Shown piece after piece: positions 1 through 64,000 of a DNA stretch of 64,000 nt. This DNA is from Pirellulaceae bacterium (GTDB lineage Bacteria > Planctomycetota > Planctomycetia > Pirellulales > Pirellulaceae): assembly GCA_026004775.1 (NCBI GenBank), contig BPJU01000006.1, positions 186,001-250,000 on the forward strand, in the 5' to 3' direction. Position 1 is the first letter of the stretch, and each line of letters starts with the position of its first letter. The translations under genes and the position numbers were made by a program. The notes below the pieces were generated by a model that was given only the letters and a program-made list of their open reading frames with translations, did no database searches and was not told the DNA's origin.

Positions 1-1
1 G

Positions 2-496
2 GCCGCTTTGCGCGCCTATCTGGATGCCGGCAAACCGGTGGTCGCCATCCGCACCAGCAGCCACGCATTTTCGTTACGAGGTGCGTCACCGCCTGAGGGA
101 CATGTCACCTGGGAAACTTGGGATCCGGAGATCTTGGGAGGTAATTACACCGGACATTATCCGGCCGGTCCGGTCACCTCGATCCAATCGGCCCCCGAAG
201 CTTCCGGTCATCCGATTCTGGAAGGAGTCGATGTCGAAGCGCTGGTGGGCCGCGGCTCGCTCTATAAGGTTCGTCCGCTTCGCCCGGGCACCGTGCCTTT
301 ATTGCTCGGGACTATTCACGTCGAAGGGATGGCGGTGGAGCCGGAGCCGGTGGCGTGGACATATTTGACCCCGGCCGGCGGAAGAGTTTTTTACACATCA
401 TTGGGACACGAAGGAGATTTCACACAACCGGCCTTTCGCCTTTTGCTGGCCAATGCCGTTCGATGGGCGGCAGGGCGGATAGCCTATCAACATTGA
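2..496 (+). CDS. ThuA-like domain protein, 3' part only
   Basis: The reading frame is already open at the left edge, so this is the C-terminal ~164 residues of a longer protein. The pattern GRVFYTSLGHEGDF near the C-terminus, followed by a segment ending NAVRWAAG, is typical of ThuA-like proteins (trehalose utilisation family, class I amidotransferase-like fold). Planctomycetes encode many of these, often fused to or next to sugar-related genes. The exact reaction is unknown for most members. The gene stops with TGA 80 bases before the next gene on the same strand. The TTG near position 8 is internal and should not be read as the start. Confidence 0.8.
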   Translation, partial: AALRAYLDAGKPVVAIRTSSHAFSLRGASPPEGHVTWETWDPEILGGNYTGHYPAGPVTSIQSAPEASGHPILEGVDVEALVGRGSLYKVRPLRPGTVPLLLGTIHVEGMAVEPEPVAWTYLTPAGGRVFYTSLGHEGDFTQPAFRLLLANAVRWAAGRIAYQH

Positions 497-576
497 CCGG
501 ACGGAAAGTCAGGCCAAAGGCGATCGTACGCGGTACAAGAATGGCGATCCGGCCTTTGATACTTAGGGGCAGAATC

Positions 577-1482
577 ATGCACGTAGCAATCACCGGCGGT
601 TACGGGCTGGTTGGACGGGCACTCCAGCAGCAACTCCGGCAAGCAGGGCATACTGTTTCCATTATTACGCGGCACCCGCGTTCCGAGCAGGATATTCCGT
701 GGAATCCGGAAGAGAGTTTCTTGCCGATCGAGCGTCTGGCTTCGGTCGAGGTCGTATTTCACCTGGCGGGCGAAAATATCGCATCGGGCCGCTGGAACGC
801 CGCAACTCAGGCGCGGATTCGGGACAGCCGGGTCCGCGGCACGCAACTCATAAGCTCCACAGTCGCTCAATTAGGCTCTGCTCCCGCCTTGATCTGTGCG
901 TCGGCCATCGGTTATTACGGGGACAGAGGGGATGCGTGGTTAGATGAGGCGGCCGGGCCGGGTGAAGGATTCCTGGCCGATGTCTGCCGGCAATGGGAAC
1001 AGGCGGCCGAACCGGCACGGCTGGCCGGGCTGCGCGTGGTGCATATGCGGATCGGCGTGGTGCTCGCCATCGAAGGCGGAGCACTTGCCAAAATGCTCCT
1101 GCCCTTCCGGCTGGGTCTGGGAGGACGCATCGGCAGCGGGCGGCAATACTGGAGCTGGATCGAATTGTCCGATTTGGCGGCCATGATGGTGTTTGTGATG
1201 GAGCACGCGGAGCTTTCCGGACCCGTCAACGCCGTGGCACCTCAGCCGGTTACCAACCAGGAATTCACACGCACTTTGGCTCGAGTGCTTCGCCGACCTG
1301 CCTTCCTGCCGATGCCGGCCTGGGCGGCACGCCTGGCACTGGGCAAGATGGCCGACGAACTCCTGCTGGCCAGTACGCGCGTCTCCCCTGCCAAAATCCG
1401 GGCGGCCGGGTATGCTTTTCGTTTTGAACAGCTCGAGCCGGCCCTGCGCCATGTATTGGGCCGCCCAGCCCCGGCAGAATAG
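577..1482 (+). CDS. TIGR01777-type NAD-dependent epimerase/dehydratase family protein
   Basis: A 301-residue protein beginning MHVAITGGYGLVGRAL, a glycine-rich Rossmann NAD(P)-binding motif at the very N-terminus, so the ATG at 577 is preferred over the longer open frame upstream. Further family marks are HLAGENI (about residue 67), SAIGYYG (about 110) and a C-terminal stretch with NAVAPQPVTNQEF, all characteristic of the YfcH/SDR39U1 group of extended short-chain dehydrogenases. The biochemical substrate of this group is not well defined. It is probably cytoplasmic, with no signal peptide or membrane segment. It lies 62 bases upstream of the oxidase gene on the same strand. Confidence 0.9.
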   Translation: MHVAITGGYGLVGRALQQQLRQAGHTVSIITRHPRSEQDIPWNPEESFLPIERLASVEVVFHLAGENIASGRWNAATQARIRDSRVRGTQLISSTVAQLGSAPALICASAIGYYGDRGDAWLDEAAGPGEGFLADVCRQWEQAAEPARLAGLRVVHMRIGVVLAIEGGALAKMLLPFRLGLGGRIGSGRQYWSWIELSDLAAMMVFVMEHAELSGPVNAVAPQPVTNQEFTRTLARVLRRPAFLPMPAWAARLALGKMADELLLASTRVSPAKIRAAGYAFRFEQLEPALRHVLGRPAPAE

Positions 1483-1544
1483 GGTATGCTGCCGTTGTGG
1501 ATGCCTGAGCGATCGTGGCCGATTTGGTTGTGTGAGTCTGCGCT

Positions 1545-2756
1545 GTGAACATACCGACCAACCGGAAAATAGTGATCATCGGCGGTGGCATCGTGGGATT
1601 GGCCACCGCCTACCAGATTACGAACCGCTTGCCGAACCTGGTGCCAATTGTTTTGGAAAAAGAACCCGATGTGGGTATGCACCAATCGGGCCACAACTCA
1701 GGAGTACTTCACTCCGGAATCTACTATAAACCGGGGTCATTGAAAGCCACCAATTGCCGCGAAGGCAAGCGGATGATGGAACAATTCTGTCAGGAAAACG
1801 GCGTGCCGTATGAGATCTGCGGCAAGGTGATTGTGGCCGTCGACGACGAAGAGGTACCGCGGTTGAAAACGATTTTCGAGCGCGGGCAGCAAAATGGTGT
1901 CGTCTGTCGATGGATTGGGCCGGACGAGCTTCGCGAGTTGGAGCCGCACGCCAGCGGCGTTCAGGCGATCCACGTTCCAGAGGCGGGAATCGCTGACTTT
2001 CACGGTGTGTGCCGTGAGCTGCGGCGGCTTGTGGAACAGCGCGGCGGTACCATAGAACTCAACCAGCGCGTTACCCAAATCCAACGACGTGCGGATGCCA
2101 TCGTCATACGTACCCGCAACGGCCGCGAATACGCCGGACGGTTTCTCATCAATTGCGCAGGGCTTTACAGCGATCGCGTCGCTCGCCTGGCGGGAGATCC
2201 GCCACCGGTTCAGATCGTCCCTTTCCGCGGTGAATACTATGAATTGCACCCGGATGCCCGGCATCTGGTGAAGAATCTCATCTACCCGGTCCCCAACCCG
2301 CAATTTCCGTTCCTGGGTGTGCACTTTACGAGAATGGTGGATGGGACGGTCGAGTGCGGGCCGAATGCGGTGTGGGCGTGGGCACGCGAGGGCTATTCCA
2401 AGACAAGACTCAATTTGCGCGACATGTTCGAGGATCTACGCTACGCGGGTTTTCGCCGATTGTGTGCCCGATATTGGCGCGAAGGATGGGAAGAGCTGCG
2501 CCGGTCATTCAGCAAGCGGTTGTTTCATGCAGCCCTGCAACGGCTGGTTCCGGAACTGCGGATCGATCAATTGGTACCGGGCCGCAGCGGCGTACGCGCC
2601 CAAGCTGTCTCGCCCGACGGATCGCTGGTGGATGATTTTCTGATTGTCGATGCCGAGCGGGCGATGCACGTCTGCAATGCCCCTTCTCCGGCCGCCACCA
2701 GCTCGCTGCGCATCGGGCTGACGATCGTCGAACGGCTGGAAAAACGGCTCGCTTAG
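1545..2756 (+). CDS. lhgO: L-2-hydroxyglutarate oxidase
   Basis: A 403-residue FAD-dependent oxidoreductase of the DAO superfamily. Residues ~8-22 hold the dinucleotide-binding motif IIGGGIVGLATAY, and the segment HQSGHNSGVLHSGIYY around residues 46-62 is a hallmark of LhgO/L2HGDH. The family oxidises L-2-hydroxyglutarate to 2-oxoglutarate, usually passing electrons to the quinone pool, and repairs a side product of central metabolism. Length matches the family (about 400 aa). The start is a GTG at 1545, just before the FAD motif; the upstream Shine-Dalgarno is weak. The GTG start and family assignment agree with each other. It could also be annotated as a generic FAD-dependent oxidoreductase. 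Confidence 0.9.
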   Translation: MNIPTNRKIVIIGGGIVGLATAYQITNRLPNLVPIVLEKEPDVGMHQSGHNSGVLHSGIYYKPGSLKATNCREGKRMMEQFCQENGVPYEICGKVIVAVDDEEVPRLKTIFERGQQNGVVCRWIGPDELRELEPHASGVQAIHVPEAGIADFHGVCRELRRLVEQRGGTIELNQRVTQIQRRADAIVIRTRNGREYAGRFLINCAGLYSDRVARLAGDPPPVQIVPFRGEYYELHPDARHLVKNLIYPVPNPQFPFLGVHFTRMVDGTVECGPNAVWAWAREGYSKTRLNLRDMFEDLRYAGFRRLCARYWREGWEELRRSFSKRLFHAALQRLVPELRIDQLVPGRSGVRAQAVSPDGSLVDDFLIVDAERAMHVCNAPSPAATSSLRIGLTIVERLEKRLA

Positions 2757-2966
2757 CCATCGGAACCAAACACCGAACCAACCGCCGACCACGCCCAACG
2801 GTTCTTTTCGGATCGCGGCCGCCGGAGATTGTAGAGTGCATCGGCCGTGCCTTCGGCTACCAACCGTGCCACTCGCCAAGCAATGCCCGCCATTGGCTGA
2901 TGCCGGCAGCGACCCATCTTTCCAGGTGCATCCCCAGGCCAGACCAGGTCGCAAATGGAAACCGTG

Positions 2967-4313
2967 CTACCCGATCAGTTCCGGCAACGGCTGGACTCCT
3001 GGTTCGACCAGGTACTGCGGGCGCCCACGAAAATCGAACAAACGCCGGCTTTCCAGACGAACTCCCAGGTTGTGGTAAAGCGTGGCAAAGACCTCCTGAA
3101 ATGTCACTGGACGTTCGACGGGCTCGCCGGCCCAGCGATCGGTCTGTCCGATGACCTGGCCGGTACGCATACCGCCGCCGGCCAATAAAGCGCACGACAC
3201 GCGGGGCCAATGGTCCCGCCCAGCATCCTTGTTGATTTTCGGCGTACGCCCGAATTCACCCCACGCAATCACCGTCACGTCGCCGGCCAAGCCACGCTCA
3301 TGCAGGTCTTCCACAAGCGCAGCCATTGCCCGATCGAAAATGGGGAACTCTTCGGCCGCTGCCCGGAAATTGTTGCCGTGCCAGTCCCAGAAGCTGTAAT
3401 TGATCGTCACCACCCGCACTCCGGCTTCCACCAACCGGCGGGCCACCAAGAAATTCTGAGGCACTCGCGGAGCACCGTCTCCTTTCGGTTTGGTTTCGTC
3501 GCCGGTGCCATACCGTTCCCGCACCCGCGGGTCTTCGCGGGAAATATCCAGGGCTTCAAAAAGGTCGGACGAGGTGAGAATCCCCATCGCTCGTTCCGTA
3601 AAAACGTCCAGACCTTCCATTTTGCCCGAGTTGTCCCAATCGCGCCGAAAACGGTCGAATGCCGACAGCAACTGCCGTCGGTCCGCCAAGCGATCCGTGG
3701 TGATGCCGTTCAATACCAGGTCGCCTCTACCCGGCCCTGTGGGGCGGAACGATGAGTGGCCCACTCCCAGGAACCCCGGGGAAGGCTCGTTGTACGGTCG
3801 ATGCTGGGTGGTGTAGCAGAGGCTGACGAAAGGCGGCACGCCGGGCCGCGTCGGGCCGAGGAAATACGAGGCTGCGGAGCCGAAATGGGGCCAGCCGCCA
3901 GCCGGTGCGGGATTCTCGTGATGCCCAGTCATGCATTGATACGAGTAGTGAGCGTCACGGGCTCCAACCAGCGTGCGGATCGCCACCAGTTTGTCCATGT
4001 GTTGGGCCAGCCGCGGCAAGTGCTCACAAATCCGGATCCCCGGTACCGAAGTCTCGATGGGAACGAACGGCCCGCGTATTTCCTGTGGCGCTTCCGGTTT
4101 TAAATCATACAGATCTTGATGCGGTGGACCACCGCAAAGATAGATCATAATCACCGATTTGTGACGCCCCGAACTGCCCGACGCAGCTTCTGCCCGAAGC
4201 AACTCCGGCAAACTCAATCCCCCCAGCGCAAGCCCACCGATCTTCAGAAAAGACCGCCGCGACATCCCGTCACAAAACCGCCTTCGGTCCGGCGGTCCCC
4301 AAATCGTCAACAT
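2967..4313 (-). CDS. DUF1501 protein with Tat-type signal
   Basis: A 448-residue protein of the planctomycete DUF1501 family (alkaline-phosphatase/sulfatase-like fold). The N-terminus contains MSRRSFLKIGGLALGG, a good twin-arginine signal, so export in folded form is expected. Family motifs seen are LCGGPPHQDLYDLKP, GEFGRTPKIN and GRDHWP near the C-terminus. It belongs to the same sub-type as the protein at 40688-42082 (both begin ML-I-GP and carry the GGPPxxE/D motif), not to the other three DUF1501 proteins here. Enzymatic activity of DUF1501 proteins is not established. It lies 189 bases downstream of the pectate-lyase-like gene and may belong to that transcript or have its own promoter. 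Confidence 0.9.
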   Translation of the reverse strand: MLTIWGPPDRRRFCDGMSRRSFLKIGGLALGGLSLPELLRAEAASGSSGRHKSVIMIYLCGGPPHQDLYDLKPEAPQEIRGPFVPIETSVPGIRICEHLPRLAQHMDKLVAIRTLVGARDAHYSYQCMTGHHENPAPAGGWPHFGSAASYFLGPTRPGVPPFVSLCYTTQHRPYNEPSPGFLGVGHSSFRPTGPGRGDLVLNGITTDRLADRRQLLSAFDRFRRDWDNSGKMEGLDVFTERAMGILTSSDLFEALDISREDPRVRERYGTGDETKPKGDGAPRVPQNFLVARRLVEAGVRVVTINYSFWDWHGNNFRAAAEEFPIFDRAMAALVEDLHERGLAGDVTVIAWGEFGRTPKINKDAGRDHWPRVSCALLAGGGMRTGQVIGQTDRWAGEPVERPVTFQEVFATLYHNLGVRLESRRLFDFRGRPQYLVEPGVQPLPELIG

Positions 4314-4369
4314 CGCCTCGGCTCCTGAAAGGACACTATCGATTTCGGGTAACTCAAGATCAACGGCAG

Positions 4370-4375
4370 ATTATA
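4370..4375 (-). promoter_or_regulatory. Possible -10 box for the DUF1501 gene
   Basis: On the minus strand these bases read TATAAT in an otherwise GC-rich gap, 56 bases before the DUF1501 start at 4313. No convincing -35 hexamer lies 16-18 bases upstream, so this is only a possible promoter element. Confidence 0.3.
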
Positions 4376-4502
4376 TCAGCAATCATTGATACAAATCCAG
4401 CGGCAAAACCTTTTCGTTGGGTACGGCACTGCGGCACGCCCTTCTCGCCCAGGCAACACCAGGCCGTTCCATTTTCCATTTCGTTCGCGACCGCCACGGG
4501 TG

Positions 4503-6011
4503 TTAGTCTTTCGCTGCCGGCGCGCCTGCTGCCAGGAATCGTGCCAATATGTCGAGGTTTCGAATAAACGTCTGCGAAGAAATGATCGTTTGCGTGGTAT
4601 CGTCTGCCCCATGGTAGCGAAGCCGGCCGTTTTCCACCCACGCCCCCCGCTCATCCAGCGCGCCTATCACGCGCCGCACGCTGTCATCGGAAGGCTGCGA
4701 CCGGCGCACCCGGCGACGGGCTAAGCGGCGCTCCTCTAATTGTGTGGCGGACAAGGAGACAAGCCTTTCATATTCCCGCCGTAGCGACTCGACGCCATTG
4801 GATACCTCGAACGCATAGTGTGTCGGCACATTGGAGGAGTCGTAAGTGAGTTGGTAGTTCCGGTCGAAAAAAAGAGGTCGGTTGGTTTTCAGTTCATAAA
4901 AGCGGGCCAGTCTTCCGTTGGGCAAAGTTGATCGAGCCAGGTAATCGAGCGCCTTGGGAATGGGCTCCAGAAAACGCTTGTCACCCGTCTCTTCGTATAA
5001 CCGCATCAACACGCGGATCACACCTTGCGACTCTCCGCCGGTGACCGCCGGCGGCTCGAACTTCCTGGCCCAGGTCGGATACATCTGGAAATCATACTGC
5101 TGGGCCCAAGCCGGCTGAGGCTCGGGCAATTGCGCCAGGATCAGGAACTGACCTGCCCCCAGAGCCGCCTGCCGGTAACCGGGGTTTGCGTAGATTTCGG
5201 CTGCCGCCAGCATCAGCTCGATCGTATCGGCTAGCGCGTTGTCATTGAGCGTGTAAAAGACCCAGTAGTCCTGCTTGACGAATTGACGCGACCACTGGTC
5301 GGGAAACCGCGCTGCGATGATCGGATAGCGTTCGGTGTCTTGTGCCGCCGGCTGGCGGAATCCTTGAGGCCACGCGCCGTTCGGGTATTGGGCTTTCAGG
5401 ATCGAATCCAGTGCAAACAGGGCAGCTTCGTGCAGGCGGGAGTCCCGGAATTGAAGTTGCTGGTCGAGTTGCATCAGGAAACGAGTTGCCGACTGGGAGA
5501 TATTGTCGTCGAGGGTGCTCCAATTGAAGGCGCGATCGGACGGCCGGCCGTCGACTCGATACGCATACCGCCGTCGTTCCTGAGGCGCGAACGTGATATG
5601 ATTCGTCCAACCACCACTCCAAAGTTGTCCCTTGATCAGACAATCCGCAGCATCTTGGGCTGCCTGTAAAAGCCGCGGTTCGCCCGTCAACCGATACGCT
5701 TCCAGATAAGCCAGACCCACCGCCGGCGTTCCGGGAGGCTGAACCCACACGGTTTCGGCATCGGCACGGCCTTCACCTTCGCGTTTCTGGAGGTCTTGGC
5801 TGTAGCGGTAGACATATCCCCCCTGCACCGCAACTTGCTCGTCAAAGAACGTCACCGCTCGCCGAAGAGCGACTCGTGCTTCCTGCACCAATCCGTCCTG
5901 GGTGGCAGCCAACGTTGTTCCAACGTACCACGCCCAGCAACCGATGGACCACGCCCCCAAGACTTTCACGAATTGTCGCAGTGACACACGCCGTTGCTTC
6001 CTGGTTCCCAT
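4503..6011 (-). CDS. Pectate lyase family protein (PL10-like), exported
   Basis: A 502-residue protein read from the ATG at 6011, four bases after the TGA of the upstream DUF1501 gene; the longer frame from 6047 would overlap that gene. The N-terminus has basic residues, then a hydrophobic stretch ending in TLAA, consistent with a signal peptide. Repeated alpha/alpha-barrel-like motifs such as YPNGAWPQGF, DDNISQSATRFL and LNDNALADTIELM match the pectic acid lyase family (PF09492, PL10). Members cleave polygalacturonate by beta-elimination, though planctomycete homologues have not been widely tested. Tight coupling to the cytochrome/DUF1501 genes ties that module to polysaccharide handling. 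I could not confirm the catalytic arginine by eye. Confidence 0.8.
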   Translation of the reverse strand: MGTRKQRRVSLRQFVKVLGAWSIGCWAWYVGTTLAATQDGLVQEARVALRRAVTFFDEQVAVQGGYVYRYSQDLQKREGEGRADAETVWVQPPGTPAVGLAYLEAYRLTGEPRLLQAAQDAADCLIKGQLWSGGWTNHITFAPQERRRYAYRVDGRPSDRAFNWSTLDDNISQSATRFLMQLDQQLQFRDSRLHEAALFALDSILKAQYPNGAWPQGFRQPAAQDTERYPIIAARFPDQWSRQFVKQDYWVFYTLNDNALADTIELMLAAAEIYANPGYRQAALGAGQFLILAQLPEPQPAWAQQYDFQMYPTWARKFEPPAVTGGESQGVIRVLMRLYEETGDKRFLEPIPKALDYLARSTLPNGRLARFYELKTNRPLFFDRNYQLTYDSSNVPTHYAFEVSNGVESLRREYERLVSLSATQLEERRLARRRVRRSQPSDDSVRRVIGALDERGAWVENGRLRYHGADDTTQTIISSQTFIRNLDILARFLAAGAPAAKD

Positions 6012-6015
6012 CGGT

Positions 6016-7455
6016 TCAAGCCAACAGCTCATGGACAACGCGGCCATGGACGTCCGTGAGCCGAAAATCCCGTCCCTGGAATCGGAACGTCAGCTTTTCA
6101 TGATCGAAGCCGAGCAGATAGAGAATCGTCGCTTGAAGGTCATGCACATGCACCGGATTCTCCACGATACGGAAGCCCAGTTCGTCCGTGGCTCCGTACG
6201 TGAAGCCTCCCTTCACACCTCCGCCGGCCATCCACACCGTGAAACAATCCGGATAGTGATCTCGTCCCAGTACGCTTCCTCCGGAGGTGCGTCCTTCGCG
6301 GAACGGCGTGCGCCCAAATTCACCGCTACAAATCACCAGAGTCTCTTCCAGCAAACCGCGGCGTTTCAGATCGCGGATCAGAGCCGCGGCCGGCTTGTCC
6401 ATCGTAGCGCACTTCCTGGTCAATCCATCACGAATGTCTTCGTTGGGATTCGTACCATGAAAATCCCAGCCCCAGTCAAAAAGTTGCACATATCGGACAC
6501 CGCTTTCGATCAGTCGCCGAGCCAGCAGGCAGTTGTTGGCAAAGCTCGACGCGCCCGGCTGGGCACCATATTCATCCAGGATCCATTGCGGTTCGCGGGA
6601 AATATCCATCACTTCCGGCACAGCCACCTGCATGCGGAAAGCCAGTTCATATTGCGCAATGCGCGTCCAGGTTTCCGGATGGCCCCACTGTTGGGCCTGG
6701 GTGGTGTTCAGGTCACGCAGCGCATCGAGCGCCATCCGGCGCAGTTGTCGATCCATCCCCGGCGGATCGGAAACGTACAGCACCGGGTCACCACTCGAGC
6801 GGCACTGGACGCCTTGGTACACCGACGGCAAGAAACCGCTTCCAAACGAATTGCGGCCTCCGTTGGGCTGCACGCCGCTGGAAATCAACACCACGAATCC
6901 GGGTAGGTTTTCGTTCTCGGTGCCCAGACCATACGTAACCCAGGCACCCAGCGAGGGACGTCCGGGACGCGGCGAGCCGGTATACAACAGCAGTTCGGCC
7001 GGGGCGTGATTGAATTGGTCCGTATACATCGAACGGATCACACACAGCTCGTCGGCCACTCCGTGCAAATGCGGTATGGCATCCGACATCCAGATGCCGC
7101 CTTGCCCGTACTGTGCGAACTTGCGCGGCGTGCCCAGCAGCGTCGGCGTACCGGAGGTGAACGCAAACCGCTTGCCCCGCAGATACTCTTCCGGACAAGG
7201 CTGGCCGTGGCGCTTCACGAGTTCCGGCTTGTAATCGAAAAGATCCAGATGAGGGGGCGAGCCGGTCAAGTGCAAGAAAACCACGCGACGTGCTCGCGGC
7301 CGAAAATGAGGCGGGCGCGGCGCCAGCGGATTGGACTGCCAGGCTTGCCCGGCATGGGTCATGGTTTGCAAGGCAATGGCCCCCAAACCCAGTGTGCCTC
7401 CCAGCACAAAGTGCCGCCGAGTCTGATACGCCAGTTGCTGCCATCGTCCGTCCAT
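6016..7455 (-). CDS. DUF1501 protein (module A)
   Basis: A 479-residue DUF1501 protein. The N-terminal TRRHFVLGGTLGLG followed by a hydrophobic segment is a twin-arginine-like signal. The mature part starts with NPLAPRPPHF and contains LTGSPPHLDLFDYKP, SMYTDQFNHAPAE, GEFGRTPFREG and GRDHYPDCF, all shared with the proteins at 39155 and 45448. It lies 15 bases downstream of the cytochrome gene and 4 bases upstream of the pectate-lyase-like gene, so the three are almost certainly co-transcribed. The family resembles sulfatase/phosphatase-fold hydrolases, but no reaction has been proven. In planctomycetes such genes are very often paired with DUF1549/DUF1553 cytochromes. Confidence 0.92.
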   Translation of the reverse strand: MDGRWQQLAYQTRRHFVLGGTLGLGAIALQTMTHAGQAWQSNPLAPRPPHFRPRARRVVFLHLTGSPPHLDLFDYKPELVKRHGQPCPEEYLRGKRFAFTSGTPTLLGTPRKFAQYGQGGIWMSDAIPHLHGVADELCVIRSMYTDQFNHAPAELLLYTGSPRPGRPSLGAWVTYGLGTENENLPGFVVLISSGVQPNGGRNSFGSGFLPSVYQGVQCRSSGDPVLYVSDPPGMDRQLRRMALDALRDLNTTQAQQWGHPETWTRIAQYELAFRMQVAVPEVMDISREPQWILDEYGAQPGASSFANNCLLARRLIESGVRYVQLFDWGWDFHGTNPNEDIRDGLTRKCATMDKPAAALIRDLKRRGLLEETLVICSGEFGRTPFREGRTSGGSVLGRDHYPDCFTVWMAGGGVKGGFTYGATDELGFRIVENPVHVHDLQATILYLLGFDHEKLTFRFQGRDFRLTDVHGRVVHELLA

Positions 7456-7470
7456 CAGGTCAACCCTCGC

Positions 7471-10400
7471 TCACCGCTTCATCAAGAATTCGTCCAAATT
7501 CAACATCACGTTGGCCACTACCGTCCAAGCTGCCGCTTCCACCGGATCGGGCGGCGGAGCCGTTTCATTACCCGGAGTTCCTGCAAGTTGGACAGCCTGC
7601 TGCGGCTTTTGCGCCAGTTGTTCGCAGGCACTCTGGTACAACGCCACCAGTCGCTGCTGTTCTTCGGCCGACGGCCGCCGCCCCAAACATAACCGAAAAC
7701 CCCGCACGACTCGTTCCTCGGTCGACGAAGCCTCTCGTAGCAACCGCCTGGCCAAGGCCTGGGCGGCTTCCACATAGACCGGATCATTCAGCGTCACCAG
7801 CGCCTGGAGGGGCGTATTGGTTCGGTCACGCCGCAGCGTACAGACCTCCCGATTCGGCGCGTCGAACGTCACCATCGAGGGGTAAGGGTTCGAGCGTCGC
7901 CACATGGTATAGATGCCGCGGCGATAACGGTCTTCACCGCTGCTGGGTTGCCAGTCGATACCACTGCCGAATGCCGCGTTGACTCCCAGCTTCGGCTGGA
8001 ACGGGCGCACCGGCTCGCCGTACATCTTGCGGCTCAGCAGTCCGGAAACCGCCAGCGCCTGGTCACGGATCTGTTCGGCAGTGAGCCGGAAGCGAGGACC
8101 ACGGGCCAACAGCCGGTTCTCCGGATCCCGTTCCAACAGCTCGGGGCTGACTCGCGACGACTGCCGATATGTGGCTGACGTGACCAACAAGCGCAAGAAC
8201 CGCTTGACGTCCCAGCCACTGTCAACCAGTTCGGCCGCCAGCCAATCCAACAATTCCGGATGGCTCGGCAGCTCACCCTGAGTGCCGAATTCTTCGGAGG
8301 TGCGTACCAGCCCGATACCGAATAGCTGCTCCCACAATCGATTGGCGGTGACGCGCGCCGTCAGCGGATTGCGGGGGTCCATTAGCCAGTGAGCGAGGTC
8401 CAGGCGTGTGGGCGGGTGATCCCACGAGCAGAAAGCAAAGACAGAAGGTACTCCCGGCTGCACCTCTTCACCCAAATCCAAGAAATTGCCGCGGCGCTGC
8501 ACGCGAGTCACCCGAAGCTGATTTTCAGGCAGCTCCCGCATGATCGGCACGGTCGTATGGGGCTTGAGTTCATTGAGCTGTTTCTGGAGTGATTCGACCT
8601 GCTGCCGCACCGGTGCCAGCAAAGGTGTGTTGGCCAAAAAATATTTGTCGATTGTTTCTTGCTGAGCTGCCGTGCGCTGCTGTCGATCGATACGCAACAC
8701 GCCGGCAACTGCCTCTGGCAACACCGCGGCTTCCGCCGAAAGCGGATCAGAGGTGAGCAAGACGCGGAATTTTCCCAGGAGGTGACCGGAAGGTTTCGGG
8801 GGGTGCTCGAGGCGCACCGTCAAGCGGCTCCCCGCCGGAATCTCCACCGGCCGTTCGGCAAAAAGAACCAAGCGGTGCGTACGGCCGGCCTGGGGAGCGA
8901 TCGCCCAGCCGGGATGTTTGTCGGACGGTGCGAGGACGCTCGCGGCCGGGAAGCCTTGTTGCTCAAAATCGGCACGAGCCCAGGCAAATCGAAGTGGCTC
9001 TCCTCCCCCCAACACATATTCCCGCTCGGCCCGTGGCGCCTTCGGTTCCACATGCTCCCATACCACCCGGCGCTGCTCGTCCAGCACCACCAGGCGAAAC
9101 CCATCCAAGCGCGATTGAAGGTTATTGTCGGTACGGTTCCAGATCACAATCCGCTCGATCGGGCCAGCGGAGGGCAACTGCACCTCCCACCACGGGTCGT
9201 CGGACTGGGCCGTATGGCTGGTCGATTGGGCTTCGTAATAGCGGCCGTCGGTGTTGCCGTCGATGGCACGCCGAGCTTCTCCCCCGAAGTCGGTGCTGCT
9301 CTGAGTGGCCTGGCCCTCCGGCGCGATGTTCCGGCCGTCACGGAACACTTGCACCTCGGCCAAAGAAAGGATCCGGCTCTTGCCCGGCAGCTCGATACGT
9401 ACGAAGCGCCCGTGCGGAACCTTTGGTTCTCCCGAATCGACGCGGGCCACGACGCGCGACAGCACGAAATTGCCGGATGCCCAGCCGGGACCGCCGCCGG
9501 GCAGGTCCGGATCCGCCAAAGCGTCGATCCGCAAAGCCGTACAGCTCACCGGTTGTTCGACACGAAACACGGCAGTCCACACATCGTGATCAGAGGCACT
9601 TGCGGCTCGAATCGTGCCGTCCTCGAAAAACTCAAATCGAATGCCAGACGACGAATCTACCGATTCGGGTTGCAGCACCTGCCACCGATCGGACTCCCGC
9701 ATCGCCTCTTCCCATTGCTGCTGGGCCGGCCGCAGTTCGTCGCTTACTCGATCCAGACGGGCGCGCAAAGAGTCAAGCTGCTGTTGCAAGCGAGCCTTGA
9801 GTTGCAACTGTTCGTCACTCCAAATTTCTAACACCGGACTCTCATCGCGCCGATCGGCATCCTGAGTATTGTTGAAAATGGCAAATAATTGAAAGTACTC
9901 TTTCTGACTGATTGGATCGTACTTGTGGTTGTGACATTGCGCGCAAGCAATCGTGGTAGCCATCCAGACGGATAATGTTGTATTAACACGATCCACCACG
10001 GCAACATTCCGGAACTCTTCGTCGCTGGTACCACCTTCGTTGTTGGTCATGGTGTTGCGATGCATGGCGGTGGCGATAAGCTGCTCCTCGGTTGGCTCTG
10101 GCAACAGATCGCCCGCCAGTTGCTCGAGCGTAAACCTGTCGAACGGCCGGTTGGCATTAAAGGCGCGGATCACATAGTCGCGATAGGCCCAAATCGTTCG
10201 AGGTGGGTCGTCCGCATAACCTGCCGAGTCGGCATAGCGTACCAAGTCCAGCCATAAGCGCCCCCAATGCTCCCCGAACGCCGGGGACGCCAGCAGCCGA
10301 TCCACAAGCTGGTCGTAAGCATCGGGACGTTGGTCGGCCAGGAAGATATCGATTTCCTCCGGTGCCGGCGGCAGGCCTGTCAGGTCCAGATAGACGCGCC

Positions 10401-10995
10401 GCACCAGAGTTTCCCGATCCGCCTCCGGCGAGGGTGTCAATCGCTCTTGCTTCAGGCGAGCAAGCACAAAATGGTCGATAGCGTTTCGAGCCCACTCCGT
10501 ATGCAGTTCGGGCAGTGGCGGGCGTTGTACCGGGCGGTACGACCAATGTTGGTCATAGCGAGCCCCGGCGGCGATCCAACGCTCCAGCAGTTGGATTTCG
10601 GCTTCGGTAAGCGACTTGCCGGAGTCAGGAGGTGGCATCCGTTCACCCGGATCCTCAGCACGGATCCGCCGCACCAACTCGCTTTCCTCGGGCTTGCCCG
10701 GAACAATCGCCGCGTATCCCCCCAGATCTTCGTAGGCTCCCTCCGGCGTGTCCAGCCGTAGTCCGCCCGTCCCTCCTTTTCGCTCCGCCGCATCCGGACC
10801 GTGACACTTGTAGCAGTTGTTCGACAAGATGGGCCGAATATCCCGATTGAATTGGATCGGGTCCGGCGTTTTTTCCGCGGCTACGAGCCAACTGCTGAGC
10901 CATGCGACGGCCAGCACGGCGAAAGCCGGACGAACCGTATACACCCGCAGCCCTGCGTTGCCAGCAACCGTTGGCATGGCCAGGTAACCACGCAT
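7471..10995 (-). CDS. Planctomycete cytochrome protein, PSCyt1-DUF1549-DUF1553 (module A)
   Basis: A 1174-residue exported protein. Start ATG at 10995 has AAAGGAG nine bases upstream; the longer frame to 11148 would run into the promoter -10 box and is rejected. After a hydrophobic signal segment comes a cytochrome-like domain with CYKCH (PSCyt1), then DUF1549 (DHFVLARL, WLDLVRYADSAGY), a second CXXCH motif (CAQCHNHKYDP), a middle region with a discoidin/F5-8-type-C-like segment (NIAPEGQATQSSTDF, then AIDGNTDGRY), a coiled-coil part, and C-terminal DUF1553 (ANRLWEQLFGIGLV, NTPLQALVTLNDP). Two haem sites are implied. The discoidin-like insert suggests carbohydrate binding. Function is unknown; it is the first gene of a three-gene operon with DUF1501 and a pectate-lyase-like protein. 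Confidence 0.93.
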   Translation of the reverse strand: MRGYLAMPTVAGNAGLRVYTVRPAFAVLAVAWLSSWLVAAEKTPDPIQFNRDIRPILSNNCYKCHGPDAAERKGGTGGLRLDTPEGAYEDLGGYAAIVPGKPEESELVRRIRAEDPGERMPPPDSGKSLTEAEIQLLERWIAAGARYDQHWSYRPVQRPPLPELHTEWARNAIDHFVLARLKQERLTPSPEADRETLVRRVYLDLTGLPPAPEEIDIFLADQRPDAYDQLVDRLLASPAFGEHWGRLWLDLVRYADSAGYADDPPRTIWAYRDYVIRAFNANRPFDRFTLEQLAGDLLPEPTEEQLIATAMHRNTMTNNEGGTSDEEFRNVAVVDRVNTTLSVWMATTIACAQCHNHKYDPISQKEYFQLFAIFNNTQDADRRDESPVLEIWSDEQLQLKARLQQQLDSLRARLDRVSDELRPAQQQWEEAMRESDRWQVLQPESVDSSSGIRFEFFEDGTIRAASASDHDVWTAVFRVEQPVSCTALRIDALADPDLPGGGPGWASGNFVLSRVVARVDSGEPKVPHGRFVRIELPGKSRILSLAEVQVFRDGRNIAPEGQATQSSTDFGGEARRAIDGNTDGRYYEAQSTSHTAQSDDPWWEVQLPSAGPIERIVIWNRTDNNLQSRLDGFRLVVLDEQRRVVWEHVEPKAPRAEREYVLGGGEPLRFAWARADFEQQGFPAASVLAPSDKHPGWAIAPQAGRTHRLVLFAERPVEIPAGSRLTVRLEHPPKPSGHLLGKFRVLLTSDPLSAEAAVLPEAVAGVLRIDRQQRTAAQQETIDKYFLANTPLLAPVRQQVESLQKQLNELKPHTTVPIMRELPENQLRVTRVQRRGNFLDLGEEVQPGVPSVFAFCSWDHPPTRLDLAHWLMDPRNPLTARVTANRLWEQLFGIGLVRTSEEFGTQGELPSHPELLDWLAAELVDSGWDVKRFLRLLVTSATYRQSSRVSPELLERDPENRLLARGPRFRLTAEQIRDQALAVSGLLSRKMYGEPVRPFQPKLGVNAAFGSGIDWQPSSGEDRYRRGIYTMWRRSNPYPSMVTFDAPNREVCTLRRDRTNTPLQALVTLNDPVYVEAAQALARRLLREASSTEERVVRGFRLCLGRRPSAEEQQRLVALYQSACEQLAQKPQQAVQLAGTPGNETAPPPDPVEAAAWTVVANVMLNLDEFLMKR

Positions 10996-11146
10996 CTTTC
11001 TTGAACTCCTTTCCGGTCCTTGAGCCGGTTGATGGGCACCTTTTTTTCGGTCAGGGAGGGACACTGAACGGCGGGTGACAAAACCGGAGCACGGCTTCCG
11101 GGTAGCGGCTTTCAAAGCGGCCGCACGGGGCGGTGCGACCAACCGC

Positions 11147-11175
11147 ATTATATCCTGGGTACGCGGGCATTACAA
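11147..11175 (-). promoter_or_regulatory. Sigma-70-like promoter for the module A operon
   Basis: Read on the minus strand: TTGTAA (11170-11175), 17-base spacer, TATAAT (11147-11152). The expected transcription start near 11140 gives a leader of about 145 bases before the ATG at 10995. It lies between the kinase stop codon and the cytochrome gene, where a promoter is expected. Confidence 0.7.
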
Positions 11176-11301
11176 AATCGCCGTCCAAGAAAAAAAGTGG
11201 AACGGTCGGGTCGCTCCACCGAAAAGGTGTGCGGGACCGGTGGCGAACTGTGCGGGGTGTCGAAAGCATTGCGGAGTTTGAGGATGCCGGTAGTGCGCCA
11301 G

Positions 11302-14232
11302 TCAGGGCGAAACCGGGGTGCGTACCATTTCGCGGGGGATGGGTGGGAAGTCGCGTAGTTGAGACGGGTCGAAGCCGGCCGCCCGAGCCGGATTACGCGC
11401 GCTGGTATCCAGTTCGTACTGGGCGCGTACCTGCCGATAGGGTGGTACGTCCGTGAAAGCCGGCGGCAACTCCTTCCACAACACCGATTCCTTGGCGGAT
11501 TTCTCCTCGTACCACTCGGCGTCCTTCTCGTCAAAACCAAACTCGCGAACTTGTCCTGCCATGGTGACAATCCGCCATCGCACGCGGCGCATCGGCCGAC
11601 CCATTCCCATCATGGCGCTCATGCGTGTGGGATAAAAGTTCCGGTCCCCACGGTATCGCAAAGCCTTTTCGGCTTGTTCGAACGAATCCACCCCGCGGTA
11701 TTCCAGCAGTGGTGCGTCGTGAGCAGTCATCAGCACGCAATCATTCAATTCCAGATTGCCGTCCAACAGCCGCATCTCCGGATTTTCCAATGCCACGGCG
11801 GCCAATCCTTGTTCGATTGCGGCTGTGACGTGATCGAGCTTCACCTGCCATTCGGCATCCCAGTTATACCGATCGGCCGTACCACCGATCTGCAGCAGCC
11901 GCGCACTGCTGATGAGCAGTCCCTGCTGCCAGGAGAATTCCAGAGGCTGAGCCACGGGTACGTTTAATACGATCACCGGACCACGAACGGCTACACGCTC
12001 AAACCGAATATTGGGCGGAAGCTGCATGGTAGCCGCCAACGGCATCGTAACGTCGGCCGGGGGGCGCATCCGTGGCGGTAAAAGCTGAACGAGGCAATTT
12101 GGCTCCGGACGTGTGGCCAAGTTGTCCACGAAAGTAAAGGTGGAGTCGACAAGTTGGAAGCTGTGGGCGTCTTCCAAGGCAAATAGCGTCCAGCCCGGCA
12201 TCGGTTCCGGCGGCGCCGATAATACGACATCGATGTTCTTCCATACCAGATTACCGCCGTGGACGACCATCAGGTGGGTTTCGGAGGCAAAAAGCCCAAT
12301 GTGCGGTCGGAACCAGAGTACCGGTCGGAACCCGTCCCCGGCACGAATCTCCAATCTCTCGGCTATGGTGAGTCGCTGAGCACGCACTTCCAGCGGACCG
12401 TCAAACCAGAGCTCGATCGCTTCCACACCGGTGGTTTGAGCGGCTTGGTCGAGAGCAGCCCCCCAAGAGGTGACAACCACAGCATCGGCAGGCGACTCGA
12501 TCGGCACCGGGCTGACGATGATCCGTTTGGGACCGGTCAACGGGGGCTGCTGAGACTTGGCGGGCGGCGTCGCCGTTTGCGGTGTGGTCGGGACACTCGG
12601 TTCAGCATTCACCTGTGGGCTGCCACTGCTTGCGACCGATTCGCTGCTCGACGTGGCGTCAAATATGGGCGGCCGGGAAGCACTTTCCGGCACCGTACCG
12701 ACCGGTGCCAAGCTCTCGGAAGTGGCCGGACTCGTGGGGGACGCGCGACCCGTCGTAGCACTGCCTTCTTGATTAGCGCGAGGCTGAATGTCACCGGTCT
12801 TGTTGGCGTTAGGATCGAGTGAAGCCGAAGGAGTTGCCCCGCGGTCGGCCGGCTGCACAGGTGTCCGATTGAGTTCGCCGGCAGGTACCGCGTTGTCGCC
12901 GGCACCAGCTTGCTCGCCCTCCGTCCGCTGGCTCGACGCGGCAGGGCCAGCGCTCTGCGTTCCCCCTGCGTCATTAGCCGATAGCGCAGAATCCAACTTC
13001 GCCACCGGTAAAGATGGCAGGCTCACCACCACCGGTTGGTTACCGGGTGCCAAACCGAGCACGACCGACACGACAATGATTACCAAGGTAGCCACCATCC
13101 ACGGAACCGTGTGCCTCCAGATGGTTCCCGCTGGTAGCGGTGCTACCACAACGGTCGGCTTGGCTCCCAGTGGGATACCCAACTGGTCGGCGACCAGAGC
13201 CAACTGCGCCATCAATTCCGCCGGGGTTTGATACCGGTCGGCCGGGTTTTTGGCCAATAATTTCAATACGATCTCGGCTAGTGCATCAGGCAGATCTTTA
13301 CGGAATTGACGGGGGTCCGGAGGAGGCTCCGAACTGTGGCTCAGAAGTTTCTGGAGGACGGTACCTTCGGGAAACGGCGGGCGCCCGGTGAGCATGAAGT
13401 AGAGGGTGCACCCGAGCGAGTAGAGGTCACTGCGTACGTCGGCCTGCCGCGGATCGCGAGCTTGTTCGGGAGAGATGTAGTCGAAGGTCCCTAGTGTCAC
13501 GCCACTGGCAGTTAGTTCGTCGGTGGTTTCGACTTGTTGTAGTCGAGCCAAGCCCATATCGACGAGCTTCACCGTACCTGTGGCGGTAACCAACACGTTC
13601 GACGGCTTGATGTCGCGGTGGACGACATCGCGCTGGGAGGCATGATCAAGGGCTTCGGCAACTTGATAGGTGTATAAGATGGCCTCTTCGATCGGCAGCG
13701 GACCGCGTTGCGCGACCAAATCACGCAGGTTTACGCCCTGCACATACTCGAACACGATATAGTGCCACCCCTTTTCTGCGCCGACATAATAGACACGAGC
13801 GATGTTGGGGTGGTCGAGCCGAGCGGCACTCTGGGCTTCGTTCTTGAACCGCCGAAATACCTCCTCGTCGTGACTGGCATCCGAAACCACCTTGATGGCT
13901 ACGGTACGCCCAAGGGCCGTATCCGTGGCACGAAAAACAGCCCCCATCCCGCCCCCACCGATAAACTCTTCCAGTACAAAATGTCCCAGTTGCTCGCCGA
14001 GCAACTGATCGGCCACCTGGGCGGCCCGCGTCGGGTGCCGGGGGATCGGGGGAACCGCCGCAGGTTTACGGGAAATGACAGTCTTCTGATCTTCCATCGA
14101 CACCTGGAGAGGCTCAGCCATCGAATGAGATGAAGCTTCCCGGTCCTGGTCAGGACGTGAACGGACAGAAGAGCCGCTAGGGGCGGGCGGCAGGTCGTTC
14201 GGGTGTTGGTCTGCCGTGCGGTCACCGCTCAT
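11302..14232 (-). CDS. PknB-type Ser/Thr protein kinase with C-terminal extracytoplasmic domain
   Basis: A 976-residue membrane kinase. The ATG at 14232 (MSGDRT) is preferred; the extra upstream codons encode an unlikely N-terminus. The kinase domain covers roughly residues 80-345: glycine loop GGGGMGAVF, VAIKVV lysine, HRDIKPSN catalytic loop, DMG instead of DFG, and SPEQARDPRQADVRSDLYSL. A proline-rich stretch leads to one membrane segment (TLVIIVVSVVLGLAP), then a long Ser/Thr/Pro/Ala-rich linker and about 370 residues that look like a beta-rich, possibly parallel beta-helix sensor domain outside the membrane. Planctomycetes have many such kinases with varied sensor parts. Substrates cannot be predicted. 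The DMG variant keeps the metal-binding Asp, so activity is expected. Confidence 0.9.
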   Translation of the reverse strand: MSGDRTADQHPNDLPPAPSGSSVRSRPDQDREASSHSMAEPLQVSMEDQKTVISRKPAAVPPIPRHPTRAAQVADQLLGEQLGHFVLEEFIGGGGMGAVFRATDTALGRTVAIKVVSDASHDEEVFRRFKNEAQSAARLDHPNIARVYYVGAEKGWHYIVFEYVQGVNLRDLVAQRGPLPIEEAILYTYQVAEALDHASQRDVVHRDIKPSNVLVTATGTVKLVDMGLARLQQVETTDELTASGVTLGTFDYISPEQARDPRQADVRSDLYSLGCTLYFMLTGRPPFPEGTVLQKLLSHSSEPPPDPRQFRKDLPDALAEIVLKLLAKNPADRYQTPAELMAQLALVADQLGIPLGAKPTVVVAPLPAGTIWRHTVPWMVATLVIIVVSVVLGLAPGNQPVVVSLPSLPVAKLDSALSANDAGGTQSAGPAASSQRTEGEQAGAGDNAVPAGELNRTPVQPADRGATPSASLDPNANKTGDIQPRANQEGSATTGRASPTSPATSESLAPVGTVPESASRPPIFDATSSSESVASSGSPQVNAEPSVPTTPQTATPPAKSQQPPLTGPKRIIVSPVPIESPADAVVVTSWGAALDQAAQTTGVEAIELWFDGPLEVRAQRLTIAERLEIRAGDGFRPVLWFRPHIGLFASETHLMVVHGGNLVWKNIDVVLSAPPEPMPGWTLFALEDAHSFQLVDSTFTFVDNLATRPEPNCLVQLLPPRMRPPADVTMPLAATMQLPPNIRFERVAVRGPVIVLNVPVAQPLEFSWQQGLLISSARLLQIGGTADRYNWDAEWQVKLDHVTAAIEQGLAAVALENPEMRLLDGNLELNDCVLMTAHDAPLLEYRGVDSFEQAEKALRYRGDRNFYPTRMSAMMGMGRPMRRVRWRIVTMAGQVREFGFDEKDAEWYEEKSAKESVLWKELPPAFTDVPPYRQVRAQYELDTSARNPARAAGFDPSQLRDFPPIPREMVRTPVSP

Positions 14233-14299
14233 GTTCAAGCCGCCTGAATTCCCTCTGTTGCGAAGAAGAGAAAACCAAAACAAAAGTCTCACGTCTTAC

Positions 14300-14328
14300 A
14301 TTATAGAAGTCAACCGCAGATTCAGCAA
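14300..14328 (-). promoter_or_regulatory. Promoter for the Ser/Thr kinase gene
   Basis: On the minus strand TTGCTG (14323-14328) is separated by 17 bases from TATAAT (14300-14305), 68 bases ahead of the kinase ATG. The -10 is perfect and the -35 keeps only the TTG. Confidence 0.55.
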
Positions 14329-14887
14329 CCAAAGATGAACCAGTCGAACCTGCGAGAATCCACCGCATGAGGCGTTTTTTTCGAACCGGTCCCCTGCCGG
14401 TGTTTGGATTTGTGGCTGGAGCAAAATCCGCGCGGATGCGGCACGCGCGAGTCGGATTCCGGAGTGGCGACTGCCGTCAGACAAGGCAGGCTTGGCGTAC
14501 CAAGTCCAAGCAGGGCATTGGTGGGGCTGAGTGAGCGGCGTTTCGCCGGGAGAGATGACCGCATGGGAGATTTGGTGAAGCTGTATGGGCTTGCCACGCA
14601 TGCAGGAAGCCTCGTGTGTGCTCATTCATGACAGATGAGAAAACGGCAAAACGTTGTTACTCGTTGCCGGGCACCACAGCAGTGAGAAAAAAATAATTCC
14701 GGTGCGCCACACCGCTTACTTCGAAACATACGCCGCACGTGCAACGATGGAGTATGGAGGTTTGTGCGGCGGGAAACGCGCCTTGCAGAAGGCCGCTCCC
14801 GAAAGGAGCTGGTTATCACCGGTTGTGCCAGCGCTCGGCAACCCGAACCGGTGTTATGCCGAGGACGATCGGCAAGTCCGCCCTCTC
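14329..14887. other. Non-coding stretch between kinase and zinc-ribbon genes
   Basis: Open frames here have unlikely composition, no ribosome binding site and no recognisable motif. I looked for SRP RNA, RNase P RNA and tmRNA signatures and saw none. Confidence 0.5.
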
Positions 14888-14917
14888 TTGAGCGTTCGTC
14901 GGATTTTCGGCTAAGAT
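14888..14917 (+). promoter_or_regulatory. Possible promoter for the zinc-ribbon gene
   Basis: TTGAGC, an 18-base spacer and TAAGAT (four of six consensus bases in each box) lie about 155 bases upstream of the small gene at 15072. Confidence 0.3.
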
Positions 14918-15071
14918 CGGTCGTGCAGTTTGGAAGTTGGGAAAATGTCAATGCGCTTGACTTTCCTTGCCGGCACGAGGAATCTTCGGCTCGGACTCCG
15001 GTGAGCTCTCGACGTCCAGCCGCCGGGACGAGCCTTCCTGAAGGTATCGAAGAAAACAGGGGAGTTGATCG

Positions 15072-15200
15072 ATGGGGTTGCGTCCGCGAACCAAACGTGC
15101 CCGCCGGTTAAAACAGCGCCGCTGTCCGAAATGCGGGAAACACTTAGCGCCCAATCGGCGCCGATGCAAGGCGTGTCACGCCGTGGCCCCACGGAGCTGA
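15072..15200 (+). CDS. 42-residue zinc-ribbon protein
   Basis: A very small but well-formed gene. The ATG is preceded by AGGGGAG with about seven bases spacing, an excellent ribosome binding site. The product begins with a highly basic N-terminus (RPRTKRARRLKQRR) followed by two cysteine pairs, CPKC and CKAC, separated by ten residues, the layout of a zinc ribbon. The charge and size resemble small ribosome- or RNA-binding proteins, but I do not recognise a named family. Its last 25 bases overlap tail-to-tail with the 3' end of the lipoprotein gene on the other strand. It is short enough to be missed by gene callers with a length cut-off. Confidence 0.72.
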   Translation: MGLRPRTKRARRLKQRRCPKCGKHLAPNRRRCKACHAVAPRS

Positions 15201-16129
15201 CCTGCTTGGCTTCGGCCGCTGTTGCCGGCAGGACCTAGCGGTACACGGCGGCGGGCGGTCCGGCCGAGGAAGCGCTGCTGGTGCGGGGTTTCCAACCTGG
15301 GGTGTGGGCCACCGAACGAGCCGCCGGCAGGGGAATGTCGTCTTCCCAGCGTCTGGCCCTGCTCGTCTTCCCAGCGGACGAAGAGGTGCAAGTCGAGGCT
15401 TTCCGGGGGCTGGCGCCACCGTAACGGCAGGAAAACAGCCGGGCGGCCGTCTTCCCAGCGTGCCGCCCGCCGTACGGTCAGTTCGTCGAATTCCCACCGC
15501 CCCACGTGCGAGCGGGAGACGCGGTCGAGCAGGACAGCGGTCACGTGCCCCCCGATCGGCAAGAACTCACCGGCCGCATTTTCCGGGCGGATCGCCAGCC
15601 ATATCCCATCCACACCTGCACGCCCATCCCAATCGGCTAAGCCAGTGCGATCATCGATCCGCAAGCGTACCATGTGGCTGTCGGAAGGTTCCGGAAACGA
15701 AACATTCGATTTCGCAGACGTGTCGGCGTTACTGGTAAAATACGCGCGTGTGCCAGCCGGATCGGCCGTGCTGCCCTGGCGCAGTTGATCGGGAGTTATC
15801 GGACGGCCGGGCTCGACCTGAGGTGGGCTAAGATCGGGTATTTCAGCCGGCGGCTGCCCAGACGGCCGAGTCGGAGCGCGGCGAGGTTCTGCGGGGACCG
15901 CGCTTGAGGGCACTCCCTCTTCCAGCCGATCGACGCGCTTCTCCAAATCCTCTACACGAAACGACAAGTCGTAGACTTTGTCCTCCAAGGCGCGGGTCTC
16001 GGCACTGAAAGCCTCAACCAGGAACGCCTCGCGTAGCTGCTGCTGCCGGCAGCCGGCCAGAAAACTCCCCCAAACCAGCAATCCCGCCAGCCGAGTAGCC
16101 CAACGGATCGCCTGTAATCTGGCACTCAT
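15176..16129 (-). CDS. Lipoprotein with coiled coil, unknown function
   Basis: A 317-residue protein. The ATG at 16129 has AAGGAGGAGAGG just upstream, so the longer frame to 16240, which would overlap clpP, is rejected. The N-terminus carries a hydrophobic segment ending FLAGC, a good lipobox with the cysteine at about residue 27. Residues ~40-72 form heptad-like repeats (EDKVYDLSFRVEDLEKRVDRLEE), a short coiled coil. A proline-rich linker follows, then a beta-rich domain with many Trp and Arg residues. I do not recognise the family. It is 58 bases downstream of clpP on the same strand and may be read through from that operon. The last 25 bases overlap the zinc-ribbon gene. Confidence 0.8.
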   Translation of the reverse strand: MSARLQAIRWATRLAGLLVWGSFLAGCRQQQLREAFLVEAFSAETRALEDKVYDLSFRVEDLEKRVDRLEEGVPSSAVPAEPRRAPTRPSGQPPAEIPDLSPPQVEPGRPITPDQLRQGSTADPAGTRAYFTSNADTSAKSNVSFPEPSDSHMVRLRIDDRTGLADWDGRAGVDGIWLAIRPENAAGEFLPIGGHVTAVLLDRVSRSHVGRWEFDELTVRRAARWEDGRPAVFLPLRWRQPPESLDLHLFVRWEDEQGQTLGRRHSPAGGSFGGPHPRLETPHQQRFLGRTARRRVPLGPAGNSGRSQAGQLRGATA

Positions 16130-16187
16130 GGCACCTCTCCTCCTTGAGAGGTCACAACCGCTGCGCGTTGCCGCCGGCGAGCGGCCT

Positions 16188-16826
16188 CTAGTTCTGAGGG
16201 CTACCGGATTCGGAAGACGGGCTTCCTGGCAAGGGCGCAACGGACTTGACAGTGTCGATCACTTTATCGATCAGCCGGTAAGCCTGCGCTTCTTCGGCTG
16301 TCATAAACCGATCCCGGTCCGTGTCCTTTTCAATTTTCTCCATCGACTGGCCGGTGTGTCGATACAGGATCTCGTTGAGCCGTTGCTTGATGCGGCGGAA
16401 CTCCTTGGCGTGGATCAATATGTCTTCGGCCGTACCCTGCATGCCGGCCAGCGGCTGATGGATCATGATACGAGCATTCGGGAGGGCATACCGTTTGCCG
16501 GCCGTGCCGGCAGCCAGCAACACGGCCCCCATCGAAGCAGCCTGTCCGATGCAGTAGGTAGCCACGTCACAGCTTACCCATTGCATCGTGTCATAGATCG
16601 CCAGCCCGGCACTGACACTGCCACCCGGCGAGTTGACGTAAAGGTGGATGTCTGCCTTCGGATCCTCCGACTGCAAGAAGAGCAGTTGGGCCACGACCGC
16701 GTTGGCCACCTCGTCGGTAATCTGGCTGCCTAAAAAGACGATGCGGTCCTTCAGGAGCCGGCTGTAGATGTCGTAAACCCGCTCCTCACGCCCGCTCTTT
16801 TCGATCACATACGGTATCAGCGGCAT
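16188..16826 (-). CDS. clpP: ATP-dependent Clp protease proteolytic subunit (second of a pair)
   Basis: A 212-residue ClpP with the complete serine-protease triad: Ser in GQAASMGA (~98), His in MIHQPLAG (~123) and Asp in KDTDRDRFM (~172). The oxyanion-loop motif NSPGGSV is present. ClpP forms a tetradecameric barrel that degrades proteins delivered by ClpX or ClpA/C. An AAGGAT ribosome site lies nine bases before the ATG. The gene follows another clpP by 48 bases and trigger factor further upstream. Two different catalytic paralogues side by side suggest either mixed ClpP rings or two separate ones. Confidence 0.96.
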
Positions 16827-16874
16827 AACGTCGAATCCTTGATGGATAACTGAGGCGGCCAGGCCGGCACCCGC

Positions 16875-17558
16875 CTACCGCTCGGCCTCGTCGTCCTCGA
16901 CCGCCGCCGGTTTGTAGAGTATCTCGTCCACCACCCCGTACGCCTTGGCTTGCTCGGCACTCATATAAAAATCGCGATCCGTGTCGGCCGCAATTTTCTC
17001 AATACTTTGCCCGGTGTGGTAGGCCAAAATCTGATTGAGCGTCTCCCGGGCCCGCAAAATCTCGTTGCACTGTATCTCGATGTCGGTCACCTGGCCGCTT
17101 ACCCCTCCATATGGCTGGTGCAACATAACCCTTGAGTGCGGCAGGGCAAAGCGTTTTCCTTTCGCCCCGCCCGCCAGCAGCACAGCCGCCCCGCTGGCCG
17201 CCTGACCGACGCAATACGTCGCTACCGGACAACTGAGAATCTGCATTGTGTCGTAAATGGCCAACGTGGCATAGACGTCGCCGCCGGGGGAGTTCAAATA
17301 AAAATGGATTTCCTTGCGGCGGTTTTCGCTTTGGAGATAGAGCAGTTTCATCACGATTTCGTTGGCCGTGGCACTGTAGATTTCTCCCTGGAGGAAAACG
17401 ATGCGATTTTCCAGCAAAAGATCCCCCAGCGTCATCATGCGTTGGCGCTGGTAGGTCTGGTAGCTATACGAGTTAGAAATGGTTCCCAGTGGGCCGGGGA
17501 GGAATTCGTTCATAGGCGTGATGTTCTCCGACGAAGCAGCCACAGGGCCGACGCGCAT
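16875..17558 (-). CDS. clpP: ATP-dependent Clp protease proteolytic subunit (first of a pair)
   Basis: A 227-residue ClpP paralogue with intact triad: Ser in GQAASGAA, His in MLHQPYGG and Asp in ADTDRDFYM, plus NSPGGDVYA. It has a longer N-terminus (about 45 residues before the conserved part) than its neighbour. I chose the ATG at 17558, which begins one base after the TAG of tig with AGAGG close upstream; an ATG at 17513 is a reasonable alternative. The longer frame to 17651 overlaps tig by 90 bases and is unlikely. Co-transcription with tig and the second clpP is expected, as in many bacteria where tig-clpP-clpX cluster; no clpX lies in this window. Confidence 0.95.
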
Positions 17559-17559
17559 A

Positions 17560-19035
17560 CTACCTCTGGCCGTCAGGCGTGACGGGCGACTCCGGTTCAT
17601 CGTGTCGCGCCTCCGGAATGGATGTCTCCGGGAAAAGTGCCTCAGGCACACTAGAGTACGTTAACTTAGGCCACGAAAAATCCTGGTAGGAGATCTGGGC
17701 GTGCTGTCGGATCAAATCCAGGACGCGTTGCTCAACGATCAGGTTGCGAACAACATCCAAGTCACCCGATTTTTCCAGTCGGGCTCTCACTCGCCGCGGG
17801 CTTTCCTCGCGCTGCTCGGCCAACTGCTGGATGTAAGCGTCAAGATCCGCATTGGAAGCTTCGATCTCCTCTTCTTCGGCGATGCGCTCCAGAATGAAAT
17901 GCCGGCGAAGCTTCTTGGCCGTGGCTTCCAACGCCTCGCCACGCAGTTCACTCAGGCGCTTCTCGATTTCATCGACGCTGAAGTTGCGCAACCACAGTTC
18001 GTATCTCAATCTTTCCAGTTCGCGCTGCAGTTGGCGTCGCAGCATCCGGGGCGGCAAGTCCCAGTGGGCCTCCTTCAGCAGCAGTTCGGTCACCTGTTCG
18101 GAGATATGCTCGTCACGATAGTGAGCGAACCGCTGCTCCATCCTGTGCCGTATGGCCTCGCGCAACTGCGCTTCTGTTTTCACACCGAACGTGCCCAACA
18201 CCAGGGCGTTCAGTTCCGGATACCGAGCCCGCTTTACTTCCAGCACTTCCACGCGGCCGTCGACCAGCCTGCCCTGCCACCGTTCGTCCGGAACACTTTG
18301 GGCTAACTGTACTTTCACATCGACCGTATCACCGGCACGCGCACCGCACAACGATTGGTCTGCGTTGTCAATGCGGGCATCGCGGAAGTAAATCGTCGGT
18401 CGCAGACTCAGCCTTACCTCGTCGGTGACCCGGAACACCTTGCCGTCGTCCAGCAAACTGAGGCGCACGACCAGCAGGTCCTCCAGCTGCGCCGGCTCAT
18501 TTACCGGTTCATACGAAACCAAGGCGTTCTGGCGCAGCAAGCTCAACAGCTCAGTCTGAATATCCTCCTCGCTGGGCTCGTACCTCAACTCGACCAGCGA
18601 CAAGCCTTTCCACTGCGGCAGCTCGAACTCCGGACGCACCTCAAGATCGAACTCAAAAGTCAAGTGGCCGTCATCGGCGATCTCCACCGAGTCCAGGTCC
18701 AGATCCGGTTCGCTGATCGGAATAAGCTGCTTCTCGTCAATCAGTTGCGCCAATGATTTTTGCACGATCAGAGCTTTCACCTGATCGGTGATTTTCTGCC
18801 GGTAATGATTGGCCACCAATTGGCGCGGAGCCTTCCCCGGCCGGAACCCGGGAACGAATGCATCCGGCACCAGTTCGTCCAGCGTGCGGTCGCGGTAGCG
18901 TTCCACGTCCGCCGCGGAAACGGTTACCACAATATGCCGCTCGCACGCTCCATTCTCGTCGATTCGCACATCGAGCGCCAGCTTTTCCTCGGCTTCAGCC
19001 GCCACATGCTGCTGGGATGTATCCGTTTCGGTCAT
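17560..19035 (-). CDS. tig: Trigger factor
   Basis: A 491-residue ribosome-associated chaperone. The N-terminal ribosome-binding motif is visible as PGFRPGKAP (about residues 63-71), and the long helical C-terminal arms fit the family. The middle region that should be the FKBP-type prolyl isomerase domain lacks the usual aromatic active-site pattern, so the isomerase is probably degenerate. The start ATG has AGGTGG five bases upstream. It lies downstream of tRNA-Gly on the same strand and directly upstream of two clpP genes, forming a folding/degradation operon. Confidence 0.95.
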
Positions 19036-19118
19036 CGGCCCACCTATAAAGCAACGATGGCCCTAGCGCAGCTCGTCTTCTGCCACACCAGGGCTGGATA
19101 AAGACCATCGACATCAGA

Positions 19119-19190
19119 GCGGGTGATGGGACTCGAACCCACGACAACCACGTTGGCAACGTGGTGCTCTACCACCTGAGCTACACCCGC
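19119..19190 (-). tRNA. tRNA-Gly (GCC)
   Basis: On the minus strand a complete cloverleaf is present: acceptor stem GCGGGTG/CACCCGC, D-arm GCTCAGGTGGTAGAGC, anticodon stem CCACG/CGTGG with loop TTGCCAA (anticodon GCC), and T-arm with GGTTCGAGTCC. CCA is not encoded. It is 83 bases upstream of tig and could share a transcript. Confidence 0.97.
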
Positions 19191-19239
19191 AGAATCGCCC
19201 TGTCCGCCACACCGTGGCGTCCCGATCCGCCCAAAGCGG

Positions 19240-19267
19240 ATTATAGGCGGTGGCCTGCCTGTTGCAA
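19240..19267 (-). promoter_or_regulatory. Promoter for tRNA-Gly (and possibly tig-clpP-clpP)
   Basis: Minus-strand TTGCAA (19262-19267), 16-base spacer and perfect TATAAT (19240-19245), about 50 bases upstream of the tRNA 5' end. Confidence 0.65.
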
Positions 19268-19479
19268 GGGCAGTTGGTCGGCGCTTGCCGGCCCGCCGGC
19301 CACCCCACCCCTCTACATCCAATGTAGCGATCCCGGCTTCGGCGGCAAGATGCTCGGCCGGCTGATGGGTTAAAGCCGTTTCGGGTGATTATCCCCATAG
19401 AGGCGGCCCGGCCAGGGTCGCCGGCCGCTGCCAGTGGCCTGCCAGAGGCATAGCTTGTGGAACGAAGGAGACCGAAACG

Positions 19480-20226
19480 ATGTCCAGTCCGATGTCAACC
19501 GTCATGATAGCCAAGCAGGCTCGCACCATCCGCTTGTTGGCCTGCCTTCAAAGCGGAACCGCCTTCAACGCCAAAGAGCTCTCCCAGCGGTTCAACGTCA
19601 GCCGCCGGACAATTTATCGGGATCTGCGATTGATCCGGCGCGCCGGCGTTCCGATAGCATTCGACAGCAGCCATTGTGGCTACCGCATCGACGGAGGGCA
19701 GGACTACGTGCCGGCTGCCCTGGGACTGACCGACGAAGATCTTGCCAAGCTCGCCTTGACCTCCCACCTTTCGATCCTTTGTGCCATGCCCCAATTCCGC
19801 ATCTCGGTCCGCGAATCGCTGGCCCGACTGATGTTGAATTTTCCTCGCAGGGTTCGGGAGACGGTCGCAACCCTGATCAACTGCTGCGAAGTTGACTCGC
19901 TGGTGCCCCAATACCCGCCGTCGGTACTGGACCGGGTCGAGCAACTTTTGGAAGCGATGGTCCGCCGCCACTTGGTGCGGCTTGACATGAGTTGGAAGGT
20001 CGCCCCTCCGTCGCATCCACGCAGAATCCAGATTGCCGCTTATCGACTGATCGCCGACCGGCGGGATTGGTGGTTACTGGGCCGTTCCTGGCAGCATGAA
20101 CGGCTGGTCCGCCTGAAAGTTTCCGATGTCGAATCGGTCACGCTGCTTAGCCAGACCTATAGAATGCCATCTAATCTGCGGTCGCGGAGTTTTCACGATG
20201 ATCCGCGCATTTTGGATCTTGCATGA
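19480..20226 (+). CDS. HTH transcriptional regulator with WYL domain
   Basis: A 248-residue regulator. The N-terminal helix-turn-helix shows FNAKELSQRFNVSRRTIYRDL (shortened: AKELSQRFNVSRRTIYRDL), typical of DeoR/HTH_11-type WYL regulators, followed by RAGVPIAFDSSHCGYRI. The C-terminal half has a segment with DWWLLGRSWQH and RLVRLKVSDVESV that fits a WYL ligand-sensing domain. Start ATG is preceded by GAAGGAGACC. Another ATG four codons later is possible. WYL proteins bind small ligands or nucleic acid and control nearby or distant genes; no target can be read from context, since the next gene is convergent. Confidence 0.9.
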   Translation: MSSPMSTVMIAKQARTIRLLACLQSGTAFNAKELSQRFNVSRRTIYRDLRLIRRAGVPIAFDSSHCGYRIDGGQDYVPAALGLTDEDLAKLALTSHLSILCAMPQFRISVRESLARLMLNFPRRVRETVATLINCCEVDSLVPQYPPSVLDRVEQLLEAMVRRHLVRLDMSWKVAPPSHPRRIQIAAYRLIADRRDWWLLGRSWQHERLVRLKVSDVESVTLLSQTYRMPSNLRSRSFHDDPRILDLA

Positions 20227-20296
20227 GCAATGTTCGAAGTCGCGCAAGCCCGCCACGGTCACCGCCGTAGGACCTGCGCGATCGAGTCGGGTCGGG

Positions 20297-21796
20297 CTAT
20301 CGCGGGAGGGGCTGCGGTGCTTTTTCGGCCGACACCGGCTCGCCAGGCACCGAAGCCTGCGGCCCGCCGTCCCCCGAGTGGCCATCCGAACCAGCGGCGG
20401 CCGGCGTTGCGGTAGCCGGCTCGCCGTCCCCAAATGCAAACGTTTCCACGATTACGCGATCCGACTCGCCAAACGCCTCCAACTTGTCGCTCTCGACCGT
20501 AAAGACCAAACTGGCTCGATGGCCCTCGTCGTCCGACAAGTGATAAAAGTACCATTGCATCGAACGCTCGCCGACCAGCCCGACGGCCGAGGCACGCAGC
20601 ACGCGCACCTGGTTGCGATTGACTCCCTCGGTCGTCTCGAGAATTTGGCCCGAATAGGGTCGCAGGGCCGACAGGATCTCCTGCTGGAAGGCCGTCGGCG
20701 AAAGCTGTTTGTCTTTAGGGGAGTCGGGCAGGGAAGTGGCGATCAGTTGTGCCACCAACTGGCTGCTTTCGAATCGCCGCAGGATAGTAAGATCGTAGCG
20801 TTCGACCACCACGCGCCACGCTGGGTCGTGCAACAGCGACCAGCGGCCTCGGGGATTATCCGTGCGTACCAGCAACACCGCCTGCTCAGGCAGCGGTTCG
20901 GGGAGAGTCGCGGCGACTTCTTCGGGCTCCTGACCGGCAGCAGGCGGCTGGGCCACGATCCGCACGCGTGCCGTGATCTCCAGTCCGGGCTGAACTTCGC
21001 CAATATCCCGCTTTTCGACTATCGATACGGCCAGCCACCTAAGTACCTTGTCATCCAGCCCGACGTTGCCCCGGGCCTGGATTTGAATCCGGCTGGCTGC
21101 CCCTTCGGCTCGCCCCGCCACCGTGCCATTCCACTCAACCAGCGCCAACCCGTTTTCGCTGCGAACCCACTTTCCTTGCACGTCCGTCGACGTAACCTCG
21201 TCCATCGGCAGGCACTGCACCAAGGCGGCAGAAGGCACATCCCAGCTTTCCCCGATGCGAACCACCCCGGCTGGAAACAGGGCGTCCAATGCGAATGTCG
21301 GGAAGGGAAGATCCAGCAGGTCCAGCTCTTCCCGCGGAAGTGGCTCCCAGGGCGAATATGCGCGGAGACGCCCCCCGATCCGATCCAATATCACCAACCG
21401 CCGCTCTTGAGCCAGTTGCGCCGAACGCTCCTTACCGGCCAGTCGGTACCTGGCCGAGGCCTGCTCATACCATCGTGCAGCATGCAGCAGCGGAGCGGCG
21501 TCCGTTTCCGGCTGTTTTTCCAGCCCGGTTTCGACCAGCCGATCGACGCGTTCTCGGTAGAGCTGGTCACTGTACACCTCGACCGGTGTCGTACCCTGCC
21601 CGTCGGCCGTCTTCCAAAGGAGCTTGCCGGAAAGCTCAAACACAACGCGGTACTCGAGCCATCTGTCTTCAAGTTGCGGGCTAAGCTGCGTCGGTTGGTT
21701 GCCTGTCGCATCGTCACCTGCCAAGTTTGCCGCCCGAGACAAGACAGCAACACCGATCAGTATCGTCCACCCGACATTTCGAGCCGCCGCAAACAT
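20297..21796 (-). CDS. Exported protein of unknown function
   Basis: A 499-residue protein read from the ATG at 21796, which gives a clean signal peptide (MFAAARNVGWTILIGVAVLS); a frame open to 21877 would add 27 residues ahead of it. After the signal come charged, mixed helix/strand regions and a Pro/Ala/Gly-rich low-complexity tail (about 35 residues). I do not recognise a domain. The composition (many Arg/Glu, few Lys) matches other exported planctomycete proteins here. It is convergent with the WYL regulator, 70 bases apart. No strong ribosome site supports either start, so the N-terminus is uncertain. Confidence 0.75.
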   Translation of the reverse strand: MFAAARNVGWTILIGVAVLSRAANLAGDDATGNQPTQLSPQLEDRWLEYRVVFELSGKLLWKTADGQGTTPVEVYSDQLYRERVDRLVETGLEKQPETDAAPLLHAARWYEQASARYRLAGKERSAQLAQERRLVILDRIGGRLRAYSPWEPLPREELDLLDLPFPTFALDALFPAGVVRIGESWDVPSAALVQCLPMDEVTSTDVQGKWVRSENGLALVEWNGTVAGRAEGAASRIQIQARGNVGLDDKVLRWLAVSIVEKRDIGEVQPGLEITARVRIVAQPPAAGQEPEEVAATLPEPLPEQAVLLVRTDNPRGRWSLLHDPAWRVVVERYDLTILRRFESSQLVAQLIATSLPDSPKDKQLSPTAFQQEILSALRPYSGQILETTEGVNRNQVRVLRASAVGLVGERSMQWYFYHLSDDEGHRASLVFTVESDKLEAFGESDRVIVETFAFGDGEPATATPAAAGSDGHSGDGGPQASVPGEPVSAEKAPQPLPR

Positions 21797-21877
21797 GGAA
21801 TAGCGATCCGACTGCCAATATTTTCCGGGCAAGGCGGAATACCTCCATGAGAAACCCAATACCCGGGTCGGTTCCAT

Positions 21878-22519
21878 GGCGTGCCGCGCTGGATCGCCGC
21901 TTTGACCGACCGAACCCGCTCTAGGGCGGGACCCTGGCTTTATGTGTCGTCCGCCTCCGATTGCTAAATTGACTGAAAGCGATCAATGCGTCACAACCTG
22001 CGGGTCAGTTTGGGGTTACATAATTCAGGGGAAGCTCATGGCATTCATAAGTAGCGTAAGCAGGCGGTTAACCGCAGCCACATTCGGACAGGGGTTGACG
22101 GGAAGTTGACCTCTTTGTGCGCCCTAATGGGGCAAGTGCCTTGATTTAGGACAGGTTACACGGCGGGCAAGGAAGATCGCTGGATATCCAGTGCTGAAAT
22201 TTTGTAGACTATGTAAGTCGAAATGTGTGCTGATTCGTCGTAAATATAGGGAGCCCACAAATCCAAAGCGGTATTAACACAACACCTTAGGGCCTTTAGG
22301 CGTAGGGCGAACCGGGCGGCAAGTCAAGCCGTATAAATGTTTAGGTTGTGGCATGGCGGATTGTCGCACGGAGGAAACGGCACGCAATTTGCTCAAAATG
22401 TTTCGTTGCCACACGTGGGGAACAGAGAAAGCAGGCAAAGCTCGATGGGACGTTTTGGCGGGGCTTGGGGCTGGAGGCTCCGGCTGAGACGTTTCTCGGG
22501 CGGGGTGTGAGGCAGAGCG
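21878..22519. other. Long non-coding leader region ahead of the sigma factor gene
   Basis: About 640 bases without a credible gene. It is more AT-rich than its surroundings in part and holds two perfect 12-base palindromes, GCGGTTAACCGC at 22064-22075 and CTGGATATCCAG at 22180-22191. I saw no known riboswitch or tRNA. It may contain the promoter and operators of the downstream sigma factor. Confidence 0.45.
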
Positions 22520-24184
22520 ATGAACACGGCTTACCGAACGACGATTCTGAAGCAATTCCGGGACCAGCAGGTGCGTTTTGCGCCGCGCGAGAAGAAGCTT
22601 GCGCAGGCCGACCGCGCCGAGCGGCTGATCTACGAGCTGGACCCTCAGCAGCAATATACGTACGGGTATATTTGCCAGCGGTTGACTGATTTTTCGCCGC
22701 AGTTGGGGGCGGACGTGGTGATCAGCGGCCAGGATGCGCTGCACGACCTGCGGTTACTGGTCGAGGACTTGACGGATGCGGCCGATTTGCGGGTGGAAGA
22801 GTTGGCCGAACCGGTGGTGACGCTCGAAGAATTGGCTCGGCAGTACAACGTTTCCACCAAGACGATTGCTCGCTGGCGGGCTGCCGGTCTGGTCAGTCGG
22901 CGGGTGGTGATGGAGGGTCGCAAGCGGGTCGGTTTTCTGCACAGCAGTGTGCAGCAGTTTGTCAATCGGAATCCGGATCGGGTACGGCGTGGCGAGCGTT
23001 TCAGCCAGCTTACCGACGAGGAGCGTGCGGAGATCATCGAGCGGGCACGGCAGTTGGCTCAGACCGGTGCCCTGCCGACCGAGATTACGCGCCGGTTGGC
23101 CAGCCAGATGGGGCGGAGCGTGGAGACGATCCGCTATACGCTCAAGCAGTTCGATGAGGCTCATCCGGAGGCGCGCGTTTTCGAAGTCGGAACCGGGCCG
23201 TTGGGCGAGGAGACCAAGCGCCGCATCTACGAGCAGTATCTGCGAGGGACCTCGGTGCAGGCGCTGGCGGCTCGCTACCATCGGACACCGTCGTCGATTT
23301 TCCGCATCGTCAACGAGATGCGTGCGCGCCGCATCATGGAGCTGCCGTTGGAGTACATATACAACGAGCAGTTTGACCGGCCGGATGCCGACGAACTGAT
23401 CTTGACGCCGATGCCGGGAGGCGAGGTCGCTCAGCGGCGCGTGCGCGTTCCGCCAGGGCTGCCGCCGTACCTGGCTGCTTTGTATGAACATCCGCTGTTG
23501 ACGCGCGAGCAGGAGTACCACCTGTTCCGCAAGTACAACTACCTGAAGTACAAGGCGGCCAAGCTCCGCGAACGGCTCGATCCGCAGCGGCCACAGGTGC
23601 GGCTGATGGACAAGATCGAGGAGTTGTACGAAGAGGCGGTGCGGGTGAAGAACCAGATCGTGCAGGCCAACTTGCGGCTGGTCGTCTCGATTGCCAAGCG
23701 CCATGTGACGCCTACCGATGATTTCTTCAGCCTGGTAAGCGACGGCAATATGTCGCTGATTCGGGCCGTCGAGAAGTTTGATTTTTCCCGCGGTAACAAG
23801 TTCAGCACATATGCCAGCTGGGCCATTATGAAGAACTATGCCCGCACGATACCCGAAGAGTTCCGCTATCGAGACCGTTTCCGCAGCGGGCAGGACGAGT
23901 TCTTCCTGGGCCAGAAGGACGAACGCACCGACCAGTACGAGCAGGAAGCCGAGCAGCGGTTGCGCGAACAGCAAATCCGCCGCATTCTGTCCTGCCTGGA
24001 CGAACGCGAACAGAAGATCATCGTAAGCCGCTTCGGGTTGGATCACTCGCAGCAGCCGCTGACGCTCAAGCAAGTCGGCGAAGAGATGGGAGTGACCAAG
24101 GAGCGGGTGCGGCAGATCGAAGCGCGCGCTCTGCGCAAGCTCCGTGAAGCGGCCGCGGCGGCCCACATCGAACCGATTGACTAA
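22520..24184 (+). CDS. Sigma-70 family RNA polymerase sigma factor with HTH-rich N-terminus
   Basis: A 554-residue protein. The C-terminal half is a sigma factor: region 1.2-like at ~317-345 (LTREQEYHLFRKYN), region 2 at ~376-440 (NLRLVVSIAKRHV, then SDGNMSLIRAVEKFDFSRG and FSTYASWAIMKNYAR) and region 4 at ~487-545 (LTLKQVGEEMGVTKERVRQ). Region 3 is very short. The usual WIRQAI of region 2.4 is replaced by WAIMKN, so promoter preference may be altered. The N-terminal ~310 residues are not standard: three helix-turn-helix-like units at ~101-128 (MerR/excisionase-like), ~184-210 and ~243-268. Similar long sigma factors occur in planctomycetes, but their role is not known. It is monocistronic, behind a long leader. 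Confidence 0.92.
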   Translation: MNTAYRTTILKQFRDQQVRFAPREKKLAQADRAERLIYELDPQQQYTYGYICQRLTDFSPQLGADVVISGQDALHDLRLLVEDLTDAADLRVEELAEPVVTLEELARQYNVSTKTIARWRAAGLVSRRVVMEGRKRVGFLHSSVQQFVNRNPDRVRRGERFSQLTDEERAEIIERARQLAQTGALPTEITRRLASQMGRSVETIRYTLKQFDEAHPEARVFEVGTGPLGEETKRRIYEQYLRGTSVQALAARYHRTPSSIFRIVNEMRARRIMELPLEYIYNEQFDRPDADELILTPMPGGEVAQRRVRVPPGLPPYLAALYEHPLLTREQEYHLFRKYNYLKYKAAKLRERLDPQRPQVRLMDKIEELYEEAVRVKNQIVQANLRLVVSIAKRHVTPTDDFFSLVSDGNMSLIRAVEKFDFSRGNKFSTYASWAIMKNYARTIPEEFRYRDRFRSGQDEFFLGQKDERTDQYEQEAEQRLREQQIRRILSCLDEREQKIIVSRFGLDHSQQPLTLKQVGEEMGVTKERVRQIEARALRKLREAAAAAHIEPID

Positions 24185-24249
24185 TCGGCTGATGGGCGAT
24201 AGCTCTTGCCCTCCCCGAGGCGCTTGCGGTTCCGTGCCGTCGGCTTGCG

Positions 24250-24279
24250 TTGACCACCGGTCGGCGGTTGCTCTACAAT
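24250..24279 (+). promoter_or_regulatory. Promoter for the DsbD-like gene
   Basis: TTGACC (24250-24255), 18-base spacer, TACAAT (24274-24279); each box has five of six consensus bases. The ATG of the gene follows about 77 bases downstream. Confidence 0.72.
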
Positions 24280-24355
24280 CAGCCGCGCCGCTGCATGGCG
24301 TCTGCCGTCAATCCTTTGCGGCGGGTCGGAAGCTCGCAAACAGGGTGGAATCGAC

Positions 24356-26368
24356 ATGTGGTATCGCGCACAATGCGTTTGGCTGTGGCTGATATGCGTA
24401 TGGCCGGCACTGGTATTGGCTTTACAGGGACCGCCCCAGGACGCTGCGGATCCAGCCGGCCAAGCCGGGCAACCGTCACTGGAGCTGCCAGGCAACTTGA
24501 CCGACTTGCTGCCGCCGGCCGATCAGGAATCGGATCAGCCCGTGCGATTTCAGGCCCGCTACTGGCTCCAGACGGGCAAACGCACCGGGGTGGTGGAACT
24601 GCAGGCCACCATCGCCCCCGGCTGGCACCTTTATTCGGTTACGCAGCCGGACGGAGGTCCCAGCCGCTCGGAAATACGCGTGCTTTCTGAGCACGCGAAA
24701 CTCCTTGGGCCGTTTCGCCCGGACCACCCGCCGGAAGTGCGCTTCGACGATGTTTTTCAGATGGAAGTCGAAGAGCACAGCGACCAGGTGACCTGGTCGG
24801 CTCCGATCGAGTTGGCTGAGGGGCACGATCCGGAAAAGACCACAATCGAGTTGCGCTTTGACGGCCAGGTCTGCCAGGTTGCGTGCATCCCGCTTCGCAA
24901 CGTGCGTGTTCAAGCCCAGTTCGCCGGTTATCAGGATGAATTGCCCCAGTTGCTGGCCCCGAAACCGTCGTTGTCCGGGACTGTTCCGGGAGCCCGGATG
25001 GGGCCCGGTGCGCCGGGCTCGCAAGCACTACCACCGACCGACTCTTCGGTGGCGGGCTGGTCCGTGTCGGCGGTGCTCGTCTATTTGGGATTTGGGTTGC
25101 TGGGCGGATTCTTGTTGAACTTCATGCCCTGTGTGCTCCCGGTGGTGGGTCTGAAAATCCTGGCATTCGCCCAGCAGGCTCATGAAGATCGCCGCCGCGT
25201 GTTCCTTCTGAACGTCTGGTTTTCCCTGGGCATCATGGCGGTGTTCCTGCTGCTGGCGACTCTAGCTGCTGTTTTCAACATGAGCTGGGGCCAGCAGTTC
25301 ACGCACACCTGGTTCAAAGTGGCGATGATCGTATTGGTCTTCGCGATGGCCCTGAGTTTTCTTGGGGTTTGGGAGTTGGCCGTTCCGAGTTTTCTGGGGC
25401 GAGGCAGGGCGAACGAGTTGCAGGAAAAAGAAGGTTTCCTCGGTGCTTTTTTCAAAGGCGTTTTCACCACCTTGTTGTCCACTCCCTGTAGCGGTCCGGC
25501 CTTGGGGGCCGTCTTTGCCTTTGTTCTGGGCAAACCGGCCCTGCTTACGTACCTCTTGTTCGGCAGTATCGGTTTGGGAATGGCCCTGCCGTATTTGGTA
25601 ATCGGTGCCAATCCGTCGTGGCTGCGGATCCTCCCGAAACCGGGAATGTGGATGGAAACTTTCAAGCAACTGATGGGCTTCGTGCTGTTGGGTACGGTCG
25701 TCTTTCTGTTCACGACGATCAACAGTGCTTATTTTATTGCGACCTTTACTTTGTTGGTGGGTGTGTGGTTCGGATGCTGGTGGATCGGACGCATACCGTT
25801 GACAGCATCGGCGATGGTTTACCTGCGGGGTTGGCTCTTTGCGTTGGCGGCCAGCGGGGCGGTAGGGCTATTCGCATTCTCTTGGCTCGTTCCGGCCGAG
25901 GCGGGAGATCCGCAGCCAGCGGCCCATTCCCGTTCGGCGCACAGTCTTCCCTGGAAGCCCTTCAGCCGGCAAGCCCTGCGGGAAGCGATCGACTCGGGGA
26001 AAACCGTGTTGGTCGATTTTACAGCCCAATGGTGTCTTACGTGTAAATACAACCTGCTGACTGCCATCAACACCGCGGAAGTCAAGGCGCTTGTGGAGCG
26101 AAACGGTGTGGTGCCTCTGTTGGCGGATTGGACCGATGCCAATGAGGAAATCGAAGAGTCGTTGCGGGAATTGAATTCCAATTCGATTCCTCTGCTGGCG
26201 ATTTACCCGGCGGGCAAGCCGGAGCAAGTGATCGTGTTGCGTGACGTAATTACCAAACGCCAGTTACTGGAGGCTTTGGAGCGCGCCGGCCCGTCGCTGT
26301 CAGTACCGCCTCGGCGCGACACGTCGCCGGCGCTGACGTCGACCCAGCGTCAACAACCCGGCAAATAG
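24356..26368 (+). CDS. DsbD-like thiol:disulfide interchange protein
   Basis: A 670-residue membrane protein with the three-part layout of DsbD. After a signal peptide, an N-terminal periplasmic domain (to about residue 220) has a Cys pair in DGQVCQVACIPL. The central eight-helix membrane domain has the conserved MPCVLPVVGLK and STPCSGPALG cysteines. The C-terminal thioredoxin-like domain (from about 540) has the active site WCLTC. The protein moves electrons from cytoplasmic thioredoxin to the outside to reduce exported proteins, including apocytochromes, which fits the many CXXCH proteins encoded nearby. The Pro/Gln-rich tail is poorly conserved. It has its own promoter and is convergent with purM. 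Confidence 0.92.
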   Translation: MWYRAQCVWLWLICVWPALVLALQGPPQDAADPAGQAGQPSLELPGNLTDLLPPADQESDQPVRFQARYWLQTGKRTGVVELQATIAPGWHLYSVTQPDGGPSRSEIRVLSEHAKLLGPFRPDHPPEVRFDDVFQMEVEEHSDQVTWSAPIELAEGHDPEKTTIELRFDGQVCQVACIPLRNVRVQAQFAGYQDELPQLLAPKPSLSGTVPGARMGPGAPGSQALPPTDSSVAGWSVSAVLVYLGFGLLGGFLLNFMPCVLPVVGLKILAFAQQAHEDRRRVFLLNVWFSLGIMAVFLLLATLAAVFNMSWGQQFTHTWFKVAMIVLVFAMALSFLGVWELAVPSFLGRGRANELQEKEGFLGAFFKGVFTTLLSTPCSGPALGAVFAFVLGKPALLTYLLFGSIGLGMALPYLVIGANPSWLRILPKPGMWMETFKQLMGFVLLGTVVFLFTTINSAYFIATFTLLVGVWFGCWWIGRIPLTASAMVYLRGWLFALAASGAVGLFAFSWLVPAEAGDPQPAAHSRSAHSLPWKPFSRQALREAIDSGKTVLVDFTAQWCLTCKYNLLTAINTAEVKALVERNGVVPLLADWTDANEEIEESLRELNSNSIPLLAIYPAGKPEQVIVLRDVITKRQLLEALERAGPSLSVPPRRDTSPALTSTQRQQPGK

Positions 26369-26514
26369 ACGTCGGGCCCTCATACGCGCCTCTCGTAGAG
26401 CGCCGCACTGGGCCATCCGGAATGGAGCACTTCACCTGATCGAGCCCCGGTGGCCGTCATGTGCCCGACATGTTGCTGGGAGAAGGGGCGAACGCAACCG
26501 GCGGGTACGGGGTG

Positions 26515-27579
26515 TTACTGCCAGAGGACGTTGCCGTTTCCCGGCACGGCGCGGCCGATCCGATAGACTCGTTCCCCCGCCTCGGTCAGCATCCGGTCGA
26601 TGTTGTCGGCATAATGCGGGCTGACCACCAACACGAAACCGATTCCCATGTTGAAAACGCGCTCCATTTCGGCGTCATCCAGTTCGCCGAGCTTCTGGAG
26701 CCAGGAGAATACGGGCGGCACCGGCCAGGAGTCGGGATCAAGCACGACATCACACGTTTTGGGCACCACCCGTGCCAGGTTTTCACGCAGGCCGCCGCCG
26801 GTGATATGGGCCATCCCGTGCACGACATTCTTGACCCGGTAGTAGCGCAGCACCCGACGCACCGCCGGAACGTAAATGCGCGTCGGTTCCAGGAGTACCT
26901 CGACCAGGGGCCGTCCCTGAAGTTCCTCGATCGACTGTTCCAACGAAAGCCGGGCTACCTGAAAGACCAGTTTGCGCACCAGGCTAAAGCCGTTCGAATG
27001 CAGGCCGCTGGAGGCCAATCCCAGCACCACGTCGTTCGGGCTGATGGTCGCTCCGGTAATCATGCGACGCTGTTCGACCACTCCCACACAAAAACCGGCC
27101 AGATCATATACTCCCGGTGCATAAAGATCCGGCATAATCGCGGTCTCGCCGCCCAGCAGAGCACAGTCGGCCTGGATGCAGCCTTCGCTGATCCCTTGAA
27201 TGATCTTTTCCAGCAAGGGCGGGTTATCTTCGGCCATCGCCACATAGTCCAGAAAAAAAAGCGGTTCGGCACCGGCGCACAGCGCGTCGTTGACGCACAT
27301 GGCCACCAGATCGATCCCGATCGTCTCGTGCCGCTGAGCCATCTGGGCAATCTTGATCTTGGTACCGACCCCGTCGGTACAGGCCACCAGAACCGGTTCT
27401 TCGTAGCGCCGGGCGAACAGATTGTTCCGGAAGTCCAAGCGGAACAACCCTGCAAAACCGCCGTCCAGCGGAATCACGCGAGGCGAATAGGTGCGGTGCA
27501 TCCAGCGCGGTAGCCGAGCCATGGCATCGGCGTACCGATCCAGGTCCACTCCCGCGTCCTTGTAGGTGATTTTGGCCAT
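26515..27579 (-). CDS. purM: Phosphoribosylformylglycinamidine cyclo-ligase (AIR synthetase)
   Basis: A 354-residue enzyme of de novo purine synthesis that converts FGAM and ATP to AIR. Family motifs are ITYKDAGVDLD at the N-terminus, CTDGVGTKIKIA, GIDLVAMCVNDALCAGAEP, LLGGETAIMPDLY and the C-terminal HITGGGLRENLARV. Length is close to the usual ~345 residues. It is cytoplasmic and stands alone, not in a pur operon, as is common in planctomycetes. The N-terminus MAKITYKDAG fits the family start. Confidence 0.96.
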   Translation of the reverse strand: MAKITYKDAGVDLDRYADAMARLPRWMHRTYSPRVIPLDGGFAGLFRLDFRNNLFARRYEEPVLVACTDGVGTKIKIAQMAQRHETIGIDLVAMCVNDALCAGAEPLFFLDYVAMAEDNPPLLEKIIQGISEGCIQADCALLGGETAIMPDLYAPGVYDLAGFCVGVVEQRRMITGATISPNDVVLGLASSGLHSNGFSLVRKLVFQVARLSLEQSIEELQGRPLVEVLLEPTRIYVPAVRRVLRYYRVKNVVHGMAHITGGGLRENLARVVPKTCDVVLDPDSWPVPPVFSWLQKLGELDDAEMERVFNMGIGFVLVVSPHYADNIDRMLTEAGERVYRIGRAVPGNGNVLWQ

Positions 27580-27632
27580 CAGCCAGCTCGATCAATGGCC
27601 GCCCGACTTTCGCAACTCACGCCGCTGGACCA

Positions 27633-27661
27633 ATTGTGGGCAAACCTTATCGAAGCGACAA
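27633..27661 (-). promoter_or_regulatory. Possible promoter for purM
   Basis: Minus-strand TTGTCG (27656-27661), 17-base spacer and CACAAT (27633-27638), four of six consensus bases in each, 54 bases before the purM ATG. Confidence 0.42.
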
Positions 27662-27890
27662 GAACCCGATCACCGGTCGACGTGGCCGGACGTAGCGGGA
27701 ATATGGATAATAGCGGCCTGATCCTGTTTTCTGCCGGCCGGTGGCTCGGTTTCGTTTATGTATAGCGTACATTTTCACCGGAAGGACAAGGTTTTTTCTA
27801 CAATAGAGCTTGGCCAACCGATGTCCTGGACAGGACTTTAGGGATTTCTGGCTCGACAGGAGATGAAGGACGCCTCAGGTGGCTTCCTCA

Positions 27891-27942
27891 GGTGGTATGT
27901 TACCGCGCTCGGGAGCACGGTAACGTTTCACCACCAGGAGGT
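27891..27942 (+). promoter_or_regulatory. Two-part hairpin next to a Shine-Dalgarno-like site in the glgX leader
   Basis: GGTGG (27891-27895) can pair with CCACC (27931-27935), and inside it GTTACCG (27899-27905) pairs with CGGTAAC (27918-27924) around a 12-base loop. Immediately after the stem comes AGGAGGT (27936-27942), about 17 bases before the ATG. CCTCAGGTGG occurs twice just upstream (27873 and 27886), so the outer strand has an alternative pairing partner. This could be a translational control element or a chance structure. Confidence 0.4.
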
Positions 27943-27959
27943 ACTTACGAGGCGACACC

Positions 27960-30074
27960 ATGCTGATGCGATACCCTCATCCGGAACTTCAACTGACGCA
28001 CGTTGTACCGTTCGGCGCGGTATTGCACGAACGCGGGGTGCAGTTTGTCGTGTTCAGCCGCAGCGCGACGGCCATGCGGTTGCTGTTGTATGACCGCGTT
28101 GAGGATCCAGAGCCTGCCGACATTATCCCCTTCGATCCGGATACCGACCGCTGGGGGGACGTGTGGAGCCTTTTCGTACCGGGGATCGGTCCGGGCCAGT
28201 TGTACCATTTTCAAGCCGAAGGCCCTTTTGACCCGCAGCACGGGCAGTGGTTCGACGGGCGAGCCCGGCTGATTGATCCGTATGCCAAGGCTTTGGCCGG
28301 AGACTTTCTGCCCAGTCCGGACGGGATTATTCGGCCGCCGAAGTGTGTGGTGGTCGATGACTACTTCGACTGGGAGGGGGATCGACACCTCAAGCGGGAT
28401 CTATCCGAAACGATTATTTACGAGGCTCACGTGCGGGGGTTCACGCGGCACAAGAGCAGTCGGGTCGAGTATCCGGGAACTTATCTGGGGATTATCGAGA
28501 AGATTCCGTACCTCAAAGAGTTGGGAGTAACGGCGATCGAGCTGATGCCGGTACATGAATTCCCGATCCGCGACATTTGGGGCAACCTACCGGCTCGTCC
28601 TAACTACTGGGGTTACGATCCGATGGCCTTTTTTGCTCCGCATCGCGGCTATGCCGTAAGCAGCGAACCGGGAGCGCAGGTCCGCGAATTCAAACAGATG
28701 GTCAAGGCCCTGCATCAGGCCGGCATCGAGGTGATATTGGATGTGGTGTTCAACCACACGTGCGAAGGCAATGAACACGGGCCGGTGCTGAGCTTCAAAG
28801 GGCTTGAGAACCGCGTTTACTACATGCTCACGAACGGCGGAAGCGGATATGCCAATTATTCCGGCTGTGGTAATACCATCAACGGAAACCACCCGATCGT
28901 TCGGGAGATGATATTCCATTGTCTCAGGCATTGGGTTCACAACTACCACGTCGACGGGTTCCGCTTCGACTTGGCATCGATCCTCAGTCGCGACCGCAGC
29001 GGCAATCTTACCCCCAATCCGCCGTTGCTGGAGATGATCGCCGAGGATCCATTGCTGGCCGACACGAAGATCATCGCCGAGGCGTGGGATGCGGCCGGCG
29101 CCTATCAGGTCGGTTCGTTCGGCATGTTCCGCTGGCCGGATGCACAGACCCCACGGCACTGGGCCGAATGGAACGGGCGATACCGCGACGACGTGAGGCG
29201 TTTTTGGCGGGGCGATGCGGGGATGCTGGGTGCCTTTGCCACGCGCCTGTCCGGTTCGAGCGATCTGTACGAGCATGCCGGGCGCCCGCCGTATTGCTCG
29301 ATCAACTTCGTCACTTCCCACGACGGTTTCACCATGAATGACCTGGTCACCTACCGGGAGAAGCACAATGAAGCCAATGGCGAGAACAATCGTGATGGGG
29401 AGAACAACAACTATAGTGAAAACTACGGAGTAGAAGGCCCCACCCGCCGCCGCGAAATCTCCGAGGTGCGGGCCCGGCAAATCCGCAATTTCTTCGCCAC
29501 GCTCCTGTTGAGCCAGGGCGTGCCGATGTTTGTGGCGGGTGACGAATGCCGCCGCACCCAACGGGGTAACAACAACGCTTATTGTCAGGACAACGAGATC
29601 TCGTGGTTCGATTGGAATCTGGTGGAAGAGCACCAGGATCTGGTGCGTTTCGTGAAGGCTCTATGCCATTTCCGCCGGCAGCAGCCTACGGTCCGCCGCA
29701 AGCGTTTCCTGACCGGCATCCCGCCTCGCCCGGGCGCACTGCCCGATGTCAGTTGGTATAGTCCTTTGGGAACAGCCGTGGACTGGCACGGCGATCTTGC
29801 CTTGATCGCGCTGCTGACGGCTCCAGAGCCGGAAGAAGACCCGGAGCAACGTGCCGCGGACGTGATGCTACTTGTCAACGCCACCGCGTCGGCTCGCGAG
29901 TTCATTTTACCGCCGGTGGCGAAGGGGACGCGGTGGCGCCTGTTTATCGACACGGCCGCCAAACCTCCCTACGACGTCTATCCTGACCTGGACGGACCAC
30001 CTCCTCCGGAGTCGCAACGAATGGTGTTGGCCGGTCGGTCACTTTGTTGTTATGTGGCCGAACGCCCCACATAG
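27960..30074 (+). CDS. glgX: Glycogen debranching enzyme GlgX-type
   Basis: A 704-residue GH13 enzyme. The N-terminal carbohydrate-binding module (to ~150) is followed by the (beta/alpha)8 barrel with YEAHVRGFTRH, VILDVVFNHT, the nucleophile Asp in GFRFDLAS, the acid/base Glu in IIAEAWDA and the third acid in TSHDGFT. GlgX removes limit-dextrin branches from glycogen by cleaving alpha-1,6 links. Length and motifs match the family. The Asn-rich loop ENNRDGENNNYSENYG is typical of isoamylase-like enzymes. The start at 27960 has GAGG seven bases upstream; an ATG two codons further is possible. No other glycogen gene is close. Confidence 0.94.
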   Translation: MLMRYPHPELQLTHVVPFGAVLHERGVQFVVFSRSATAMRLLLYDRVEDPEPADIIPFDPDTDRWGDVWSLFVPGIGPGQLYHFQAEGPFDPQHGQWFDGRARLIDPYAKALAGDFLPSPDGIIRPPKCVVVDDYFDWEGDRHLKRDLSETIIYEAHVRGFTRHKSSRVEYPGTYLGIIEKIPYLKELGVTAIELMPVHEFPIRDIWGNLPARPNYWGYDPMAFFAPHRGYAVSSEPGAQVREFKQMVKALHQAGIEVILDVVFNHTCEGNEHGPVLSFKGLENRVYYMLTNGGSGYANYSGCGNTINGNHPIVREMIFHCLRHWVHNYHVDGFRFDLASILSRDRSGNLTPNPPLLEMIAEDPLLADTKIIAEAWDAAGAYQVGSFGMFRWPDAQTPRHWAEWNGRYRDDVRRFWRGDAGMLGAFATRLSGSSDLYEHAGRPPYCSINFVTSHDGFTMNDLVTYREKHNEANGENNRDGENNNYSENYGVEGPTRRREISEVRARQIRNFFATLLLSQGVPMFVAGDECRRTQRGNNNAYCQDNEISWFDWNLVEEHQDLVRFVKALCHFRRQQPTVRRKRFLTGIPPRPGALPDVSWYSPLGTAVDWHGDLALIALLTAPEPEEDPEQRAADVMLLVNATASAREFILPPVAKGTRWRLFIDTAAKPPYDVYPDLDGPPPPESQRMVLAGRSLCCYVAERPT

Positions 30075-30200
30075 CAAAGCCCCCCAGCACTGCGTCTGAA
30101 AACCATACTTCGGCCCCCTCGGCCCCGGATGTACTCCGTGGACGCAGAGCCACCTAGCGGCCGCTCGGATGAGCGAATTCCTGGAGGCGTCTGCGGCGAT

Positions 30201-30209
30201 TGGTATACT
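30201..30209 (+). promoter_or_regulatory. Possible extended -10 promoter
   Basis: TGGTATACT matches an extended -10 (TG-n-TATACT) about 160 bases ahead of the lipoprotein gene at 30373. No clear -35 is present. Confidence 0.33.
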
Positions 30210-30372
30210 GGGAAGTAAACGGCCCGCTGTCGAGCCGGCACCGAGTTGGGCGGGCTATCGGAAAACCGGCTGGGGCGTTTGCCACCGTGGACTTTGAGTC
30301 CTGTTCCCGGATAGTCCTTTCGTTGGCCGACATGCAGTGTAACTTCCGGGTAATCACGAAGGAGGCGCGTCG

Positions 30373-32769
30373 ATGAGGGGAAAGCGAGCCTATCGGGATC
30401 GGCTTCGGACACCCGGGTGCCCAAAGGCAGCGAGCCTGCGCGCTATGGCCACCATTGCTCGGGATGAGGTCCGTGATTCTTTCCGAGAACCAAACGTTGT
30501 GCCGCCAAGCTACCCGAAGCTCGTTTGGCTTGCATGGCTTGCCATCGTCGCGGCCTGCTTGGCCGGGTGCATGGGGGGTGGTAGTTCACAAAGTGACGGT
30601 TCGGCGACGGCGGACACTTCCGCCGATGGCGCGACCTCAATTGGCCCAACCACCTCTACCGCCCCACCGCAGTCGGCCACTCCCGGTGCCAGTGTCACGC
30701 AGCCCGCAGCTTCCCTGGCTGAATTCTCGGCCGTCACGGTGCCGCCAGGACAAGTGGTCGATGTTCCGATTACCGTGAACCGTGCAGGGGTTCAAGGGGA
30801 GGCCGTCGTTGAACTATCACCCGCAGTTCCCGGGCTTCGTGCGGTAACATCGCCCATCCCGGCGGACCAGAATCAAGGGGTGATTCAATTGTCCGCCGTG
30901 GAACCGTTTGCCGATCAGGCAAAACAGATCGAACTCCAGGTGCGCGTCCGCTTGGGCAGTACGGTGCTCACCGGGCGACTACCGGTGACGCTCGAGCCGT
31001 TACGGATGCCGGAGTTCGTCGTACCGTCACCTCTGGTGATCCAGCCCGGCCAGACCAAGACGTTGGCTCTATCGGTCAACCGCAACGGCGTAACCGGGCT
31101 GCTGCCGGTGTCGGTCGAAGCGCCCGATAAACTGACCGTGCAGGCTGTCCCGGTGCCGGACGGCAGCAACGAAACCCAGCTTACGGTCACGGCTGCTGCG
31201 GACGCTCCCGAACGCCAGCATGAAGTGAAGCTGAGCCTGACTGCGTTCGGGAAAACCGTCACGGCCAGCATACCGGTACAGGTTGAGCGATTCGCGTTTC
31301 GCATCCGCAGCTTCCAGGCCGTTACGCTCAAACCCGGTGAACAGAAAACCGTCCGGATCCCAATTGACCGGCGCAGTCACCGCGGGGCGATCCGCTTGCA
31401 CGTGCAGAATCTACCAGAAGGGGTGACGGCCCAGCCGGTGGAGGTGCCCGCCGGTGCTGCTCAGGGCGAACTGGTTTTGTCTGCTTCGCCCCAGGCCGAG
31501 GAGCAAGTCAAGTCGGTGGTCGTGGTAGGCGAAGGCGGGGGACTGGTGCAGACCGATGCCATGGTGGTGCGGGTCTCGTACGGCGAGACGGGTTTCTTGC
31601 CGCGCGAGATCGTCTTTGATCCGGAAAAGGCCCCGCTGTTGCGGCGCGGTTCGTTCGGGGGCCGCCTGGATGCCAAGAGCAAGAAAGCCTTGCTGCGAGC
31701 CTATGGAGGCACGGAGGAGTCGGAAAAGGCGGTGCTTCTGGGACTGCGGTGGCTTCTTAATCACCAGATGGCGGATGGCGGCTGGTCGCTGAAGTTTTAC
31801 AACAGCGGCTTGCTCGAATGTGATTGCCAAACGCAATTCGAAAACGAGGTGGACGACAACGACATCGCCGCCACGGCACTGGCTCTCCTGCCGATGCTCG
31901 GAGCAGGCGTCACGCACCGGGGAGCTCCCGAGGAACCGAAAGAGCTCAGCGATTACTGCGAAGCCGTCGAGAAAGGTCTGACGTATCTGATTTCCAAGCA
32001 AAACAAAGACTCCAAGTCCACCAACCATGGTTACTTCGGGGGAGGAATGTATGCTCATGCCTTGGCCACAATGGCGATGTGCGAGGCGTATGCTTTGTCT
32101 CGCGACGATCGCCTGCGTATCCCTGCGCAGACGGCTGTCAAATACCTGGCCGACGCGCAGCATGACGAGGGTGGCTGGCGTTACAGTCGCCGAGCCCCGG
32201 GGGACCTGTCGGTAACCAGTTGGGTGTTTTTCGCAATCCGCAGTGCTCAGTCGGCGGGGCTGCCGTGGCCCAGAACAGCGCTGCAGAAGGCTGAGCAGTT
32301 TGTCACCTCCTGTGCCGCCGGCCCATCGGAAGCACCCTTGACCCGCTACTCCTATTTGCCCGGTGAAGCACCGCGCCTGTCGATGACCGCCGCCGGGCTG
32401 CTCACCCGGCAATTCCTGGGCTGGGCCCAGGACAACCCTGATCTGGTCGCCGGATGCCGCTACCTTGCCCAGAACATGCCGCCCGAACAGGGTGACAAAC
32501 TGGGACCGATCTATTACTACCACTACGCCACGCAGGTACTGCACAACATGGAAGGTCCCGAATTCGACTTGTGGAACCATCGCATGCGCGAGCATCTGTT
32601 GCGGACCCAGGAGACGGGTGGCCACCGGCGTGGAAGTTGGGACCCGTCCGGGGCAGATCATGGCAAACGCGGTGGACGGATTTATGCCACCAGCATGGCT
32701 CTGTTGACCCTGGAGGTGTATTACCGCCATCTGCCGTACTACCGCCGCGTTATGACCGGAACTCGCTAA
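30373..32769 (+). CDS. Lipoprotein with prenyltransferase/squalene-cyclase-like domain
   Basis: A 798-residue protein. The start at 30373 has GAAGGAGGCG upstream. A long basic N-terminus (about 48 residues) precedes a hydrophobic stretch ending CLAGC, a lipobox with Cys at ~66. A Ser/Thr/Pro/Ala-rich linker follows, then three beta-rich repeat segments (~115-420), each with PxQxxxxxIxxxR-type patterns that resemble Ig-like folds. The C-terminal ~350 residues have repeats such as LLNHQMADGGWS and YLADAQHDEGGWRYSRR, matching the alpha/alpha-barrel of the prenyltransferase and squalene oxidase repeat family. The catalytic Asp motif of squalene-hopene cyclase is not obvious, so it is more likely a structural or binding version. 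Such proteins are frequent in planctomycetes; their role is unknown. Confidence 0.86.
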   Translation: MRGKRAYRDRLRTPGCPKAASLRAMATIARDEVRDSFREPNVVPPSYPKLVWLAWLAIVAACLAGCMGGGSSQSDGSATADTSADGATSIGPTTSTAPPQSATPGASVTQPAASLAEFSAVTVPPGQVVDVPITVNRAGVQGEAVVELSPAVPGLRAVTSPIPADQNQGVIQLSAVEPFADQAKQIELQVRVRLGSTVLTGRLPVTLEPLRMPEFVVPSPLVIQPGQTKTLALSVNRNGVTGLLPVSVEAPDKLTVQAVPVPDGSNETQLTVTAAADAPERQHEVKLSLTAFGKTVTASIPVQVERFAFRIRSFQAVTLKPGEQKTVRIPIDRRSHRGAIRLHVQNLPEGVTAQPVEVPAGAAQGELVLSASPQAEEQVKSVVVVGEGGGLVQTDAMVVRVSYGETGFLPREIVFDPEKAPLLRRGSFGGRLDAKSKKALLRAYGGTEESEKAVLLGLRWLLNHQMADGGWSLKFYNSGLLECDCQTQFENEVDDNDIAATALALLPMLGAGVTHRGAPEEPKELSDYCEAVEKGLTYLISKQNKDSKSTNHGYFGGGMYAHALATMAMCEAYALSRDDRLRIPAQTAVKYLADAQHDEGGWRYSRRAPGDLSVTSWVFFAIRSAQSAGLPWPRTALQKAEQFVTSCAAGPSEAPLTRYSYLPGEAPRLSMTAAGLLTRQFLGWAQDNPDLVAGCRYLAQNMPPEQGDKLGPIYYYHYATQVLHNMEGPEFDLWNHRMREHLLRTQETGGHRRGSWDPSGADHGKRGGRIYATSMALLTLEVYYRHLPYYRRVMTGTR

Positions 32770-33017
32770 TAGGCTTTTCGTGCCGTTCGGCGGGTGAAGC
32801 AAAAGAACCGGGCAGCGGTTGGTCTGCGGGCGCCCATCGGGTGGCCCGTGACAACACGGGGTGACTTTGGCATCCGGTTCAGCACGTAACGGGATCGCTC
32901 GCCTGCCCTGGCAAAAACCTATCCGCAAGCCAGCGCGCGATTGAACCTCGCTCGTTTCCCGCGGAGACAATTTCGAAATGGCTTTTCATCCGACAGGAAC
33001 GCAGCAAGAAGTGTGAG

Positions 33018-33099
<82 letters not shown>

Positions 33100-33289
33100 A
33101 ATGCTCGCAGCTCGATAGGACCTCCTCATTGGAAAGTCTGCGAGGGCCGAGCCGTTCTGTCAAGCGACAATACCCGGTCCCTCGCGCCGCGCCGGCGCGA
33201 CGTCTTTGGACGATGGACACTACCGGACGATAGCTTCCGTAAACAAGCCTCCCCGCTTCGGTTGCCGGCAGACCACGTTTACATTGGCA

Positions 33290-33503
33290 GTAACCGTTCA
33301 CGGTTAGCAAATGAAGAACACGATATTGGTTTGTGACGTAGCGGAAGTCGCAAGGCGGAACGCGCTAGCGTTCCGCCGTAAGACTTCCGCATTGAAAAAA
33401 ATCCTCGCGAAGCGTCTACTTTTCGTAAGCGGAACACGCAAGTGTTCCGCACTTTCAATGATGAGGCACCGAACGACCCTCAAATTCAACCGTGAACGGT
33501 TAC
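33290..33503. mobile_element. MITE-like element with IS66-type ends and 8-bp target duplication
   Basis: A 214-base element bounded by perfect 16-base terminal inverted repeats: GTAACCGTTCACGGTT at 33290-33305 and its complement at 33488-33503. The octamer CATTGGCA abuts both ends (33282-33289 and 33504-33511), as expected for a target-site duplication. IS66-family ends start with GTAA and generate 8-bp duplications. Inside there is no coding capacity. A 50-base compound hairpin covers 33341-33390: GCGGAAGTC/GACTTCCGC enclosing GGCGGAACGC/GCGTTCCGCC. A second covers 33429-33450: GCGGAACAC, loop GCAA, GTGTTCCGC. CATTGAAA (33390-33397) and TTTCAATG (33453-33460) can also pair. It would need a transposase from elsewhere in the genome to move. 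Confidence 0.82.
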
Positions 33504-33584
33504 CATTGGCAAAACCCCGGGACGTTCGCACCGCTGCTATGCCGCACGATCGAGCACTCGTTGCCGGACGGTACGGTCGGTCGA

Positions 33585-34268
33585 TCAGGCTTCCATGTGG
33601 CAATGATTGTCGAGCAGTTCCAGCAGGTCGAGCGGACGATCCAGGACGCGGACGGCACCGGCTTCGATTAACTCATGCGTTTCGCGAAATCCCCACGAAG
33701 CCCCCACGGGCAGCATACCCGCGGCCCGAGCCGTGAGCATATCGATGCGGGTATCACCCAGGAAAACCAACTGATGCGACTCGATGCCCAGTTGCTCGCC
33801 AATCCACAACGCACCGGCCGGATCGGGCTTGCGCGTGGCCCCCTCGCGCACTCCCAACACGACCCGAAAGGCATGGCTGGGAAAGAAACGAGCCACGCAC
33901 ATTTGGGTAAAGTCGTGGGGTTTGTTGGACAGAACGGCTGTCGGTATCTGCCGCTGCCGCAACTGTTCCAGAAGCTGTTCCACACCCGGGTAGGGCCGCG
34001 TATGCACGTGCCAGCCCTGTTGGTAATGGGTGCGGAACCGCTCCATGCACCGCTTCACGACCTCGGGGGTCTGGAGAGCACGAGGGATGGCTCGCTCCAT
34101 CAGTATCTGCACCCCCTCGCCCACCAGATAGCGGTACTCGTCCAACTCATGAGGCGGCAATCCTTCGCCGGCAAGAGCTTTGTTGGCCGCTTCGGCAATG
34201 TCGCGCAACGAATCGATCAGCGTACCATCCAAGTCGAATATGACGCCCCGAAAAACCGAATGACGCAT
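33585..34268 (-). CDS. HAD-family hydrolase, phosphoglycolate phosphatase-like
   Basis: A 227-residue haloacid dehalogenase-type phosphatase. Motif I is FDLDGTLIDS at the N-terminus (nucleophile Asp), motif II VLSNKPHDFT, motif III around RKPDPAGALW, and motif IV GDTRIDMLTARAAG. The helical cap domain between motifs I and II fits the Gph/PGP group, which removes phosphate from 2-phosphoglycolate, but substrate assignment within the family is not reliable. It is cytoplasmic and transcribed divergently from the GH5-like gene. The MITE lies 81 bases beyond its 3' end. Confidence 0.9.
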   Translation of the reverse strand: MRHSVFRGVIFDLDGTLIDSLRDIAEAANKALAGEGLPPHELDEYRYLVGEGVQILMERAIPRALQTPEVVKRCMERFRTHYQQGWHVHTRPYPGVEQLLEQLRQRQIPTAVLSNKPHDFTQMCVARFFPSHAFRVVLGVREGATRKPDPAGALWIGEQLGIESHQLVFLGDTRIDMLTARAAGMLPVGASWGFRETHELIEAGAVRVLDRPLDLLELLDNHCHMEA

Positions 34269-34360
34269 CCCGATATTTATCCAGCTTTTTCCTGACTGCG
34301 TAGTCCGTACGATGGTAAAAACTTATTCTAACCATGATCTTGCTGCTTTGTCACCCGGCA

Positions 34361-34388
34361 TTGTTGTATCGGCGGATGGCGATATGCT
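34361..34388 (+). promoter_or_regulatory. Possible promoter for the GH5-like gene
   Basis: TTGTTG (34361-34366), a 16-base spacer and TATGCT (34383-34388), about 60 bases upstream of the ATG at 34450. Confidence 0.38.
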
Positions 34389-34449
34389 AAGTAGCTACGC
34401 CGTTGGTTGTGGATTTAACCAGATAGTTTTGGGTCAGGGAGCCTGATAC

Positions 34450-35592
34450 ATGGCGACGAACAAGAGGCAGCTAATCGCCCTTTGCGGGTTGGCCACTTTA
34501 TTCATGACGGCTCGGGAAGTACTCGCCCAAGCCAGCCAGGGTGGCACGGACGAAAACCGGTTGCCGGCCATTAAAGTGTCTGAGGATGGAAAAGGTTTCG
34601 TTGTGGAGGGAACTTCGCGACCGTTCGTGCCGTGGGGTTTCAATTACTTGGGAGTTTTTGGCAAGCTGGCCGAGGAGCAATGGCATACGGAAGAGGGGTG
34701 GCAGCGGATTGAGCGGGATTTTCGCTTGATGAAGCAATTGGGGGCGAATGTCGTCCGCTGGCATCTTCAGTTTCCCACGTATATGTCAGGCCCTCGGCAG
34801 GCAAATCCGGATCAACTGGAACGGCTCCGGAAACTCCTGGTGCTCGCACACCAGACCGGCCTCTATCTGGATTTGACGGGGCTCAATCTTTTCCGCAAAG
34901 AAGCGATTCCCGCCTGGTACGACGCGATGTCGGAAGAAGAGCGGTGGGAAGCGCAGACCTATTTTTGGGAAGTGATTGCTCGCACGTGTGCCGGGGATTC
35001 GGCGGTATTCTGTTACGATCTTGCCAATGAACCGGTGGTTGTGGCACCGAAAGAGAACGAGCATCCTTGGGTGACGGGCGAACTAGGGGGGTTTTATTTT
35101 GTGCAGCGTATCAGCCACAATCGCCAGCAAAAGCCGCAGTCGGAGATCGCCGCAGCGTGGGTGAACCGGATATCGACTGCCATTCGCCGGCAGGACAAGC
35201 GCACGTTGATCACGGTGGGTGTAATACCGTGGGCGTTTGTGTGGAAGGGAGCCAAACCGGTCTTTTATACCGAAGCGACACGTGATTCGTTGGACTTCGT
35301 AAGCATCCACGTCTATCCGAAGTCAGGTAATTTGGCCAATGAACTCGAGGCGCTCCAGGCGTACGATGTGGGAAAGCCGCTGGTGATCGAGGAGATTTTT
35401 CCGTTAGAGTGCAGTATTCAGGAGCTGGACCAGTTTATCGATGCAGCTCGACCACAGGTATCCGGCTGGATCAGCCACTTTTTCGGGTATAGCATCGAGG
35501 AGCATCGCGGCGGAGCCGAGCCTGCCGGCCCGCTGGTGGCGGAATTCCTCCAATTCTGGAGCCGCAAAAAGAAAGACGTAGTTCCCCAATGA
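34450..35592 (+). CDS. Glycoside hydrolase family 5-like exported protein
   Basis: A 380-residue protein with a signal peptide ending around REVLAQA. The sequence fits a GH5/cellulase-type (beta/alpha)8 barrel: VPWGFNYLG near the start, GANVVRWHLQFP, the putative acid/base Glu in YDLANEPV (~residue 195) and the putative nucleophile Glu in LVIEEIFP (~residue 315), with SIHVYPKSG between them. GH5 enzymes hydrolyse beta-linked glycans such as cellulose, mannan or glucan; substrate cannot be told here. GGGAG lies nine bases before the ATG. It sits 195 bases upstream of a cytochrome/DUF1501 module, supporting a carbohydrate theme. Confidence 0.82.
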   Translation: MATNKRQLIALCGLATLFMTAREVLAQASQGGTDENRLPAIKVSEDGKGFVVEGTSRPFVPWGFNYLGVFGKLAEEQWHTEEGWQRIERDFRLMKQLGANVVRWHLQFPTYMSGPRQANPDQLERLRKLLVLAHQTGLYLDLTGLNLFRKEAIPAWYDAMSEEERWEAQTYFWEVIARTCAGDSAVFCYDLANEPVVVAPKENEHPWVTGELGGFYFVQRISHNRQQKPQSEIAAAWVNRISTAIRRQDKRTLITVGVIPWAFVWKGAKPVFYTEATRDSLDFVSIHVYPKSGNLANELEALQAYDVGKPLVIEEIFPLECSIQELDQFIDAARPQVSGWISHFFGYSIEEHRGGAEPAGPLVAEFLQFWSRKKKDVVPQ

Positions 35593-35787
35593 GCGCGAGG
35601 CTCTTTAGATGCTGATCAGGGTTGATTTTGCTTCTATTCAAGGGGACAATAGACGCTAGTGGCTCCCCTAGGGTACGGGGTGACCGGCAAAGTGCCGGAT
35701 CGTTGCCGTGTCAAATCGTCACCGTCCTGCCTCCATATCCCACCGGAAGACATTTCAAAAAACCAAACCGCAGGAGCACCTTGGACA

Positions 35788-38073
35788 ATGTGCTGTGTGA
35801 CCAGCTACGTTCGAACCGACCGGCACATGTGTTACTCGGCAATAGCCTCTTTCATGACCCTTTTACAGGGCGCGTTCTGGACAGTGTGGCTTGTGGGTGT
35901 TATGTGCCTGCCGGCAATGGCCGAACCGCCCTCGAAGCGCTTCGTACCGGAAGATCACCCGCAGCGAGCCAAAGAAGGTCTGAAGCTTTTCCGGGAACAG
36001 GTGGCCGAGATCCTCACAAAGCGATGTCTCTCGTGCCACGGCGGTGAGGCGATCAAGGGTGATCTAGATCTCTCGACACGCGAAAAACTGCTGGCCAGTG
36101 GAATGGTCGGCGAGGATGCCGCATCGAGCCATCTATTTGCCGTGGCCAGCCACGCCGAAGAACCGTTCATGCCCAAAGACGGGCCTCGGCTGAGCGACCA
36201 GGAACTGGCCGCTCTCGGCCGGTGGCTCGACCTTGGCGCTCCGTACGATCACCCGCTAGGTCCCGAAAAAACCGCGGGTGAAGTCTCGTCCGTCACCGAA
36301 AAAGAACGCAACTACTGGGCATTCCGCCCGCTGAGCCATGTAGCACCGCCGAGCCTGACGGATCCGTGGATCCGCACCGATATTGACCGCTTTATTCTGG
36401 AGAAACTTCGTGCCGCCGGAATTGTTCCCAATCCGCCGGCTGACCGTTACACACTCATCCGGCGAGCCTATTTCGATCTGATCGGGCTGCCGCCTACTCC
36501 GGAAGAAGTTGTTGCTTTCGTCAACGATCCGGATCCGAATGCCTACGAAAACTTGCTCGACAAACTGCTCGCCTCACCCCACTATGGCGAACGATGGGCG
36601 CGGCACTGGATGGATATCGCCCGGTTTGCCGAATCCCATGGCTACGAGCAGGACTATGATCGGCCGCACGCCTACCACTACCGCGATTTTCTTATTCGGG
36701 CCTTTAACGAGGATATGCCGTACGACCAGTTCGTCAAATGGCAGGTGGCCGGCGACGAGCTGGCACCGGACAACCCGCTGGCCCTGATGGCCACCGGATT
36801 CCTCGGCGCCGGTGCGTTTCCCACTCAGTTGACCGAGGCCGAATTCGAGTCAGCTCGTTACGATGAATTGGACGATATGGCCAACACCCTGGGAACGGCC
36901 ATCCTGGGACTTACTATTGGTTGCGCGCGTTGCCACGAACACAAGTACGATCCGATTCCGGTCACCGACTACTACCGTTTTATTGCCAATTTTACTACGA
37001 CCATACGAAGTGAAATCGAGTTAGATCTTGACCCTGAAGAGAATCAAAAACGCAAGGAGCAATTCGAGCAGGAACTGTCTCACCTGCGCGAACAGCTCAA
37101 GCGCATCGAAGAACAAGAGATCGCGCCGGGTTTTGAAGCCTGGCTGGAACGCCTGCGGACCGAGGGCCTGTCCGCGCAGAATTGGCTGCTGTTGCCGATC
37201 GGGTCGATCCAGTCAACCGGGAAAAGTACGTACCGTCGCCTTGCGGACGGCTCCTGGTTGGCGGAGGGTGAGGCTCCCAAGAAAGAAACGCTCACGATCG
37301 AGGCCGCTTTGCCTTTGCAACGCATTGTGTCGCTGCGGCTGGAGACGTTAGCCGATCCGTCGTTGCCGCGTGGCGGACCCGGTCGAGCGCCCAACGGGAA
37401 TTTTGCCATAGGCGACGTTCGCGTGTGGCTGGTGGATGGCGACAGCCTGCAACCTTTGGCTCTGTGTAATCCGCGGGCAACACACCAACAAAATGCCGAT
37501 TCGCTTTCGATCGCAGCGTCTTTGGACAACGACCCGATTTCCGGCTGGGCGGTCGATCAGGGAGGTATCGGCAAGAATCAGGCTGCTGTATTTGATCTGG
37601 TCGAGCCGATTCAGGTGCGGGAAGGGCAACGCCTGCGCGTGCAGTTGAAGTGCGAACATCCCAACGGCCAACACAGTCCGGGTCGTATCCGGTTGTCGGC
37701 CAGCGGGTCATCCGAAATGCCGGCTGACCTGCGGCTGCCGATTCCGCTGGAGGTGCAGCGAGCGATCGAAAAACTTGCCTCCGGTAGCGCGCTGGATGCC
37801 GCATCGCGTTCGAGTTTATACGAATGGCGCGTGGCTACTGACGCTGGTTACCAGGAGCTGAAGCGCCGCCTGGAGAAACTCGAAAAGCAAGGGCCTCCGC
37901 TCGAAGCTGACCAAAGTGCAGGTGACCAGCGAAGGCTTCCCCCACATGAAGCACCATGCGGACGAACGGGGCTTTCCGCATTTTTATCCTCAGACGTTTG
38001 TTTTGCATCGAGGCGACGTACATCAAAAGAAGCAGGTTGCCGAGCCGGGTTATTTGCAAGTGCTGATGCGTAA
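35788..38073 (+). CDS. Planctomycete cytochrome protein, 5' part of a frame-shifted gene (module B)
   Basis: This frame encodes the N-terminal ~700 residues of a PSCyt1-DUF1549-DUF1553 protein. The ATG at 35788 (AGGAG upstream) is followed by a signal-like hydrophobic segment, CLSCH (first haem motif), DUF1549 ([21 protein letters not shown]), [11 protein letters not shown] (second haem motif) and a coiled-coil region. Homology is lost after [10 protein letters not shown] at about 37899, and the rest of the frame to 38073 is nonsense. The missing DUF1553 part continues in the next frame (see 37916-38959). One extra base near 37890-37915 explains this. Either the gene is broken, or the base is a sequencing error. 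Confidence 0.85.
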
Positions 38074-38959
38074 CGGCTACACGCCACAGCACTGGCAGGT
38101 GCCCAAACCCGAGGGCTGGACGCGTACCAGCTTCCATCGCGCGGCACTGGCCGAGTGGCTGATGGATGTGGAAAACGGCGCCGGCAACCTGGCGGCGCGC
38201 GTGATCGTCAACCGAATCTGGCAGCATCATTTCGGGCGCGGTATTGTGGCGACACCCAGTGACTTCGGTTCGCAGGGCGAGCCGCCCACCCATCCGGAAT
38301 TGCTGGAGTGGCTCGCCACCGATCTTGTCCACCACGGGTGGCGGCTCAAGAGGTTACACAAACTGATCATGACCAGCGCCGTCTACATGCAAAGCAGCCG
38401 GTACGATGAGCAGCGAGCGTCCGTCGATCGGGAGAACCATCTGCTGTGGCGCTTCAGCCCCAGGCGGCTGGAAGCCGAACCGATTCGCGACGCCATGCTG
38501 GCTGTCTCCGGAATGCTCGATACCACGATGTACGGCCCCGGGACGCTCGATCCGAACATGCGGCGTCGTAGTATCTACTTTTTCATCAAACGCAGCCAAC
38601 TCATACCGATGATGATGCTCTTTGACTGGCCGGAGCACCTGGTGGGGATCGGCCAGCGAGCTACCACGACGGTGGCGCCTCAGGCATTGGCTTTGATGAA
38701 CAGCCCGCAATGCCGGCAATACGCACGAGGATTCGCCGAACGCGTGCTGGCTCAACCCGAGTCCCAGCGATTGGCTTACGCTTTCCTGGCGGCATGGACC
38801 CGCATCCCGGGTGACGAACAGATCCTTCAGGCCCGACGCTTCCTGGAAGAGCAAGCGTTGCGGCACCAGCAGGCCGGCAATGGTGATGGTACACTGGCCG
38901 CCTGGACCGATTTTTGCCAGGCATTGATCAGTGCCAGTCCGTTTCTTTATGTCGAGTGA
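37916..38959 (+). CDS. DUF1553 part of the frame-shifted cytochrome gene (module B)
   Basis: A 347-codon frame that begins at an internal GTG and reads directly as the C-terminal DUF1553 domain: [67 protein letters not shown]. It has no signal peptide or ribosome binding site and makes sense only as the continuation of the protein starting at 35788. Joining the two frames by skipping one base gives a protein of about 1056 residues, like module C. It is followed by two DUF1501 genes on the same strand. Confidence 0.85.
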
Positions 38960-39154
38960 TGGTGTGCAAGTCCGGGATGGTTCGTATTAGTACCGCAGCA
39001 AGTGAGGCCGTATGAAAATTGGAAAGTAGTAGACTGAGCATTGTAAGGAGAAAACCCGATTCGAAAAAATCTGATAGAAGGTTTTTGTGAAAGTCGGGAT
39101 GAGAGAAGTGTTGCGGGAATGGGTGTAAGTACACACGGGAAAGAGGATGTAGTG

Positions 39155-40642
39155 ATGCGGGGAAACACGCGGTGCGGTCGGCCCATACTGTGGGATCGGC
39201 GCCAGTGGTTGCAGCAGGCAGGTGCCGGCTGTGGGTGGCTGGGATTGATCGGTTTGTTGTGGGATGAGCAGCGGCGGCAGGCTCAAGCAGCCAGTCCGTT
39301 GGGGAAGCGAGCGCTGAACCCGATGGCTCCCCAGCCGACCCACTTTCCGGCCAAAGCCAAACATGTGATCTGGATCTTCATCAACGGCGGCCCCAGCCAT
39401 GTGGATACCTGGGATTACAAGCCGGCTCTGGAAAAATGGCATGGCAAGTCGATCCGCGAATTCGATCCGGACTTCAAGAATACCACCGGCTTTTTCAAGA
39501 ATGCCGTCGGCTCGCTGATGAAATCCCCCTTCCGGTTTTCGCCGCGCGGCGAGTGCGGCAAGATGGTGTCGGAGATTTTTCCCTATTTGGGCGAGCACGT
39601 CGACAAGATGGCGTTCATCCATTCGGGATTTACCGAATCGAATAACCACTCGCCCGCTCTGTTCATGATGAATACGGGATTCCCGCGGATGGGCTATCCC
39701 TGTGTGGGGGCGTGGGTAACGTACGGGTTGGGCAGTGAGAGTCAGAATCTGCCGGGTTTCGTGGTGATGACCGATCCGAAAGGCCGCGGTTTACCCAAGG
39801 GGCACGCCGCCAACTGGAGCGCGGGCTTTTTGCCGGGAGTCTATCAGGGGACGCACCTGCGGCCTGCCGGACAGCCGATCGAGAATCTGGTACCGCCGGC
39901 CGAGTTGGCTGGGCCGCTCCAGCGGGCGCAGTTGGATTTGCTCCGGTCGATGAACCAATACGAAGCGGCTCGCCTGCCGGGTGACGAAGAGTTGGCGGCG
40001 AGGATCGAGAGCTTCGAATTGGCTTTCCGCATGCAGGCGGCGGCTCCCGAGGCGATCGACATCGAAAACGAGACCGAAGCGACGCACCGGCTCTACGGCG
40101 TAGGCCGTCCCGAATGCGATCACTTCGCCCGCCAATGTCTGGTCGCTCGCCGACTGATAGAACGCGGCGTGCGTTTCGTGCAGATTTATTCCGGAGGCAT
40201 GGAAAACCAGCGATCGTGGGACGGACATGCCGACATCCAAGGTAACCATGCCCAATTTGCCGGCGAAACCGACCAGCCGGTGGCCGGTCTTCTCCAGGAC
40301 CTGGCTCAGCGCGGGCTTCTGGAAGAGACGCTGGTAATCTGGTGTGGAGAGTTTGGCCGGCTGCCGGTCGCTCAGATCGGTGACAAACCGGGGCGGGACC
40401 ACAATCCGCATTGTTTTACCGCCTGGTTGGCTGGAGGAGGCGTGCGCGGCGGGGTAAGCTACGGCGAGTCGGATGAGATCGGTTATCGAGCCGAGGTAAA
40501 TCGGGTACACATCAACGACCTGCACGCCACGATCCTGCACCTGCTGGGGATCGACCATACACGGTTGACATTCAAATACAACGGCCGCCAGTTCCGTTTG
40601 ACCGATGTCGGAGGCAAAGTGATCGACGCGATCCTGGCATGA
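39155..40642 (+). CDS. DUF1501 protein (module B)
   Basis: A 495-residue DUF1501 protein of the same sub-type as those at 6016 and 45448. The ATG at 39155 has AGAGGAT eight bases upstream and is preferred over one 36 bases earlier. The N-terminal DRRQWLQQAGAG with a hydrophobic stretch is a twin-arginine-like signal. Motifs: NPMAPQPTHFPAKAKHVIW, NGGPSHVDTWDYKP, NHSPALFMMNTG, CGEFGRLPVAQI and GRDHNPHCF. It is 195 bases downstream of the broken cytochrome gene and 45 bases upstream of a second DUF1501 gene. No enzymatic function is proven for the family. Confidence 0.92.
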   Translation: MRGNTRCGRPILWDRRQWLQQAGAGCGWLGLIGLLWDEQRRQAQAASPLGKRALNPMAPQPTHFPAKAKHVIWIFINGGPSHVDTWDYKPALEKWHGKSIREFDPDFKNTTGFFKNAVGSLMKSPFRFSPRGECGKMVSEIFPYLGEHVDKMAFIHSGFTESNNHSPALFMMNTGFPRMGYPCVGAWVTYGLGSESQNLPGFVVMTDPKGRGLPKGHAANWSAGFLPGVYQGTHLRPAGQPIENLVPPAELAGPLQRAQLDLLRSMNQYEAARLPGDEELAARIESFELAFRMQAAAPEAIDIENETEATHRLYGVGRPECDHFARQCLVARRLIERGVRFVQIYSGGMENQRSWDGHADIQGNHAQFAGETDQPVAGLLQDLAQRGLLEETLVIWCGEFGRLPVAQIGDKPGRDHNPHCFTAWLAGGGVRGGVSYGESDEIGYRAEVNRVHINDLHATILHLLGIDHTRLTFKYNGRQFRLTDVGGKVIDAILA

Positions 40643-40687
40643 CGTTGTCCGGTCGGCCCGACTCGGGTTTTCCAAAGGAGCACGGGG

Positions 40688-42082
40688 GTGCTTTCCATCT
40701 ACGGTCCCGAAACTCGGCTATGTGACGGATGGACGCGCCGCGAGCTGTTGCGTGTCGGCGGGTTGACGGCGCTGGGGATCAATGCTTTGCCGTGGCTGGA
40801 AGCGGCGGCAGCCGACAAGAGTGGTTCCTTTGGGCGGGCCAAAGCCTGCATTGTGTTGTTCCTGCTGGGTGGCCCGCCGCAACACGAAACGTGGGACCCC
40901 AAGCCGCAAGCACCCGGCGAGGTGCGCGGGCCGTTTTCACCCATCGCTACACGAGTTCCGGGCTTGGCGGTATGCGAGCTGATGCCGCGCACCGCATCGC
41001 TGGTGGATAGGATCGCGGTGTTGCGAGCCGTGTCGACTGACGACAATGCCCACAGCTCCAGCGGCTACTGGATGCTGACCGGCGTGCCGCACTCGCCCAA
41101 AAACTTCGAAAATGCCAAACCCGGTTTTCCCAACAACCATCCATGCCTGGGGGCGGTGGTGCGTCACGTGCTGGGTGACCGCACGGCCCTGCCCGCCGCC
41201 ATTCGGTTGCCGGAAGAGATCTGGAACACCGGGCATATTGTCTGGCCTGGCCAGGACGCCGGTTGGTTGGGCAGCCGCGCCGATCCGTGGTTGATTACGT
41301 GCCATCCGGACCGCCCGGATTTTCGCGTGTCGGACATCACTTTGCCGGGTGACGTGCCGCCCGTGCGATTGGAGGCTCGGCAGCGGCTGGCTACGGCTGT
41401 CAATCAACACTTGGATCGTTTGGCTGAGGCGGCCGAGGTATCGCGGTGGGATACGCTGCGGCAGAAGGCACTTCAATTACTGAGTGCCCCGGACGTGCGG
41501 CGGGCCTTCGACCTCCAGAGCGAACCGGAGGCGGTGCGCGATCGGTATGGGCGAAACCGGTTCGGCCAGAGCGTGCTGTTGGCTCGCCGACTGGTGGAAG
41601 CGGGTGTCCGCTTCGTGCAAGTCAACTGGACTCGCTGGGAGACCGACACCGCCGACGCCCCCGCGTGGGACACACACGCTCGGAATGCCGAGCGTCTGAA
41701 GGAGGCTCTGATGCCGCCGATGGACTTGGCCTATTCGGCACTGCTGGAGGAACTGCACGAGCGGGGTATGCTCGATGAAACGCTGGTGGTATGGATGGGC
41801 GAGTTCGGGCGGACGCCGCGCATCAATCCGCGTGGCGGCCGGGACCACTGGGGACACGTCTTTTCCGTGGCCCTGGCCGGCGGTGGTGTTCAAGGAGGAG
41901 CCGTTTACGGAGCTTCCGACCGGCTCGGAGCCTACCCGCTGGCCGACCGTGTCGAACCGCACGACGTGGCCGCGACGATCTTGCATTGCCTGGGAATCGC
42001 CCCGGAAACGACGATCCACGACAACCTCGGACGGCCCTTCCCTGCCAGCCGGGGAAAACCAATCCAAGCCATTTTATGCTGA
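40688..42082 (+). CDS. DUF1501 protein, second sub-type (module B)
   Basis: A 464-residue DUF1501 protein starting at a GTG with AAAGGAG upstream. The start MLSIYGPETR and the motif LLGGPPQHETWDPKP place it with the protein at 2967-4313 rather than with the other three. The twin-arginine-like TRRELLRVGGLTALG lies close to the N-terminus. Conserved ends include WMGEFGRTPRINPRGGRDHWGHV. Having both DUF1501 sub-types in tandem behind one cytochrome is unusual within this window (module C has only one). It may act together with its neighbour on exported substrates, but this is inference. Confidence 0.92.
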   Translation: MLSIYGPETRLCDGWTRRELLRVGGLTALGINALPWLEAAAADKSGSFGRAKACIVLFLLGGPPQHETWDPKPQAPGEVRGPFSPIATRVPGLAVCELMPRTASLVDRIAVLRAVSTDDNAHSSSGYWMLTGVPHSPKNFENAKPGFPNNHPCLGAVVRHVLGDRTALPAAIRLPEEIWNTGHIVWPGQDAGWLGSRADPWLITCHPDRPDFRVSDITLPGDVPPVRLEARQRLATAVNQHLDRLAEAAEVSRWDTLRQKALQLLSAPDVRRAFDLQSEPEAVRDRYGRNRFGQSVLLARRLVEAGVRFVQVNWTRWETDTADAPAWDTHARNAERLKEALMPPMDLAYSALLEELHERGMLDETLVVWMGEFGRTPRINPRGGRDHWGHVFSVALAGGGVQGGAVYGASDRLGAYPLADRVEPHDVAATILHCLGIAPETTIHDNLGRPFPASRGKPIQAILC

Positions 42083-42361
42083 GTGGTCCTTGGTGCGGCG
42101 TGCACACCCAATCAGCCCGCCGAAAGGTTTTGGATGCTCCGGCCCAATGCGGGCACAACGCCGGGCGACGAATCAGTAAAATAAGTAAGAAACAAACGAA
42201 GTCCGCGTTTTAGTTATTCACGTGCGGGCAGGTCCTTCGCCGGAGGGACTAAGCCGTGGGCAACGTTGATTGGCACGATCGGCAAGGATCGGTTCCGGGT
42301 GCGGCCTGGCCGGCAGCCTGTTGGCCCCAGGACCAGCGATGATTCCGAACGAGGTGCGGCA

Positions 42362-45300
42362 ATGAGAGCACGTCGCCTTCTGGCAGCGGCAGCCGGGGTT
42401 GCTTTCGGGTGGTTGGCTCTGGCCGTGGTGCTGGCTGAAGATGGTCCAGAAGCGCAAAAGGTCGATTTCTTGCGAGACGTTCGGCCGATCCTAGCCGAGC
42501 ATTGCTGGAAGTGTCACGGGCAGGACGATCCGGAGTCGGGGTTGCGATTGACGAGTCGTGAGGCGATTCTGGGGAGGGCCGACGGCGGGAAGACGATCGT
42601 TGTTCCGGGCGATCCGGACGCCAGCGAACTGGTGCGGCGCATCGAAGCCACGGACGATGAGCGGATGCCGCCCGAGGACGAAAAGCCTCTGTCCGTAGAG
42701 CAGCGGCAACTGCTGCGCCAATGGGTAGCCGAAGGGGCTGTGTGGGCCAACCACTGGGCTTTCGAGCCGGTGCGGCAGCCGCAAGTGCCGCCGGTGCGCA
42801 ACAGGCGATGGGTGCGTAATCCGATTGACTGTTTCGTGTTGGCTCGATTGGAGCAGCGAGGCTGGGAACCGTCGCCGGAAGCCGACCGCTACACGCTCAT
42901 CCGGCGGTTGTACTATGACCTTGTCGGCTTGCCCCCTCCGGTGGACGAAGTGGACCGATTCGTCGCCGACACCTCACCGGACGCCTACGAGCGTCTGGTG
43001 GATCGGCTATTGTCCTCGCCGCATTTCGGTGAGCGGTGGGGACGGCACTGGCTGGACTTGGCGCATTACGCCGATTCGGACGGCTACGAAAAGGATCGGG
43101 CTCGACCGGACGCCTACCGCTACCGCGACTGGGTGATCGAGGCGATTAACGAGGATATTCCTTACGACCGCTTCACGATTGAACAGCTAGCGGGCGATTT
43201 GCTGCCGGATGCGACCGCCGACCAGAAGCTGGCTACAGCGTTCCTGCGGCAGACGCTGACCAATGAAGAAGGCGGCGTGGATCAAGAAGAATATCGAATT
43301 GCCGCGGTATTCGATCGAACGGAAACGGTGGGCACGGTGTGGCTGGGGCTCACCATCGGCTGTGCCCGCTGTCACGATCACAAGTACGATCCCGTCACCC
43401 AGCGCGATTACTATCAACTTTTCGCGTTTTTCAATAATTCGGAAGAAGTAACATTCAATTTGCCAGTAGAAGGAAAAGATTTGGATCTGTATCAACAGCG
43501 AGTAGCTCCGCTGGAAGCCGCATTGGCGGAGCGATATCGACAACTGGCGCCCGGCGAAAAGGAGTGGGAGACCAATGAGCACCGCAGGATTCTGGCACAG
43601 CCTGAAGGTACTGTCCAAGAAGTATCGGTGAAAATTGTGCAGGCCCAGTCGCTGCATCCCGAGCAAGTACGAATGGAAATCGATAATGATGCGATTCGTG
43701 TCACATCTGCTGGCGGCGGGCCTGACGAGTTACCTGCGGCGGATACTTATCAGATTGAAATCGAACTGCCTGCCATGGAATTGACCGGCCTTAAGCTTTA
43801 CGCACTGGCCGATGCCGAACTTCCTCAAAAAGGTCCCGGCTGGGCTCCGGACGGAAACTTCGTATTGACAGGGCTGCATGTGGAAGTGGTCGACCCGCAG
43901 GAGGGAGCGGTCACCATTGCCTTGCATCGGCCTTCGGCGGGTTTTGCGGCCTCCGGATTCGGTGCGGAGCGGGTCGCCTTGGGCACCCGAGCCGGCTCAC
44001 CCGGCGGTTGGGCGGTGAAGGGCAAGACCGGCCAAGACCATTGGATCCAGTGGAGGACGTATGAGCCGATTGCGGTAACGCAGGGGACGCGCCTGCGCGT
44101 GCGGTTGGAACAGCATTACGGGGATCGTCATCTGCTGGGCCGGTTGCGGCTGGTGGCTCTCACGGGCGGCTATCGCGGGCTGCATCTGGATAACGAAGAG
44201 ATCGCCGGATATTTGGAGATGTATCCGGAGAAGCGTGTGGCTCGCATGCGCGAGCGGCTCTTCGATTATTATGTCACGGAGGTGATACGGGACGAGGAGG
44301 TGGCCAGACTGCGCCGGGAGATCGCGAAGATCACTGCCGAGCACAGGGTGAAGTTCCAGTCCGTGCGGGCGATGGGAACGCCTTTGTTGCCACGGCCATC
44401 GTTTATCTTTCATCGGGGCGAATTCCTCTCGCCCACGGTGGCGGTGCAGGCGGGCACTCCGGCGGTGCTGCCACCGATGCGCGGGGTCGACAACAGCGAG
44501 CCGACGCGACTGGATTTGGCTCGTTGGCTGGTATCTCCCGACAATCCTCTTACCAGCCGGGTGTTTGTCAATCACGTCTGGCAACACTTGTTTGGAGCAG
44601 GTTTGGTAAGGACGCCCAACGATTTTGGGATGCGGGGTGAGTTGCCGACGCATCCGGAGTTGCTGGATTGGCTGGCCAGCCAAGTGCAGACAAAACTCGG
44701 CTGGAGCCGCAAGCAATTGATTCGGATGATCGTTTGCTCGGCGACGTATCGGCAAGCGTCGGCACGGCGGCCGGATTATGAAGCTGCCGATCCGGAAAAT
44801 CGGTTGTTGTTCCGGCAAAATCGTTTTCGTCTGGAAGCCGAAACAGTCCGCGATGTGCATCTGGCGGCTGCCGGCTTGTTATCCGAACGGATTGGCGGGC
44901 CGAGTGTCTTTCCGCCGATGCCCGAAGACTTGGCGGCGCTTAGCTACGCCAACAATTTTACCTGGACAACCAGTCGTGGCGAGGATCGCTATCGGCGCGG
45001 CATGTACACGTTCTTCAAGCGAACGATTCCGCATCCGAATCTGACGATGTTTGATGCTCCGGACGCCAATCTGCCGTGCGTGCAGCGAACGGTCTCGAAC
45101 ACGCCGCTGCAGGCGCTGATGTTGTTGAATAACGAGGTGCACGTCGAAGCGGCACAGGCGCTGGCGGCCGATATTTTGAGAAAATCTGCTGCGGCCTCCG
45201 ACACGGCGTTGCTGGTGGCGATATGGCGCCGCTGTTTGGCCAGGCCGCCACAGGAGCATGAGTTGGCAGCGCTGGAAACTTTGCTGGCCTCGGCCCGCGA

Positions 45301-45442
45301 ATACTATTCGGCCCATGTGGAGGATGCCACGGCCGCTGTTGGCTCGCACCACGCTTCCTCGATACCGGTTGCCGAGCAGGCTGCGTGGGTCGTCGTGGCG
45401 CGAACCGTGCTCAATACCGACGAAATGATTACCCGGGAGTAA
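42362..45442 (+). CDS. Planctomycete cytochrome protein, PSCyt1-DUF1549-DUF1553 (module C)
   Basis: A 1026-residue exported protein. The ATG at 42362 begins a signal peptide (MRARRLLAAAAGVAFGWL); the frame open to 42266 would hide it. Domains in order: PSCyt1 with CWKCHG, DUF1549 (DCFVLARL, WLDLAHYADSDGYEKD), CARCHDHKYDP, a beta-rich middle region with no discoidin motif, a coiled coil and DUF1553 (VNHVWQHLFGAGLV, NTPLQALMLLNNEVHVEAAQ). Two haem-binding CXXCH motifs are present. It is five bases upstream of a DUF1501 gene, the standard planctomycete pairing. The gene is intact, unlike its module B relative. Confidence 0.93.
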   Translation: MRARRLLAAAAGVAFGWLALAVVLAEDGPEAQKVDFLRDVRPILAEHCWKCHGQDDPESGLRLTSREAILGRADGGKTIVVPGDPDASELVRRIEATDDERMPPEDEKPLSVEQRQLLRQWVAEGAVWANHWAFEPVRQPQVPPVRNRRWVRNPIDCFVLARLEQRGWEPSPEADRYTLIRRLYYDLVGLPPPVDEVDRFVADTSPDAYERLVDRLLSSPHFGERWGRHWLDLAHYADSDGYEKDRARPDAYRYRDWVIEAINEDIPYDRFTIEQLAGDLLPDATADQKLATAFLRQTLTNEEGGVDQEEYRIAAVFDRTETVGTVWLGLTIGCARCHDHKYDPVTQRDYYQLFAFFNNSEEVTFNLPVEGKDLDLYQQRVAPLEAALAERYRQLAPGEKEWETNEHRRILAQPEGTVQEVSVKIVQAQSLHPEQVRMEIDNDAIRVTSAGGGPDELPAADTYQIEIELPAMELTGLKLYALADAELPQKGPGWAPDGNFVLTGLHVEVVDPQEGAVTIALHRPSAGFAASGFGAERVALGTRAGSPGGWAVKGKTGQDHWIQWRTYEPIAVTQGTRLRVRLEQHYGDRHLLGRLRLVALTGGYRGLHLDNEEIAGYLEMYPEKRVARMRERLFDYYVTEVIRDEEVARLRREIAKITAEHRVKFQSVRAMGTPLLPRPSFIFHRGEFLSPTVAVQAGTPAVLPPMRGVDNSEPTRLDLARWLVSPDNPLTSRVFVNHVWQHLFGAGLVRTPNDFGMRGELPTHPELLDWLASQVQTKLGWSRKQLIRMIVCSATYRQASARRPDYEAADPENRLLFRQNRFRLEAETVRDVHLAAAGLLSERIGGPSVFPPMPEDLAALSYANNFTWTTSRGEDRYRRGMYTFFKRTIPHPNLTMFDAPDANLPCVQRTVSNTPLQALMLLNNEVHVEAAQALAADILRKSAAASDTALLVAIWRRCLARPPQEHELAALETLLASAREYYSAHVEDATAAVGSHHASSIPVAEQAAWVVVARTVLNTDEMITRE

Positions 45443-45447
45443 TTGCC

Positions 45448-46944
45448 ATGAGGCCAAGAGCGAACTGCGATCGACCTGGATGGCAAGCTGTCGCGGCGCA
45501 GTTGACTCGGCGGCACTACTTGATGTCGGCCGGATATGGCATCGGGTTGGCAGCCCTGCGCTGGTTGTTGGCAAGCGAAGCTCAGGCAGCCGAACGTAAC
45601 CCGTTGGCTCCCAAGCCGACACATTTTCCGCCTCGAGCCAAATCGTGCATTTTCATCTTTTTGGAAGGAGCTCCCAGCCAGCTCGATTTGTTCGATCCGA
45701 AACCGAAGCTCAACCAGCATCACGGCAAGCCTTTGCCCGAGTCGCTGACGAAGGAGGTGCGTTTTGCGTTCATCAAGAAGGAAACAGCCGTCTTGATGGG
45801 CTCGGAGCGCAAGTTCACGCGGCATGGGCAGTGCGGCATGGAATTCAGTGATTTGCTGCCCCATTTGGCGACTTGTGCGGACGATATATTGATGGTCAGG
45901 TCGATGCACACCGACCAGTTCAATCACCATCCAGCGCAATTGACGCTCTTTTGCGGCCGCCCGTTTTTCGGGCTACCCAGCGTTGGAGCGTGGCTCGCCT
46001 GGGGACTCGGTACCGAATCACAAAACCTGCCGGCTTTCGTGGTGCTTTCTGCAGGACGGGGAACCAGCGGGGGAGCCTCGTTGTGGCAAAGTGGATTTTT
46101 GCCTTCGATGTTCGCTGGTGTTGTGTTCCGCAATCAAGGAGAGCCGGTTCTCAATCTGGTCAATCCCCCGGGGATTCCGGCCGAGTTGCAACGCAAAGGG
46201 CTCGATGCGCTGAAACAGCTCAACGCTTCCCGCATGGAGATGCTCAACGACCCGGAGATTGAAAGCCGTATCGCCAGTTATGAGTTGGCGTTTCGGATGC
46301 AGATGGCGGCTCCGGAGTTGATCGACCTGTCGGATGAAACCCAGCAGACGCTCGATATGTACGGTGTAGGGCGGCCCGATCCGCCCAATAGCAATCGGTT
46401 CCGAGGCTATGCTCCGGGGCATTTTCACCAGTTTGCCTTGAACTGCTTGCTGGCGAGGCGGCTGGTCGAGCGCGGGGTGCGGTTTGTGCAGATCAATCAC
46501 GCATCATGGGATCATCATTCGAACTTGCCGCCTGAGCTGGCGCACAATTGTCAGATGGCGGACCAGCCGGTGGCTGCGTTGCTCAAGGACCTGAAGCGCC
46601 GCGGCTTGTTGGATACAACGCTGGTGGTGTGGGCCGGAGAGTTCGGGCGCACACCGCTGGGTGAAAACCGTCAGGGATACGCCCGCCCGACCGGCCGCGA
46701 CCATCATCCGTATGCCTTTACGATCTGGATGGCTGGTGGCGGTGTAAAGGGCGGAACCGTCTACGGGGAAACCGACGAACTGGGTTGGGGAGTAGTTCGC
46801 GATCCGGTGCATGTAAACGATTTCCATGCCACGCTGTTGCACCTGTTTGGTTTGAACCATCTGAAGCTGACTCACCGTTTCCAAGGGTTGGATGCCCGGT
46901 TGACGGGCGTCGGGGGGAGAGTGATCCACGAGTGGCTGGCTTAG
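45448..46944 (+). CDS. DUF1501 protein (module C)
   Basis: A 498-residue DUF1501 protein. The ATG at 45448, five bases after the cytochrome stop with GGGAG upstream, is chosen over a longer frame that overlaps the cytochrome gene. The twin-arginine-like TRRHYLMSAGYGIG precedes a hydrophobic segment ending ASEAQA. Motifs: NPLAPKPTHFPPRAKS, EGAPSQLDLFDPKPK, SMHTDQFNHHPAQ, AGEFGRTPLGENR and GRDHHPYAF. It resembles the 6016-7455 protein over most of its length. It closes module C and is followed within a few bases by a REPIN-like repeat. Confidence 0.92.
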   Translation: MRPRANCDRPGWQAVAAQLTRRHYLMSAGYGIGLAALRWLLASEAQAAERNPLAPKPTHFPPRAKSCIFIFLEGAPSQLDLFDPKPKLNQHHGKPLPESLTKEVRFAFIKKETAVLMGSERKFTRHGQCGMEFSDLLPHLATCADDILMVRSMHTDQFNHHPAQLTLFCGRPFFGLPSVGAWLAWGLGTESQNLPAFVVLSAGRGTSGGASLWQSGFLPSMFAGVVFRNQGEPVLNLVNPPGIPAELQRKGLDALKQLNASRMEMLNDPEIESRIASYELAFRMQMAAPELIDLSDETQQTLDMYGVGRPDPPNSNRFRGYAPGHFHQFALNCLLARRLVERGVRFVQINHASWDHHSNLPPELAHNCQMADQPVAALLKDLKRRGLLDTTLVVWAGEFGRTPLGENRQGYARPTGRDHHPYAFTIWMAGGGVKGGTVYGETDELGWGVVRDPVHVNDFHATLLHLFGLNHLKLTHRFQGLDARLTGVGGRVIHEWLA

Positions 46945-46948
46945 CACA

Positions 46949-47080
46949 CGTGGCACGGCCGTCTCGGCCGTGTGGGTCACCCAAGATGCTGGTTAAAAGC
47001 GGTGCACAGCGCCTGCTGCGCAGCCCCGACTCCTCTATACTGCAACCTCAACTCCCCACGGGCGAGACGCCCGTGCCACC
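46949..47080. repeat. REPIN-like pair of inverted palindromes
   Basis: Two related hairpins face each other about 85 bases apart. Left: CACGGCCG, loop TCT, CGGCCGTG (46954-46972). Right: CACGGGCG, loop AGA, CGCCCGTG (47057-47075). Each is flanked by GTGG or CCAC on its outer side, so the two ends form an inverted repeat of about 24 bases. Such doublets (REPINs) are scattered by RAYT transposases in many bacteria. No RAYT gene is in this window. The first hairpin may also end transcription of module C. Confidence 0.6.
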
Positions 47081-47102
47081 CTGAGTGTGCCGCGCTGCCG
47101 TC

Positions 47103-47131
47103 TTGACCCGGCCACCTGCCGGTTGTACGTT
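47103..47131 (+). promoter_or_regulatory. Possible promoter for tRNA-Val
   Basis: TTGACC (five of six consensus bases), a 17-base spacer and TACGTT (47126-47131, weak), ending 13 bases upstream of the tRNA. Confidence 0.4.
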
Positions 47132-47144
47132 CAAGGAAAGGTAC

Positions 47145-47218
47145 GGGCGGTTAGCTCAGTTGGTCAGAGCGCCACGTTGACATCGTGGAGGTCACAAGTT
47201 CGAGTCTTGTACCGCCCA
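47145..47218 (+). tRNA. tRNA-Val (GAC)
   Basis: Complete cloverleaf: acceptor stem GGGCGGT/ACCGCCC with discriminator A, D-arm GCTCAGTTGGTCAGAGC, anticodon stem CCACG/CGTGG with loop TTGACAT (anticodon GAC), T-arm with AGTTCGAGTCT. CCA is not encoded. Confidence 0.97.
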
Positions 47219-47643
47219 CTTGGCATTTTCGTCTTGTACTTTGATCGGTGGTCTAGCCGCAAATCGGTTATTATCCTCAAAGTTTAACACCTTTTCCGCC
47301 CGTTCCGCTCTTGCGATTGTCTTCGTGGTCCATTGGGCCGTAGCGATCAGTAGAATTGGTACGGCCGGCACATAAAGTTTCAGAAGACCTGGTTCGTCTT
47401 TCCGATCCGACTGGTGGAGTTGGCCGGCAGGGGTGGTGGCACAGTGCCACGAGCCTGTTTGGGAGGCCAGGATCGCGCCCCAGGGTAGTCAGCCGGCCCC
47501 AGGGGACATCGATCTGGCCAGCCGTTGACAAGCCACAAGGGAAGGCAAGGGCGGGAGCCTGGCGCGGATGGCCCCGGCGGTGGCCGTTATCCGGTACAAC
47601 TCGGTCCGCCCTGACGATTATCCAATCAAGGAGCAAACAACCT

Positions 47644-48090
47644 ATGTTTGGGAGAAGCCGAGCGCGGCACGTGTGTTGGATGGGTTGGGCGTGGGTCTTG
47701 TGTGTCGGCCTGGGTTGTTTGCAGGCCGGCGAGCCCGACAAGCAGCCGGCAGGGAATGTCCAAGGAGCGGGCACCGTGGCTGACTGCCCCGAGTGCGCTC
47801 CGGCGGCTTCCGAGTCGGATTTGTTTGCCAACTACTACGTGCCTCCTGTGTGTGGCGGTGTGGGCGCACAACTGTATGTATCGCCCGGGCCGGTGCCGCC
47901 CTATGTGGGACACACCTACATCACCTATCAACCGCTGATGCCCCACGAGTTTCTCTATCCTCACTATCATTCGTATTATCGTTATTATGATGGCGGGCGA
48001 GGAATGACGCGGGCGAAAACCGTGTATTACTATCCTCCAATCCGTACCTGGGCAGTGGGTATTGTGCACCATTTTCGGATTCCGAGATAG
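47644..48090 (+). CDS. Small Tyr/Pro-rich exported protein
   Basis: A 148-residue protein. The ATG at 47644 (AAGGAG 12 bases upstream) gives a basic N-terminus followed by a hydrophobic stretch, a probable signal peptide; the frame open to 47356 is not supported. The mature part has a CPEC pair and an unusual Tyr/Pro/His-rich C-terminal half (for example PHYHSYYRYYDGG). I do not recognise a family. A second protein of similar type follows 113 bases downstream, so the two may function together, perhaps in the cell envelope. The high aromatic content is unlike cytosolic enzymes. Confidence 0.68.
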   Translation: MFGRSRARHVCWMGWAWVLCVGLGCLQAGEPDKQPAGNVQGAGTVADCPECAPAASESDLFANYYVPPVCGGVGAQLYVSPGPVPPYVGHTYITYQPLMPHEFLYPHYHSYYRYYDGGRGMTRAKTVYYYPPIRTWAVGIVHHFRIPR

Positions 48091-48203
48091 GTCAAGACCT
48101 TAGAAATAGTCGCCAGCTGGAAAACCGAATGGTGGTTCTTTCCTGTGCGGCGTTGCCAAAACAGCATGTTACGGATGTGATAGAGTTTGCGAAGGACTCG
48201 GTT

Positions 48204-48578
48204 ATGACTTCCAAGAAATACTTTTGGTTTACCGGCTGGCTGGCAGCAGTCTGGCTGGTAACCGCGACGGCGTGGGCCGGGCAGCCGAAGATTGCCGAAC
48301 GATGGGCACTCCGCCATGCGTCCGTAGCGCCATGGCATGGAAGCTACTACCATACGGCTTATGGCCGGCCGGTACCCCTGGTTGTTCCGCCCACTGCGAC
48401 GACATATTCGTCGCTCAGTTGGGGAGTGGCGCGCACGGAAACACGTCCGATCTATCACCAGTTCCGCCGCCCGTATCCGGGGGACGTGGTCAGCGCCGAA
48501 GGTGTTTTCTTGCCCACACCGGCCTGGCCGAGCCACACCGATCAATTCGGAGTGTATTACGTGCGTGGACCGTGGTAA
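48204..48578 (+). CDS. Small exported protein, companion of the preceding gene
   Basis: A 124-residue protein from the ATG at 48204, which has AAGGAC eight bases upstream. The N-terminus MTSKKYFWFTGWLAAV and the stretch ending TAWAG form a clear signal peptide. The rest is rich in Tyr, Trp, His, Pro and Arg (for example HGSYYHTAYGRPVP) with no recognisable domain. It resembles the previous gene in size and composition but not in obvious sequence. A rho-independent terminator follows about 55 bases downstream. Confidence 0.66.
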   Translation: MTSKKYFWFTGWLAAVWLVTATAWAGQPKIAERWALRHASVAPWHGSYYHTAYGRPVPLVVPPTATTYSSLSWGVARTETRPIYHQFRRPYPGDVVSAEGVFLPTPAWPSHTDQFGVYYVRGPW

Positions 48579-48633
48579 CGTCTGATGGTCGACAAGGTAG
48601 GCGGTTCGAGCGATCGCCTTCACACCCCGCGAG

Positions 48634-48666
48634 CCGCGCCCTCCCACGGGAGGGTGCGGTTTTTTT
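48634..48666 (+). terminator. Rho-independent terminator
   Basis: An eleven-base-pair stem (48634-48644 with 48649-48659, one G-T pair), loop CACG, followed by seven T residues (48660-48666). It ends the transcript of the two small exported proteins. Confidence 0.85.
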
Positions 48667-48820
48667 GGTGGATCTACCCTTTGAACAAGCGGCTGGTTTG
48701 CGGCACAATCGACGGGTGGTGTGGCGCTCCAGTGCCGCCGAAGGTTCGGCGGGAATCACCAGCCGTACCGGGGCGCTACCGCGTTACGAGCACAGCGGTG
48801 GGTAACAGATCGGCAAACGT

Positions 48821-50128
48821 ATGAGCGACTATCCGCGACTGTTTCGAGTGCGACAGATCTTCGAGCAACCTCGGATCGACAAGATTGAGGAAGAAGTCGT
48901 ACGGCAACTGGAGCGGTTTCAGCTCGAGCGATTTGTCCGCCCGGGGCAGACGGTGGCTGTGACGGCCGGTAGCCGCGGCATCCACGCTATCCACAGAATC
49001 ATCCGTGCCGTGGTTGGACATCTGAAGGCTTTGGGATTGCAGCCATTCATCGTGCCGGCCATGGGCAGCCACGGCGGCGGTACCGCCGATGGGCAGCGCA
49101 AGATACTCGAATCCTACGGCATTACGGAGGAGTTCTGCGGGTGCCCGATTCGCGCGTCGATGGAAACGGTGGTGGTCAGTCAAGCCAAAGAGGGGTTCCC
49201 GGTCCATTTCGATCGCTATGCGTATGAAGCGGACCACGTGATGGTGGTGGCTCGCGTCAAGCCCCACACCGGATTCGTGGGGGACATTGAAAGCGGCCTG
49301 ATGAAAATGCTGCTGATCGGTCTGGGCAAACATAATGGTGCCATCATCTATCATCGCGCTATCCAGGATTATTCGTTTGGCCAAATTATTCGATCCGTGG
49401 CTGGGGAAGTGCTGCAAAAGTGTCGTATCCTTGCCGGATTGGCGATCGTCGAAAATGCTCGGGACGAGACGGCCCTGGTCGAAGCCGTATTGCCTCAGGA
49501 ATTCGAGGCTCGTGAAAAAGAGCTTCTCAAAATGGCTCGGCAATGGATGCCCCGTCTTCCCTTCAACGCGGCCGACGTGTTGTTGATCGACCAGATCGGC
49601 AAGAACATTTCCGGGACCGGGATGGACACGAACGTGGTAGGGCGGAAATTTCTGGATCACCGGGCGGCACCGGATGAACAGCCGAAAGTACGCCACATCG
49701 TCATCCGGGACTTGTCCGAGGAGACGCATGGCAACGCAGCCGGGATTGGATTGAGCGAGTTTTGTCGGTCGCGAGTGATCCGCAAGATGGACGTGCGGGC
49801 CACACGGATCAATTGCTTGACCGGCGGGCACGTCACCGGGGCGATGTTGCCGTTGGACTACGAGACGGACCGGGAGATTCTGGATGCGGCGTTTTCCGTA
49901 ATCGGACTTCGGCCGCCGGAAGCCGCCCGCTTGATGTGGATCCACCACACGCTGGATGTAACCGAACTGGAGTGTTCGGAAGCCTATTGGCATGAAGCTC
50001 AGCAGCGCCACGACCTTCAGGTTCTGACCGAGTTGCGGCCGATGCCATTCGGTCCGGACGGGAACCTGCCCGATTCGGTTCATGAGCTGCGGGTGCGCCC
50101 GGCCGCGGTGGCTGAGCGGATTTCGTGA
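48821..50128 (+). CDS. DUF2088/LarA-like protein (lactate racemase family)
   Basis: A 435-residue protein similar to the nickel-dependent lactate racemase LarA and its DUF2088 relatives. Seen are VTAGSRGIHAI (~44-54), FIVPAMGSHGGGTADGQ (~76-92) and RVKPHTGFVGDIESGLMKM (~145-163). LarA itself uses a nickel-pincer cofactor on a lysine and interconverts lactate isomers; many paralogues act on other 2-hydroxyacids or sugar acids. I cannot tell which here, and larB/C/E are not in the window. It lies ten bases upstream of a PLP-dependent enzyme gene, indicating an operon. Confidence 0.8.
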   Translation: MSDYPRLFRVRQIFEQPRIDKIEEEVVRQLERFQLERFVRPGQTVAVTAGSRGIHAIHRIIRAVVGHLKALGLQPFIVPAMGSHGGGTADGQRKILESYGITEEFCGCPIRASMETVVVSQAKEGFPVHFDRYAYEADHVMVVARVKPHTGFVGDIESGLMKMLLIGLGKHNGAIIYHRAIQDYSFGQIIRSVAGEVLQKCRILAGLAIVENARDETALVEAVLPQEFEAREKELLKMARQWMPRLPFNAADVLLIDQIGKNISGTGMDTNVVGRKFLDHRAAPDEQPKVRHIVIRDLSEETHGNAAGIGLSEFCRSRVIRKMDVRATRINCLTGGHVTGAMLPLDYETDREILDAAFSVIGLRPPEAARLMWIHHTLDVTELECSEAYWHEAQQRHDLQVLTELRPMPFGPDGNLPDSVHELRVRPAAVAERIS

Positions 50129-50138
50129 GGAAACCGAT

Positions 50139-51323
50139 GTGACCCCCGAATCGTCGCGCCCGGATGATCTTTGTGCTGCTTCGCTAAAACGGTTCGCTCT
50201 GGACTCGCCCCATGCCCCTCCCCTCGTACCCAGTTCGGTGTGGCGGTGTGATGATCCGGATCAAGCCGAGGCCGTGCTCGGCGGAGAACGGCCCGGTTAT
50301 GTCTACCAGCGAGACGGCCATCCGAACGCCGACTGGCTGGTGGAGAAGCTGAACGCCTTGCACGGAGCCGCTTCCGGGGCGGTTACGGCATCCGGAATGG
50401 CGGCGCTGGCTTTGGCACTGGTTAGCTTCACCAAGCCGGGCGACAGCGTCTGGCTCAGTTTGCACGTCTATGGCAAGACGCTTCAGTTGCTGTACGGGGA
50501 GGGCAGGCGTTGGGGCTTGAGGACCGAGCTATTCGACCCGTGGGACCCACAGTCGGCTCGGCGTCTGGAAAAGCACGGCGTGAAGTTGATTGTGCTGGAG
50601 TCGATTTCCAATCCACGGTTGCGCGTCGCGGACGTGGCGTTTTGGGCCGAGGCGGCTCACCAGGCCGGCGCTCGCCTGTTGATCGACAATACGCTTGCCT
50701 CACCCGTGCTGTTTCGGCCGCTGGAGTGGGGAGCGGACCTGGTGGTGGAAAGCCTCACGAAAGTCATCAACGGGCATAGTGACCTAACGCTCGGCTACCT
50801 GGGAACCCAACAAGAATCGACGGAACCGTTGCGCCAGCTTTGTTCGACTTGGGGGTGGACAGCCAGCCCGTGGGATTGTTGGCTGGCGTTGCGGGGGCTT
50901 GGTACGTTGTCGGTGCGTCTTGAGCGAGCTGTAACAAACGCGCTGCATATCGCTCGGTGGTTGGCGCTGCATCCGAAAGTCCGATCCGTCGATTATCCCG
51001 GATTGCCGCACCACCCGGACCACTCTCTTGCGCAACGGCAATTCGGGGGGCGTTTCGGAACACTGGTGACGTTTCATCTGTGGGGCGACCGTGCGGCGGC
51101 AACGCGGTTGATCCGAGCCGTTTCCGAGGCCATACCGTTTTGTCCGTCTTTGGGGGAATTGTCCACGACGCTAAGCCATCCGGAATCGACCAGCCATCGA
51201 GCCATGAGTGGTGCGCAGCGTGCCGCACTGGGGATTACCGGCGGAACGATTCGGCTGTCGTGTGGGATCGAGTCGGCTGAGTGGATCGAGCGGCAGTTGG
51301 CTGCGGGACTGGAGGCCGTCTGA
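50139..51323 (+). CDS. PLP-dependent trans-sulfuration enzyme family (Cys/Met metabolism)
   Basis: A 394-residue enzyme. The GTG at 50139 has GAGG upstream and follows the previous stop by ten bases; the frame open to 50082 overlaps it. Family motifs: GYVYQRDGHPNADWLVEKL, VTASGMAALALAL, VLESISNPRLRVAD and the cofactor lysine in SLTKVINGHSD. It belongs to the cystathionine gamma-synthase/gamma-lyase group, which handles cystathionine, methionine or related sulfur compounds. Which reaction it does is not clear, and pairing with a LarA-like gene is unusual. Confidence 0.88.
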   Translation: MTPESSRPDDLCAASLKRFALDSPHAPPLVPSSVWRCDDPDQAEAVLGGERPGYVYQRDGHPNADWLVEKLNALHGAASGAVTASGMAALALALVSFTKPGDSVWLSLHVYGKTLQLLYGEGRRWGLRTELFDPWDPQSARRLEKHGVKLIVLESISNPRLRVADVAFWAEAAHQAGARLLIDNTLASPVLFRPLEWGADLVVESLTKVINGHSDLTLGYLGTQQESTEPLRQLCSTWGWTASPWDCWLALRGLGTLSVRLERAVTNALHIARWLALHPKVRSVDYPGLPHHPDHSLAQRQFGGRFGTLVTFHLWGDRAAATRLIRAVSEAIPFCPSLGELSTTLSHPESTSHRAMSGAQRAALGITGGTIRLSCGIESAEWIERQLAAGLEAV

Positions 51324-51430
51324 AGGGGGCGTCGGACTTCGTGGCGGCTCTCACGGCCCTTGGCCCCGGCAGCTCCAAGGTAGGGCAGTGTGCGCCGGCG
51401 CCAGTGACCCTTTTGGGAATACCGCTGCCA

Positions 51431-51460
51431 TTGACTCGCAGTAGACCGCCTCCCTATGAT
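51431..51460 (+). promoter_or_regulatory. Promoter for infA
   Basis: TTGACT (51431-51436), 18-base spacer, TATGAT (51455-51460), each with five of six consensus bases, about 56 bases upstream of the infA ATG. Confidence 0.72.
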
Positions 51461-51515
51461 CGAGTAGAAGACTGTGTGTCGCAGAGGGGAATATCTGTTA
51501 TGGGGAGGCTTGCCT

Positions 51516-51737
51516 ATGACGAAAAAGGAAGAACCGTTGGAGGTCGAAGGTACCGTGGTACAGGCTCTGGCCAACACGCGTTTTCGCGTGCAGTTGGAGA
51601 CCGGCAACGAAGTGCTTGCCCACGTGGCGGGCAGAATGCGCAAGAACTTCATCCGCATCGTGCCGGGCGACAAGGTGCGCGTCGAGCTTTCGCCTTACGA
51701 CTTGACACGAGGGCGCATCGTGTACCGCGAACGGTGA
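51516..51737 (+). CDS. infA: Translation initiation factor IF-1
   Basis: A 73-residue S1/OB-fold protein: [18 protein letters not shown], then [15 protein letters not shown] and [18 protein letters not shown], the classic IF-1 sequence. IF-1 binds the ribosomal A site during initiation. The ATG at 51516 has GGGAGG seven bases upstream; a frame open 42 bases further is not needed. Length is normal. It is a single gene, away from a ribosomal-protein operon. Confidence 0.97.
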
Positions 51738-51902
51738 TGGGGCATCTTGGCTCGCTGCTTTTATTCGATCCCGCCTGAACCTTGACCTGCCTGGACCACT
51801 CCGAAGCTCTCGTACCTTGAACGAGTAGGTTCTCGGTTGGCGAATACCGTACGGGATTCCAGCCCGGCTGATCAGTTGATCGGCTAAATCCGGCACGTGG
51901 AG

Positions 51903-51931
51903 TTGGCCGGTGCCGGTAAATACGCTACACT
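51903..51931 (+). promoter_or_regulatory. Promoter for the large exported protein gene
   Basis: TTGGCC (51903-51908), 17-base spacer and TACACT (51926-51931), four of six consensus bases in each box, with a leader of about 145 bases. The rest of the 347-base gap between infA and this gene shows nothing else I can identify. Confidence 0.5.
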
Positions 51932-52084
51932 ACACGCGTCAAACGAAACTCTCAGTGGCGTACTTGGGTAGATAACGGAAAGAATGAAGTCTTTGCGGAT
52001 CGCTCGGCGCTGGAAAGGAAAACTTCGTGGGCGGTCGAGGGCTGGTCGTTCTGTGACGTGCTTGTGATTGAAAGGAGCCAAGGT

Positions 52085-53728
52085 GTGAGTTGCCTCAGGT
52101 CAATCTGGACCGGTTGGTTGTCAGTCGTTCTTGTCGTTCTTGGTGCACTGGGGCTCTCGGCCCAACAAAAACCCGCGGTGGTTATATCGCTGGCCAGCGT
52201 GCAAGAGCAGATGGCCGACGTGCGGTATGTGACGCAGGCAGCCGGAGCACCGCAGGTGGCCGGATTGGTGGAGTTCATGTCGGCCCAGTACACGCAAGTG
52301 CTCGATCCGCAAAAGCCGGGTGGAGCCGCCGTCTGGTTGGGCAACGACGGCACGCCGACCGTGCTCGGCTTTTTGCCGGTAAAGGACATGAATCTCCTGA
52401 AGAACATCGTGTCGCAGCAGTTAGGACCGGTACAAGACCGTGGAAACGGAGTACTGGAAATTCCCGGGCCGATGCCATTGTTTGTCAAGAGCGTAGGGGC
52501 TTATGCGTACATTTCCAATGCCGCCGAGAACTTGACCGATCTCCCGCAAGATCCGGCGGTGTACCTTAAAGATACCGATCCTGCCGCCAACATCGGCGTG
52601 CTGATCAACGTGCAGGCCGTGCCGCAGCCGCTGAAGGATATGGCGCTGCAAAATCTGGAACAGATCTACGCTTTGCTGGCCGAACAAGCCGAGACCGAGG
52701 CCGAGCGGCAATTCCAGCAAAGTATGAGCAAGATGGTGGTCGATCAGTACCGCCAGATCTTCAAGGAAGGCGACCAGATTCGTTTCGGTCTGAACATCGA
52801 TGCCCAGGCCAAACAGGTGTCGCTGGACTTCCAGTTTACGGCTTTGCCCGGCACGGCGCTGGCCGAACAGATGACCGGGTTGCGGGAGCAATCGGATTTT
52901 CGTGGGTTCTATCAACCGAATGCGGCCGCTGCCGGCGTGTTCTCGCAGACTCTTTCACAATCCTCGCTGGCACAGTTGCAGCAAATCCTCGATTCAGTCA
53001 AGAAAACGATCGAAAATGCGTTGGCGGAAGACGAGGATCTTTCCGAGGAGGAGCGACAGACGGCTGAGAAGCTGCTCAACCAACTCCATAGAATCGTCGA
53101 GACGACGTGCGCGTCCGGAAGCATCGATGGCGGATTCTTGCTGACGTTGGATGGCGAATCGCCGCGGCTGGTCGTCGGAGGCCATGTCGCCGATGGAAAC
53201 GAAGTGAAAAAGCTATTCGATGACGTCACAAAGGTTATTACGGAGGAGGAGGAAGTCCCGGATCTGAAGATCGAGCAGAACGCCGCGTCGGTAGGCGGCG
53301 TGTCATTTACGCGGTACACGCTTCCCACCCCCGATGAAGATCTGGCGGCGGTGGTAGGCGAGACGCTTGAGTTTGGAACGGGTGTTGGGCCGACCACGTG
53401 CGTCATTACCTTCGGAAAAGGTAGTGTTGAACTGGCCAAGCAGGTTCTGGAATCCTCGGCCGCCGGCAGCGAGATAACGACTCCGGTCAACCAGTGCTAC
53501 ATGGTAACCGGGCCGGTGCTGGAGTTTATCGCTAAGTTGGCGGACCTGGATGACAATCCCGCCATGCAGGCGGCACGGGCGGCCGTAGCGCGGGCCAACG
53601 GCAAAGATCGGATCGTCTACGCCTTGAAATCGGTTCCCAACGGAGTCCATGCCCGCATTGCCCTGGAGGAGGGTGTCATCGGGGCCATCGGAGCAGCCAT
53701 TACCGCATTTACTTCCGAAGAGCAGTAA
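52085..53728 (+). CDS. Large exported protein of unknown function
   Basis: A 547-residue protein. The GTG at 52085, with AAAGGAG eight bases upstream, is preferred over an ATG at 52058. The N-terminus (WTGWLSVVLVVLGALGLSAQ) is a signal peptide. The mature protein has two similar-looking halves of alternating strands and acidic helices, a coiled-coil-like segment (~residues 290-345) and conserved-looking Gly/Val patches, but no domain I recognise. It probably lies outside the cytoplasmic membrane. It is monocistronic, with its own promoter and a strong terminator downstream. Confidence 0.78.
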   Translation: MSCLRSIWTGWLSVVLVVLGALGLSAQQKPAVVISLASVQEQMADVRYVTQAAGAPQVAGLVEFMSAQYTQVLDPQKPGGAAVWLGNDGTPTVLGFLPVKDMNLLKNIVSQQLGPVQDRGNGVLEIPGPMPLFVKSVGAYAYISNAAENLTDLPQDPAVYLKDTDPAANIGVLINVQAVPQPLKDMALQNLEQIYALLAEQAETEAERQFQQSMSKMVVDQYRQIFKEGDQIRFGLNIDAQAKQVSLDFQFTALPGTALAEQMTGLREQSDFRGFYQPNAAAAGVFSQTLSQSSLAQLQQILDSVKKTIENALAEDEDLSEEERQTAEKLLNQLHRIVETTCASGSIDGGFLLTLDGESPRLVVGGHVADGNEVKKLFDDVTKVITEEEEVPDLKIEQNAASVGGVSFTRYTLPTPDEDLAAVVGETLEFGTGVGPTTCVITFGKGSVELAKQVLESSAAGSEITTPVNQCYMVTGPVLEFIAKLADLDDNPAMQAARAAVARANGKDRIVYALKSVPNGVHARIALEEGVIGAIGAAITAFTSEEQ

Positions 53729-53874
53729 CGCAGCGATGCACCGCTGCCGCAGGATACCCGTGATGTGACTGCAAGATCGAAATTTTGCGGGAAAAGCAAG
53801 GCGAATAGGTAGCTTGAATGTATACCAGGGTACCGGCCACACTGGTATAACGGCGGACCCTCGGGAAATACTGG

Positions 53875-53907
53875 GAGCCGAATCTCGTAAGGGGTTCGGC
53901 TCTTTTT
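53875..53907 (+). terminator. Rho-independent terminator
   Basis: Stem GAGCCGAA/TTCGGCTC with a 12-base loop, followed by TTTTT. A second hairpin, TATACCAG/CTGGTATA (53821-53849), lies just upstream. Together they end the transcript of the exported protein gene and fill most of the 315-base gap before lysA. Confidence 0.8.
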
Positions 53908-54043
53908 CGTGCTGGCACGTATGGGACATGACGCAAAAGGCCAGGAACGACGAAGATAACCGTCGCCCGCAGACACCCGGCTGATCGGTGATTACCGATG
54001 GAGCTTATGGCTGGCGGCGTAACTTCCATGGAGGATCGACCCA

Positions 54044-55312
54044 ATGCCCAAGACGCAGTCCGTCGTAGCGCTGCGGAAGACCGTTGCCGGTGTTCCGATA
54101 CCCGATTTGGTGCGGCAATTCGGCACACCTCTTTTCGTGTACGATGCCGCCGTGATGGAACAACGGATCGAAGATCTGAAAAAGTTCGATACTGTGCGGT
54201 ATGCGCAGAAAGCCTGTTCGAATCTCGCCATACTCGATTTCATGCGGCGTCGTGGGGTATTGGTGGATGCCGTGAGCGCTGGTGAGATTTACCGAGCTTT
54301 GTGGGCCGGCTACGTGCCTGGAGGTCGCCCGCCGGGTATTGTCTATACGGCGGACATCTTCGACCGTGACGCGCTGGAGTTGGTTGTCAGTCGCGGCATC
54401 CACGTCAATATCGGCTCCCCGGACATGATCGACCAGTTGGGCGAGCGGGCTCCGGGAAGCGATATTACGCTTCGCATCAATCCTGGCTTCGGCCACGGGC
54501 ATAGCCGCAAGACCAACACCGGTGGGGAGCACTCCAAACATGGCATCTGGTACGAACAGCTCAATGATTGCCTTCGGTTGGCCGGCCGCTACGGAATGAC
54601 CGTCACCGGATTGCATATGCATATCGGTTCGGGAACGGACCTTGACCATTTGGCTCAGGTCTGCCAGGCCATGGAACGGGTGGCTGGCCACGTGGGGCAA
54701 ACTATCCAGTCCATTAGCGCCGGGGGAGGCTTGCCCGTACCGTACCGTCCGGGAGAGGAGTACGTCGATCTGGACGCCTATTTCCAGTTGTGGGATACGA
54801 CACGGAGGCGGCTGGAAGAACGGTTCGGGCATCGCGTGCATCTGGAGATCGAACCCGGCCGGTACTTGGTGGCCGAATCCGGATTTCTGATCTCGGAGAT
54901 CCGAGCGGTCAAGCGAATGGGAACCAACATTTTCTATTTGCTGGATGCCGGATTCAACAATCTGGCTCGCCCGATTCTCTACGGGGCCTACCATCCGATG
55001 AGCATTTGTCCTTCCGAAGGCGACCCGGACCGTTTGCAAGCGGTAGTAGTGGGTGGTCCATTGTGCGAGTCGGGTGACATATTCACGCAGGAGGAGGGAG
55101 GGTATGTCTGCCGGCGAGAACTGCCGGTTGCCCGGCCGGGTGATTTTCTCGTGATCGAAATCGCCGGAGCTTATGGTTTTGTGATGGGGTCGAATTACAA
55201 TTCCAAGCCGCTGGCCGCTGAAGTGCTCGTACACAATGGGCAACCGCACCTGGTTCGAGCACGTCAAACGTATGAAGATCTTGTGCGCGGGGAGCGCGTA
55301 CTGAAGATTTAG
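54044..55312 (+). CDS. lysA: Diaminopimelate decarboxylase
   Basis: A 422-residue PLP enzyme that makes L-lysine from meso-diaminopimelate. Signature features: the cofactor lysine in VRYAQKACSNLAIL, HMHIGSGTDL, GGGLPVPYRPGE and the C-terminal CESGDIF and EIAGAYGFVMGSNYNS. The ATG has GGAGG nine bases upstream. YAQKACSN replaces the more usual YAVKAN, a small variation. It stands alone, not in a dap operon. It is convergent with tRNA-Leu(GAG). Confidence 0.95.
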   Translation: MPKTQSVVALRKTVAGVPIPDLVRQFGTPLFVYDAAVMEQRIEDLKKFDTVRYAQKACSNLAILDFMRRRGVLVDAVSAGEIYRALWAGYVPGGRPPGIVYTADIFDRDALELVVSRGIHVNIGSPDMIDQLGERAPGSDITLRINPGFGHGHSRKTNTGGEHSKHGIWYEQLNDCLRLAGRYGMTVTGLHMHIGSGTDLDHLAQVCQAMERVAGHVGQTIQSISAGGGLPVPYRPGEEYVDLDAYFQLWDTTRRRLEERFGHRVHLEIEPGRYLVAESGFLISEIRAVKRMGTNIFYLLDAGFNNLARPILYGAYHPMSICPSEGDPDRLQAVVVGGPLCESGDIFTQEEGGYVCRRELPVARPGDFLVIEIAGAYGFVMGSNYNSKPLAAEVLVHNGQPHLVRARQTYEDLVRGERVLKI

Positions 55313-55379
55313 GCAGCCAGCCACGCACGGGCCGGCACTGCCGAGCGCGAAGCTCGATCTGCGAAGGCGTCCGGTGCAG

Positions 55380-55466
<87 letters not shown>

Positions 55467-55477
55467 GATCTTCTTTC

Positions 55478-55505
55478 AGTGTAGGAGGGCTTCGACGTGC
55501 GTCAA
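55478..55505 (-). promoter_or_regulatory. Promoter for tRNA-Leu (GAG)
   Basis: Minus-strand TTGACG (55500-55505), 16-base spacer and TACACT (55478-55483), ending 11 bases from the tRNA 5' end. Confidence 0.62.
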
Positions 55506-55702
55506 GTCGGCCCAGCGGTGCGTTCCGCATCGACGACCGAACCGCCGCTGTTTATCCTGGGGAGTGGCGTGCCTGGCGATCCATAGGTTATCGTGAGCGG
55601 CGGTGGCATGCCTGGCGACGCGGTGCTCGATAGTGCAGGCTTGCGGTTACGGTTTTCCGCCTTCATCAACAGGCAGCAGAGGCAACCGGCAAGGGCATTC
55701 GC

Positions 55703-56347
55703 ATGAAGCCTTGGTGCGGCCTATTGGCGATTATGGCGTTTCTGTTTGTGGCCGTGGCTCTATCCGTAGATAGGCAAAACGATCGGGAAGAGCAGCGGCA
55801 GAGGCAACTGGCGGCCGCATTGGCCTTGCGCGGCGTGGAGGTGCGGTTTTGGCGCGGTCGGGCAGTACAGGCGACGCTGGTAGCCCAGCCCCTTACGGAC
55901 ACGGTGTTCCGGGAACTGGCACAACTACCTGACCTGGAAAGACTGGTTCTTCTCGATGTCCCGCAGCTCACGGTCTCACGCGAGTTGACAAACCAGTTGC
56001 GTTCGTTGCAAGAACTGGTGGTAATCAATGTCCCATACCCCCAGTTGCAACTGGAAGCTTGGCGCGGCTGCCGGACACTCAAGCGGTTGAAGTTGTCTCA
56101 GACCGGTCTTACCGACGACCAACTACAGGTGCTCAGCGAATTTACGCAAATGCAGCGGTTGGATCTGGACGACAACCGGATCAGCGATGAGGGGCTTGCG
56201 CAACTGGCGCAGTTGCCGCAACTAAAAGAGCTCTCCGTCCGAGGCAATCCTGTCACGGCCGAAGGGGTACAACAGTTGTTGCTGGCACGGCCGCAACTGG
56301 TGGTACATTTTGACAAGACGCAAGTCCAAGCCGTTCCGAACAACTAG
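55703..56347 (+). CDS. Leucine-rich-repeat protein, membrane-anchored or exported
   Basis: A 214-residue protein. The N-terminus MKPWCGLLAIMAFLFVAVAL is a signal peptide or membrane anchor. From about residue 60 come leucine-rich repeats of ~24 residues (for example LPDLERLVLLDVPQL, TLKRLKLSQTGLTDDQL, QMQRLDLDDNRISDEGL, QLKELSVRGNPVTAEGV), which usually form a curved binding surface. Start ATG has AAGGGC upstream. It is followed 19 bases later by a transporter gene on the same strand, so the two may be co-transcribed. Confidence 0.85.
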   Translation: MKPWCGLLAIMAFLFVAVALSVDRQNDREEQRQRQLAAALALRGVEVRFWRGRAVQATLVAQPLTDTVFRELAQLPDLERLVLLDVPQLTVSRELTNQLRSLQELVVINVPYPQLQLEAWRGCRTLKRLKLSQTGLTDDQLQVLSEFTQMQRLDLDDNRISDEGLAQLAQLPQLKELSVRGNPVTAEGVQQLLLARPQLVVHFDKTQVQAVPNN

Positions 56348-56366
56348 CCGGCAAGAGGAGGCGTGC

Positions 56367-57827
56367 ATGATGCGGCGGTGGGCGCTACACTGGCAGATCC
56401 TGGTAGCTATGGTGGTCGGCGCCTTGGCAGGGATCGCTTTGAACGTGGGAGCGGGCCAGCGGACCGTGGAACTGACCAAGACAGAACTGGCGGGGCGGGC
56501 GATTTCTTTTCGGTCGGAAGATAGTCTGGATCGTATCCACATCGAATGGGAGGACAGTTCGGGCAAGCGCCACACGTGGCAGGTCGACCCCAGTCGCCGC
56601 ACGGAGGGATCGCTGGCCAGTCTGGAACAGCTTGCTGCACGCGATCCGGTGGCCTACGAGCTCTTCATGCAATTCGGACAGTCGCCGGCTCGCTACTGGG
56701 GCCAAACGGCCAAACGCACCGGGAACCTCTTCTTGCGATTGCTCCAGATGGTGGCCGTCCCCCTGATTATCAGTTCGCTGGTGACCGGCATTCTCGGATT
56801 AGGAGGGGTGGCTCGGTTAGGGAAAATGTTGGGTACGACGTTGGTTTACTACATTGCGACCAGCAGCTTGGCGATCATCACCGGACTGGTGATGGTGCGT
56901 ATTTTTCGGCCCGGCTTGCGCTATCCGGTACCGCTGGGTTCCTGGGAGCCCCCACAGACAACAAGCCGTCTTGGAGAAATCGTCTGGCAGCAAATTGAGA
57001 CCCTCATGCCATCGAATCCGCTCGGTGCCGTGATCGAACCCAATTTTCTGTCGATTATAAGTTTCAGCCTTATATTTGCTATTTTTACATTAATCGTGGG
57101 CGGCAAGGCGCAGCAGGTGATTCAATCGTTATTCGAGGCTCTCTTTGAAGTCTTTATGGCAATGACGAAGGCCATCATTCGTTTGGCCCCGCTGGGAGTT
57201 TTCTTCTTGATGCTCTATGTTACGGCCACTCAAGGGGCGGCACTTTTTGCCAGTCTGGCTTGGTATATGGTCACCGTGTTTACGGGCCTGGTATTTCATG
57301 CCGTCATTACGCTGCCGCTGATACTCCTGTTCGTAGCGCGGGTAAACCCCTGGCGTTACGCCAACGCGGTAATGCCGGCTTTGCTTACAGCCTTCAGTTC
57401 TGCCTCCAGCAACGGTACCCTTCCGCTGACGATGAACTGCGTGGAGGAACGAGCCGGGATCAGCAACCGCACCAGTTCATTCGTATTGCCGTTGGGGGCC
57501 ACCATCAATATGGACGGAACAGCTCTTTACGAGGCGGTAGCGGTTTTGTTCGTCGCCGAGCTGTATTACGGAGGAGACTTGCTGTTCAGCCAGCAATTGC
57601 TGGTGGCTTTTACGGCATTGTTAGCCAGCGTCGGTGCGGCCGGCATTCCTCATGCAGGACTGGTGATGATGTTGATCGTACTTCAGGCCGTAGGACTGCC
57701 GGTTACCTTGCAAGGCGTGATCATTGCCGTCGACCGCGTATTGGATATGTGCCGTACGTGCGTCAATGTCTGGAGCGACGCTTGCGGATGTGCGGTAGTC
57801 GAACGACTCTTGCCACCGGACAAGTAA
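56367..57827 (+). CDS. Dicarboxylate/amino acid:cation symporter (DAACS family)
   Basis: A 486-residue membrane transporter. The ATG at 56367 has GAGGAGG six bases upstream. Family motifs: FSSASSNGTLPLTM (the SSxxxTLP loop of HP1), PLGATINMDGTALYEA (TM7) and SVGAAGIPHAGLV (HP2). Members such as GltP/DctA import glutamate, aspartate or C4-dicarboxylates with Na+ or H+. An extra hydrophilic segment of ~90 residues (about 28-118) lies between the first and second membrane helices, longer than in typical members. Substrate cannot be told. Confidence 0.93.
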   Translation: MMRRWALHWQILVAMVVGALAGIALNVGAGQRTVELTKTELAGRAISFRSEDSLDRIHIEWEDSSGKRHTWQVDPSRRTEGSLASLEQLAARDPVAYELFMQFGQSPARYWGQTAKRTGNLFLRLLQMVAVPLIISSLVTGILGLGGVARLGKMLGTTLVYYIATSSLAIITGLVMVRIFRPGLRYPVPLGSWEPPQTTSRLGEIVWQQIETLMPSNPLGAVIEPNFLSIISFSLIFAIFTLIVGGKAQQVIQSLFEALFEVFMAMTKAIIRLAPLGVFFLMLYVTATQGAALFASLAWYMVTVFTGLVFHAVITLPLILLFVARVNPWRYANAVMPALLTAFSSASSNGTLPLTMNCVEERAGISNRTSSFVLPLGATINMDGTALYEAVAVLFVAELYYGGDLLFSQQLLVAFTALLASVGAAGIPHAGLVMMLIVLQAVGLPVTLQGVIIAVDRVLDMCRTCVNVWSDACGCAVVERLLPPDK

Positions 57828-57923
57828 TAGCAGCCTACACGTATCAGCGTTCGGATGGGATCACCGTTCGGAGCCCGTCCCGAAAATGGAGTTTCGATCG
57901 ACTCGCCCAAGTCGACGCGCCGG

Positions 57924-58391
57924 TCATCCAATGAACTCCTGGTCGGTTTGATGGGGCTCTTTCTGCGATCCTGGGGCCATTTCAGAGGCGAACGCCTGTG
58001 GCAGGAGTTGGCTGAGTGCGGTGAGCCGAACGATTCCGGTTTCGTTGGCCAACGCAATCGGAAGATCCCGGCAGAATTCAGCCAACACCTGTAAGCAGGC
58101 TCCGCACGGCACGGCGGCATCCGCCGTCAATACCAACAGCCGTTCCCAGCGACGTTCTCCACCAGCCACGGCGGACGCCATCGCGACACGCTCGGCGCAA
58201 AGCGTAAGACCGTACGAAACATTTTCCACATTGCAACCGCTATAGATCTTCCCGCCGGAGCCGACAAGAGCTGCGCCGACCGTGTATCCCGAATACGGGG
58301 CGTAGGCTCGATGGCGCGCATCCCGAGCAGCCTCAAACAATGCCTGCCAATCGGGAAAACGCCGGTTTTGGTTCGCGCCGGTTTCGCTCAT
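57924..58391 (-). CDS. cdd: Cytidine deaminase
   Basis: A 155-residue zinc enzyme of pyrimidine salvage. The motif LCAERVA carries the proton-shuttle Glu and one zinc ligand; PCGAC gives the other two cysteines. YAPYSGYTVGAAL is the usual N-terminal sequence. Length is near the family norm of ~130-150, with a short extra C-terminal tail. It deaminates cytidine and deoxycytidine. It is transcribed divergently from the metalloprotease gene. Confidence 0.95.
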   Translation of the reverse strand: MSETGANQNRRFPDWQALFEAARDARHRAYAPYSGYTVGAALVGSGGKIYSGCNVENVSYGLTLCAERVAMASAVAGGERRWERLLVLTADAAVPCGACLQVLAEFCRDLPIALANETGIVRLTALSQLLPQAFASEMAPGSQKEPHQTDQEFIG

Positions 58392-58534
58392 AGGCGCCCC
58401 TTGGCCAACGTCACAGACAGGTTCGCGTAGTTATGGGACCGAGCGCCGGCGCGCCCCGAGCCCCTGGCGGAAGCACGCATCGAGTCGCCCGAGCATGCCC
58501 GGCGGGTGGCTGGTGTCCCTACGCATAAACAAAG

Positions 58535-58540
58535 TATAAT
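58535..58540 (+). promoter_or_regulatory. -10 box for the metalloprotease gene
   Basis: A perfect TATAAT in an AT-rich island, about 148 bases upstream of the ATG at 58688. The -35 (TGGTGT, 18 bases upstream) is poor. Confidence 0.4.
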
Positions 58541-58687
58541 GTAATGTTCGGCGTAGCAGCACAGGGGGACGGGGGCGAGTGCCCGTTTCGGACCCTTGGT
58601 GCAGCCCGCCGGATGCAAGCGCGCCCTGTCGTCATGGTCATTATTCACGAGGGCAGAGAGGCATATTTACAAGAGTTGGGAGGGAGT

Positions 58688-61384
58688 ATGATCGAGTGTC
58701 GAATCTGGCTGGTAACCAGGTTGTTGGCAGCAGGTTTGCTGATAGGTGGTTTGGTCGCGCGGGCCGATGAGGTGCCGCTTAAACCGGCTGCCAATGGGTA
58801 CGTGGCCATCCCGCGCGAAGCGCTGGGCAAAGAGTACCTGCTGGCAGCATCGCTCATCCCGCAATCGGGTGCACCTACCAGTACCGGTTTGGCCAGCCGT
58901 GTGGTCACTTTCGAGCTGTACGCGGACGGTGTCGATATGTATGAGGCCACGGCGGGAAGCGTGGTGACGACGGATCTGCCGGCGCGGCGGCTGCTGGCCA
59001 CCTTCCCGATTGTGTCCCAGGATGAAAAAGCAATCATCATCGACTTCAACGCGGGAATGAACCGAGTTATCGCCGAGACGTGGATTTACGACGGTCGCGA
59101 TCAATGGAATCCGGAGTCTCTCAGCCAGTCACTGGAAATTCCGCGGAGCCGCATATTTTCGGTAGAGGAATCCGAGGGACGGCTCACCATCCGCCAAGCC
59201 GCCCAGGTGCGGGACCGGCAAGATAACGCGAATTTAGAGGCAAGGTACGAGATTCGTTATTTCATCGAACCGTATCGGCCGTGCGACATGCCGATCAAAG
59301 AAAACTATGATCGCGATGTTCGCTACGTGCGATTCTTTTCGGCGCATCCACAAGTGGAATTGACTACCGGCCGCACCTCAGCCCGTATCGCCCGGTTCGA
59401 TATCCGCGAACCGATTGTCTTCTGTTATAGTGCCAATACTCCCGAAGAATATGTGCAAGCCGTAAAGGATGGAATCCTGTATTGGAACCGCGCCTTTGGC
59501 AAGGAGGTTATCCGCGTCGAGAAGGCACCAGAGGGAGTGACGGCTCCCCACCCGCAGTATAATGTCGTCCAGTGGGTACCTTGGGATCGTGCCGGATTTG
59601 CCTACGCCGATATTCTGATCGATCCTCGCACCGGGCGCTCCATCCGAGGCCAGGCATACATCACGAGCGTCTTCGCTTTTAGCGGCAAGCAGCGAGCCCG
59701 GGCGCTTCTGCGCACACTCCACGAACAGATGGATCAGCCGAAAAAGAGCCAACCTTCCGGCGAGTCACCGTCCGGTCTATTGGGCATCCCCTTCCTGCAA
59801 CCGGTGTGTTCCTGCCAGTGGGACGCCTACGCTTTTGCTCGTGATATGACCGTCAGCCTGGAGGCCGCGCTGGCGGATCCGCAAGTAACCGATGCCAAGA
59901 TTCTGGAGGCTTCGCAGGACTACGTGCGAAATGTTGTGGCACACGAAGTTGGGCACGTGCTCGGGTTGCGCCACAATTTTGCCGGAAGCCTTGCAGCCAC
60001 CTTGACCCCAGCGGAACTGGATGAATGGTTCAAGGCTTACCTGACGCAGGAATCCCCACCCGATACCAAAGGCAAATGGACTACGAATTCGGTAATGGAA
60101 TACTCCATTTTCCAGGCCGCTGTGTTCAACGGCTACAAAATCCGAACCACGGACGAAGTGCTCCCTCATGATAAAGCCGCCATTCAATGGGGCTATTTCG
60201 ACTCCAACGAAGTGAAAGAACAGAAGATGCTTTTCGCTACCGACGAGGCTGCAGCTCGCTACGGCGACGTGCGCACGTTCGACTACGGTACGGATCCCGT
60301 GACAGCCAACCTGGCCGTAATCGAACGAGAACTCCGCACGTTGCCCAACACGTTGATCGAAACGTTCATCGCAGCCAAGGCCCCCGAAGATCCTCGTGAC
60401 GCGATCCCGGTAGCCGAGGTGAACCTGAGTTTCAATCGCCGTCTTCGAACGCTTGGAGAAAGCTATACCGATATGCTCGCCTGGTTCTCAGCCGACACGC
60501 GTTCGCTGCGGATGGAACGGGATTTCCCGTACGTCGGCCCGCTGAATGAGGAGGAAGTCCGAAAGGTTCGCTGGGAAAAGCTCAATGAAGAAATCAAAAA
60601 ACTGGGCGGCATCGATCGGACTGTGTTTGCCTTCATACCGGTCAATCTCACGCTGGACCTCAAGAACCCGCCACAAGGAGTCCCGGCTCTGGAGAAATTT
60701 GATGCCAACAAGATGGCCAACCGTGTCGCCGAACTTCTCGACTCACCCGCCTACAGCACTTTCGTTGGTGCGGACGGCAAGACGCATAGTTTCACCGACG
60801 AAGAAAAGGCGATCATCAAGGAACGGGCAAAACTCTTTTTCCGCGAAATGGAAAAAGAGCTGCTAAAAGCCGCCTGCCGGGCCTTGGCAAGCGCCAAACG
60901 CGACTTGGGCGTGCAAGTGCAAGGTACGCCCAGCGACGACGACATCGTGGCGCAACTGGAAAAACAGATCATCAACTTGGCTCGTACCATTATCCTGACC
61001 AAAGACGAAACCAAGACCCGTCAGGGTAAGCTCAACAAGTCCACCGTGTTGGTGCCGGAATTCCGTTACGACGAGGAGACCCGCTTGGCGGCTGCCCAAA
61101 TGCTCAGCGATACCGCCGGCTCCTATCGCTCCTGGTCGCGCGACGAACGCGGCGCGATCCATACGGCTTTGCGGAACGAGCTGGACGCGGCACTGAACCT
61201 GAGTAATCTGAAAAGCTTCAACGAAGCGAATCTGTCGCGTCCGCTGCGGGACTGGTACCTGGAACAACAGCGCATCCTCCAGCTTCTGCCGCCCGCCGCG
61301 TCCAGGTCCAGCAGCAGCCAAACGACCGGCGGTGGGACGTCTCACGACGCGTCATCCGAAGCGCAGGATCCTTCCGGCGGATAA
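58688..61384 (+). CDS. Exported zinc-dependent metalloprotease (DUF5117/DUF4953-like)
   Basis: An 898-residue protein. The ATG at 58688 has GGGAGGG just upstream and begins a signal peptide (IWLVTRLLAAGLLIGGLVARA). The longer frame to 58544 is not supported. The catalytic zinc motif HEVGHVLGLRHNF lies at about residue 420, the extended HExxHxxGxxH of metzincins. The order of regions matches the planctomycete/Bacteroidetes zinc-dependent metalloprotease family with DUF5117 and DUF4953. It likely cleaves proteins outside the cell or in the periplasm. A Ser/Gly-rich tail ends the protein. Confidence 0.9.
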   Translation: MIECRIWLVTRLLAAGLLIGGLVARADEVPLKPAANGYVAIPREALGKEYLLAASLIPQSGAPTSTGLASRVVTFELYADGVDMYEATAGSVVTTDLPARRLLATFPIVSQDEKAIIIDFNAGMNRVIAETWIYDGRDQWNPESLSQSLEIPRSRIFSVEESEGRLTIRQAAQVRDRQDNANLEARYEIRYFIEPYRPCDMPIKENYDRDVRYVRFFSAHPQVELTTGRTSARIARFDIREPIVFCYSANTPEEYVQAVKDGILYWNRAFGKEVIRVEKAPEGVTAPHPQYNVVQWVPWDRAGFAYADILIDPRTGRSIRGQAYITSVFAFSGKQRARALLRTLHEQMDQPKKSQPSGESPSGLLGIPFLQPVCSCQWDAYAFARDMTVSLEAALADPQVTDAKILEASQDYVRNVVAHEVGHVLGLRHNFAGSLAATLTPAELDEWFKAYLTQESPPDTKGKWTTNSVMEYSIFQAAVFNGYKIRTTDEVLPHDKAAIQWGYFDSNEVKEQKMLFATDEAAARYGDVRTFDYGTDPVTANLAVIERELRTLPNTLIETFIAAKAPEDPRDAIPVAEVNLSFNRRLRTLGESYTDMLAWFSADTRSLRMERDFPYVGPLNEEEVRKVRWEKLNEEIKKLGGIDRTVFAFIPVNLTLDLKNPPQGVPALEKFDANKMANRVAELLDSPAYSTFVGADGKTHSFTDEEKAIIKERAKLFFREMEKELLKAACRALASAKRDLGVQVQGTPSDDDIVAQLEKQIINLARTIILTKDETKTRQGKLNKSTVLVPEFRYDEETRLAAAQMLSDTAGSYRSWSRDERGAIHTALRNELDAALNLSNLKSFNEANLSRPLRDWYLEQQRILQLLPPAASRSSSSQTTGGGTSHDASSEAQDPSGG

Positions 61385-61518
61385 TCTCGCCGTAAAATTG
61401 CAGCGCCTTGCACGGGCGCGCCCGGAGGCGTAAGTTACCCACAGGTTGCGTCGAACCGAGTGGCTCGGAGCATCGCTGCATCGTTTTTGGTGGTCGTTAG
61501 CAAGTCGAGACTTCATCG

Positions 61519-62301
61519 ATGCAATTGTGGCGTTTATCGTGGCCCGCCGTAGCCCGACTGCCGCGGACCATTCCCATCGTTATTCCGATTGCGGCAGTCG
61601 AACAACACGGCCATCATCTGCCCGTGTCGACCGACAGCCTGCTGTTGGGCGAGATCTGCCGCCGGGTGGAAGAACGAGTCGGCAACCGAGTGCTTTTCGC
61701 ACCTCTGGTTTGGCTCGGCAATTCCCACCACCACCTGGATTTTCCCGGTACGCTCAGTGCTTCGCCCGAAGTCTATATCGCTCTACTAAAAGACCTGGCC
61801 GAGTCGTTTCTGTTGCACGGCTTCCGCCGGATTCTCTTCTTGAATGGCCACGGAGGCAACATCGTGCCGGCTCAGCAGGCAGTGTTCGAATTGCGGCAGA
61901 AATACCGTACCCAGCCGGCTCTGCTGCTCCTGTCGGCCACCTACTGGCTGCTGGGAAGTCAGGCGGTTCGTCTGGAAGGCATCGAACAAAAAAGGATGGG
62001 ACACGCATGCGAATGGGAAACCTCGATGGTCCTGCGGTTGCACCCGGAATGGGTGGGAGATTTTCGCGCGGCAAGCCCGGTGCCGCTCGAGGAATGGTGT
62101 GAGCCGGCGGTGCGCGGGTGGATTACCAACGAGCGGAGTCAAGTAGGGCACATCGGTTCGCCGCATCTGGCCAATGCCGAAAAGGGGGAACGGCTGTTCG
62201 AGCTTTTTGCAGGTCACGTGACTGAGTTTCTGGAGCGGCTGGAAGCGTGGCAGCCGCCCGACTCGGTGCCCCAACCGCAACCGCCCGGTCGCGGGCAATA
62301 G
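61519..62301 (+). CDS. Creatininase family protein
   Basis: A 260-residue protein of the creatininase/formamide hydrolase family. The metal-binding motifs are PIAAVEQHGHHLPV near the N-terminus, LGNSHHHLDFPGT, LNGHGGNIV (about 113-121) and a late EWETSMVL Glu. Members include creatininase and the mycofactocin peptidase MftE; planctomycete homologues are of unknown substrate. Cytoplasmic. No ribosome site precedes the ATG, but the N-terminus matches the family. It is convergent with the SDR gene. Confidence 0.88.
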   Translation: MQLWRLSWPAVARLPRTIPIVIPIAAVEQHGHHLPVSTDSLLLGEICRRVEERVGNRVLFAPLVWLGNSHHHLDFPGTLSASPEVYIALLKDLAESFLLHGFRRILFLNGHGGNIVPAQQAVFELRQKYRTQPALLLLSATYWLLGSQAVRLEGIEQKRMGHACEWETSMVLRLHPEWVGDFRAASPVPLEEWCEPAVRGWITNERSQVGHIGSPHLANAEKGERLFELFAGHVTEFLERLEAWQPPDSVPQPQPPGRGQ

Positions 62302-62319
62302 CCTGTGCCATCAATCGCC

Positions 62320-63096
62320 CTAGCGTGCCGTCCAACCGCCGTCGACCACCAGCATGCTGCCGGTCACATAGCTGGATGCATCACTGGCCAGGAAAATGGC
62401 CGCTCCCTGGATCTCGTGCAACTCTCCCCATCGCCCCAGAGCCGTCGCTCCCACAATGAACTGCTGGGCCTCGGCAGTACCGGCGATTGTCTGGTTCATC
62501 TCGGTAAGAAACGGTCCGGGGCAGATGGCGTTGACGGTAATGCCGAAGGGAGCCAGTTCCAACGCCAGCGCTCGCGTCATTTGCACCACGGCACCTTTGC
62601 TGGCGGCATACGGAGTACGATTGGCTAGGCCCACCAAGCCCAGGGTGCTGGCCACATTGATGATGCGGCCTCGACGCTTTTGTTTCATGTGAGGAACTAC
62701 GGCTTTTGAGCAGAGCCACACCCCTTCGACATTGGTCGCCTGGACCTGGCGAAACTGTTCGAACGTAAGTTCGTCGATGGGACCGCGGATATTGATGCCG
62801 GCATTGTTGATAAGAATGTCGATCTGCCCCAGTTTTTCCAGGGCGAACTGTACCATGCGCTGCACGTCTTCGGGCGACGTCACATCGGCAGCTACACCGA
62901 AGGCGTTCACCTGGTAATCGTCCGCAATCTGCTTGGCCGCTGCCGAGGCTTCGTCCTGATGACGGCTTGCCAGGCACACCTGAGCCCCGGCCGAGGCCAG
63001 ACCGGCAGCCATGGCGAATCCCAAGCCCTTCGAGCCACCGGTGACCAGCGCCGACCGGCCCTCCAGACGAAACTGTTCGATACCCGGTAATCTCAC
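62320..63096 (-). CDS. Short-chain dehydrogenase/reductase (SDR)
   Basis: A 258-residue classical SDR. The GTG at 63096 has AAGGAG seven bases upstream and is preferred to the ATG at 63126. Motifs: VTGGSKGLGFAM (cofactor binding), NNAGINIRG, INVASTLG, the catalytic YAASKGA and VDGGW at the C-terminus. It most resembles gluconate 5-dehydrogenase/3-oxoacyl-reductase-type enzymes that use NAD(P)H; the substrate is not clear. It lies 61 bases downstream of a serine hydrolase gene on the same strand. Confidence 0.9.
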   Translation of the reverse strand: MRLPGIEQFRLEGRSALVTGGSKGLGFAMAAGLASAGAQVCLASRHQDEASAAAKQIADDYQVNAFGVAADVTSPEDVQRMVQFALEKLGQIDILINNAGINIRGPIDELTFEQFRQVQATNVEGVWLCSKAVVPHMKQKRRGRIINVASTLGLVGLANRTPYAASKGAVVQMTRALALELAPFGITVNAICPGPFLTEMNQTIAGTAEAQQFIVGATALGRWGELHEIQGAAIFLASDASSYVTGSMLVVDGGWTAR

Positions 63097-63157
63097 GACG
63101 TTGCTCCTTCCTGGTTGCACAGCCACCCACGGGCGAACTGAGTAGAACGCATCCCTG

Positions 63158-64000
63158 TCAGCGAATCAATGGGTGCAACAGCGGATCGATGATAGTCGCT
63201 ACCGCTCGGCCATCGCGTCCTTGGCGCTGATTGAAGAGCACGGCCCAGTGCATGTCGTCGAAGCGGCGAACCAAGAGCGTTGAGGTGCCGGGCAAGCTGC
63301 CGGTGTGCCAGCAATTGATGCCTTGCTCGACCGGCCGCACCATCCAGCCGCAGGCAAAGTACGCATCGGCCCCGCCGCTGCTCGGCCGGTCTTCCAGGAT
63401 TCCTTCCGGCTTGGCCAGCAGGATGTCGCGTGTTTCGGCCGACAACAAAGGCCGTCGCGGGTGGTAGAGCCGAGAACTGATCCGTATCAGGTCAACCGCT
63501 GTGGAAATCCAGCCTCCGTGCGCATCCATCGCTTCCAGGAAAAAGGCTCCGTAAGGCGATGGCGACGGCTTGCCCAGGTCCTCGGCAAAAACGCTTGGTC
63601 CCCAGGCTTCTCCCCGAGCGTAGTATCGCACTTCGAAATCCTTCCGCACGCGTGTATTTCCCAGTTCCGTGTGCTCGGCTTGACTGGGCTCGAGCACCTC
63701 GCGGCGCACCACCGCTTCATACGGCTCGCCCGTGATCGCTTCCAGAATACGGCCTAACACGCAATAGCCAAAGTTGGAATACGCAGCACGGCTTCCAGGA
63801 TCGAAGTCGAGCGGCTGAGCCAGCATGTAGCGGATGACTTGGATGCTGGTAGCCGGAGGAGGCGTGGCATGCCAGAGAGCGATTTCCACGGGACGGAACA
63901 TCGGATCGAACGATTTGCGCCGATCCCACCCTCCGCGATGCTGAAGCAGATGCCGCACCGTGATGTGGTGCCAGCGTTCGTCGGCTGGTCGAATCGGGGA
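63158..64000 (-). CDS. Serine hydrolase, beta-lactamase class C type (N-terminus outside window)
   Basis: At least 281 residues of a protein whose frame stays open to the right edge. Family signs of the beta-lactamase/penicillin-binding-protein C group are ITVRHLLQHRGGWD near the window edge, AAYSNFGYCVLG (the YxN motif) and HTGSLPG (in the place of the KTG/HTG motif). The SxxK motif with the nucleophile must lie beyond the window. Such proteins are often esterases or D-amino peptidases rather than true beta-lactamases. The reading frame continues from 63958 (GTG) to 64000 without stop, so the GTG is not the real start. Confidence 0.88.
   Translation of the reverse strand, partial: SPIRPADERWHHITVRHLLQHRGGWDRRKSFDPMFRPVEIALWHATPPPATSIQVIRYMLAQPLDFDPGSRAAYSNFGYCVLGRILEAITGEPYEAVVRREVLEPSQAEHTELGNTRVRKDFEVRYYARGEAWGPSVFAEDLGKPSPSPYGAFFLEAMDAHGGWISTAVDLIRISSRLYHPRRPLLSAETRDILLAKPEGILEDRPSSGGADAYFACGWMVRPVEQGINCWHTGSLPGTSTLLVRRFDDMHWAVLFNQRQGRDGRAVATIIDPLLHPLIR

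Follow-up and report, generated by a model that had tools for sequence, protein, structure and literature searches.

Between a tRNA-Leu gene and a HAD-type gene in the genome of a Pirellulaceae bacterium lies a short segment with inverted repeats at its ends and hairpins inside, and this locus raises the question of what the segment is, which transposase brought it there and whether its hairpins have a role in the host. The window, i.e. the whole stretch of 64,000 nucleotides analysed, was read directly and subjected to a repeat search. A preliminary description had reported a 214-base element with identical 16-base inverted repeats starting with GTAA and a flanking 8-bp duplication, holding no gene and two hairpins that share the motif GCGGAAC. 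Each of these features was found, and all coordinates were correct:

33017–33099, minus strand: tRNA-Leu gene (TAG anticodon; Rfam match)
33282–33289, no strand: left copy of the 8-bp target duplication, CATTGGCA
33290–33503, plus strand: MITE of 214 bp, mosaic of subfamilies A2 (nearest to the first ~45 nt) and A1 (nearest to the remainder)
33290–33305, plus strand: left terminal inverted repeat GTAACCGTTCACGGTT, 100% complementary to 33488–33503
33341–33390, plus strand: internal hairpin 1, GCGGAAGTC...GACTTCCGC enclosing GGCGGAACG...CGTTCCGCC (repeat search, fold, conservation)
33429–33450, plus strand: internal hairpin 2, GCGGAACAC-GCAA-GTGTTCCGC (repeat search, fold, conservation)
33488–33503, minus strand: right terminal inverted repeat, GTAACCGTTCACGGTT on this strand (repeat search)
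33504–33511, no strand: right copy of the target duplication, CATTGGCA
33585–34268, minus strand: HAD-type ORF

The perfect 16-nt terminal inverted repeats and the length of 214 bp are those of a MITE, and an imperfect palindrome (AACCGT-TC-ACGGTT) lies inside each 16-bp end. Within the window, the initial 14 bases of this end were found only at the two ends of the element, even allowing 2 mismatches. Those ORFs of at least 90 aa that overlap the element all extend beyond it on to flanking DNA, so that there is no internal transposase gene, and an Rfam search of the element gave no match inside, with only the tRNA matched nearby. Both neighbouring genes were confirmed and are on the minus strand, the element lying downstream of the HAD gene and upstream of tRNA-Leu.

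Other copies, for which the preliminary description had advised a search, are abundant. In the 6.14-Mb genome, the initial 14 bases of the MITE end were counted 170 times and a reversed-pattern control not once, and a pattern with both ends 170–200 bases apart recovered at least 46 complete exact-ended copies. BLAST in the genome returned the same family at 84–100% identity. The alignment set comprised 48 elements of 210–214 bp with distinct flanks, a few evident segmental duplicates included, and the family is dispersed over unrelated sites. The 8-bp target duplication is perfect in 31 of the 48 copies and matches at 7 of 8 bases in another 11 (42/48 in total), compared with a match of at least 7/8 in 5 of 2256 pairs when left and right flanks were paired at random. 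Four copies (L032, L059, L300 and L306) lie in repeats, and because the intact, empty relatives of these repeats contain the target once, the copies are insertions that duplicated 8 bp. The relatives searched do not share the HAD/tRNA-Leu neighbourhood, and no matching locus was found there for an empty-site comparison; of the nine best loci with a HAD homologue, only that of the window's own genome has a tRNA gene close by. With ~48 copies, their duplications and the related empty sites, 33290–33503 belongs to a non-autonomous MITE family and is an ordinary, well-documented genomic parasite.

Two subfamilies were distinguished, A1 (19 copies, mostly 213 bp, ~96% alike within) and A2 (29 copies, mostly 211 bp, ~93% alike within), which are ~85% alike to each other. 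The copy in the window is A2-like over its first ~45 bases and A1-like afterwards, and further A1/A2 mosaics are present (L054–L057); such copies presumably arose by recombination or gene conversion within the family. Placement was evaluated with the element removed first and with control positions 500–700 bases distant: 7 of 48 MITE sites were inside ORFs of at least 200 codons, against 126 of 192 control positions. The insertions avoid genes and are mostly outside them. Selection against gene disruption would suffice to produce this intergenic placement, so function is not needed to explain it.

The arms of hairpin 1 (33341–33363 and 33368–33390) are 87% complementary and those of hairpin 2 (33429–33437 and 33442–33450) 100%. 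The RNA fold of the element is far stronger than that of shuffled sequences (z −9.3), and the consensus fold retains both hairpins, which are present in nearly all 48 copies, hairpin 1 of A2 lacking one base on each arm. Such conservation, the strong fold and the location of copies between genes would fit a host-useful RNA or terminator cassette retained for its hairpins, yet we regard this as very unlikely. The preliminary description had suggested terminators, and this part did not hold: both hairpins lack a following T-run on either strand, a search of the element yielded no terminator-like site, and the hairpins, although conserved, appear not to be intrinsic terminators. No Rfam family was matched, a sample of 391 other genomes of the phylum did not contain the MITE body, and purifying selection against insertion into genes would equally yield the intergenic location. 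Paired positions have changed on both sides in some copies (6/66), mostly following the A1/A2 split, with nearly all double changes concentrated in 4/66 pairs. Since they track the subfamilies, these changes may be single events, and the covariation argues only weakly for an RNA role of any kind. Most likely the hairpins have no host role and are inherited internal sequence or transposition aids instead.

As to the transposase, elements of 1.49–1.58 kb coding for the IS66 TnpC only, recognised by its IS66 DDE domain (PF03050, E 4e-25 to 3e-36), were found in related genomes. The ends of seven full single-ORF elements of this kind, GTAACCGTTCAC.. or GTAACTGTTCACGGTT (the latter e.g. in L266), are identical to the MITE end at 12–15 of 16 bases, and related full elements from the same order as the host reach up to 15/16. 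Perfect 8-bp duplications, the length seen in the MITE copies, flank three full elements (L247, L262 and L269); two end-matching IS66 elements (L115 and L249, genomes G007 and G245) have duplications of 9 bp, not 8 bp. In organisation these elements correspond to the ISBst12 group within the IS66 family; its member ISDge4 has a single 449-aa transposase, the TIR GTAACTGCTCAGCA, an 8-bp duplication and observed transposition (PMC12898284). The MITE resembles this group, e.g. ISDge4, in its GTAAC-type ends and 8-bp duplication (PMC12898284), but it lacks a transposase gene, and its internal sequence was not found in any full element; similarity between the MITE and every full-length IS66 found is confined to the ends. 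The GTAA start, ends like those of the single-ORF elements and the shared duplication length give good support to an attribution to IS66 of the ISBst12 type. As a separate observation, 9-bp duplications in G007 flank a single-ORF IS66 as well as two small MITEs with GTAACCGTTCACGGGG ends (L115, L116 and L120).

Within the window's own genome, two different TnpC queries gave 0 matches to an ISBst12-type TnpC, the PF03050 matches being the three-gene IS66 and its fragments, and no autonomous parent with the MITE ends was found. The IS66-type ends proposed in the preliminary description, and its search for an IS66 with matching ends, were therefore borne out in the relatives, three of whose elements carry 8-bp duplications, and not in this genome, where the resident IS66 has other ends. 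The missing same-genome parent lowers the claim of direct parentage and leaves that on the type of ends unaffected. The autonomous partner would have been lost, have diverged or be absent from the assembly.

This non-autonomous MITE family was very probably moved in trans by an ISBst12-type IS66 TnpC, the identity of the mover being inferred from the ends. In such a mechanism, the single-ORF TnpC would recognise the GTAACCGTTCACGG ends of the MITE in trans and insert it at a staggered 8-bp cut, the repair of which would give the CATTGGCA duplication; the partner would later have been lost or diverged, or would lie outside the assembly.

Two other sources of the transposase have to be weighed, both resident in the genome. 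The only IS66 present is one group of the canonical three-gene type (tnpA, tnpB and tnpC), with three open tnpC copies and adjacent tnpA- and tnpB-sized ORFs, and it might mobilise the MITE despite differing ends. Its ends, GTAAGCGTACACCGGCACCAT, share GTAA.CGT.CAC.G with the MITE end and agree at 11/16 positions; the remaining 5/16 differ and the ends are conserved among its own copies, which compares poorly with the 12–15/16 of single-ORF IS66 elsewhere. No 8-bp duplication was seen in four inspected copies (L074–L077), where no target duplication of any kind was noted. On the poor end match the resident IS66 was rejected as a candidate, and it is probably not the mover; we would give this reading a small chance, as we would the related one in which the MITE family survived its own transposase and was, or still is, moved across IS66 subgroups by the resident TnpABC. 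The MITE could also be an internal-deletion derivative of a 2.1-kb element (C2:592197–594283) and be moved by the transposase of that element. Both MITE ends and both subterminal stretches are indeed present there, with a duplication CCTCAATC, and an ISKra4-like transposase lies between the ends (NCBIfam E 4e-42; its 145 bits fall short of the family cut-off, 205). However, the ISKra4-like part carries inverted repeats of its own inside the MITE ends (19 bp, GGGTGCAGGTTGCACTTTG; GGGTGCAGG ends) and is flanked by MITE sequence duplicated over 9 bp, GAATTTGAG, and another copy, on C1, shares these boundaries and is not surrounded by a MITE. The ISKra4-like IS was thus rejected as a parent, and C2:592197–594283 is an IS inserted into a MITE, which leaves a deletion origin with almost no probability.

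In both ISKra4-like copies (L072 ~515–2388, within G000:C2:592197–594283, and L084 from base 1), for which a 9-bp duplication was recorded, a +1 frame change at CTTTTTTTCCC divides the transposase in two; as both copies share it, programmed slippage is possible. A second repeat family (L071, L073, L080 and L123–L127) has the same 14-bp ends and, next to them, other subterminal sequences, GGTTGGTTGGCC on one side and GGTCAGAAAATGAACGG on the opposite one. Its members measure 0.37–1.8 kb, with variable contents and no clear target duplications, and the present MITE has repeatedly inserted into them. One member (L125) adjoins an apparent IS110-type transposase gene, and regular repeats forming a putative CRISPR array lie beside another (L123 1377–2475; G000:C1 ~264400–265500). 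Tandem repeats with a 215-bp period, bounded by GTAACCGTTCACG ends, were seen in a Pirellulaceae MAG (L166 2499–3091).

For comparison beyond this genome, MAGs of planctomycetes, Desulfobacterota, Nitrospirota and other groups also contain the 16-bp end. MITE-like end pairs with 8-bp duplications are present in about 20 of the foreign loci retrieved; these elements (among L129–L198) share the 14–16-bp ends of the MITE, whereas their bodies are unrelated to it, with no similarity beyond 19 bp. The MITE family itself is apparently lineage-specific. Among described bacterial MITEs, MITEPsy1 and MITECca01 have been linked to IS5-type and IS982 elements (PMC3189936, PMC9769881). Like the present family they are short, non-autonomous, bounded by inverted repeats, multi-copy and presumed to be mobilised in trans, but they belong to IS families other than IS66, and the genome of MITECca01 retains intact parent copies, which the present genome does not (PMC9769881). 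No described IS66-type MITE family in planctomycetes was found in the openly licensed literature.

The nested insertion on C2 shows that an IS lying within a MITE copy can mimic its parent. Should the resident TnpABC move the MITE after all, end recognition in IS66 would be looser than thought. The locus belongs to a clean MITE family of ~50 copies that has well-defined ends as well as target duplications and empty sites and is linked to a little-studied single-ORF branch of IS66, and identical 14–16-bp ends recur on unrelated MITE-like elements across several phyla.
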